This document shows, one piece after another, positions 1-40,139 of a DNA stretch of 40,139 nt (position 1 is the first letter of the stretch; every line of letters starts with the position of its first letter). The translations under genes were made by a program, and so were the position numbers. Under the pieces are notes generated by a model. The model ran no database searches. It had not been told where the DNA came from and saw nothing but the letters and a program-made list of their open reading frames with translations. The stretch is from Spirochaetota bacterium (GTDB lineage: Bacteria > Spirochaetota > Brevinematia > DTOW01): the NCBI GenBank assembly GCA_025061835.1, contig JANXAC010000014.1, positions 1 to 40,139 on the forward strand. Reading direction: 5' to 3'.

Positions 1-119
1 AAAAGAAAGAAAAGGGAAAGAAAACAGAGGAGCAAGAGGTGTGATATACTAAAAATATCCATCTCCATAACCTTAAATTATTTTATGAATCATCTATCAA
101 AAAATTTTAGACTTTATTG

Positions 120-167
120 ACTAAACACTTTAGTAGTTGTGAGAACAATTAGAAAATCTTTTATAAT
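120..167 (+). promoter_or_regulatory. gpmA promoter with palindromic site
   Basis: A perfect -10 box TATAAT lies at 162-167, with a TTGTGA -35-like box at 137-142 (spacer 19, slightly long). Immediately upstream is a palindrome, ACTAAA-CAC-TTTAGT, at 120-134. Transcription would start near 174, about 23 bases before the gpmA start. The palindrome sits where a regulator could touch the -35 region; that role is an inference. A related palindrome (CTAAA-N3-TTTAG) lies in front of the SpoIIE gene at 5866-5878. Confidence 0.55.
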
Positions 168-196
168 CTTTTACAGTCAAAAGGGGAGGTATAAGT

Positions 197-946
197 ATGT
201 ATAAGATGGTTCTTGTGAGACATGGTGAGAGTGTTTGGAATAAGGAGAATAGATTTACTGGTTGGACTGATGTTGATCTTTCCGAGAGAGGTGTTGAGGA
301 AGCGAAGAAAGCTGGTAAGGTTTTGAAAGAGAATGGATTTACCTTTGACATTGCTTTCACTTCGGTTTTGAAGCGTGCTATTAATACTCTTCATATTATT
401 CTTTCTGAGATGGATTTGTTATGGATACCAGAATACAAGAGTTGGAGACTTAATGAAAGGCATTACGGTGCTTTGCAGGGACTGAATAAGTCTGAAATGG
501 CAGATAAGTATGGTGAAGAACAAGTGAAGATTTGGAGAAGGAGTTATGATGTTCCACCTCCTGCTCTTGAGAAAAGCGATCCGAGATATCCTGGTAATGA
601 TCCAAGATATAAACATCTCAAACCAGAAGAGATACCTCTTACTGAAAGCCTAAAGGATACAGTAGCAAGAGTAATTCCTTACTGGGAGGAGGTTATAGCA
701 CCTACTATAAAAGAAGGTAAGAAAATAATAATATCGGCACATGGAAACAGTTTAAGAGCATTAGTTAAGTATCTTGATAATATTTCTGATACAGAGATTG
801 TGGAACTTAATATACCAACCGGTATACCTTTAGTATATGAACTTGATCAAAACCTAAAACCTATTAATAAGTATTACATTGGAGACCCAGAAGAAGTAAA
901 AAGAGCGATGGAGGCAGTCGCAGCACAAGGAAAGTCAAAAAAGTAG
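197..946 (+). CDS. gpmA: 2,3-bisphosphoglycerate-dependent phosphoglycerate mutase
   Basis: The 249-residue protein interconverts 3- and 2-phosphoglycerate in glycolysis and gluconeogenesis, in the cytoplasm. The N-terminal LVRHGES motif gives the phosphohistidine H9. R60, E87 (in LNERHYG) and H182 (in SAHGNSLR) complete the expected active site of the cofactor-dependent mutase family. The length matches GpmA (about 230-250) rather than shorter broad-specificity phosphatases, and the long middle segment with PPPALEK and ALQGLNK is typical of GpmA. The start ATG is preceded by a strong ribosome binding site, GGGGAGG at 183-189. nadC starts two bases after the stop, so the two are almost certainly co-transcribed. 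No missing residue or frame problem is seen. Confidence 0.96.
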
Positions 947-947
947 T

Positions 948-1793
948 ATGTTTTATTACGATATAAATCTGTATAATGCAAGTAAAAAGTTATTTGAGGA
1001 AACCCTATTTGAGGATACTAATAACAACGATATAATATCCAGTATAATTCCAAATAGAAAGGAACAAGCACATATTGTTGCTAATGATAAAGGAGTGTTT
1101 GTTGGTGAGATATTCTCGGTAGTTTTGGAGAAGGATTTTGGAATAAAAAGTTGCTCTCTGAAGGATGGAGAAGATTTCAATAAAGGAACAAAAATCTTTT
1201 CGTTTGAAGGTAGCGCAAAGATGCTACTATCCGTTGAAAGGTCTATTCTAAATATACTTACCATACTCATATCCATAGCAACTACCACAAGAGAGTTTGT
1301 AAAAGCTACTGAAGGGAAGTTTGGTGTTTTGGATACAAGGAAGACTATACCAGGTTTGAGGTTTTTCCAGAAGTATGCTGTTAGGGTTGGTGGTGGTGTA
1401 AACCATAGATTTGGACTCTACGATATGATCATGATAAAAGATAATCATATAGCAGTTTTCAAAGGAGATATAAAGAAGATTGTAAGTCTTGCAAGAAAAT
1501 ACTCGCCTATGCATAAGATTGAAGTTGAATGTGAAAATATGGAACAAGTGAAACAGTCAGTTGAAGCAAATGTTGATGTGATTATGCTTGATAATATGAC
1601 CTCCGAGCAGATAAAGTCAGCGTCAGAATACATAAAGTCTCGGAACCCTAACATAATAGTAGAAGCTTCAGGTAATATTGATATTGAGAAAATTAGAGAT
1701 CTTGTCAAAATGAATGCACCTATTGATTTTGTATCAACCAGTAGAATTACTATGAATTACGAAGTAGTTGATCTATCGTTCTATGTAGAGTAG
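948..1793 (+). CDS. nadC: Nicotinate-nucleotide pyrophosphorylase (quinolinate phosphoribosyltransferase)
   Basis: The 281-residue protein converts quinolinate and PRPP to nicotinate mononucleotide, the last step of the de novo branch of NAD synthesis. Family motifs are present in order: LDTRKTIPGLR (129-138), GGGVNHRFGLYD (148-159) with the lysine of IKDNH (K164), the acidic VECEN (E195), IMLDN (D215) and VEASGNI (238-243). The C-terminus is less typical, with a TSRITMNYEVVDLS stretch where the common form reads like 'sVGalThs..alDiSL'. ModD, a molybdenum-associated paralogue, is the main alternative, but the TRKTIPGLR and VNHR motifs favour NadC. The start lies one base beyond the gpmA stop and has no clear ribosome binding site of its own, which suggests translational coupling. 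nadA and nadB are not in the window. Confidence 0.9.
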   Translation: MFYYDINLYNASKKLFEETLFEDTNNNDIISSIIPNRKEQAHIVANDKGVFVGEIFSVVLEKDFGIKSCSLKDGEDFNKGTKIFSFEGSAKMLLSVERSILNILTILISIATTTREFVKATEGKFGVLDTRKTIPGLRFFQKYAVRVGGGVNHRFGLYDMIMIKDNHIAVFKGDIKKIVSLARKYSPMHKIEVECENMEQVKQSVEANVDVIMLDNMTSEQIKSASEYIKSRNPNIIVEASGNIDIEKIRDLVKMNAPIDFVSTSRITMNYEVVDLSFYVE

Positions 1794-1998
1794 AATATTA
1801 TTGCCCAGGTTGAAGAACTTTGATTGTATGGTTATCATTTTTGTTCCATCCTATTGAGTATGTTGTCAGGAGTTGATAATTCAAGTGTCCTGAATAGTAC
1901 TCTAGTTCTTGAAAAACTTCTAAAAATTTACTTCTGTCTAAAACATTCTTATGGTAAATAGATAAGTTAATCTTGAGTTAATTAAAATATCCTTCGTT

Positions 1999-3798
1999 AT
2001 GCTAACGAGATTGATAACTATTCTAGGATTGCTAGTTATGGTCTCTACAGATTCCTATACGATTGATGAGATTTCTCAGATATCTAATCTTGTTATAAAC
2101 TTCAAACATTATGAAGCGATAGATCATCTTGAGAAGTTGATCTCAAAGCATCCAAACAATATTGTATATTATTCGTTCTTGATCCATCTATGTCTAGATA
2201 TTGGTGAGAATGAGTTAGCGGAAAAGTATATCAAAAGAGCACTGAACTACGAAAAGAATGATATCAACATAAACTCATACTATATGGAGGTTGAAAGGTT
2301 GAAGGGTAATATACAGAAGAGTATGGAGATATCTGATAGTATAATGAAGAGACCTGAGGCTAGGACTAACTTGATATTCGTGATAATGCGTTCAAGACTA
2401 CTTAGAACTATTCAGCCTAGCGAAGCAGAAAGATTTTTAAGACCATACACAAGAATTTTTAGTAATTACAACATATTCCTAGAGATGGCTGAAATACAGC
2501 TCGCTCTTGGTAAACTTGATCAAGTTAAGGAAAATCTTGATAAGGCTATATTATTTGAAAGATTAGATAAGAGAATATACTCCTTGTATGGAGAATATTA
2601 CTATAGGGTAGGTATGTTTAATGAAGCGATAAGAAATCTTGAGAAATCAATCATCTTTCCTGGTAATAATGTAAGGGAATATTACCTTTTAGGAAGTGCA
2701 TATTTCAGAACAGGAAACTATCAAAAATCTTTAGAATATCTTAGAAATACTAATGTTCCAAAAGAGACTTTAGCAAATATAATGTATCTCTCTGGAGACT
2801 ATTCAAAGATTCTCAAGACATTTAAAGAATCTGAGACAGAAGTTTTGAGATACTTTGTGGAAGAGAGCCAGATGAGACTCTCTCCTCAAAAAGTAACCAA
2901 AGATAGAGAGCGTCTTTCCAATGAAAGACTTAAGATTGCTTTGGAACTCAAGAATAGAGCATTACCATATTATAACATACATCTTGCCAGGTCTATAAGG
3001 TTAAATCCTCTAAATTTCTCTGCTTGGTTTGAAATAGGCAACTACTATAGGTTTTACCACTCCCCATATACAGCACTAGAAGAACTCAGTATAGCCAAAA
3101 ATCTCTTTCTAAATGATATAAGAATGCAAGATTTCTATGAAAATCTTGAAAGTTATGTATCAAACAGTTCAAGACTTTCTGGATGGGGGATATCTACAGT
3201 TAATACAAGACCTATTAAACTTCTAATACAAGTTGATAAAGTAGATTACGATATTGACAAAATGTTCTACCATGAAGCACTTCTGTCTTCAATTGAGAAT
3301 ATTAAGATCCAGAATATCAACATATCAATAGTAACTAACAGAAAGAGTACAACTTCTTTAAGGAATTATGACCTGGTTATAAATGTAAGACCAGAAGCAT
3401 TGAAAGATTATCTAAAATTATCTGTTGATTTGATAGATCCAGTGAGCTATGAAGTAATAACAAACTTCTCAACGTACCAAAGGTATAGTAGTGAATTCAT
3501 ATCAACTATCTATCAGAATTTCAGGAGTGGTCTTTTGTCTCATATGCCAATATTTGGAGAGATAGTTGGTGTAAAGGGTAATAACATCATAATTAGGTTT
3601 TTAAGTGGTGTTCCAAGTATCAATGATAGCGTAAATATAACTACCAATAATTTAGCCTCTTTATTCAAAACTAACTACACTATAATTGCTAGAGCGACAG
3701 TAACTGATGGAGAAGGTGAATATCGTTTAGCAGTTCTGGATCCTCAATTTAGATACATTACTCAAGTTAAACCTGGATTACTTGTAGTTAAGCCTTAG
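1999..3798 (+). CDS. Secreted or membrane-anchored TPR-repeat protein with beta-rich C-terminal domain
   Basis: The 599-residue protein begins with a short hydrophobic segment (MLTRLITILGLLVMVS) that looks like a signal peptide or anchor. Residues 25-390 are mostly helical tetratricopeptide repeats (for example EAIDHLEKLI, ELAEKYIKRAL, EAIRNLEKSI, KSLEYLRN), suggesting a protein-binding scaffold. Residues about 400-599 are different and beta-rich. They contain a FGEIVGVKGNNIIIRF segment followed by SGVPSINDSVNI, faintly like C-terminal domains of envelope proteins of the FlgT type; this is only an impression. The ATG has no ribosome binding site, and a TAAAAT box lies just 11 bases before it, so the mRNA may be leaderless. 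The 3' end overlaps the convergent SpoIIE gene by 11 bases. The specific function is unknown. Confidence 0.8.
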   Translation: MLTRLITILGLLVMVSTDSYTIDEISQISNLVINFKHYEAIDHLEKLISKHPNNIVYYSFLIHLCLDIGENELAEKYIKRALNYEKNDININSYYMEVERLKGNIQKSMEISDSIMKRPEARTNLIFVIMRSRLLRTIQPSEAERFLRPYTRIFSNYNIFLEMAEIQLALGKLDQVKENLDKAILFERLDKRIYSLYGEYYYRVGMFNEAIRNLEKSIIFPGNNVREYYLLGSAYFRTGNYQKSLEYLRNTNVPKETLANIMYLSGDYSKILKTFKESETEVLRYFVEESQMRLSPQKVTKDRERLSNERLKIALELKNRALPYYNIHLARSIRLNPLNFSAWFEIGNYYRFYHSPYTALEELSIAKNLFLNDIRMQDFYENLESYVSNSSRLSGWGISTVNTRPIKLLIQVDKVDYDIDKMFYHEALLSSIENIKIQNINISIVTNRKSTTSLRNYDLVINVRPEALKDYLKLSVDLIDPVSYEVITNFSTYQRYSSEFISTIYQNFRSGLLSHMPIFGEIVGVKGNNIIIRFLSGVPSINDSVNITTNNLASLFKTNYTIIARATVTDGEGEYRLAVLDPQFRYITQVKPGLLVVKP

Positions 3799-5854
3799 CC
3801 TTAAAACCGAGTATTACGAAGTCGTCTTTTACATTCAATTCCCTAAGTCCCCTTATGTAAGAGAATATTTCATCTATCGTTTCCTTTATAGATAAAGACC
3901 TACAGAAAACTATCAGGTCTATTACCTTCGCTTCATCAACGTTATGTCCCTTCTTATCTTCAAGTTCAACTATACCATCTGTATACAAGAAGAATTTATC
4001 ATTATCTGATATTGTTATCGTAGTTGGCTCAAATTTCTGATCTTTTTTGATACCTAAAGGTTTGGATGGGTGAGTAATGTCTTGAAATGTTATTATTCCA
4101 TCATCCTTCAGTGTAACACCATATTTATGCCCGGCCGATATAAACTTAAACTCCATCCTTTCAACATCAACTTCACACAGGACTCCAGTAATGTAAGAGA
4201 ATGCATCTGGTTCATTTTCGTTAAGTGAGAATATGAAGTTATTGAGTTCTTCTGCGGTTTTTGTTATGCTCTTGCTTTCAGAAAGACTCCTTTCAACGAA
4301 ACTTTTGACATTCACAGCAAGAAAACCTGAAGATAGACTATGACCGGATATGTCAAACACTCCAATAAATGATTTTTTACCCGCTTCCCTAACTACGAAG
4401 AAATCTCCACCAACCTCAATGATCCTATCCGAAGGTTGATACCTAGCGTAAAATTCAATGTTCTTGTAATTGGACTGTGACTCGTATAGGTTCATAGATG
4501 AGACTAACTTTCTTATCTTCATTGCTTCATCGTATAGGTTCATAGCGACTCTTTGATCAACCATTTGTAAAGGATAAAACAATAATCCACCAAGTCGTGT
4601 CTCGTCGACTGATACATTCTTAGGAGTAAATACAACTCCTGACTGTATAACTTTACCTTCTGAAATATACTTCAGGCTTGACATAAGTGTTTCAATGTTA
4701 TCATGTTCCTCGTATCCTTGAAATATCTCTCTAAACTTCCTGTTAAGTTTGAGAATCTTCTTGTTATACTTGTCGAAGATAACTATTGGAAATTCTATCA
4801 TCTCAGAAATTCTTATCAGAACATCGTCAAGTATCTGAATAGAGGTTTGTTCAAATTCTGATGCTTTGACCCGAAGTTTGTTTTCTGATATTAGTTCGGC
4901 AATAACGTTTAAGAAACTAGTCCCGCCACCTTCGCGTTCAAATGTGCTATGCATATTAACTACCCTATCCCCTCTTGCTACGGATTTCTTTAGAGTTTCA
5001 ATGTCAATCAGATTGTAAACTCTATTAAAGGTTTTTTCATCACAACTTCTTTCTAAAACCTGCCATGTTTTTGTATCAAATACCATTTCAAAAGACAATA
5101 TCCCTAACCCTTCAATAGAACCACTCATAGTACATTTGGATAGTATATCATTAAGAGTCTGTCTGCTATGAACGTAGATTAAGAATATTGATATAAAGTC
5201 TATGAGCAAGTTAACTATGACCTTCAATTCGTCATAAACCCTAAACTCGTTGGTAAGAACTATTATAAGGTATGTTATATCGTTTTCTTTGTATATTGGT
5301 ATAAAAACAGCAAAGTCAGCATTTATCTCCTTTAGAACCTTAAGTATTTCTTTTGATTTAAAAACAGATATATTGCTAGGTATTGCAAATCTGTGTTTAT
5401 TCTTTGACCTTGACAACGAGTCAATGATACTCTCATCTAGTAAATCAGATATCTTCATTCTTGATATTAGGTCTATAAATTTTGATATACCCGTCATAAA
5501 TGGGAAGAATGGATCGGTTGACGAATGATAACTGAAATTACCTTTTGACGATTTGAATACTACTACAACTCTTGCTTCAAACAACTTCTGAAGTAGTTTA
5601 ATTAACTCAATTAAAAGGTCATCAATTGATTCTATAAAACTTTTGTGTTTATCGTAAGGTTTGTGAGGGTGCTGATGCGTAGATGAAAGTGTTATCATAG
5701 GTATGGCATTATAACAGAGAGTTAGAAACCTTTTTGCTAGGTTCATCTTTGAAGTAGTAAGACTTTGCTTTTTTATACCTCTGAATGTATAACTGAATAT
5801 GAAAACTACAAAAATGGCAACTATAAAAAAGATTATCAAATAGGCATATTCCAT
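3788..5854 (-). CDS. Membrane-anchored SpoIIE/PP2C-type serine phosphatase with sensory domains
   Basis: The 688-residue protein has an N-terminal membrane helix (about 4-23), a region like a GAF sensory domain (about 70-240), a probable PAS-like segment (about 350-400, with FPIVIFDKYNKKILKLNRKF), and a C-terminal SpoIIE-family PP2C phosphatase (about 460-686). The metal-binding acidic residues of that family are visible in VGGDFF (near 484), GVFDISGHS (near 500), YTDGI (near 624) and VKDDFVILG (near 677). Such enzymes usually dephosphorylate an anti-sigma-factor antagonist (STAS protein), but no STAS protein or anti-sigma kinase is encoded in this window. The gene is monocistronic. It has no clear ribosome binding site, and a palindrome lies 12-24 bases before its start. 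A role in stress or envelope signalling is an inference. Confidence 0.88.
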   Translation of the reverse strand: MEYAYLIIFFIVAIFVVFIFSYTFRGIKKQSLTTSKMNLAKRFLTLCYNAIPMITLSSTHQHPHKPYDKHKSFIESIDDLLIELIKLLQKLFEARVVVVFKSSKGNFSYHSSTDPFFPFMTGISKFIDLISRMKISDLLDESIIDSLSRSKNKHRFAIPSNISVFKSKEILKVLKEINADFAVFIPIYKENDITYLIIVLTNEFRVYDELKVIVNLLIDFISIFLIYVHSRQTLNDILSKCTMSGSIEGLGILSFEMVFDTKTWQVLERSCDEKTFNRVYNLIDIETLKKSVARGDRVVNMHSTFEREGGGTSFLNVIAELISENKLRVKASEFEQTSIQILDDVLIRISEMIEFPIVIFDKYNKKILKLNRKFREIFQGYEEHDNIETLMSSLKYISEGKVIQSGVVFTPKNVSVDETRLGGLLFYPLQMVDQRVAMNLYDEAMKIRKLVSSMNLYESQSNYKNIEFYARYQPSDRIIEVGGDFFVVREAGKKSFIGVFDISGHSLSSGFLAVNVKSFVERSLSESKSITKTAEELNNFIFSLNENEPDAFSYITGVLCEVDVERMEFKFISAGHKYGVTLKDDGIITFQDITHPSKPLGIKKDQKFEPTTITISDNDKFFLYTDGIVELEDKKGHNVDEAKVIDLIVFCRSLSIKETIDEIFSYIRGLRELNVKDDFVILGFKAKA

Positions 5855-5865
5855 AAGTGCTTAAA

Positions 5866-5878
5866 CTAAATTATTTAG
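5866..5878. promoter_or_regulatory. Palindrome before the SpoIIE phosphatase gene
   Basis: CTAAAT-T-ATTTAG is a perfect dyad, 12-24 bases upstream of the minus-strand ATG, where the -10 region or transcription start would be expected. It shares the pattern CTAAA-N3-TTTAG with the site at 121-133 before gpmA. Operator function is an inference from symmetry and position only. Confidence 0.3.
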
Positions 5879-5909
5879 ATTTTCAAGGTAGGTTTCAAAT
5901 AGATGACTG

Positions 5910-5938
5910 TTCAACAGATGTGTAATTTTTACTATAAT
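5910..5938 (+). promoter_or_regulatory. Promoter for the RNA element and/or clpB
   Basis: A perfect TATAAT at 5933-5938 is preceded by a weak -35 box, TTCAAC at 5910-5915, with an ideal 17-base spacer. Transcription would start near 5945, about 25 bases before the folded element at 5970-6032 and about 280 bases before the clpB ATG. No CIRCE (HrcA) site is visible between it and clpB. Confidence 0.5.
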
Positions 5939-5969
5939 GTTTATTTTTTATACATATAGTTCTAGTATA

Positions 5970-6032
5970 GTGGAGACCAAAGCCTATGCTAAAAATGGGA
6001 CTTTTAGGTTGCAAAATCTAGGTGGTCTCTAC
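5970..6032 (+). ncRNA. Candidate structured RNA or leader element upstream of clpB
   Basis: Three nested helices fit in 63 bases. P1 pairs 5970-5979 with 6023-6032 (10 pairs, one of them G-U). P2 pairs CCTA at 5983-5986 with TAGG at 6019-6022, stacked directly on P1 on the 3' side. P3 pairs CTAAAA at 5989-5994 with TTTTAG at 6002-6007 around a 7-base loop. The G-U pair exists only if the plus strand is transcribed. P1 is much more GC-rich than its surroundings, and a perfect -10 box lies just upstream. I do not recognise it as a known riboswitch class, and no U-rich tract follows. It could be the 5' leader of clpB or a separate small RNA. The rest of 5855-6225 shows no gene. Confidence 0.4.
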
Positions 6033-6225
6033 GGATATGAAATAACTTTCAGTGGTTTGGAGTGTCATTCATTTGATGTAAAGTTGGTAGGAGTATTTTT
6101 TGAAGTCTGTTAGAAAAATACATTTATGTTTACATCTATCAAATTACCTTCTAAAACTTTTCTATTTCAAACTAAGGTTGGTATGATATTTGCAAAACAG
6201 TTATTAGAATTCAAGGAGGTCAGGT

Positions 6226-8811
6226 ATGAACCTTTCAAGGCTAACTGTGAAATCAAGAGAGGCTTTACAGAAAGCAACTGAAATAGCGGATAGAAACGAT
6301 AACCAGGAAGTGAATAATGAACATCTTGTGTCTGCTTTAATAGAGGATAAAGATAATCTCGTTTTCGCGATACTAAAGAATATGGAGGTTAGGATAAATG
6401 AACTATCCAGAGAGATTCAAAACCTTATATCGCAAAAGCCAAAGATACAAGGAGTGAGTAGCACTTACATTGGGAGTGATTTGAAGAAGGCTTTGGATTA
6501 TTCACTAGAAGAAGCAAACAAATTCAAAGACGAGTTCGTATCAACTGAACATCTGATGCTTGGTATCATACGAAGCGCAAACGGACAACTGAAACCTACG
6601 CTAGAAAAGTATGGTATAACATACAATAATTTTATCACACTACTCAAGGAAATAAGAGGTAATAAGAGAGTTACTGATGAAACACCAGAGGGGAAATATA
6701 ACGCTCTCCAGAAATACACAAGAGACTTAACAGAACTTGCTAGGATTGGAAAACTAGACCCTGTGATTGGTAGAGATAGTGAAATAAGAAGGACTATACA
6801 GATCCTTTTAAGGAGGACGAAAAACAATCCTGTCTTGATTGGTGAGGCTGGGGTCGGTAAGACTGCGATAGTTGAAGGTATTGCCAAAAGGATTGTTGAT
6901 AATGATGTCCCAGAAGGTCTCAAAAGTAAGAGAATACTCGCTCTTGACTTAGGTGCTCTAATTGCTGGAACAAAATTTAGAGGAGAGTTTGAAGAAAGAC
7001 TTAAGGCAGTCATAAACGAGATAGTAGAGTCAAATGGGGAAATTATACTCTTTATTGATGAGATACATATGATTGTAGGTGCTGGAGCAGCAGAGGGAGC
7101 TTTGGATGCAGGTAATATGCTCAAACCAGCACTCGCAAGAGGTGAAATAAAAGTAATCGGTGCTACCACAATAAATGAGTATAGAAAGTATATAGAAAAG
7201 GATAAGGCTTTAGAAAGGAGGTTCCAACCTGTTTTTGTTGCGGAACCTTCAGTTGAGGACACGATAGCAATATTAAGAGGAATAAAGGAGAAATATGAGG
7301 TTCATCACGGTGTCAAGATATCAGACAAAGCCCTAGTATCTGCGGCAGTTCTTTCGCATAGGTATATAACAGATAGATTCCTTCCGGACAAAGCAATTGA
7401 CCTAGTTGATGAATCCGCTTCTAGGATAAGAATGGAAATAGATAGCATGCCACAAGAAATTGATGAACTAAACAGAAGTATTATGAGACTTGAGATAGAA
7501 AAACACGCTCTTGAGAAGGATAACTCACAAGAAGCGAAGGAGAGACTTTCAAAGATTACATTGGAACTTCAAGAATTGCAGAATAAATTAAATATTCTCA
7601 GAGCAAAGTGGCAGAAAGAGAAAGAAATTATATCTAGGATAAAGACACTAAAAGAAGAGATAGATACTCTCACTACTCTAGAGGATAGATACATAAGAGA
7701 AGCAAACTATAACAAAGTTGCAGAGTTAAGGTATGGTCTTAAGCCACAGAAACAGAAAGAGATTGATGAACTCACAAGTAAGTTAAAAGATCTCCAAAAG
7801 GATGGCTCTCTATTACGCGAAGAAGTTACAGAAGAGGATGTCGCTAGAATTGTCTCTGAATGGACTGGTGTTCCTGTTAAAAGGATGCTTGAGAGTGAAA
7901 GGGAAAGGCTTGTAAGAATGGAAGAAGAAATAAAGAAAAGAGTTGTTGGACAAGACCATGCGGTTGAGGCAGTATCCAACACTATAAGAAGAGCAAGGGC
8001 AGGCATTCAGGACGAAAACAGACCTCTTGGTTCTTTTCTTTTTCTAGGACCTACAGGTGTCGGTAAGACAGAGCTTGCAAAAACACTCGCTTGGTTTCTG
8101 TTTGACACAGAAAAGGCGATGATAAGAATTGATATGTCAGAGTATATGGAGAAGCATTCTGTTGCTAGGCTTATAGGAGCACCTCCAGGCTATGTCGGAT
8201 ACGAAGAAGGAGGACAACTCACAGAAGCAGTAAGAAGAAGACCGTATTCTGTAGTACTATTTGATGAGATTGAGAAAGCACATCCGGATGTATTTAATGT
8301 TTTACTACAGATTCTTGATGATGGTAGGCTTACCGATGGTCAAGGTAGAACTGTTGATTTCAAAAATACAATTATCATTATGACATCAAACCTTCTGACA
8401 GAGCTTATCTCTAACATCAACCCAGACCAGATAAACGAGAGTCTCAAGGAGAGAATAGTGAAGGAACTTACAAAATTCTTTAGACCAGAGTTTGTGAACA
8501 GAATTGACGAAATACTTGTGTTCAGAAAACTATCATCGGAACATATAAAGAAGATAATTGATATTCAATTGGATAGAGTAAAAGAGAGGCTTAAAGATAA
8601 GAAAATAATTCTAGAAATTAGCGAGTCTGTGAAGGAATACATTGCGAAGGTAGGATACGATGAAGTATTTGGAGCAAGACCACTCAAAAGGGCTATTCAA
8701 AGGGAACTCCTTGACAAACTTTCACTCCATATTATAAGCGGTAAGATAAAAGAGGGGGACAGAGTAAAGGTAGAGTATGACGGAAGTAACATAGTTTTTA
8801 AAACAAACTAG
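6226..8811 (+). CDS. clpB: ATP-dependent disaggregase ClpB
   Basis: The 861-residue protein is a Hsp100 AAA+ chaperone that threads aggregated proteins through its hexamer, normally with DnaK. The order is an N-terminal Clp repeat domain (1-145), first AAA+ module with Walker A GEAGVGKT (206-213) and Walker B IILFIDEIH, the long coiled-coil middle domain (about 400-530) that distinguishes ClpB from ClpA/ClpC, second AAA+ module with Walker A GPTGVGKT (608-615), and the C-terminal small domain. The length is typical for the family (about 855-880). The start has a strong ribosome binding site (AAGGAGG about 8 bases upstream). The gene is monocistronic, preceded by a long divergent gap that contains a promoter and a foldable RNA. 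Heat regulation is expected for the family, but no recognised heat-shock operator is visible. Confidence 0.97.
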   Translation: MNLSRLTVKSREALQKATEIADRNDNQEVNNEHLVSALIEDKDNLVFAILKNMEVRINELSREIQNLISQKPKIQGVSSTYIGSDLKKALDYSLEEANKFKDEFVSTEHLMLGIIRSANGQLKPTLEKYGITYNNFITLLKEIRGNKRVTDETPEGKYNALQKYTRDLTELARIGKLDPVIGRDSEIRRTIQILLRRTKNNPVLIGEAGVGKTAIVEGIAKRIVDNDVPEGLKSKRILALDLGALIAGTKFRGEFEERLKAVINEIVESNGEIILFIDEIHMIVGAGAAEGALDAGNMLKPALARGEIKVIGATTINEYRKYIEKDKALERRFQPVFVAEPSVEDTIAILRGIKEKYEVHHGVKISDKALVSAAVLSHRYITDRFLPDKAIDLVDESASRIRMEIDSMPQEIDELNRSIMRLEIEKHALEKDNSQEAKERLSKITLELQELQNKLNILRAKWQKEKEIISRIKTLKEEIDTLTTLEDRYIREANYNKVAELRYGLKPQKQKEIDELTSKLKDLQKDGSLLREEVTEEDVARIVSEWTGVPVKRMLESERERLVRMEEEIKKRVVGQDHAVEAVSNTIRRARAGIQDENRPLGSFLFLGPTGVGKTELAKTLAWFLFDTEKAMIRIDMSEYMEKHSVARLIGAPPGYVGYEEGGQLTEAVRRRPYSVVLFDEIEKAHPDVFNVLLQILDDGRLTDGQGRTVDFKNTIIIMTSNLLTELISNINPDQINESLKERIVKELTKFFRPEFVNRIDEILVFRKLSSEHIKKIIDIQLDRVKERLKDKKIILEISESVKEYIAKVGYDEVFGARPLKRAIQRELLDKLSLHIISGKIKEGDRVKVEYDGSNIVFKTN

Positions 8812-9027
8812 GGATTAGTTTAAATTACCTTTTGACACTGGTTTTCAAACGAACAACTACGGTAGATATGTAAAATATGACTTCACATCCTAGTGGAAGT
8901 GTTACATAGAAAATTACCTTTGGAATTTGGCAGACTCCACGGTTCTAAACTATGTTATTCGTCTTATTCTAGATACATAATTAGTTTTGAAATGTTCAGA
9001 CTCTCTTGGGAGAATAAATATGATTAA

Positions 9028-10290
<1,263 letters not shown>

Positions 10291-10771
10291 TCTCAATCAT
10301 CCTAGAGTGAGGAAAATCAGGATTTTCTGTGTTCTGATACCACCAAGGTGATTACTAACACTGGTCAGAAGACTTATTGTAAATTATTTCTACATTTTAT
10401 CTTACCTCCACAGATAACTCCAACTGTATTTAGTAATCTTGAAGTTCTCTTGAAAATTTTGCAGCTGTTGGAAGGTAATAAACGATGTGTTATAGATAAT
10501 AGAACTTATGAACTACCAGATTAAAGATGGTATCTTAAACTTGTTCTTACTAACTTTACTGGATTAAATCCGATTAAGGTTCTTATGATAGTTTCCTAAC
10601 TGCTAGGAAAGTGATGGATAGCAAGACCTATAAAATACACTTAGTAGAACTATTGGATTAAAAATACTAACATATTCGCAAATTTCGGACTTCACTAAAT
10701 TAAATTTATTGTGATTGTATTTGAGTTAGTAGTTAGTATTGCGTTATAATCAAAGGTCAGAGGGGAAGTGT
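10291..10771. other. Non-coding gap between tgt and trpB with inverted repeats
   Basis: This 481-base gap contains no open reading frame with a plausible ribosome binding site. It holds a near-perfect dyad, GAAAATC-AG-GATTTTC at 10312-10327 (21 bases after the tgt stop), and a 7-pair hairpin, TTTCCTA-ACTGC-TAGGAAA at 10592-10610. Neither is followed by a T-run, so neither is a classical terminator. The last 50 bases carry the trpB promoter. Confidence 0.5.
10721..10750 (+). promoter_or_regulatory. trpB promoter
   Basis: TTGAGT at 10721-10726 and TATAAT at 10745-10750 are separated by 18 bases. Transcription would begin near 10757, giving a leader of about 15 bases that contains the ribosome binding site AGGGGAAG (10761-10768). 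The leader is too short for an attenuator. Confidence 0.6.
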
Positions 10772-12118
10772 ATGAATAGGTTAATTTTACCCCAAAGAGA
10801 TATTCCTAAATCTTGGTATAACATTCTTGCTGACTTACCAGAACCGTTAGACCCACCTTTAAACCCTGTGACTAAGAAGCCAGTATCTCCATCGGACCTT
10901 GAGGTGATATTCCCTCCGCAGCTAATAGAACAAGAAGTGTCTTCTAAAAGGTGGATAGATATTCCTGAAGAAGTTCTCAAAAAGTATCTGATGTGGCGAC
11001 CTACTCCCTTGCATAGAGCGTATAACTTGGAGAGATATTTGGAAACACCTGCGATAATACTTTACAAGAACGAGTCTGTCTCACCACCAGGCTCTCACAA
11101 ACCTAACACTGCGATACCTCAAGCATACTACAACAGCATTTCAGGTGTAAAGCGTCTAACTACCGAGACAGGTGCGGGTCAGTGGGGCAGTTCTCTAGCA
11201 TTTGCTGGCTCGCTTTTCGGATTAGAAATAATAGTTTATATGGTTAAGGTAAGCTACAATAGCAAACCCTACAGAAGAGTCCTTATGGAGACATGGGGTG
11301 CCAAGGTTCTTGCTAGCCCATCTGAAAGGACAAACTTTGGTAGAAAGGTTCTGTCCGAAGATCCAGAGAACCCAGGTAGCCTAGGTATAGCAATAAGTGA
11401 AGCAATAGAAGAAGCCGTAGGTGATAAGAGTACTAACTATTCCCTTGGTAGTGTTCTAAACCATGTTCTTCTCCATCAAACCATAATAGGTCTTGAAGCG
11501 AAAGAACAACTCAAGAGAGAGGGATTGTATCCTGACATTATTATCGGTTGCATAGGTGGGGGGTCAAACTTCTCTGGGCTTGCATTACCTTTCGTGTTTG
11601 ACAAGATAACGAAGAAGAAAAAAACTAGAATAATCGCAGTAGAACCTAAGTCTTGTCCTTCCGTTACTAGGGGTAAATACGCTTATGATTTTGGCGACAC
11701 TGCTGGTATGACGCCTCTTATTAAAATGCATACACTAGGTCATGAGTTTGTGCCACCTTCAATACACGCAGGAGGTCTTAGGTATCATGGTATGGCTCCG
11801 ATTGTTAGCAAGCTCTACGAGCTTGGGCTTATAGAGGCAAGAGCTTATAGTCAGAATGAAGTATTTGAGGCTGGAGTAATCTTTGCTAGAACAGAGGGTA
11901 TCCTCCCCGCACCTGAAACAACGCACGCAGTCAAAGCAGCGATAGACGAGGCAATACAAGCAAGGAAGGAAAACAAGAAGAAAGTTATACTATTTAATCT
12001 GTCAGGACACGGACATTTTGACTTAAAGGCTTACGATGACTACTTGAATAGAAACTTACCTGACCATGAACCTACCGACGATGAACTAATGGAAGGTTTT
12101 AGAAGCATTCCTTCTTGA
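10772..12118 (+). CDS. trpB: Tryptophan synthase beta chain, TrpB2 type, stand-alone
   Basis: The protein (448 residues from the chosen start) is a PLP enzyme of the TrpB2 branch, which condenses serine and indole to tryptophan. The PLP lysine lies in [11 protein letters not shown] (K110). The phosphate-binding loop is [12 protein letters not shown], and the [11 protein letters not shown] stretch and C-terminal NLSGHGHFD are typical of TrpB2. The length (about 450) also fits TrpB2 rather than TrpB1 (about 400). The ATG at 10772 follows AGGGGAAG. An ATG 33 bases upstream would start on the promoter's -10 box and is rejected. No trpA or other trp gene is nearby. TrpB2 enzymes often work without TrpA, scavenging indole or salvaging serine/indole. 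Other PLP lyases of the same fold are less likely. Confidence 0.93.
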
Positions 12119-12122
12119 TATG

Positions 12123-12196
12123 AGCCGATGGTGGGACTCGAACCCACGACCTACTGATTACAAGTCAGTTGCTCTAGCCAGCTGAGCTACATCGGC
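12123..12196 (-). tRNA. tRNA-Thr (anticodon TGT)
   Basis: The minus strand folds into a full cloverleaf. The acceptor stem GCCGATG pairs with CATCGGC, the discriminator is T, the anticodon stem ACTGA/TCAGT encloses the loop CTTGTAA, and the T-loop reads GGTTCGAGTCC. CCA is not encoded. It lies five bases downstream of tRNA-Leu in the same transcript. Its 3' end is only four bases from the stop of the convergent trpB. Confidence 0.97.
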
Positions 12197-12201
12197 ATTT
12201 G

Positions 12202-12285
12202 TGCCGAGAGCGGGAGTTGAACCCGCACGCCCTTACGGGCACTACCCCCTCAAGGTAGCGTGTCTGCCAATTCCACCATCTCGGC
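12202..12285 (-). tRNA. tRNA-Leu (anticodon GAG)
   Basis: This is a class II tRNA of 84 bases on the minus strand. The acceptor stem GCCGAGA pairs with TCTCGGC, the anticodon stem CTACC/GGTAG encloses TTGAGGG, and the long variable arm has a GCCC...GGGC stem. CCA is not encoded. Its first base is also the last base of the rpoZ stop codon, so RNase P must cut exactly at the end of the rpoZ reading frame. Confidence 0.97.
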
Positions 12286-12497
12286 TAAATTTCTTCGTCT
12301 GTTTCAGATGATTTTGAAGTATCTATTATTTCAACTTCTTTGGTAAGGATATCGTATAATGCCTTGACTGCAGGTTTTGTATTAGTTCCAGATAAAATGT
12401 TCTTATTTACTATGTAAGCCGACCTTTTTGCAGCAGCAACTGCTAGCTCATAATGGTTTCCATCGTAATCTATTAGTTTCTCAAAAAAATCTTTCAT
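12285..12497 (-). CDS. rpoZ: RNA polymerase omega subunit
   Basis: The 70-residue protein fits the omega subunit, which stabilises beta-prime during RNA polymerase assembly. The core motif is recognisable: NHYELAVAAAKRSAYI followed by TKPAVKALYDILTKEVEI, matching the family pattern of 'rYeLvlvaakRAr.i' and 'kp..iAl.Ei...ki'. The acidic C-terminal tail (SSETDEEI) is common in omega. The ATG has no ribosome binding site, and TATA-rich sequence lies immediately upstream (a TATACA box six bases before the ATG and TATATAAAAT further up), so a very short or absent leader is possible. It heads a transcript with tRNA-Leu and tRNA-Thr and is divergent from secY. A less likely alternative is an unrelated small helical protein. 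Confidence 0.85.
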   Translation of the reverse strand: MKDFFEKLIDYDGNHYELAVAAAKRSAYIVNKNILSGTNTKPAVKALYDILTKEVEIIDTSKSSETDEEI

Positions 12498-12671
12498 AGG
12501 CTTGTATAAAAATTTTATATAAAATTTTAGTTTGTTTTCAAGTTGAGATAGTGTATAAAATTCTAAATCTTGCTGTAAACAGAGAAAACCAGAACTTATT
12601 AGAACCCCTTGAAATTTGAAAGAATTTTCAAAACACTTTTAGAATTCATTCAGACCTATTTTGGAGTGATT

Positions 12672-14030
12672 ATGATACAAGCATTTTTAAACATATTCAA
12701 AGTGGAGTCTCTTAGAAACAGAGTGCTATTTACTTTGTTCATACTTATAGTTTTTAGGATAGGGACTACCATTCCTGTGCCAGGGGTAGATTACTCAGTG
12801 TTATCGTTGTACTATGAAAGGTTTGGACAAGGCAATCTCGGAATACTTGAGTTTTTTAACTTATTCGCTGGTGGTGCGCTAGCAAACATAAGTATATTCG
12901 CCCTTGGTGTAATGCCATATATAAGCTCACTCATTATTATACAATTACTTGTGTATGTTATACCAACTCTTGAGAAGATTTCAAAAGAACCTGACGGAAG
13001 AAGAAAGATAATGCAATATGCTAGGATAGGGACAATACCTTTAGCGATAGTTGAGTCTTGGGGGTTGAGTATATACTTTGTCAGAGGACTAAAATCTGAG
13101 ATATTTGCAAGGACAGGTTTATCTCTATATCCTGACACTTTTCTGTTCTATCTGAGCTTTATAGTAACTGTTACTGCTGGAACTATGTTCCTCATATGGA
13201 TGGGAGAACAAATAACGGAGAGAGGAATAGGTAACGGAATATCATTAATCATTATGGCAGGTATAGTTGCAAGAATACCTGAATCTATATATAACCTGTT
13301 TAGGCAACTTCAAGCATCTGGAACGGTAGAGATAACTATGATAATAGTTGTCCTATTATTCCTAGGAGTTATTATATTTGTGGTTTGGTTTGAGCAATCG
13401 CTTAGAAAGATACCTGTTAGTTATGCCAAAAGAGTTGTAGGAAGAAAAGTCTATGGAGGTCAGAGCACCTATATACCATTTAAGCTTAATCCTGCTGGTG
13501 TAGTTGCTATAATATTTGCGTCTGCAGTTATGACATTCCCTCAGCAGGTTCTTACCTTCTTTGGAGGAAGTGATCTACCGATAGTAAGAACAATTGCAGC
13601 ATGGTTGTCCTTTGAAGGATGGTTATATATAGTGCTTTATATGTTGCTAGTTATTTTCTTTTCATACTTTTACACATTCATTCAGTTTAATCCTCAGGAG
13701 CTTGCTGAAACTCTCCAAAAGAATGGAGGTTTCATTCCCGGTATAAGAGCTGGGGAGCCTACTCACAGATTTCTTAACGATACACTAAACAGAATACTCG
13801 TTCCCGGATCTATAATAGTAGGATTAATAGCGGTATTACCAAACATAATATACGGTTCTCTGAATGTTCCAACATATATAGCATATCTTATGGGAGGCAC
13901 ATCTCTCCTGATAATGGTAGGTGTAGCACTTGATACTCTTACCCAGATTGAGTCTCAACTCGTAGTTCATCATTATGATGGTTTCCTTAAGAAGGGAAGG
14001 ATAAGAGGCAGGGGGACAAGATATGTATAG
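12672..14030 (+). CDS. secY: Protein translocase subunit SecY
   Basis: The protein (452 residues from the chosen start) is the channel subunit of the SecYEG translocon in the inner membrane. The N-terminus MIQAFLNIFKVESLRNRVLFTL and the plug-region IGTTIPVPGVDY are diagnostic. Ten hydrophobic segments can be traced, and conserved stretches include GVMPYISSLIIIQLL, WMGEQITERGIGNGISLIIMAGI and NPQELAETLQKNGGFIPGIRAG. An in-frame TTG 63 bases earlier would add an atypical extension. The ATG at 12672 follows TTGGAG and gives the standard N-terminus. The gene is not next to ribosomal protein genes, adk or map, which is unusual for secY. It overlaps the following NADH dehydrogenase gene by eight bases. 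Confidence 0.97.
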   Translation: MIQAFLNIFKVESLRNRVLFTLFILIVFRIGTTIPVPGVDYSVLSLYYERFGQGNLGILEFFNLFAGGALANISIFALGVMPYISSLIIIQLLVYVIPTLEKISKEPDGRRKIMQYARIGTIPLAIVESWGLSIYFVRGLKSEIFARTGLSLYPDTFLFYLSFIVTVTAGTMFLIWMGEQITERGIGNGISLIIMAGIVARIPESIYNLFRQLQASGTVEITMIIVVLLFLGVIIFVVWFEQSLRKIPVSYAKRVVGRKVYGGQSTYIPFKLNPAGVVAIIFASAVMTFPQQVLTFFGGSDLPIVRTIAAWLSFEGWLYIVLYMLLVIFFSYFYTFIQFNPQELAETLQKNGGFIPGIRAGEPTHRFLNDTLNRILVPGSIIVGLIAVLPNIIYGSLNVPTYIAYLMGGTSLLIMVGVALDTLTQIESQLVVHHYDGFLKKGRIRGRGTRYV

Positions 14031-15189
14031 TATAGCAGTCCTAGGTGGAGGATATGCTGGAGTGAAACTAACCAAAGGACTTCTAGACTATTCCAAAAAT
14101 TCATCTGTTAAGTACAAGGTAGTACTTATTGATAGAAATGACTTTCAGTGTCTTTTACCTTCGCTGCCTGCGGCAATATCTAATCGACTTGAGAAAATAA
14201 TAATAAAATATGAGGAGGCCTTTGGTGGTTATAGTAACTTTGAGTTTGTTAAAGGTGAGATTGATTGGGTCAATTTTAGTAGTAAAACTGTTGTTCTTGC
14301 AGATGGTAGAGAAGTAAAATATGACCATGCAGTCTTATGTTTCGGAGTTCAGCCAACAGACTTTGGAATAGATGGGGTAAGACAGTATTCAATAATGTTC
14401 TGGAATGAGAAGGATCTTGAAAAATATATGTCAAAACTCAAAATGTTTATAGAACAAAATAAATCTCCTAAAATAGTAATAGTCGGTGCTGGTCCTGTTG
14501 GAGTAGAGGTTGCATCAGAAACGTATCATTATTTGAGGAGTAAAAAAATAATCCCAAACATAACCATAATAGAAGCCAAAGATAGATGCTTACCAACTCT
14601 ACCAGCTAACTTCGCTAAATCAATTGAAGATTACTTGACTAAAAGAAGTATAAATCTAGTATATAATTCTGCAGTTTGTAAAGTTGATGATAAAAAGGCT
14701 TATACGAGTGATAACAAAGAGATTGATTATGACATTCTACTTTGGTGTAGCGGTGTTTCTGCTAATAGAATATTAAAGCAGATGGAAGACAAAGCGGGAA
14801 TTAAATTTGAAAGGGGACCTCAGGGTAGGTTAATAGTAGATGAATTTCTTAGAGTCAAAAATTTCAAAGATGTATGGGCTGTAGGTGATACTGCTGTTCC
14901 AGAAAACCAGAATACTACCCCAATACCACTTGCTCAATTCGCAATTCAAATGGCAGAAGTGGCAAGCTTTAATATACCAAGAAGCCTTGAAGGAAAGGAA
15001 CTACAAAAATTACATCTTTCATTTAAGGGTATAGTAGTTCAAATGTCAAAATACTCTGCAGGAGCAATGCTCAAGTTCCCGTTTGAAATTACAATACCTC
15101 CTAGTATATTCGGAGTATTTCTAAGGAAATTTGTAGATTACAATTATATATTTTCAATAGGAGCTAAACCCCATAGATATCCTTTATAA
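14023..15189 (+). CDS. ndh: Type II NADH:quinone oxidoreductase (NDH-2) family protein
   Basis: The 388-residue FAD enzyme should pass electrons from NADH to quinone at the membrane surface without pumping protons. The N-terminal FAD fold reads VLGGGYAGVKL (6-16). The NADH-binding fold is IVIVGAGPVGVEVA (about 151-165), and the second FAD contact is VWAVGDTA (near 287). The family's end-of-chain amphipathic region is present (PPSIFGVFLRKF), although the C-terminus is short for classical Ndh (about 430). Sulfide:quinone reductase or another NAD(P)/FAD oxidoreductase are alternatives, but the paired cysteines of SQR are not obvious. The start overlaps the secY stop and sits behind GGGGG, so the two genes are translationally linked. 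The 3' end overlaps the next convergent gene by 26 bases. Confidence 0.85.
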   Translation: MYSIAVLGGGYAGVKLTKGLLDYSKNSSVKYKVVLIDRNDFQCLLPSLPAAISNRLEKIIIKYEEAFGGYSNFEFVKGEIDWVNFSSKTVVLADGREVKYDHAVLCFGVQPTDFGIDGVRQYSIMFWNEKDLEKYMSKLKMFIEQNKSPKIVIVGAGPVGVEVASETYHYLRSKKIIPNITIIEAKDRCLPTLPANFAKSIEDYLTKRSINLVYNSAVCKVDDKKAYTSDNKEIDYDILLWCSGVSANRILKQMEDKAGIKFERGPQGRLIVDEFLRVKNFKDVWAVGDTAVPENQNTTPIPLAQFAIQMAEVASFNIPRSLEGKELQKLHLSFKGIVVQMSKYSAGAMLKFPFEITIPPSIFGVFLRKFVDYNYIFSIGAKPHRYPL

Positions 15190-16903
15190 ATTGCGGAACA
15201 TTTATATCTATTGAGATAACCTGATTGTAGTGTTTTTCTACAGCATTTTTTAGATCCTGGTAATCTTCAGTAATCTTTAATATAATATTTTGGATTTCTT
15301 CAAGAGATTTTAACATTTCATCAAAATTTCTTACACTCCTGCTTGAAATGGATTTTATGTTATTCAAAATACTTATAAGATATTCAACCTGACTCTTAAT
15401 CTTGGAGGGGTGTGTCTGATATTCTTCAATTGCTTTTTGAACTATTCTTACGTTATGGCTAATCTTTCTTATCACCTCGTAAAATCTTTTTAATTCATTT
15501 ACTATCCCCTCTGTTTTGACAATAATGATTTTTATATCTCTATCTATTGATACCTTGTCTTCGTCTATGAATATGTTATTAACAGCTGATTGTAGATCTA
15601 GGAATAATCTATCTATCTTTTGAGATATGACTGATAGTTTTTCCTTGCTTTGCTTTTCGGATGCAATCTTTCTAATCTCAACATCAAACGATACCCTAAC
15701 AGAATTTATCTTAGTGGATATCCTCCTTATATCTCTTACTGTATTGTTGAATGAGGAGAAGTAATCCAATATCTCTGGTAAGTCATTTGAAATGGATTTT
15801 AAAACATCGTTAGCTTTTGAAATATTCTTTGTGGAGTCTAAAATAGCCTTTACGATTTCATCTATCTCACGAACTATAATATTTATCTGTGGTAGATTTG
15901 AGTTACTATCGTTGTTTATTTTTACCAGTGATGCAATAACTGATTCCAAGATACTGACAGAAGTACTGATTGTATTATCAGCTGATTTGATGATATTCTG
16001 TATAGTTTTTATACTATCTATATCATTTTCAACATACATAAGTAATTTGTTGAGTTCAGATATGTTTTTGTTAATATGAGAAACTACCTTTTCAGCATCC
16101 TCAGACAATTCATTAATTTTATTTTTGATCTGGTCAATAATCTTAATGATGCTTATTGATGATGAGTACTGATCAGACACAATCCTTTCTAAGTTTGATT
16201 GGATTCTGTAAAATTCTTCTGATATTATTTCATCTCGTCTATTTTGACTTAGATTTAGAAGGTCATTAACTATACCGAAATCGTGATACAAGTTCCCATA
16301 AAATTTGAGTAGTGATATGAAAAAAATTAAACTGGAAAAGGTAGAAAACAATACTCTATCTGCTAATGAGAAGTATGGTATAAATGTCATAGCCACTATA
16401 ATAATTAGAATACTAGATGTGAATATTATTGATGATATAAGTATCTGCCTAGACATATTTTTTCTGATTCTGGCTACATCTAGGAAAAAAGGAACGAGGG
16501 CAGAGAATAATCCAAGGTCAAACAAAGATGACAACACAGATGTTATTAAAAGTAGGTCTGTCTTAACTAATACTGTGTCGTTAAATATACCCAAAATTAG
16601 TAAATACAAAAATATTATAGTTAGATTAAAAACAGGACTTGAGATGGAAATAATGTTGAAGGTTAAGGAAGCTTTGAAGTTCCTTGTAATAATATTATAT
16701 AGCACTACCAAGAATACGAATTTAGTTATAGGAACTGTTATGGTTATTATCCCTATTGAGATATAGAAAAATGAGCTAGTTAGTTCATTGATAAATATCC
16801 TTATAAAGATCAGTATTGTAAATAGAGATGATATTAAGACTTGGACTAGGAATATGGAGTAAAACTTGTCTATGGATAACTTACTATCTTCCATATCACT
16901 CAT
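15164..16903 (-). CDS. Six-helix membrane protein with long coiled-coil domain, receptor-like
   Basis: The 579-residue protein has about six hydrophobic helices in the first 210 residues, followed by about 360 residues of helical, heptad-like sequence rich in I, L, S, N and D. The layout resembles a methyl-accepting chemotaxis receptor with a multi-helix membrane domain. However, the highly conserved hairpin tip of such receptors (E..A.QTNLLALNAAIEAARAG) is absent, so it may be a degenerate relative or an unrelated scaffold. A second ATG three codons in (16894) follows GAGTGAT and may be the real start. It is monocistronic and preceded by a 541-base gap. No chemotaxis gene is nearby. The function is not recognised. 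Confidence 0.75.
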   Translation of the reverse strand: MSDMEDSKLSIDKFYSIFLVQVLISSLFTILIFIRIFINELTSSFFYISIGIITITVPITKFVFLVVLYNIITRNFKASLTFNIISISSPVFNLTIIFLYLLILGIFNDTVLVKTDLLLITSVLSSLFDLGLFSALVPFFLDVARIRKNMSRQILISSIIFTSSILIIIVAMTFIPYFSLADRVLFSTFSSLIFFISLLKFYGNLYHDFGIVNDLLNLSQNRRDEIISEEFYRIQSNLERIVSDQYSSSISIIKIIDQIKNKINELSEDAEKVVSHINKNISELNKLLMYVENDIDSIKTIQNIIKSADNTISTSVSILESVIASLVKINNDSNSNLPQINIIVREIDEIVKAILDSTKNISKANDVLKSISNDLPEILDYFSSFNNTVRDIRRISTKINSVRVSFDVEIRKIASEKQSKEKLSVISQKIDRLFLDLQSAVNNIFIDEDKVSIDRDIKIIIVKTEGIVNELKRFYEVIRKISHNVRIVQKAIEEYQTHPSKIKSQVEYLISILNNIKSISSRSVRNFDEMLKSLEEIQNIILKITEDYQDLKNAVEKHYNQVISIDINVPQFIKDIYGV

Positions 16904-17150
16904 AATAATTATGGTAAAACTCTTTTTTCAAGAAAAAACAGTAAAGCTTTTAGTTGGATAAAACTTCTAATACTAACAGTCTGTTAATTAATAAACATCG
17001 CAGAACATCTAGTTGGAGTGGTAACAGAGTCAAATTTTAATCATACCTGTTAAGAATTAATTTACCCAGTTCTGAAAGGGATTGCAGTAAAAGAAGAAAC
17101 TAGCCTAATTTTCTAGACTTTATTAAGAGAATGTTTGTTAACACTCAAAA

Positions 17151-17166
17151 CCATATCCAGATATGG
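17151..17166. promoter_or_regulatory. 16-base palindrome upstream of the candidate 6S RNA
   Basis: CCATATC-CA-GATATGG is a perfect 7+7 dyad. It lies about 40 bases upstream of the -35 box at 17207, in a region with no reading frame. It could be an operator. It could also be chance in AT-rich DNA. The rest of 16904-17206 shows nothing I can name. Confidence 0.25.
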
Positions 17167-17206
17167 ATATTATATTTGATAAAGATTATTATCTATGGTT
17201 GTTAGA

Positions 17207-17236
17207 TTGTGAGATAATTTAAGTATTAGTTAAAAT
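17207..17236 (+). promoter_or_regulatory. Promoter of the candidate 6S RNA
   Basis: TTGTGA (17207-17212) and TAAAAT (17231-17236) are 18 bases apart. The predicted start is near 17243, a few bases before the closing helix of the RNA that begins at 17253. The same TTGTGA -35 box is seen before gpmA. Confidence 0.5.
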
Positions 17237-17250
17237 AATTATACAACTAC

Positions 17251-17420
17251 AACCTACGATAGAGGAGAAAGGGGATTGCAAAATGGGGCCTTCGTATGAA
17301 GGTTTTAGGGACTATATTGGGATACCGATTATCTATAATGTTGTGGGTATCACCTGCGTCCCTATGGTTTGAGAGATTGGGCCTATGCCAGCAATCTTAC
17401 CGACCTCTATCGTGGGGAAC
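17251..17420 (+). ncRNA. Rod-like structured RNA, candidate 6S RNA
   Basis: A long nested hairpin is directly readable. The closing helix pairs 17253-17265 with 17404-17416 (13 pairs, one G-U). A second helix pairs GATTGC 17274-17279 with 17391-17396. The apical arm pairs TAGGGAC 17306-17312 with 17358-17364, then GATACC 17321-17326 with GGTATC 17346-17351. Between the second helix and the apical arm is a large bubble, with a perfect hairpin on its 5' side (CCTTC-GTAT-GAAGG, 17289-17302) and a small one on its 3' side (near 17379-17390). Closing stem, central bubble and apical arm over about 165 bases match the architecture of 6S RNA, which mimics an open promoter and binds RNA polymerase. 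G-U pairs favour the plus strand. It could instead be a cis-acting leader of the bactofilin gene 25 bases downstream. Confidence 0.6.
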
Positions 17421-17444
17421 TAATAATTCTCTGGAGGGTAGTTT

Positions 17445-17882
17445 ATGCCACCAAAACAAGAAGGGCTTATAAATAGCATCATAGGTGAAGGATCAGTGTT
17501 TCAAGGGAAGTTCTATGTCAATGGTTCAATACAGATAGATGGTAAATTTGAAGGAGAAATATCAACAAACGATCAAATATTGATAGGAGAGACTGGTAAG
17601 GTAAAAACCGATGTATTGAGAGCTAAGAGTGTTGTAGTCTCTGGCGTTGTAATAGGAGGAATAGAATCTCAGGAGTCTGTCAAACTGACAGAAACTGGAA
17701 GGGTTCTAGGGAATATAATCACACCTCAACTTGAAGTAAAACCTGGAGTTATACTCAAAGGAGAAGTTATAATAACTGCAGGTCAGAAGAAGGATGTTGA
17801 TAAGATACTTGAAGATGCTTACAACTCAGGCCCCTCAATACCTCAAATGATGAAAGAAACAGAAAAAAAGTTTGAACTATAA
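17445..17882 (+). CDS. Bactofilin family cytoskeletal protein
   Basis: The 145-residue protein has the bactofilin (DUF583) core at residues about 8-115: a run of short beta-strand repeats rich in G, V and I (GSIQIDGKFEGEIS, LIGETGKVKTDV, VVVSGVVIGGIES, VKLTETGRVLGNI, LEVKPGVILKGEV). These stack into a right-handed beta helix. The N-terminus is short, and the charged C-terminal tail (residues 116-145) is presumably disordered. Bactofilins polymerise without nucleotide and help determine cell shape, stalk or polar organisation. A ribosome binding site, GGAGGG, precedes the ATG. The gene lies directly behind the candidate 6S RNA and may share its transcript. The stop is only two bases from the convergent tRNA-Ala. 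Confidence 0.93.
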   Translation: MPPKQEGLINSIIGEGSVFQGKFYVNGSIQIDGKFEGEISTNDQILIGETGKVKTDVLRAKSVVVSGVVIGGIESQESVKLTETGRVLGNIITPQLEVKPGVILKGEVIITAGQKKDVDKILEDAYNSGPSIPQMMKETEKKFEL

Positions 17883-17884
17883 TT

Positions 17885-17957
<73 letters not shown>

Positions 17958-17988
17958 ATTTATAGGTATATTTTAAATGACATTCTTT

Positions 17989-18018
17989 TTGAATTTAAAG
18001 TTTGATGAATTTTATAAT
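17989..18018 (+). promoter_or_regulatory. Promoter of the small-protein/hslU/HAD operon
   Basis: TTGAAT (17989-17994) and a perfect TATAAT (18013-18018) are separated by 18 bases. The start point would be near 18025, giving a leader of only about ten bases. Confidence 0.5.
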
Positions 18019-18032
18019 TGATTTGAGGTAAG

Positions 18033-18329
18033 ATGATGGACAATTCTAGAGTCTTGGCGATCCGTGATCTTGTTGTATCATCTTTTGCTCCAGACTTCAT
18101 ATCTTATGAATATCCTTATTGGTATTTTGAAGGTACTTGCTCTAAAGATAGAGATATAATTATGGAGATTCTTGAGATTATACCAGACATAACTATAGAT
18201 GGATTCTCTCTCAAAAAGATATCACAATTTTCATATAAATACTCCGTCAAGTTTTCTTTTGATGACGATAAAGAATCGTTTAGTGAGGTGTTTAATTCCC
18301 AAGATGATTTTGAAGAAGGAGATCAGTAA
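18033..18329 (+). CDS. Small protein of unknown function upstream of hslU
   Basis: I do not recognise this 98-residue protein. It is rich in aromatic residues in the middle (FISYEYPYWYFEGTC) and ends in an acidic tail (DDDKESFSEVFNSQDDFEEGDQ). It has no signal peptide or membrane segment and a single cysteine in the middle. Two ATG codons in tandem (18033 and 18036) follow GAGG; the second is slightly better spaced. The stop codon overlaps the hslU start (TAATG), so translation is coupled. The position is the one usually occupied by hslV, but the length, the N-terminus (no catalytic threonine after Met) and the sequence do not resemble HslV. A role with HslU is possible but unproven. Confidence 0.7.
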   Translation: MMDNSRVLAIRDLVVSSFAPDFISYEYPYWYFEGTCSKDRDIIMEILEIIPDITIDGFSLKKISQFSYKYSVKFSFDDDKESFSEVFNSQDDFEEGDQ

Positions 18330-19660
18330 TGGACAGATTAGGGCTAACACCCAGAGAATTAGTTGAAGAATTGAGTAAATACATTATCGGTCAATATGAA
18401 GCGAAGAAAGCAGTTGCTATTGCTTTGAGAAACAGGAATAGGAGAAAAAGCCTTCCAGAAGGTGTTAAGGAGGACATTATACCGAAGAATATACTGATGA
18501 TAGGCCCAACTGGTGTTGGTAAGACCGAGATTGCAAGACGAATGGCACTCATAATAAACGCTCCATTCGTAAAAGTTGAAGCAACCAAATTCACTGAAAT
18601 AGGATATATAGGAAGGAATGTTGAGTCAATGGTTAGAGATCTGATGAATATTTCCTATGCTATAGTTAAGAAAGAGATGATTTCAAAGAATATGGATAAG
18701 TATGGTAAAAAAACTATTGAGATGATATACAAGTATCTAGTGAAAGCAAATCCTAATCTTATTGAACTTGACAAATCTGAAGTTGTAGATCAGATAAAGA
18801 AAGGTATATACGACGATATTGTGATTGAGATAGAACTTGAGGAATTGCCTAAAACTGATAATGTTATGACACTTGAGGAGATGATAGAAACAGGAAACTT
18901 CGGCTCATTGATTGAAATGCAAAATCCGTTTGAGATGCTCTTCGGAACTAAGGACAAGAAAAGGAAGAAAAAGGTTAAGGTAAGAGATGCAAAAGTAATA
19001 CTTTCATCAATTGAGTCTGAAAAGTCTTTAAATCCATCTGACATAGCAGAGGAAGCTAAGAGAAGAGCAGAAGAAGAAGGTATTATATTTATTGATGAAA
19101 TTGACAAACTGATCACCAAGGGAGAAACAATAGGTCCAAGTGTATCAAGAGAAGGGGTTCAGAGAGATCTTCTTCCCATAGTTGAAGGTTCAACTGTCAA
19201 TACCAAGTATGGGCCTATAAAGACAGATCATATTCTTTTCATTGCAGCAGGAGCATTTTCAAAAACAAAACCATCTGAACTTATACCTGAACTTCAGGGT
19301 AGGTTCCCAGTCAGAGTTGAACTTCAACCTCTATCAAAAGACGACTTAAAAAGAATATTGGTAGAGCCTAAAAATGCGTTAGTCAAGCAATATAAACTCC
19401 TCCTCCAAACAGAAGGAGTAGAAATTATGTTTGATGATAGTGCTATTGATAGGATAGCAGAACTAGCTTACGAAGCAAATCAAAAACTTGAGAACATTGG
19501 AGCCCGCAGATTATACACCATAATGGAAAAATTGCTAGAAGATATACTATTTGAAGCCCCAGACCTAAAAGAAAAAACCGTTGTTATTGATGTAAAAACA
19601 GTAAATAATAAGTTGTCAAACATCGTAGCAAACGAAGATCTAGCAAAGTATGTCCTATAA
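18329..19660 (+). CDS. hslU: ATPase subunit of the HslUV (ClpYQ) protease
   Basis: The 443-residue AAA+ unfoldase normally caps the HslV peptidase. The N-terminus LTPRELVEELSKYIIGQYEAKKAVAIALRNRNRR is diagnostic. Walker A is GPTGVGKT (59-66), the pore-type motif TEIGYIGRNVESM follows, the insertion (I) domain spans about 110-240, and Walker B is GIIFIDEIDK. The sensor region SKTKPSELIPELQGRFPVRVEL is also typical. The C-terminal tail NEDLAKYVL matches the conserved tail that inserts into HslV, which implies that an HslV exists elsewhere in the genome. It is the same length as E. coli HslU. The start overlaps the upstream stop by one base, and the 3' end overlaps the HAD gene by 11 bases. Confidence 0.96.
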   Translation: MDRLGLTPRELVEELSKYIIGQYEAKKAVAIALRNRNRRKSLPEGVKEDIIPKNILMIGPTGVGKTEIARRMALIINAPFVKVEATKFTEIGYIGRNVESMVRDLMNISYAIVKKEMISKNMDKYGKKTIEMIYKYLVKANPNLIELDKSEVVDQIKKGIYDDIVIEIELEELPKTDNVMTLEEMIETGNFGSLIEMQNPFEMLFGTKDKKRKKKVKVRDAKVILSSIESEKSLNPSDIAEEAKRRAEEEGIIFIDEIDKLITKGETIGPSVSREGVQRDLLPIVEGSTVNTKYGPIKTDHILFIAAGAFSKTKPSELIPELQGRFPVRVELQPLSKDDLKRILVEPKNALVKQYKLLLQTEGVEIMFDDSAIDRIAELAYEANQKLENIGARRLYTIMEKLLEDILFEAPDLKEKTVVIDVKTVNNKLSNIVANEDLAKYVL

Positions 19661-20339
19661 AAAACCATACCTTATACTTTACGATATTGATGGCACATTA
19701 GTAAGGCTTGATAAAACAGGACGCTGGATTTATCAGAAGGCACTATGTGAGGTTTTGGGAAAGGAAGTATCAATTGAGTCAATTGATTGGATAGGAACGA
19801 CCGATATTGAGATAATACATAAAGTTATTGAAGAAAACGGTTTTAGCGGTAGGGACTCGGTTAGAAAAATGTATCAAGTTTTTGAGAGAATCACCTACTT
19901 ATTTAGAGAAATAATTCGCAATTCTCCCCAATCAATCACTATACTGCCCTTCGCATACGAAACCTCTGAATGGACCTACAACAACTACTATAACTGTCTT
20001 CTAACTGGAAACATAAGAGAAGTTGCGTATATGAAATTATCACCATTTGGTCTTGATAAGTTCTTCCCTGTAGGTTCGTTCGGAGACGAGAAGAAGGAAA
20101 GAGCAAAATTAGTTCCGATAGCACTTAATAGAGCATCCGAATACTATAAGATATCATTTGAAAAAGTTTTCATAGTCGGAGATTCGCATAGAGATATAAT
20201 AGCAGCAAAAGAGAATGGCATCCCATCCATAATTGTAACAACAGGTAAGATGAAAAAGGAAGAACTTGAAAAATATACCCCTGACTATATAATACCATCT
20301 CTGAAAGAATTACCAGATATCCTATTAAATCATTGCTAA
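19650..20339 (+). CDS. HAD-family phosphatase, phosphoglycolate phosphatase-like
   Basis: The 229-residue protein has the four HAD motifs. The nucleophile motif is YDIDGTLV (D11, D13), motif II is LLTGN (near residue 115), a lysine follows in the KKERAKL region, and the acidic motif is FIVGDSHRDIIAAKENGI (near 172-190). The helical cap between motifs I and II makes it a C1-type HAD, like Gph or PSPase relatives. The substrate cannot be read from the sequence; 2-phosphoglycolate or a nucleotide monophosphate are family-based guesses. The start lies 11 bases inside the end of hslU, so it is the last gene of that coupled operon. A hairpin starts at the base after its stop. Confidence 0.85.
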   Translation: MSYKKPYLILYDIDGTLVRLDKTGRWIYQKALCEVLGKEVSIESIDWIGTTDIEIIHKVIEENGFSGRDSVRKMYQVFERITYLFREIIRNSPQSITILPFAYETSEWTYNNYYNCLLTGNIREVAYMKLSPFGLDKFFPVGSFGDEKKERAKLVPIALNRASEYYKISFEKVFIVGDSHRDIIAAKENGIPSIIVTTGKMKKEELEKYTPDYIIPSLKELPDILLNHC

Positions 20340-20361
20340 AAACTTCAACTATTTGAAGTTT
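20340..20361. terminator. Hairpin at the end of the hslU-HAD operon
   Basis: AAACTTCAA at 20340-20348 pairs perfectly with TTGAAGTTT at 20353-20361 around the loop CTAT, beginning one base after the HAD stop. The stem is AT-rich and no T-run follows on the plus strand, so it is not a classical intrinsic terminator. It may protect the mRNA end. Confidence 0.4.
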
Positions 20362-20555
20362 GATAAATTAACGAACATTACCAAAAAATGAACCTAATTC
20401 GTTAGTGTATTCATATCAAAATCCAAAAAGCAGTGTTTGTAAGGAACCAATACCTTTTGTGCTAGCAAACTATAAACAAGCAATTAGGATGAATAATACT
20501 ATTATTTAATCTCTTTCTAGAAGTTCCAGACTTTCTATCATATTGCAGTCAAATT

Positions 20556-20580
20556 GATTATCCCTTTTGAAGGGATTATC
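20556..20580. other. Imperfect 25-base hairpin in the gap before comM
   Basis: ATCCCTT pairs with AAGGGAT around a three-base loop, and three more outer pairs (GAT/ATC) follow after one T-T mismatch. It lies about 125 bases upstream of comM. The rest of 20362-20705 shows no reading frame or named motif. The function is unknown; it could be an operator or an mRNA structure. Confidence 0.35.
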
Positions 20581-20705
20581 TAAAAAAGACAGTATTTCAC
20601 AAGTCATTAATGTCTTAAACCAGTTTAAGATGTAGTGATGAAATTTATGTTGTAATAAGAATGTATCTTATCTTGTTTAATAGTTATTGTGTCTAGGAGG
20701 TTTGT

Positions 20706-22232
20706 ATGGTTAATAGAGTTTATTCTGCGTCTCTTGTTGGGCTAAATGTATCTTTGGTTGAAGTTGAGGTTGGTATTGAGACAAAAGTTCCTAGTTTTGA
20801 CATAGTTGGCCTTCCTGATGCTACTGTAAAAGAGTCGAAGGAGAGGGTGAGGAGTGCTATAATAAATAGTGGTTTTTCTTTCCCAATGAAAAGGATACTA
20901 ATAAACCTTGCACCTGCGTATGTAAGAAAGGAAGGTTCCATACTTGACCTTTCAATAGCAGTTGGAATACTCATAGGATCCGAGCAAATCAACGATATAG
21001 GGCTGATAGACATAAACAACACACTTTTCGTTGGTGAATTAGCGTTGGATGGTGAAGTTAAGCACACTAAAGGTGTTTTGCCAGTTTTACTCTTTGCCAT
21101 TGAAAATGGTTTTAAAAATGTATTTGTTCCAGAGGCTAACAGAAATGAATGTAGTGTTGTTGGTGACTTTCTTAACATCTTTCCTATTAGGAATTTGAAA
21201 GAGGTTGTTGAATTTTTAAGTGGGAACTACACGATAGTTCCGGTGAAGGGGGATGATGGTTTTAAGAAGAATGGGCACTTTGAAGTGGATTTTTCTGATG
21301 TTAAGGGACAATACGCCGCAAAAAGGGCGATTGAGATTGCGGTTTCTGGTGGTCATAACATACTTATGCTTGGGGGACCTGGTGGTGGTAAAACGATGTT
21401 AGCAAGAAGGATACCAACAATTATGCCAGAGATGAGTATGAAGGAAGTTATTGAAACTACGAAGGTGTATAGCATAGCAGGGCTTCTAGGTGAAGAAGGG
21501 ATTGTGAATGAGAGACCATTCAGGTCTCCGCACCATACCGCATCTGATGTCTCAATAATCGGAGGTGGAAGAATTCCAAAGCCGGGTGAAGTAAGTTTAG
21601 CACATAATGGTGTCCTGTTCTTTGATGAACTGCAAGAGTTTAAGTCAAACGTTCTCCAAGTTATGAGACAACCTCTTGAAGAGGGTTTCATCACAATATC
21701 TAGAGCAGAAGGAAGTGTAGTCTTTCCAGCAAACTTTGTGTTTGTAGGTGCGATGAATATAGCAAAGGATAACACTGACAGCGTATATTCATCTTCAGAC
21801 ATCTTAAGAATACTCAACAAAATAAGCACTCCATTCATAGACAGAATTGATATGCACATAGAAGTTCCAAGAGTAAAGTTTAACGAGATATCAGACAAGA
21901 GCAATAGTAACTACAACTCTGAATACTACCGTGAGAGAGTTCTAAAAGCAATAGAAATACAGAAAAAGAGATTTAGCACTCTCAACTTAAACATAACGAC
22001 AAATTCAAAAATCCCTCCGACTTACATTGATGAGGTATGTAAAGTATCAGACTCGTCAAAAAAACTTCTGGAACTCGTTATGTCAAAATTCAAGATCAGT
22101 ATGAGGTCATACCACAAGATACTTAAGATTGCAAGAACTATTGCTGATATTGATGGTAGTGAAGACATCAAAGATAATCATGTCGCAGAAGCAATACAGT
22201 ATAGAGTTTTAGATAAGTTGGTTTATGCATAA
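20706..22232 (+). CDS. comM: ComM/YifB-family AAA+ helicase (Mg-chelatase-like)
   Basis: The 508-residue protein belongs to the YifB/ComM group. In naturally competent bacteria it is a hexameric helicase that drives branch migration during recombination of incoming DNA. Residues 1-170 form the ChlI-type N-terminal domain (VEVGIETKVPSFDIVGLPDATVKESKERVRSA). The AAA+ module has Walker A GGPGGGKT (223-230) and Walker B GVLFFDELQEF, with the typical RPFRSPHHTASDVSIIGGG. The C-terminal helical domain reads YHKILKIARTIADIDG. The length is standard (about 505). The ATG follows a strong AGGAGG. It is monocistronic. No other competence gene is nearby, so a general role in DNA repair or recombination is equally possible. 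Confidence 0.94.
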   Translation: MVNRVYSASLVGLNVSLVEVEVGIETKVPSFDIVGLPDATVKESKERVRSAIINSGFSFPMKRILINLAPAYVRKEGSILDLSIAVGILIGSEQINDIGLIDINNTLFVGELALDGEVKHTKGVLPVLLFAIENGFKNVFVPEANRNECSVVGDFLNIFPIRNLKEVVEFLSGNYTIVPVKGDDGFKKNGHFEVDFSDVKGQYAAKRAIEIAVSGGHNILMLGGPGGGKTMLARRIPTIMPEMSMKEVIETTKVYSIAGLLGEEGIVNERPFRSPHHTASDVSIIGGGRIPKPGEVSLAHNGVLFFDELQEFKSNVLQVMRQPLEEGFITISRAEGSVVFPANFVFVGAMNIAKDNTDSVYSSSDILRILNKISTPFIDRIDMHIEVPRVKFNEISDKSNSNYNSEYYRERVLKAIEIQKKRFSTLNLNITTNSKIPPTYIDEVCKVSDSSKKLLELVMSKFKISMRSYHKILKIARTIADIDGSEDIKDNHVAEAIQYRVLDKLVYA

Positions 22233-22551
22233 AACGCCCAGTAGGTTTTTAAGAGCAGTAATATCCTTAAGATTTATAAACTAGCCTATTCTGCGATGAT
22301 AGTTCATTAGGAACGATAGATAAGTCAGTCAAATAGAAATTCGTTAAGGATTAGGCTTTCATCGTATATCTACATTCATATTCAACAAATTTTTACACAG
22401 TAAAAGTCTTAAAATCTACTGTAAATTTAGATGGAGTATATAAACTTCATTTATAACATTTTATGTAGTAAGTCCAAGCCCCTCATACTCTAAACTTTTA
22501 CATCAAAATTTATACTCATCATAGTATCTCATTCAAAATTAACACACTGTT
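22233..22551. other. Non-coding gap between comM and the RNA methyltransferase gene
   Basis: This 319-base gap has no supported gene. Short complementary stretches occur (22263-22270 with 22344-22351; 22283-22288 with 22352-22357), but their crossed order and chance expectation make them weak. An imperfect dyad, TTTACACAGTA...TACTGTAAA, lies near 22392-22425. Confidence 0.4.
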
Positions 22552-23751
22552 ATGAATACCCAGTATAAGGAAGTAGTAGCAGAAATCAAAGAAATCCTTA
22601 AAGAAGGACTATGCGTAGGTATAACACAAGAGGGAGAAGAAGTATTCACAAGATACGCAATACCAAACGAAAAGGTAAAACTCAAGATTGTTAAACCAAA
22701 TTTGAGATATGGGGAGATCGTAGAAATATTACAACCATCACCTATTAGGCAGGAAGCATATTGCAAATTCTTTGGAGAGTGTGGGGGGTGTGATCTTCAA
22801 ATGCTTCCATATAACGAGCAACTTAACTATAAAAGAAAACTACTCATTGAAGAATTTTCAAGACTACCAAATTTTGATGAAAGTTTCATAGAACCAGTAA
22901 TTCCATCACCTAGTGAGTTTCATTACAGGAATAGCGTAATGTTTAGAGTGAATCCGAAAAAGAGAAAGATAGGTTTTCTCAAGAGGGATACAAATATCGT
23001 GATAGATATTGACGAATGTAAGATTGCATCTGAAGGTATAAACTACGCGCTCAAAAAAGTGAAAGAACAAGAAAACTTTCCTCAACATGTCTTTAGAGTA
23101 AGAAGCAACCTTGCTGGTGATGTTGTCGTTAATCAGATACAGACAGATCACTTTGAAGATAGAAGTATTAGTGAAGAGATAAATGTGGATGGTATTACTT
23201 ATACATTTAGGATTTCAAGAGAGAGCTTCTTCCAAGTGAATAGTTATGTCATACCTCTGTGGTTGAAGGTGATAAGAGAAGTGATTCTGAATTCAAAATA
23301 CGATAAAAGTAAGTGTTTGGATTTGTATTGTGGTGTTGGACTGATATCACTATTCGTGAGCAACATCTTTGGAGAGGTTTTAGGTGTTGAGATAAGTAAA
23401 ACTTCAGTGGATGACGCCATGTTCAACATTCAGACTAACGGAGTAAGGAATGTTAAGGTGATACAAAGCGATGTTGGAAAGATATTACCAAGTTTAGATA
23501 TACCAGAAATAGTTATCGTCAATCCATCAAGGGTAGGTATTGAAGAGAATGTAGTTAGGTTTATAAACCAAAACTGTCTACTAAGGAGTAATCCGAAAAT
23601 GGTTATCTACTCTTCTTGTAATTACGAAACACAAGTTAGAGACGTGAAGATACTGTATGAAGCGGGATACAGGATAACCAAAGTTATACCTTTTGATATG
23701 TTTCCACAGACACACCACATAGAAGTTGTTGCTATTCTTGAAAATACCTAG
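22552..23751 (+). CDS. RlmD/TrmA-family RNA uracil-C5 methyltransferase
   Basis: The 399-residue protein should methylate C5 of a uridine in rRNA or tRNA using SAM. It begins with a TRAM-like RNA-binding segment (about 5-60), then an Fe-S cluster motif C71-x5-C77-x2-C80 with the fourth ligand C156 (DIDECKIA). The Rossmann methyltransferase contains FFQVNS (226-231), [10 protein letters not shown] (257-266) and GVEIS. The catalytic cysteine is C356 in [11 protein letters not shown], and the general base is probably E391 (HHIEVV). The loop that normally reads D-P-P-R or D-P-A-R is N324-P-S-R here, an unusual change. The Fe-S motif favours the RlmD/RlmC (RumA/RumB) side over TrmA. The ATG has no clear ribosome binding site. 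The end overlaps convergent purE by 20 bases. Confidence 0.85.
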
Positions 23752-24238
23752 CATATCCTGTTGATTGTAATTTGTTGTCTTTTGAATTTACATCATTCTC
23801 CATCTTATTCCTGAATTCTTTTAGCTTTTCCTTAAGTTCTGGATACTTGATGGATAATATCTGGACTGCTAGGATACCTGCGTTTCTTGCGTTATTTATC
23901 GCAACGGTAGCAACAGGTATTCCAGCGGGCATCTGAACAATTGAAAGAAGCGAGTCAAGACCGTTCAAATTCTCTGTTCGCACTGGAACTCCAATTACAG
24001 GAACAGTTGTGATTGAAGCTGTCATACCTGGTAGATGTGCTGAACCTCCAGCACCAGCAATTATAACCTCAATCCCCCTCTCCTCAGCAGTAGAAGCGTA
24101 TTCATACATCTTTTTCGGCGTCCTATGCGCAGATACTACTCTTATTTCATACTCAACGCCAAACTCTTCAAGCACCTTCGCAGCCTCACTCATTACCTTC
24201 AAGTCAGAATCACTACCCATTATTATTCCTACCTTCAT
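23732..24238 (-). CDS. purE: N5-carboxyaminoimidazole ribonucleotide mutase
   Basis: The protein (168 residues from the chosen start) converts N5-CAIR to CAIR in purine synthesis. Class I PurE motifs are clear: [14 protein letters not shown] (N-terminal phosphate loop), VVSAHRTP with the catalytic histidine, [12 protein letters not shown], and PVIGVPV followed by [18 protein letters not shown]. An upstream in-frame GTG (24247) is possible, but ATG 24238 gives the family N-terminus [12 protein letters not shown] and is better spaced from AAGGGG. It overlaps the end of purK by 26 bases, in the order purK then purE. The pair together replaces a single-step carboxylase. The tail after residue 140 is charged and variable. 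Confidence 0.96.
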
Positions 24239-25346
24239 ACCTAACACCCCTTACTCTAACTATATCTTTAACATACCTAGCCTTGTCAAGAAGACTATCA
24301 ATGTTTTTGTCTATTATAGTAATATGTCCCATCTTTCTAAAGGGGAATGTTTCGTATTTGCCATATATATGGACGTATACTCCTTCAATCTTCAAAACTT
24401 CCTCTATTCCTTCATAGATAGGTTTTCCATAGTAATCTTTCTCACCAAGCAAATTTATCATAACAGCAGGTGTAAGAAGTTCAGTGCTACCCAAAGGAAG
24501 CCCTAATACAGCCCTTACATGCTGTTCAAACTGACTTGTAGCACAGGCTTCAATTGTATAATGACCAGAGTTGTGAGGTCGTGGTGCTATTTCATTAACT
24601 AAAATTCTACCATCCTTTGACAAGAAAAATTCTATACCAAATATCCCAACTCCGTTAAACGCAATTATAGTTTCAATCGCTATCTCCTTTATCGTTTTCT
24701 CAACCTTCTCGGATACTCTAGCAGGTGCTAATAGGAAGTCAAGAATATTACCTTTTGGGTTAAAGACCATTTCAACGACAGGAAAGACTTTGGTTTCACC
24801 ATTTCTATTTCTAGCAACCATTACAGCAAGTTCTTTGTCTATCTCAATAAACTCTTCAATATAGAATGGGGATTTTATAGCGTTGGGAATATCATCCTTA
24901 CTTCTTATTACGAAGACACCTCTACCGTCATATCCTCCTCTTCTTGCCTTCTGTACAGAAGGGAAAGCACTTAAGGAATTTATATCTTCAATTAGATAGA
25001 AATCTGGTGTTGGAATGTTGTTCTTCTTTAGAAACTCCTTCTGCTTATACTTGTCTTGTATTATATCAAGTATTTCTGGTGATGGGAAAACTTTGTCTCT
25101 GTAGTTGTACAATACTGAAGTTTCAACGCTCTCAATATCGTAGGTTATAACATCGGATACTTCGGCAAGTCTTCTTATGTCTTCAGCATTTCTAAAATCT
25201 CCTACAATCTGCTCTGCTACCATTTCGGAAGGTGAGTAAGGAGTAGGGTCAAGAACATAAACTCTTATACCCATTTTCCTCGCTTCTTGTGCAGTCATCT
25301 TCGCAAGTTGCCCACCACCTAGAATACCTATCGCAACATCTAGCAT
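24213..25346 (-). CDS. purK: 5-(carboxyamino)imidazole ribonucleotide synthase
   Basis: The 377-residue ATP-grasp enzyme carboxylates AIR to N5-CAIR using ATP and bicarbonate, supplying PurE. The N-terminal fold reads [21 protein letters not shown] (7-27). The ATP-grasp core includes [15 protein letters not shown] (about 133-147), [19 protein letters not shown], and the catalytic [30 protein letters not shown] (about 250-280). The C-terminal part ends in [14 protein letters not shown]. The ATG follows AAAGG, and a TAAAAT-type box lies about 14 bases before it, so the leader is short. It heads the purK-purE operon. No purine riboswitch is visible in the 348-base gap upstream. Confidence 0.96.
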
Positions 25347-25694
25347 ACCTTTGTCAAAATTTTAACCAAGACCAATGTGTTCTTTAAAGTTAATTTAGAC
25401 AAAGTGTGTTGATAGGTTTTGTTCAACTAGGTAGATGTTATCGTGTGTTTGCAATAACACTGTATCAATATAAGTCAATTATAAATTCTGAAGTTAGGTA
25501 AGTCTAGATAAATTTTAATTTGGCTTGATTTATGTTCTGCTGCTTAATCAATCAGTGCTCTGCCTACTAGTAATGAATAATACAAAAGTTGGAACTTGGT
25601 TTAGATACATCAAATTTATGACTTTTCTATTAATAAATGTAGTCTTTAATTCGGTTATGCTACTAAAGAGACACATCTGTTTTGTTGGTAGTCT
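25347..25694. other. Non-coding gap between thrS and purK
   Basis: The gap carries no supported gene. A six-pair inverted repeat (TGTTAT/ATAACA, near 25436-25460) lies about 90 bases upstream of purK. AGAGAC at 25667-25672 is complementary to GTCTCT at 25691-25696, flanking the end of thrS. A 60-codon plus-strand frame at 25525 lacks a ribosome binding site and is hydrophobic low-complexity, so it is not called. Confidence 0.4.
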
Positions 25695-27557
25695 CTATAA
25701 CTCTTGACTAACCATGCTGATAAAGCCTTCAATGTTCATAACCCCCATATCACCCTTGTCTCTTGACCTTACTGAGATTGTTTGTGTTTCTTTCTCCTTC
25801 TGACCGACTATCAGCATGTAAGGTATTTTTTCTAACTGTGCTCTTCTTATCTTGAAGTTTAGTTTCTCGTTGTCTCTGTCAATATTTACTCTAAGTTTGT
25901 TAGTTTTTAGGATACTTTCAACTCTCTCTGCATAGTCAATAAATTTTTCTGAAACAGGTAATATTATGACCTGGACTGGTGACAACCATAGTGGAAACTT
26001 ACCGCCATAATGCTCAATCAGTATTCCAATGAATCTCTCAAGACTACCATATATCGCTCTGTGTATCATCACAACCCTATGTTGCTTACCATCCTCACCG
26101 ATATAATTTACATCAAATCTTTCAGGCAAAGCCATATCTAACTGTATAGTTCCACATTGATGCGTTCTACCGATAGCATCCTTCAGGTGAAAATCTATCT
26201 TTGGTCCATAAAAAGCACCTTCTCCCTCTCGTATCTCATAGTTTATTCCAATATCATCAAGTGCATCCTTCAAACCATTAGTAGCAACTTCCCACATTTC
26301 ATCTGTTCCTATATATTTTTCAGGTTTGGTTGATAATTCAACCTTGTAGTCAAAGTCAAACTTTTTGTATACAGTATCAACAAGTCTTATAACTTTTATC
26401 GTTTCTTCCTTTATCTGTTCAGGCGTTAGGAATATATGAGCGTCGTCTTGAGTAAAACCTCTTACCCTCAGAAGACCGTGTAGCACTCCTGCTCTCTCGT
26501 ATCTATGAACATTCCCAAACTCAAGCAACCTGATAGGAAGGTCCTTGTAGGATCTAATTTCAGATTTGAAAACCACTATACTACCAGGGCAACTCATAGG
26601 TTTGACGGCCCAGTTTGGTTCTCCTTTTATTTCTTCATCACCAGCGAAAGAAACATACATATTTTCTCGGTAGTTATGCCAATGTCCTGACCTCTCCCAA
26701 AGTTCTTTTCGCATAATCATAGGTGTCTGGATCTCAACATACCCGTTTTCATACAACAGTTCTCTCATATAAGAGACAAGGGTGTTTTTAATAAACATTC
26801 CGTTTGGTAACCAGAAAGGTATAGCGGGTGATTCATCGGAAAATAGAAACATTTTCAATTCTCTGCCGAGTTTTCTATGATCTCGTTTCTTTGCTTCTTC
26901 AACTTGCCAAATATATCTATCAAGTTCTTCCTTTGTTCTAAATAATACACCATAGACTCTCTGAAGCATTTTGTTTCTTTCATCCCCTCTCCAGTAAGCA
27001 CCTGCAACACTAACAAGTTTGAAAGCATCCAAGGGTATCATACCTGTTCTCTCTACATGAGGTCCTCTACAAAGATCAACGAATTCACCTTGCTTGTAAA
27101 TTGAAACTGTTGGTTCATCTATTTCGTTTATAAGTTCTATCTTGTAGTCTTGATTGAGTTCTTTGAAAATTTTTAATGCTTCTTCTTTTGTAATAATTAG
27201 TTTTTCTAAAGGTAGGTCATCTTTTATTATTCTTTTCATCTCTTCCTCTATCCTCGGAAGGTCATCTTCAGAGATTGGTCTATCTAGGTCAATATCGTAG
27301 TAAAATCCATTTTCAATCGTAGGTCCTATGGCGAGTTTAACATTCTTAATTCCATATATTCTCTGGATAGCCTGTGCCATAGTATGCGCAGCAGTATGTC
27401 TAACAAACTCATAGTATTCATCCATGCTTTGATATATAGGATATAAAGAATCTGTGTAGTCTATTTCGGACAGAAGGTCTATATAACTATCTCCTATCTT
27501 GAAACCTACTATTTCCGAAGGTCTATCAAAATTTTTGATCAATTCTTTTGCTTTCAT
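25695..27557 (-). CDS. thrS: Threonyl-tRNA synthetase
   Basis: The 620-residue class II synthetase charges tRNA-Thr. The editing domain carries H54 and H58 (RHTAAHTMAQ) and C163/H167 (CRGPHVERT), which together remove serine mischarges. The catalytic core has the zinc ligands C323 (MSCPGS), H374 (DDAHIF) and H499 (VVMIHRA), with the motif-2 stretch FGNVHRYERAGVLHGLLRVRGF. A standard C-terminal anticodon-binding domain follows (WLSPVQVIILPVSE to the end). The N-terminal TGS domain is about 20 residues shorter than in E. coli and hard to recognise. The ATG follows GGAGG. No T-box leader is visible upstream. A cognate tRNA-Thr(TGT) lies at 12123-12196. Confidence 0.97.
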   Translation of the reverse strand: MKAKELIKNFDRPSEIVGFKIGDSYIDLLSEIDYTDSLYPIYQSMDEYYEFVRHTAAHTMAQAIQRIYGIKNVKLAIGPTIENGFYYDIDLDRPISEDDLPRIEEEMKRIIKDDLPLEKLIITKEEALKIFKELNQDYKIELINEIDEPTVSIYKQGEFVDLCRGPHVERTGMIPLDAFKLVSVAGAYWRGDERNKMLQRVYGVLFRTKEELDRYIWQVEEAKKRDHRKLGRELKMFLFSDESPAIPFWLPNGMFIKNTLVSYMRELLYENGYVEIQTPMIMRKELWERSGHWHNYRENMYVSFAGDEEIKGEPNWAVKPMSCPGSIVVFKSEIRSYKDLPIRLLEFGNVHRYERAGVLHGLLRVRGFTQDDAHIFLTPEQIKEETIKVIRLVDTVYKKFDFDYKVELSTKPEKYIGTDEMWEVATNGLKDALDDIGINYEIREGEGAFYGPKIDFHLKDAIGRTHQCGTIQLDMALPERFDVNYIGEDGKQHRVVMIHRAIYGSLERFIGILIEHYGGKFPLWLSPVQVIILPVSEKFIDYAERVESILKTNKLRVNIDRDNEKLNFKIRRAQLEKIPYMLIVGQKEKETQTISVRSRDKGDMGVMNIEGFISMVSQEL

Positions 27558-27795
27558 AGAATACCTCCAGATGGACTTTTTAATCTTTATTGTAGATTAA
27601 TACTTGCTTGAGTCTGAGTTGAGATTATAATATCAAGGAAAATGTTTTATCAAGAAAAGGGAAAGGTGTCAATAGAGCCCTAAATTCACAACTGGTAAGT
27701 TTGTGGAAGTGTATCAGGATAATATCTCTGGTTCAAAAATGATATTCTTCCTTTCAAACTTGAAAATATTGTTTTTTCATCTTTAAATTCGTTAT

Positions 27796-28467
27796 ATGAG
27801 TTCTATAGTTGTATTTACAATAATATTTACTTTCTTTTTACAAAGTTTTCTGTTTCCTCAAACACAATCTCTTCTTGAAAATACCAATATAACCTCATCA
27901 CCGGTTGTAAGTGAAGATGCGATCCTCTTCATAGTAACGAATCAAGCAAAATTTGTGAAGCTACTCCTTGAAAGTGAGGGATGGAAACCTGTTAATATGA
28001 ACTACGACGAGAGATCAAGAATGTGGTATTACCTTTACGAGAAAGAACTCAAAAAAGGTAAGTATAGGTATAAGATCGTAGTTGATGGTATTATTTTTAC
28101 TGATCCACTTAATCTAAATAGAGAACCTGATGGTATAGGTGGTTTTTTCTCTGTTTTTGAACTTAAAAATGATCTTGAGATTTTTAGAAAAAATCCAAAG
28201 TATCTAGGTAATGGTTATTATGAATTCAGATACAAAAATTTGGATGCTAAAAAAGTTGTGATGTCTGGAAATTTTAATAATTGGAACCCTTATGAACTTG
28301 AGATGAAGAGAGAATCTGGAGGTTTATGGAAGATAAGGCTATACCTTCCTAAAGGAACATACTACTATCAATTCATAGTTGATGATGAGATAGTCCCTGA
28401 TCCTTTGAACCCTAAAACTATCAGAGATAAACATGGTAATGTAGTGAATGTGATTGAAGTCAATTAA
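27796..28467 (+). CDS. Secreted protein with two glycogen-binding (CBM48/AMPK-type) domains
   Basis: The 223-residue protein has an N-terminal signal peptide (about 1-25, SIVVFTIIFTFFLQSFLFPQ). It is followed by two tandem modules of the AMPK glycogen-binding/CBM48 type (about 38-118 and 133-223). The second is canonical, with VVMSGNFNNWNPYELEM, GLWKIRLYLPKGTYYYQFIVDDEIVPDPLNP. The first keeps WYYLYEKELKKGKYRYKIVVDG..FTDPLN but has lost the N-x-W signature. There is no catalytic domain, so it probably binds a surface or periplasmic polysaccharide, or acts as a structural module. The ATG lacks a ribosome binding site, and AT-rich promoter-like sequence lies within about ten bases of it, so the mRNA may be leaderless. 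The next gene follows after 47 bases. Confidence 0.85.
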   Translation: MSSIVVFTIIFTFFLQSFLFPQTQSLLENTNITSSPVVSEDAILFIVTNQAKFVKLLLESEGWKPVNMNYDERSRMWYYLYEKELKKGKYRYKIVVDGIIFTDPLNLNREPDGIGGFFSVFELKNDLEIFRKNPKYLGNGYYEFRYKNLDAKKVVMSGNFNNWNPYELEMKRESGGLWKIRLYLPKGTYYYQFIVDDEIVPDPLNPKTIRDKHGNVVNVIEVN

Positions 28468-28514
28468 GAGTAGTTGAAATCCGAAAATCTGTAAGGAGAA
28501 CCAAGGAGGGTTTT

Positions 28515-28805
28515 ATGAGTGAGTATGTTAGAGTGGATGGAGTTGGTGGCCCACCAAATGAATACTACATAAACAATAGAACCTACAGAGAGAATAACAA
28601 AAATATTTCAGAAAGGATAAAAGAAGAGAATATTAAGGCTGAAATTGAAAGGGAGAGAGAAAAAGAAATCAAGGATAGATTGAAGAAATCAATAATAAGC
28701 GAAGATGACCTTAAAATTCTTCTACTTGTCTTTGGTTCAAAGGGAGATTCAACTCTTCTAGAACAAGTTGTTGAAGAAAAGAAGAAAGAGAGTAGAGTTA
28801 TCTAG
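28515..28805 (+). CDS. Small charged protein of unknown function
   Basis: I do not recognise this 96-residue protein. It starts with a polar segment (VDGVGGPPNEYYINNRTYRENN), continues as a highly charged helix rich in K and E (about 30-60), has a short leucine-rich stretch (DDLKILLLVFGSKG) and ends in a basic-acidic helix. The Shine-Dalgarno sequence AAGGAGGG before the ATG is strong, and the codon use matches its neighbours, so it is probably real. It follows the secreted CBM48-like gene by 47 bases, in the same direction. Its last eight bases overlap the convergent ndk gene. Confidence 0.7.
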   Translation: MSEYVRVDGVGGPPNEYYINNRTYRENNKNISERIKEENIKAEIEREREKEIKDRLKKSIISEDDLKILLLVFGSKGDSTLLEQVVEEKKKESRVI

Positions 28806-29199
28806 ATGGAAAGAAAAAGTTTATCTCACGGATTGCTGATACTTCTGAGTCGGATGCGTGTATAGCATTTCTAGGTAGTTCCTCTCCATATGTGTTTCTT
28901 ATTGTCCCCGGCTTTGATTTTTTAGGATCTGTATCACCTACTAATTCTCTTAGCCTTGTTACTGCATTTTCACCTTCAACTACTAGTGCTACTATAGGAC
29001 CCGATGTCATAAATCTAACAAGCCTATCAAAAAATTCTTTACCAATATGTTCTTTGTAGAATTCGACTGCTTTCTCTTTACTTAACCTGACCATTATCAT
29101 ATCAACTATCTCAAAATGTCTTTCTAGTATTGATATAACTTCTCCAACCTTCTTCTTCTCAACAACGTCTGGTTTTATTATCGCAAGTGTCCTGTTCAT
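28798..29199 (-). CDS. ndk: Nucleoside diphosphate kinase
   Basis: The 133-residue enzyme transfers the gamma-phosphate between nucleoside triphosphates and diphosphates through a phosphohistidine. The N-terminus RTLAIIKPDVV contains K9, and the active-site histidine H114 lies in RNAIHASDS. RFMTSGPIVALVVEGENAV and GDTDPKKSKPGTIRNTYG are the other conserved blocks. It is a few residues shorter than usual at the C-terminus. GGAG lies only one base before the ATG, so the ribosome binding site is poorly spaced. It follows miaB by 23 bases on the minus strand and probably shares its transcript. The 3' end overlaps the convergent small gene. Confidence 0.96.
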   Translation of the reverse strand: MNRTLAIIKPDVVEKKKVGEVISILERHFEIVDMIMVRLSKEKAVEFYKEHIGKEFFDRLVRFMTSGPIVALVVEGENAVTRLRELVGDTDPKKSKPGTIRNTYGEELPRNAIHASDSEVSAIREINFFFPSR

Positions 29200-29222
29200 A
29201 CTCCGTTAATTATATTCAAACT

Positions 29223-30533
29223 TTATTGAGTAATACCAACTTCATTCCTAACAAGTGAGCCTATTAAAGTGTTGCCAGATAAGTCATCAACTCTAACATT
29301 AACGAACTTGCCTATTAAGGTAGTATCTCCTTCAAAAGCGACCATCTTGTTGTAAGCTGTTCTGCCAAGTAGCTGCCCTTCATACTTACCTCTTTCCTCA
29401 ACCAAAACTTCAAACTCCTTACCAACATCCATTAAATTACTATCTCTACTTATTTTGTGTTGTAGTTCTATCAGTCTTTGGATCCTTTCAACCTTAACCT
29501 CTTCTGGGACTTGATCCGGCATTGTTGCAGCAGGTGTCCCAACCTTCGGATTGAATATAAACATATACGAGAAATCAAACCTAACTTCTTCTACTAGTTT
29601 CAGGGTCATTTCAAAGTCTTCTTCTGTCTCGGAGGGAAAACCTACAATTATGTCAGTAGATATAGAGGCGTCAGGCATCCTATTTCTTATATATTCTATC
29701 ATCCTAACGTAATACTCATAAGTATATCCTCGCTTCATAAGTTTCAGTATTCTGTTAGAACCACTTTGGACAGGTAGATGAAAGTATCTACAAACTTTCT
29801 CAAGTTCAGAGATCCTATCAATCAGGTCTTCTTTGAAGTTAATAGGATGTGAGGTAAGAAATCTTATTCTCTTTATACCTTCAATCTTATTGACCTCAGT
29901 AAGAAGCTCTTTAAAACTTGTTCCAATGTCTCTTCCATAGGAATTTATGTTTTGTCCAAGTAGCATTACTTCTACAACACCTTCATCAACTAACCTCTTT
30001 ATATCCTCAATTATCTCATTCAGGGGTCTGCTGACTTCCTTCCCTCTAGTTTTGGGAACAATACAGTAAGTACAAGAGTGATTACATCCGTGTATCACGG
30101 TGACAAATGCTTTGAAAGGATACTGATAATCAACTGTAGCAGGAAGAAACTCATATCTGTCCATTCTTACATCTACTACATAACTATCCCTACTTAAGAT
30201 ATGACTTATCATTTTACTACGGTTGTATGTTCCAAAGACACCATCTATATGTGGAGCAAACTCAAACAGCTTCTTACCCCAGCTTTGAGCCATGCATCCA
30301 GTTATATATATTTTCAAATCAGGTTTTTTTGACTTTAATCCTTTGAGATATCCAAGCCTGCCTAAAACTCTTTCTTCTGCTGTGTTTCTCACACTACAGG
30401 TGTTTATTACAACAACATCAGCATCCTCTTCCTTATCTGCTTCAACAAGTCCAGCATCCTTAAGTATCTTCTTAACCTCAAATGAGTCGGAAAGATTCAT
30501 CTGACAACCATATGTCTCTATGAAGAATTTCAT
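29223..30533 (-). CDS. miaB: tRNA-2-methylthio-N6-isopentenyladenosine synthase
   Basis: The protein (436 residues from the chosen start) is a radical-SAM methylthiotransferase that adds the 2-methylthio group to i6A37 of tRNAs. The N-terminal UPF0004 domain provides C10, C46 and C80 for one 4Fe-4S cluster. The radical-SAM motif CNHSCTYC (C150, C154, C157) holds the other. A C-terminal TRAM domain (about 370-432) binds tRNA. The start MKFFIETYGCQMN is typical of MiaB rather than RimO or MtaB. An in-frame TTG four codons upstream is rejected in favour of ATG 30533. It is followed closely by ndk. miaA is not in the window. Confidence 0.95.
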   Translation of the reverse strand: MKFFIETYGCQMNLSDSFEVKKILKDAGLVEADKEEDADVVVINTCSVRNTAEERVLGRLGYLKGLKSKKPDLKIYITGCMAQSWGKKLFEFAPHIDGVFGTYNRSKMISHILSRDSYVVDVRMDRYEFLPATVDYQYPFKAFVTVIHGCNHSCTYCIVPKTRGKEVSRPLNEIIEDIKRLVDEGVVEVMLLGQNINSYGRDIGTSFKELLTEVNKIEGIKRIRFLTSHPINFKEDLIDRISELEKVCRYFHLPVQSGSNRILKLMKRGYTYEYYVRMIEYIRNRMPDASISTDIIVGFPSETEEDFEMTLKLVEEVRFDFSYMFIFNPKVGTPAATMPDQVPEEVKVERIQRLIELQHKISRDSNLMDVGKEFEVLVEERGKYEGQLLGRTAYNKMVAFEGDTTLIGKFVNVRVDDLSGNTLIGSLVRNEVGITQ

Positions 30534-30805
30534 ACTTCTCACCAATTCCTATCAACATTATAAGAGATTATCAAATTAATTTCTACTTTACGACCGTGGC
30601 TAGAGTAGATTCTAATTTCTATTAGGTGAAAGGTAAGGTTCCAGATTTTTACTTACGCATTCTCTTTATCTCTAATTCGTTAATCACAGAATTTCGCTTC
30701 ATATCATAACACTTAAGTGTCCGTTAAGAAGGAGATTTACTCATTAAGATGGAAATTGACACCTAGTTGTGAGTTCTAGCCTACCATGTTTTACATTGAG
30801 TTTTA
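30534..30805. other. Divergent miaB/rrf2 gap with 12-base palindrome
   Basis: This region contains promoters for both directions but no supported gene. The palindrome ACACTTAAGTGT (30709-30720) is perfect over 12 bases and lies about 90 bases upstream of the Rrf2 -35 box. Operator function is an inference. Confidence 0.35.
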
Positions 30806-30843
30806 TTGACTATACACTATATTTATGTTAAAATTCTTATAGT
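30806..30843 (+). promoter_or_regulatory. rrf2 promoter with possible operator half-sites
   Basis: TTGACT (30806-30811) and TAAAAT (30829-30834) have the ideal 17-base spacer, the best housekeeping promoter in the window. ACTATA occurs at 30809-30814 and 30816-30821, and its complement TATAGT at 30838-30843, bracketing the -10 box. Rrf2 regulators commonly repress their own promoter, so this is a candidate operator. Confidence 0.6.
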
Positions 30844-30856
30844 TTAGGAGGAAATT

Positions 30857-31321
30857 ATGATAAGGGTATCAACTAGGGTATTATATGGTCTCAGAGCCAT
30901 AATATATATAGGTGTTAACAAGGACAAATGGCCTATTTCTCTTAATGAGGTATCAGTAAACCAAAACATACCACTAAGGTATATAGAGCAAATTTTTATT
31001 AGATTCAGGAAGGCGGGTATAGTTAAGAGTATCAGAGGGGTGAATGGAGGTTATATATTGAGAGACAATTTTGAACAAATATCACTACTTGAAATAGTTG
31101 AAACAGCAGATAGTAAGATAAGCCTTGCGTGGTGTCTTGCTCCTTCATCCAAAAGAAAATGTCCTATTGTGGAGGATTGTGTAGTTGCACATATATGGTC
31201 TGAACTAGGTAAGAATATAAGGGAATATCTTAGTAGAATAACTCTAGGTGAGTTAATAGAGAAAGCAAAGGATACGAATTTCATACAGATGATCCAGAAT
31301 ATGGGGGTCAGACAATATTAA
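30857..31321 (+). CDS. Rrf2-family transcriptional regulator with three cysteines
   Basis: The 154-residue regulator has an N-terminal winged helix-turn-helix (about 1-70: RVSTRVLYGLRAIIYIG, SLNEVSVNQNIPLRYIEQIFIRFRKAGIVKSIRGVNGGYIL). The three cysteines C93, C102 and C108 are in the region where IscR, NsrR and RsrR-type proteins bind an Fe-S cluster. The spacing C-x8-C-x5-C differs slightly from IscR (C-x5-C-x5-C). A cluster-based sensor of iron, NO or redox state is therefore likely but not proven. AGGAGG lies six bases before the ATG. No isc or suf gene is near. The stop codon directly abuts the stop of the convergent gene. Confidence 0.9.
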   Translation: MIRVSTRVLYGLRAIIYIGVNKDKWPISLNEVSVNQNIPLRYIEQIFIRFRKAGIVKSIRGVNGGYILRDNFEQISLLEIVETADSKISLAWCLAPSSKRKCPIVEDCVVAHIWSELGKNIREYLSRITLGELIEKAKDTNFIQMIQNMGVRQY

Positions 31322-32497
31322 TTAGAAACTTATCCTATCAAAGCAAATTATTAACATCTTTTCAGGGGAAAAATGCTTACTTGTAGCCGGGAATATAGTT
31401 ATATCACTACTAAACGGAACATCTTTTGATGAGGTTTTAGTTGTATCTTTGGCTATGTAGAATTTGAAGTCTTTTATTTTTAGCCCTTCTCTGTAAAACT
31501 CTTCGTTCTTCTTTTTTATGAATGTATCCTCGTCGTCCGGAACTACAGGTCCTATAAATCCCTCTACCCCACTTACAACATCAGGAAGTTCGTAGTTCTT
31601 TCTATACTCCTTGTAGTTTAGTATCTCAAGTGTTGCATTTTTATCAGTCTCTGTAAGATCGCTACCTTTTATAAGATCCTTTATAATTGATATTATGTCC
31701 GAACTTCTCTTATCAATTGGATGAAAAAACCAGTCAATATCTACAAGAAACTCCTCAATACCTATCTCTTGTCCGATGAATATTTCCTTAATTTCTTCAA
31801 TACTTTCGGCTCTGACTATATCGAAAACTAAATCATATAGATACTTTTCTGAGTAATGACTTACTTTAAGTCTTTCAACTAATCTGCTTGCAAGTCTTAC
31901 AACATTCTCGGCTTTTATCGCCTTTAGAAACAAAGAGTTAATATTGCTGACTATTATCGTAGACTTTTTGTGATGTATCTTTCTAAGTATCATTATAGGT
32001 GTGTTTGCAAAATCTAGTAATCTGTTTATAACTTCCTTCTGATAGGATAGTAGCCTACTCTTCTCAATGTCTTGTTCATAAACATTAGTTAGTATTATGT
32101 TTATAGTTTTTCCTATGTCTCCAAACTCATCTTCAAAAGGTAATATATGGTATATACCTGTATCGTCTTTGTGGATGCCTTTGAATAAGTTTTCAATGAA
32201 TGATGATTTTCTTGTATCTTGGTCACTATATATTTTTGAAACCAGTGATTTATACTCTTCCTGATATATCTTTAGAAAGTTCCTGTATCTTAAAAAATAG
32301 GTGATTGATAGGAAAATTCCTGCTCCTAGAGACAATAAAAACATTGGTATTCCGAAGAAAATTAGGAAGGTCTGAAATCCTACGGTATTCAAGTTTTGAC
32401 TCAGGAACACAACTAGGAAGTAAAGGATTACGAGTATTATTACAAAAGACAATCCTGATATTATTATTGCTAACTTAATGTAGTTTCTTATGGTCAT
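31322..32497 (-). CDS. Two-helix membrane protein of unknown function, partner of the ExbB-like gene
   Basis: I do not recognise this 391-residue protein. Two strong membrane helices (about 9-33 and 41-68) are followed by about 320 residues of cytoplasmic or periplasmic, mixed-charge, helix-rich sequence. No kinase, phosphatase or HAMP signature is visible. It starts three bases after the ExbB-like stop and is surely co-transcribed and probably coupled. An ExbD/TolR gene would be expected at this place; those proteins are about 140 residues with one N-terminal helix and a conserved Asp, which this protein does not match. It may be a dedicated partner of the ExbB-like protein. Its stop abuts the rrf2 stop. 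Confidence 0.7.
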   Translation of the reverse strand: MTIRNYIKLAIIISGLSFVIILVILYFLVVFLSQNLNTVGFQTFLIFFGIPMFLLSLGAGIFLSITYFLRYRNFLKIYQEEYKSLVSKIYSDQDTRKSSFIENLFKGIHKDDTGIYHILPFEDEFGDIGKTINIILTNVYEQDIEKSRLLSYQKEVINRLLDFANTPIMILRKIHHKKSTIIVSNINSLFLKAIKAENVVRLASRLVERLKVSHYSEKYLYDLVFDIVRAESIEEIKEIFIGQEIGIEEFLVDIDWFFHPIDKRSSDIISIIKDLIKGSDLTETDKNATLEILNYKEYRKNYELPDVVSGVEGFIGPVVPDDEDTFIKKKNEEFYREGLKIKDFKFYIAKDTTKTSSKDVPFSSDITIFPATSKHFSPEKMLIICFDRISF

Positions 32498-32500
32498 TCT

Positions 32501-33139
32501 TCACCATATACTCTTGGATGATGACATAAGAAGTAGTATTTCGGTTACATTAGCTTCTATCTCCTCAATTATCTCTTGAGACTTGTTTGCTAGATAGTTA
32601 TAGAGTATCAGTAGTGGAATAGCGACTATGAGTCCTGCTGCAGTTGTTATGAGCGCTTCTGCTATACCAGTCAAAAGTTCTGATGGTGATGCAAGCCCTT
32701 TCTCTGCTAGAACAGAAGTTGCTTTTATCATTCCTAAAACAGTTCCGAGTAGTCCAAGCATAGGTGAAACTGTAACCATCGTTCCAAGAAGGTATAGGTA
32801 TCTGTTCACTATTGGCATCTCTATCTTAGCGATGTCCTGTATAGACCTCTCAATTTCCTCTTTGCTCAAACCTTTTAGATAAACATCAATAGCAGTTCTC
32901 AGAATGTTTGAAGATACTGTCTTTTCAGTGTCGCATATTGCAAGTATGTCTCTGACATTACCTTTTTCTATTTTCTCCTTAGCTATACTAAAGAGTTTTT
33001 TTGTTGATCTTCTTAGATTTGTTAGGAAGAAATATCTTTCTATTGATATAGAGACACCGATTATGGAGGCGATCAGTATGAAAACCATAACTATTCCGCC
33101 TCTTGATAGATAATCAAAAGCAGATGCTATCCAATCCAT
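32501..33139 (-). CDS. MotA/TolQ/ExbB-family proton channel protein
   Basis: The protein (212 residues from the chosen start) has three membrane segments: residues about 14-35 (GGIVMVFILIASIIGVSISIERYF), about 113-135, and about 155-185. The second and third contain the family hallmark LYLLGTMVTVSPMLGLLGTVLGMIKA and ITTAAGLIVAIPLLILYNYL. Such proteins form the pentameric stator that conducts protons and drives TonB/TolA or flagella-like movement. The length and pattern fit ExbB/TolQ better than MotA. The ATG at 33139 follows AGAGGG; an upstream TTG (33190) is rejected. No ExbD/TolR, TonB or TolA homologue is adjacent. Confidence 0.9.
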   Translation of the reverse strand: MDWIASAFDYLSRGGIVMVFILIASIIGVSISIERYFFLTNLRRSTKKLFSIAKEKIEKGNVRDILAICDTEKTVSSNILRTAIDVYLKGLSKEEIERSIQDIAKIEMPIVNRYLYLLGTMVTVSPMLGLLGTVLGMIKATSVLAEKGLASPSELLTGIAEALITTAAGLIVAIPLLILYNYLANKSQEIIEEIEANVTEILLLMSSSKSIW

Positions 33140-33425
33140 ATTTAGCCCTCTTCTGTAGGAATTTTCTAGGTTTGGTTGGGTATTATTCAACTATAAGATT
33201 CTGGAGTTTGTAGATGAGTTTGGTAATAACTTAATAAAAACATCCTCCTATATCGTAAAATAAAGACAGAATGAAAAATATATGACAGATAGAAGAACTA
33301 TAGATCACTTTGTCAAAGACTTTCTACGAGGGGATTGAGAGTTACCTGGGTAAGTTATGAGAACGATTTATACAGAATGCTCTTCAACAAAAAATACCAA
33401 ACTCTTGACTGAACTTCAGTAAAAT

Positions 33426-34778
33426 TTATGTTATTTTATGTATTATGATGCCAACTATTATGAGTATGGAATTTATCCTGACGAGGTTAGCAGTCAGTAG
33501 GTCAAGCATCCCTTTTTGAATGTAGTTATCCTTGAAAGCCCACTTTATGTTATTTATAGCGTGAGTTATGGATAATAGTGATATTAGAGTCCATATAGGT
33601 AGTAATCCTAATATTACTGCAACTACCAATGACACATAAGCAGAAATTACTAGAAAAGCGTAGTAATACTTTGATAGTTCAGGACCTAGTATTCCTGCAA
33701 ATGTTCTGTATCCAGAGTTTATATCATCTTGGATGTCTCTCATATTATTTCCGTGAAGTATAGCAACGACGAGTAGAGATATTGGTAAGAATGATATTAA
33801 AACATTCCAATTCAGAATAGTAGTTTGAACAAAGTAAGAGCCAAAGGCAATTCCTGTCCAAGCAAGAAATACTGCCAGATCACCAAGTCCTACATACTTA
33901 AAACCAAAACCTATAAATGTGTAGAAAAGTCCTAAGACACCACCAAGTATAACAAGATACAAAAATATCATATTGAAGCCTATCAAATACCATATAATTG
34001 CCGCTATGCCGATAGAGACTAATATCAGAATTGTTCCTAATGTTAAGACTTCGCTAGGCTTTAGTATGTTTTCTACAAGCACTCTACTAGAACCTAGCGT
34101 TTTCCAAGTGTCTGCTCCTCTTCTGTGGTCAAAGTAATCCGATATTGCATTAACACCGAGATGAACTGTTATCGCACCAAACAGTGTCAAAGCAAATTTT
34201 AGAATATCAACTAGTGGTGCTAGTAAAGTTCCTATTATAACAGCACCTATCGTCGCAACTAGTGACCAAGGTCTGGTTGCCTGAATATAATACTTTATCC
34301 TTGGTTCGTTTGACATTTCTCTGGCAAGTTGTTCTCTAGTGTAGTTATCAAAATTAACTTCAAATCTGGGTATCCATCCCTCAGTAAAGTAGCTTACATA
34401 CAATTTCTTTAATTTCAACTTTACGACCACTGTGTTCGGGTTGGATCTAAGGAACGGGACGATCGGAAAGTTTTTCCTTGTTACTATTGACCTTTCTGGA
34501 GTTTTATCAGAATCTCCTATTATTTCCGCTTCAGCAAATCCTTGAATAAACTCGGTTGGTTCGTTCTTTTCAATTACGAAGAAGATATCTTTGTTTTCTA
34601 GAATGTTCTTGTATGCGTGACCGTCTTTCTCAAGAATTACATATATATCTCCACCATCTTCACCATAAAAAACTTTTGTTGACCAAACATTACACTTGCT
34701 GTCCTTTGTAGTTAATGTTATAGTATTATTCTTCTTGATGATCTTTGATATCGTTTTTATCTTATCTTTCTCGGTCAT
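33426..34778 (-). CDS. Fusion of a PNPOx-like split-barrel domain and a UbiA/MenA-type prenyltransferase
   Basis: The 450-residue protein has two parts. Residues about 5-140 resemble the pyridoxamine 5'-phosphate oxidase-like FMN-binding split barrel (NTITLTTKDSKCNVWSTKVFYGEDGGDIYVILEKDGHAYKNI...). Residues about 160-450 form a polytopic UbiA prenyltransferase, with the first Asp-rich motif N210-x3-D214-YF-D217-HRRGAD and the second NNMRDIQDD (344-352). These motifs and the HLGVNAISDYFDHRRGADT context are closest to MenA, which prenylates 1,4-dihydroxy-2-naphthoate in menaquinone synthesis, or a related prenyltransferase. GAGG precedes the ATG. No other men gene is near. The fused domain might bind a flavin, a quinone precursor or be structural; that is unknown. 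Confidence 0.85.
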   Translation of the reverse strand: MTEKDKIKTISKIIKKNNTITLTTKDSKCNVWSTKVFYGEDGGDIYVILEKDGHAYKNILENKDIFFVIEKNEPTEFIQGFAEAEIIGDSDKTPERSIVTRKNFPIVPFLRSNPNTVVVKLKLKKLYVSYFTEGWIPRFEVNFDNYTREQLAREMSNEPRIKYYIQATRPWSLVATIGAVIIGTLLAPLVDILKFALTLFGAITVHLGVNAISDYFDHRRGADTWKTLGSSRVLVENILKPSEVLTLGTILILVSIGIAAIIWYLIGFNMIFLYLVILGGVLGLFYTFIGFGFKYVGLGDLAVFLAWTGIAFGSYFVQTTILNWNVLISFLPISLLVVAILHGNNMRDIQDDINSGYRTFAGILGPELSKYYYAFLVISAYVSLVVAVILGLLPIWTLISLLSITHAINNIKWAFKDNYIQKGMLDLLTANLVRINSILIIVGIIIHKIT

Positions 34779-34885
34779 ATCTTGCCTCTAGTTGATAGAA
34801 TTTTTAATACGAAATCTTCAACATTACAAGTTAAGTTCCTTGCGTAGTAGGTTTTCTAGTATATTTTGGAAGCGCATAGTGGTTT

Positions 34886-36451
34886 TTATCTTACAGTTTC
34901 AACTATGCGTGTTTCTCTAATTAGAGTCACTTTTATCTGTCCTGGGAATGATATTTCTTCATAAATTCTCTTAGCGATATTTTTAGCCATCAGTTTTGCT
35001 TCCTCGTCTGATACTTTTTCGCTATCAACGAATACTCTTAACTCTCTACCTGCCTGTATAGCATAAGCTTTCTCTACATTTGGCATTGATGTTGCTATTC
35101 TTTCTAGGTTCTCAAGTCTCTTTATATAGTTCTCAATGTTTTCTTTCCTAGCACCTGGTCTTGCGGCTGATATAGCGTCTGCTACTGCTAATATACTAGC
35201 CTCTATGTATAATGGTTCAACTTCGCCGTGATGTGAAGCAATAGCATTTACTATTCTATCAGAATAGCCCCAAGACTTCGCTAGGTTAGCACCTACAATA
35301 GCATGTCCTCCTTCTGCGTTTTCATATACCTTCCCAATGTCGTGTAGTAGCCCAGATTTCTTTGCATTATTTATTGTTAAACTGTCTAAACCTAGCTCCT
35401 CTGCTATTCTCTCGGCTATTATAGCAACTTCAATAGAGTGGTGAAGAACATTCTGTGAATAACTATGCTTAAACTTCATCTTCCCTACATACCTGTATTC
35501 ATCGTTTGACATAGGTTGAATGCCTAACTTTAAGTAAGTTTCTTCACCAATCTTGTATAATTCATTCTCAAAGTCTTTGGTAACTCTCTCAAAAACCTCT
35601 TCTATTGTTGTAGGATGTATTCTTCCATCTTCCAAGAGTTTGTTAAGTGTTCTAGCGGCGATTTCTCTTCTTAAGGGGTCAAAACTTGAGAGAACTACCA
35701 CATTCGGAGTATCGTCAATTATAACATCAACACCCGTGATCATCTCAAACGCTCTTATATTCCTTCCCTCTCTGCCTATTATCCTACCTTTCATATCGTC
35801 GTTTGGGAGATTAACAGTTGAGACAACATTGTCATTCACAACATCCAGAGCTATTCTCTGGATTGCGTCAATCAATATCTTTCTTGCTTTCTCGTTTGCT
35901 ATCTGTTTGTATTCATTCTCTATCTTGCTGACAACTTCAAGTGAAGATATTTCAACTTCTTTCTTTATGCTTTCCAAAAGTAGATTTCTAGCCTCTTCTT
36001 CTGTCATTGATGCTATTCTTTGAAGATCCTGATTTATCTTTTCTTTTAGTGATAGAACTTGAGACTCTAGATCTTTGATTTCTTTTTCTTTTATAGATAT
36101 TTCTTTTTCTCTTCTCTGAAGATATACTTCCTTTCGTTCTAGTAGTTCCTCTTTACTAGAGAGTCTTTTTTCAAGCATCTGTAGGTCTCTACGAATATTT
36201 CTGAGGTCTTTCTCTACATCGTTTCTGTATGAGTTTATTTCTTCCTTTGCAGAGGAAAGGAATTTATTCTTAAGTTCCTCTGCTTCCTTGTATGCAAGAT
36301 TTATAAGATTTTCTTTCTCTTCTACTGCACTGTTTATTATGGCTTCCGCTCTTTCTTTCGCTTTTATTATCCTCAATCTATCTAGTATCAAGAATATTCC
36401 TGATGTTAAGAGTGCAGATATAAAAGAAGCTATGGCAATCTCTAACCACAT
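34886..36451 (-). CDS. rny: Ribonuclease Y
   Basis: The 521-residue endoribonuclease is membrane anchored and initiates mRNA decay. It has an N-terminal helix (about 3-24), a long coiled coil (about 30-190, K/E-rich), a KH domain (about 215-275, MKGRIIGREGRNIRAFEMITGVD), an HD metal phosphohydrolase domain (about 330-430) with the HD pair in SGLLHDIGKV (near 369), and a conserved C-terminal region ending in FPGQIKVTLIRETRIVE. The length is the family norm (about 520). AGGAG precedes the ATG. It is followed 107 bases upstream on the same strand by the UbiA fusion, and preceded by the DUF1015 gene after 36 bases, so DUF1015 and rny probably form an operon. Confidence 0.97.
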   Translation of the reverse strand: MWLEIAIASFISALLTSGIFLILDRLRIIKAKERAEAIINSAVEEKENLINLAYKEAEELKNKFLSSAKEEINSYRNDVEKDLRNIRRDLQMLEKRLSSKEELLERKEVYLQRREKEISIKEKEIKDLESQVLSLKEKINQDLQRIASMTEEEARNLLLESIKKEVEISSLEVVSKIENEYKQIANEKARKILIDAIQRIALDVVNDNVVSTVNLPNDDMKGRIIGREGRNIRAFEMITGVDVIIDDTPNVVVLSSFDPLRREIAARTLNKLLEDGRIHPTTIEEVFERVTKDFENELYKIGEETYLKLGIQPMSNDEYRYVGKMKFKHSYSQNVLHHSIEVAIIAERIAEELGLDSLTINNAKKSGLLHDIGKVYENAEGGHAIVGANLAKSWGYSDRIVNAIASHHGEVEPLYIEASILAVADAISAARPGARKENIENYIKRLENLERIATSMPNVEKAYAIQAGRELRVFVDSEKVSDEEAKLMAKNIAKRIYEEISFPGQIKVTLIRETRIVETVR

Positions 36452-36487
36452 GGTATTTCTCCTAAAGTATTTTTTTAGAGCAATTAA

Positions 36488-37807
36488 TTAGAACTGTTGC
36501 TCTCGGAACAGGTATAGTGAAAGCCCACTTTCTATCTTTGGGTAGAAATCCGTTGATTTTTGAGGCATAACGAGACCTGCTTCAGAGACTTTTATAACCT
36601 CATCAACTGTAACAGGGTTCAGTATGAACAATAAGTCTCTGATACCTTTCTTGACAGTCTGTAAGCCTTCTTTCTCATACCTTATATAATCAACATAAGC
36701 CCTTGAGAGTATTTGCTCATCAGATAAACCAAGAGTGTCTTTTAGAACCAGTTCTGTAAGTATTGATACATCAAGACTAGCAACTTCTTTGCCTAGGTTC
36801 TTTGAATACTCTTGTATGATACTACTCTTTACCTCATCCTTCAAAGTTATCAGGTAGAGTTTAGTTGCTTCATACATTGAATAAAGACCAAAGCATACAC
36901 TACCTTTTTGTTTCCTATCTGACATTACCATATTTAGTTTGTTAAGAGCTACATCAACTACTTGTTCGGAGTAGTTTATAACAGCAATCTTGAAGTATCT
37001 GTCTAGTTTCTTGATAAACTCTTCCTGGGAGAAAGAATCTACTTTTACAAGTCTGTGTGTAGGAAGTATGACCAGATCCCTAGAATACATATTGAAGAAT
37101 GTTCCTAGGACATAGGAGTAAGTGTCATTATCGCCTCCTCCTTTCTCTTTGACATATTGGAGAGTGGTTTCATATCTATGATGTCCGTCAGCAATGTAAA
37201 TTGAAGATTTTGAGAGAGTTTCTAGTATGAAATCCTCAAGCTGTTTGTTAGGTATCTTCCATAGAGTATGTTTTACCCCGTTTTCATCAACCGCTGTCTT
37301 TGCTGTGTAGTCAAACTCCATATCGTATATTTTGCTATTTACCAGGTTATCTCTATCAGAGTATAAGAAAAACAGAGGTTCAAGTTGCCCTTCAACTGCT
37401 TCCATCAGTTTTCTTCTATCCTCTTTGGGGCCTCCGAATGTCTTTTCATGTCTAAAGACCCCGTTACCATACTCTTCAACTTTCAATAAAGAAACAATAC
37501 CTCTTCTCTTGTAATTCGCGCCTCGTATGGTAAATTTTTGCTCGTATATGAATATGCCAGGATTTTTATCAGTTGTTAGAACATCTTTCAGTAGCCAACT
37601 TAGAAGCTTCTTTTTAGCGTTTGAGTATTTGTTGTCTCCTTCTCCTTCAGGTAATGTTAGATGGACAATGTTGTAAGGACTCTTTGAGGCATATATCTCT
37701 CTCTGTTCTGGGGTGATGACATCGTAAGGAGGTGCTACTACTAGGTTTAAATCATTTATCAAGTTCGTATTGTATCCTGTCGTGTTGAAGGGTCTGAGTA
37801 AAGGCAT
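36488..37807 (-). CDS. DUF1015 family protein
   Basis: The 439-residue protein matches the DUF1015 family: MPLLRPFNTTGYN...VVAPPYDVITPEQREIYASKSPYNIVHLTLPEGE, then GVFRHEKTFGGPKEDRRKLMEAVEGQLEPLFFLYSD and the signature IYIADGHHRYETTLQYVKE. Some relatives with a ParB-like fold have been reported as free-serine kinases (SerK type). I recall this only in general terms and cannot say whether this member has that activity. The VRHE and DGHHRYET motifs suggest an intact nucleotide-binding enzyme. AGGAG lies before the ATG. It is 16 bases behind the HAMP-protein gene and 36 before rny, so the three are probably one transcript. Confidence 0.88.
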   Translation of the reverse strand: MPLLRPFNTTGYNTNLINDLNLVVAPPYDVITPEQREIYASKSPYNIVHLTLPEGEGDNKYSNAKKKLLSWLLKDVLTTDKNPGIFIYEQKFTIRGANYKRRGIVSLLKVEEYGNGVFRHEKTFGGPKEDRRKLMEAVEGQLEPLFFLYSDRDNLVNSKIYDMEFDYTAKTAVDENGVKHTLWKIPNKQLEDFILETLSKSSIYIADGHHRYETTLQYVKEKGGGDNDTYSYVLGTFFNMYSRDLVILPTHRLVKVDSFSQEEFIKKLDRYFKIAVINYSEQVVDVALNKLNMVMSDRKQKGSVCFGLYSMYEATKLYLITLKDEVKSSIIQEYSKNLGKEVASLDVSILTELVLKDTLGLSDEQILSRAYVDYIRYEKEGLQTVKKGIRDLLFILNPVTVDEVIKVSEAGLVMPQKSTDFYPKIESGLSLYLFREQQF

Positions 37808-37823
37808 ATTTTTTGTCTCCTAC

Positions 37824-38939
37824 TTATTTTATATTATATTTCTCTGAAATGGATTTTAAAGTATTGTTTATTTCCTTAGCAATATCAAGCAAGAAATCTC
37901 TCTTTCTTAGTTTTATCTCGTGATTTATTGGTAGCTTCCCATCTGCTATCTCTCTGAGTTCTCTCTTAATTCTATGAACAGGTCCAGCTATCCTATGCGA
38001 GAAGAATAAGCCGAAAGCAGATATAAGTATTATCTGAAGAATACTTAAAGCCAGTATAGGTCTCCAGTAAAGATCCAAAAGATTGTATGCCTTTTTACCA
38101 TAAGTTCGTGTTTCGTAGTATAAGACATCTTTATACTCCCTTACACTACCTATTATACCCTTGATCTTTGAGATACTGGAAGAAATTGAAGAAAGGATTG
38201 AGTCATCAAACATTCCTTGAGAGTATGCTCCTGACAATAATTTCTCAACATCGTTTAGAAAATCTGGAGTTTGCCTTATGAATTCAAATGATCTTAAAAC
38301 TGAGTTTTTAAAATCGCTAAACCTTGATTTGAAATTTTTACTTCTCTCAATGTCATCGCTTGTCACTAGTATAGATGAAATTTTCTCTAAAGATTTCATA
38401 CTTTTATCAAACTCGCACTCCTGTATACCAATTTCAATATCTATTCTATAGCGATTTATTTGGGATTTTAGATCTTCTAGACTGATACCTATTGCTGAAG
38501 GATTGACCTTGTTGTCCTTAATAGATTCGCTAACACGGTAGAAGAAACCATCCTCATAAACTAGACTTACTTCTCTCGTGAGCCACTTCCTTGTCTCAAT
38601 CGCGTTGATTATACTTGCCTCAATATCCTTTAGCGAGTTTATGTATCTGTCAATCTTTCCGATTATCTTGTCAATCTCTTCTTTGTTAGGTAATCCTAAA
38701 CTTTGTATATTATTTTTTATCTTCAGAGCTTCAACCGATAAGTCTGTTGTCTTATAGAAATCCTTTACGAGTTCTTCAAACAATACACCTCTTGAAAATT
38801 TCTGACTGTCTATGTAGAGTATAAAACCTAATGAAAACAGAGCACTTATCAAGACGAGAATAACAAAATTCAATATGAACTTTGTTTGAAAGGGTTTGTC
38901 AACGAAATATCTAAACCTCTTCTTTTTTGCTTGTTTCAT
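37824..38939 (-). CDS. Membrane protein with HAMP domain, no output module
   Basis: The protein (371 residues from the chosen start) has a basic N-terminus (KKKRFRYFVDKPFQTKF), a first membrane helix (about 20-42), a largely helical extracytoplasmic domain of about 245 residues, a second helix (about 290-312) and a HAMP linker (SHRIAGPVHRIKRELREIADGKL). It ends about 40 residues later. The layout is that of a sensor kinase or chemoreceptor cut off after HAMP, so any signal must pass to a partner. The ATG at 38939 follows GGAGG six bases upstream; a TTG 60 bases earlier is rejected. It is divergent from a sigma-54-controlled gene, which makes a functional link possible but unproven. Confidence 0.85.
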   Translation of the reverse strand: MKQAKKKRFRYFVDKPFQTKFILNFVILVLISALFSLGFILYIDSQKFSRGVLFEELVKDFYKTTDLSVEALKIKNNIQSLGLPNKEEIDKIIGKIDRYINSLKDIEASIINAIETRKWLTREVSLVYEDGFFYRVSESIKDNKVNPSAIGISLEDLKSQINRYRIDIEIGIQECEFDKSMKSLEKISSILVTSDDIERSKNFKSRFSDFKNSVLRSFEFIRQTPDFLNDVEKLLSGAYSQGMFDDSILSSISSSISKIKGIIGSVREYKDVLYYETRTYGKKAYNLLDLYWRPILALSILQIILISAFGLFFSHRIAGPVHRIKRELREIADGKLPINHEIKLRKRDFLLDIAKEINNTLKSISEKYNIK

Positions 38940-39066
38940 ACGATACCTCCAACACTTTGATACTTTTATTCTAAAACATATACTCTTGTTATTCAACAAA
39001 TTTTTTACTAAACAATGGGTTTATATTTTGTTGTCTTTATCTTGTGTTTCGGACTATTCTTGTATA

Positions 39067-39108
39067 AGTGTGAATAATATTTACAGATGAGTGTGAATTT
39101 AGTTTACA
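39067..39108. promoter_or_regulatory. Two direct dyad repeats, candidate activator (UAS) sites
   Basis: Positions 39067-39085 and 39090-39108 share AGTGTGAAT-N4-TTTACA, 15 of 19 bases identical, at a period of 23 bases (about two helical turns). Each copy is itself nearly palindromic (TGTGAAT-N3-ATTTACA in the first). They lie about 140-180 bases upstream of the sigma-54 start point, the usual position for tandem sites of an NtrC-family enhancer-binding protein. They could equally serve the divergent HAMP-protein gene. Confidence 0.55.
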
Positions 39109-39222
39109 TTTTTTGTATCATTTTGTAATTTTAAGAAAATCTTGAGGTCTAGGGTTGTTGATATAGTTGGTATTTACTAGTGTTTTTGAATGGTGCTTTT
39201 GTCTCTTATGTAAAGATTGATT

Positions 39223-39239
39223 TGGCACGAATATTGCTT
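39223..39239 (+). promoter_or_regulatory. Sigma-54 (RpoN) promoter
   Basis: TGGCAC (39223-39228) and TTGCTT (39234-39239) match the -24/-12 consensus. The invariant GG (39224-39225) and GC (39236-39237) are exactly 10 bases apart. Transcription should begin near 39249, giving a leader of about 16 bases with TGGAGG as ribosome binding site. A TATAAT-like string overlaps the -12 end at 39239-39244 but has no -35 partner at standard spacing. Confidence 0.85.
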
Positions 39240-39264
39240 TATAATCTTTTACTGGAGGCAGGCC

Positions 39265-40139
39265 ATGGTTTGCGTTAATAGGTGTGTGGTTATAGTCTTT
39301 TTGTTTCTTTTAGTAACTTTTGCTTTTGGTGAGTCTTTCTTTTACTTTGAACCGTTTAGCACTGATCATCCTCCTGGACAGCAACCTGCTGGGTGGTACG
39401 GTCCTGAAGGAACTGGAACTGGAGCAGGATTTTTGTATGGTAGGGATGGGGTTTATAACTTTTCTGAGAGGAATAGTAGCGTAGCTTACAATGGAGCAAA
39501 TGTTATCTTTAGCGGTAACCTCTACACAACTGCGACTTCAGGCTATTTAGGAACATGGGTTGGTTCTGTCATAGCATACACAAATAAACTTTGGACTCCT
39601 ACTCCTTATAGACCATTTGGTTTTGAGATATTAAGAATAGAAGCTAGGATAGATCCTCACAGAGAAGGTCCTACTGGTGTGACAAATCCTGAGTCAAGGA
39701 GAATGGCAGCTTCTATGTCAATATATCTTGCTGAGTATGCTAATATAAATAACTCCTCTCCTGCGGGGACAAAGTTTGCTAATCAAGTAGTCCTATACGA
39801 TATGATGAGAATGCATGATAATCTGTCTAACGATTCACAAACTACACCATACAGCCAGTGGGGCTACTGGTTAAGCTCTTATAGTAGACTTCAGGTTACA
39901 AATGTTTCATCTCTAGATGGTTCAACGCTTAACTTAAAACCAATACTTGAATGGAATATGGATGATGACTGGGTTCACTTAACTAATGAAGGAAGTACTA
40001 TAGGTGGTTATTCTCAATATGCCAATCCTAATTCCACAAACACTAACCGGATGAAGATAATGGTTACACATGATGGTAATGTAGTCCAATTCTTTGTAAA
40101 TCCAGACCCTGCGAATGTTAATGCATATCCTAATGGAAT
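39265..40139 (+). CDS. Secreted protein of unknown function, N-terminal part (runs off the window)
   Basis: The reading frame stays open for 291 codons to the window edge. It begins with a clear signal peptide (about 1-22, with VVIVFLFLLVTFAFG). The mature part is rich in aromatic residues, G, N, S and T and looks like a beta-sandwich: FYFEPFSTDHPPGQ, GWYGPEGTGTGAGFLYGRDG, LGTWVGSVIAYTNKLW, FGFEILRIEARIDP, and a late MKIMVTHDGNVVQFFVNP. That pattern recalls concanavalin/LamG-type surface lectin or glycan-binding domains, but I recognise no catalytic motif. Only one cysteine-containing stretch is seen, in the signal region. TGGAGG precedes the ATG, and transcription is predicted to be sigma-54 dependent. 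The C-terminus, and any anchor or enzyme domain, lies outside the window. Confidence 0.8.
   Translation, partial: MVCVNRCVVIVFLFLLVTFAFGESFFYFEPFSTDHPPGQQPAGWYGPEGTGTGAGFLYGRDGVYNFSERNSSVAYNGANVIFSGNLYTTATSGYLGTWVGSVIAYTNKLWTPTPYRPFGFEILRIEARIDPHREGPTGVTNPESRRMAASMSIYLAEYANINNSSPAGTKFANQVVLYDMMRMHDNLSNDSQTTPYSQWGYWLSSYSRLQVTNVSSLDGSTLNLKPILEWNMDDDWVHLTNEGSTIGGYSQYANPNSTNTNRMKIMVTHDGNVVQFFVNPDPANVNAYPNG

Follow-up and report, generated by a model that had tools for sequence, protein, structure and literature searches.

A consensus sigma-54 promoter with paired upstream dyads before a probable giant surface-protein operon in a Spirochaetota bacterium

Two sigma-54 systems of spirochaetes are among the closest described relatives of the locus analyzed here, namely the Rrp2-RpoN-RpoS cascade of Borrelia burgdorferi and the EbpA-RpoN regulon of Leptospira, in which the control of amtB by sigma-54 has experimental support (review PMC12655853). 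The type IX secretion system (T9SS), to which the export of the proteins encoded here may be compared, has been reported in Bacteroidetes only (surveys, PMC4793230). The window, that is, the whole stretch of DNA that was analyzed, is 40,139 nucleotides long and represents an entire contig, C14 (1-40139), of a 1.8-Mb genome of a Spirochaetota bacterium.

The window contains a single exact match to the sigma-54 consensus, TGGCACGAATATTGCT, at 39223-39238 on the plus strand. GG occupies 39224-39225 and GC 39236-39237, with exactly 10 bases between them, and the site thus has GG at -24 and GC at -12 in the exact spacing. A search for TGGCACN5TTGCW with zero mismatches returned this one site, against an expectation of 0.011 under a first-order Markov model built on the window. 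In the whole genome, TTGGCACN5TTGC occurs twice (~0.23 expected), and the second copy likewise lies 25-26 nt 5' of an ATG with a Shine-Dalgarno sequence. From the sequence, transcription is predicted to start at ~39249; a Shine-Dalgarno GGAGG follows at 39254-39258, 6 nt 5' of the ATG of the downstream gene (gene A) at 39265, which is 26 bases downstream of 39239. An earlier note on this DNA had described near-consensus -24/-12 elements with GG-N10-GC spacing, 26 bases ahead of a well-formed gene start, and this description is correct to the base. By every available sequence test, TGGCACGAATATTGCT is confirmed as a real sigma-54 promoter. Its type is ordinary, a textbook member of the class; it is the controlled target that is new and unstudied.

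The proposal of the earlier note depended on rpoN being present in the genome. A profile search located this gene at C11:10347-10820 (PF04552, E 9.7e-51); it is full length, scoring above the cut-off of TIGR02395, and the RpoN box ARRTVTKYRE is visible in the ORF. The presence of rpoN was also considered as a discriminator among relatives, but was uninformative, as 56 of 60 have the gene. NtrC-family activators, which had been suggested as a further search, are represented by six intact PF00158 genes and a broken one; the activator loop reads GAFTGA in five of the intact genes and GSFTGA in one. The seventh gene (C30:14238-14740, locus L103) is interrupted by stops inside the AAA+ domain, is split over two frames near a contig end and appears to be either a disabled gene or an assembly error.

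Elsewhere in this genome, sigma-54-like sites precede amtB, grpE, clpB, a GAF-domain gene, genes for two sigma-70-family factors and three genes for exported or outer-membrane proteins. All of these sites are intergenic and lie ~25-40 nt 5' of a start codon with a Shine-Dalgarno sequence. The motif followed by a Shine-Dalgarno sequence gave 27 genomic matches against 9 in a reversed control, most of the 27 being located inside genes and representing background. Because amtB, the supported target in Leptospira, carries the motif, it reads as a real regulon here. One of the sites lies in the window itself, which makes the earlier claim that every other promoter there is of the housekeeping type unsafe: TGGTATGATATTTGCA (6179-6194, plus strand) is intergenic, 31 nt 5' of clpB (ATG at 6226), with AAGGAGG downstream, and its two mismatches to the consensus make it a sigma-54-like site with moderate confidence. 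A GrpE-like gene at C4:62530 (L009) has, like clpB, its site ~30 nt 5' of the ATG, and the two sequences suggest sigma-54 control of chaperones. Near-consensus sites also precede the two sigma-70-family factor genes (C1:107727-107742, L004, and C28:17407, L142; 315 aa and at least 261 aa), their sequences being TTGGCACAGTATTTGT and TGGCACGAGTTTTGAT. A response-regulator activator gene (C2:76903-77403) lies directly 5' of the sigma-54 site at C2:78166 (L047), which stands before a gene for a secreted 261-aa protein, and the two genes are likely an activator-target pair. Another site, TGGTATATTTTTTGAA at C24:3924 (L139, minus strand), is followed by a Shine-Dalgarno sequence and an ATG and precedes a gene for a secreted protein of at least 497 aa.

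Gene A begins with a hydrophobic, signal-peptide-like N-terminal segment, which is followed by a beta-rich domain. Since the window is the whole contig, the gene is cut by the contig end after 291 codons (39265-40137, plus strand). The earlier note had predicted a large, uncharacterized secreted protein; secretion and lack of characterization stand, while with regard to size the window itself gives only an N-terminal fragment of 291 residues. The prediction was nevertheless understated, as the gene codes for a giant protein of an operon that is conserved in little-studied spirochaetes. Homologs in relatives are open frames of ~2,450-2,735 aa that have the same N-terminal domain, with an outlier of 4,187 aa in G019. 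In the Brevinematales-type families f1, f2, f3 and f4, as well as in f20, gene A is followed in tandem by gene B, a few nt apart. The right end of another contig of this genome, C15, carries gene B from residue ~245 on and, 13 nt later, a PorV-family gene. This gene B is 63% identical over 1,126 aa to gene B of relative G002, and G001 has gene B in full (2,546 aa), the PorV downstream of it being 77% identical to the one in this genome. We considered the C15 frame as a direct continuation of the window gene and rejected it, as the start of its product aligns with window-protein residues 249-283; the identity to gene B of G002 rules it out as well. Given the C15 gene B and the tandem layout in relatives, we identify the window gene as gene A and infer that C14 and C15 flank a gap of ~7.7 kb in the gene A/B operon. 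A second giant tandem pair is located at C3:45816-56000 (L102:1817-12001) and consists of a 2,208-aa protein with a FlgD_ig end, followed by one of more than 1,185 aa.

The N-terminal domain of gene A had no match in Pfam, NCBIfam or PDB sequences. A scan of genome contigs with the single gene A protein gave no matches, and a contig search with a gene A alignment identified seven relatives; the relatives are bins from metagenomes, and their labels are Spirochaetes or Brevinematales except in two bins. A first structure model, built from 7 sequences, was too poor for use. The model from 21 sequences is beta-rich (pLDDT 67.6), and its top Foldseek match is a legume lectin with a weak E of 0.015, which is only a hint that the modeled domain might be a carbohydrate-binding jelly roll. 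The giants are probably long surface or adhesive proteins.

With respect to their export, a FlgD_ig domain (PF13860) is present at the C-terminal end of gene B here (Pfam) and of gene A in G002. An NCBIfam scan of gene B matched FlgD models only and yielded no C-terminal sorting domain of the TIGR04131/TIGR04183 type. The PorV-like gene matches the NF033709 PorV/PorQ family with E 2.5e-9 and 37.2 bits (cut-off 90), and PorV-like genes adjoin giant genes in the same genus and in families f4 and f20. A SprA/Sov-like ORF of 1,894 aa was also observed (C12:27473-33157; L148:974-6658, minus strand); it matches TIGR04189 with E 3.8e-11 and 40.9 bits, far below the cut-off of 200. Frames of this kind, ~1,900-2,000 aa long and with collinear weak matches, recur in 9 of the 11 genomes tested. 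A search with PF14349 gave no match, its positive control being likewise silent. T9SS-like export is our working hypothesis, because all T9SS-type matches fall short of the curated cut-offs and reports place T9SS in Bacteroidetes alone. We regard it as an evenly balanced question whether a type-IX-like route exists outside Bacteroidota, in Brevinematales and scattered spirochaete relatives, with tandem FlgD-Ig-ended giants as its main cargo and their operon switched by sigma-54 in several families through a two-dyad enhancer common to two giant loci. It is possible, with a lower probability, that the FlgD-Ig domains and the PorV-like protein do not form a secretion pathway, and that the giants are periplasmic or leave by another route. 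The SprA and PorV matches below curated cut-offs and the surveys placing T9SS in Bacteroidetes only (PMC4793230) would agree with this, whereas the location of PorV-like genes beside the giants in three groups and the recurrence of SprA-like frames in most genomes tested argue for the T9SS-like route.

The promoter is conserved among relatives. When the 330 bp ahead of each of 22 distant loci (gene A, gene B or related) were scanned at a threshold of 11.6 or more, a -24/-12 site was detected in 11 of them, against 0.8 expected from shuffles; the scoring matrix was of our own making and the species, being related, do not count independently, so that the family count is the safer number, and the matches span six families (f1, f4, f7, f13, f26 and f28). 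The leaders surrounding the conserved sites differ between loci, and the distance from site to ATG is ~40-55 nt in f1 and ~206-225 nt in f4; because of this difference, retention of the leader as a whole does not account for the site. No promoter was found upstream of the giant genes in f2, f3, f20 and f43, with rpoN present where tested. As these families keep the genes without the promoter, sigma-54 control is not essential to giant genes. The long leader in f4 (L092, L093, L094 and L096) is ~190 nt and has a conserved long-range stem of 13-16 bp, TTGAAAAGTCCTTC / GAAGGACTTTTCA; it had no match in Rfam and is possibly a regulatory RNA.

NtrC-type enhancers are usually pairs of dyads spaced by 19-23 bp and located 80-200 bp upstream. 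An alignment of the upstream regions in f1 revealed two 17-bp dyads of the form TGTGAAN5TTYACA, ~130-155 bp upstream. In the window these are TGTGAATAATATTTACA at 39069-39085, proposed as one half of an enhancer for an NtrC-type activator, and TGTGAATTTAGTTTACA at 39092-39108, 23 bp after the first. No other pair with this spacing and up to 3 mismatches is present in the genome, and the pair is conserved in genus and family: G004 has TGTGCAAATTTTGCACA and TGTGAAAATTTTGCACA with nearly equal spacing (22 bp), and G003 has a partial second dyad. In family f4, pairs of the TGTGTAATTATTACACG type lie at ~-100 and -81, with a spacing of 19 bp. The giant locus on C3 has the pair TGTGAAATTTTTTCAAA / TGTAAATATTTTTTACA at -136, 22 bp apart, followed by a -24/-12-like site, TGGTATGTAATTTGAA, and its giant pair thus stands behind the same two elements as gene A. 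The pair score was reached by 0 of 300 shuffles in the f1, f4 and C3 cases, of which f4 and C3 are the better evidence, the motif having been chosen after viewing some of the scored sequences. Dyad pairs accompany the promoter in families f1, f4 and f13 and were not found at the promoterless gene loci of f2, f3, f20 and f43. The pair at 39069-39108 looks like the arrangement that would let an NtrC-type activator act from afar, and the previously proposed control through an enhancer-binding protein gains support from these tandem dyads conserved with the promoter.

It is unlikely that the dyads instead serve an ordinary repressor or a CRP/FNR-type regulator as operator, with no sigma-54 enhancer involved. 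TGTGA...TCACA does resemble CRP-type half-sites, and single perfect copies exist; however, both the spacing of the pair and its distance are those usual for NtrC-type enhancers, and pairs occur only alongside -24/-12 sites, as seen for three families and for the giant locus on C3. With regard to the candidate activator that would bind the dyads, no activator gene adjoins gene A in the relatives' loci that were read. A gene for a membrane protein (37827-38942, minus strand) is divergent from gene A, with the promoter and dyads in the intergenic stretch between them; its product matched no Pfam family. A divergent homolog is also present in G005 and G008 and was not found beside gene A in other relatives, and the gene was therefore rejected as a conserved divergent regulator serving as a sensor.

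The sigma-54 site overlaps a pair of sigma-70-like hexamers, TTGATT-N17-TATAAT (39217-39245, plus strand), which was absent from the earlier account. It has 10 of 12 matches, a score reached by only 0.8% of random window positions. The pair at the same place in G004 also has 10/12, and other relatives have 7-9/12, which is near background. This species may use the hexamers as an additional promoter for basal transcription; they leave the conservation of the -24/-12 site unexplained. If both promoters worked, a basal sigma-70 start would overlap the inducible sigma-54 start, and RpoN holoenzyme lacking its activator would repress the basal one. Two good motifs in exact overlap, here and in G004, are consistent with such an arrangement, but the hexamer pair is not retained in G001 or G003, which belong to the same genus, or in family f4, and we consider it improbable. 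That the housekeeping promoter alone drives gene A and the -24/-12 match arose by chance is very unlikely in spite of the hexamer matches here and in G004 and the ideal 17-nt spacer, as GG-N10-G is retained in the relatives in which the hexamers are not, and a chance exact 16-mer together with a chance paired upstream dyad would hardly be expected.

Thus, we consider it highly probable that the sigma-54 promoter at 39223-39238, together with a dyad-bound activator, switches on an operon of giant surface proteins exported by a T9SS-like route. RpoN-RNA polymerase would wait at the promoter as a closed complex, and a hexameric NtrC-family activator bound to the dyads at 39069-39108 would open it through looped DNA and ATP hydrolysis, with a start near 39249. 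For these steps, the promoter motif, the dyads, rpoN and the activators are supported by sequence, and promoter activity and activator binding are predicted. The transcript would cover gene A (~2,500 aa), its paralog gene B (~2,550 aa) and the gene for the PorV-like outer-membrane protein. The giants would be exported by Sec and then cross the outer membrane by the T9SS-like route, with the FlgD-Ig C-terminal domain as a sorting signal, PorV as a shuttle and the SprA-like protein as a translocon. Here, the tandem layout in relatives, the C-terminal domains and PorV are the parts read from sequence, and the joining of C14 to C15, the export route and an adhesive role are proposed.

Since a sigma-54 promoter stays silent unless an activator is present, these costly giants are evidently made only on a signal. 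The giant spirochaete proteins, an orphan family, would in this way be tied to a defined switch, with one activator, one enhancer motif and two giant loci. If the export route is true, a T9SS-like pathway extends to Spirochaetota, where surveys reported none. The interest lies in the target, a conserved giant-protein operon that has no described function, and in an enhancer common to two such loci.

In comparison with known systems, the giants resemble T9SS cargo that carries a C-terminal domain (CTD) in their size and predicted export, in the Ig-like domain at their C-terminus, in having a PorV-family neighbor and in the presence of a large SprA-like outer-membrane protein in the genome. They differ in that the C-terminal domain is FlgD_ig and does not correspond to the Bacteroidota CTD models, and in that the PorV and SprA matches are sub-threshold. 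As in the Borrelia cascade, sigma-54-type sites precede genes for sigma-70-family factors (C1:107742 and C28); here, however, the two factors are assigned to the sigma-70 family at large, and the host is a deep-branching environmental spirochaete. The Leptospira EbpA-RpoN regulon, with amtB and lipoprotein genes (PMC12655853), is similar in comprising few genes, among them amtB and genes for envelope proteins, whereas this genome has more activators, six of them intact, and the motif before heat-shock genes, two sigma factors and the giants. No known relative of the giant surface-protein operon was found to be regulated by sigma-54. With the GG/GC N10 spacing, rpoN, GAFTGA-containing AAA+ activators and paired upstream dyads, the locus is like other sigma-54/NtrC-family promoters with tandem upstream activating sites, and differs from them in its target, an operon of giant surface proteins.
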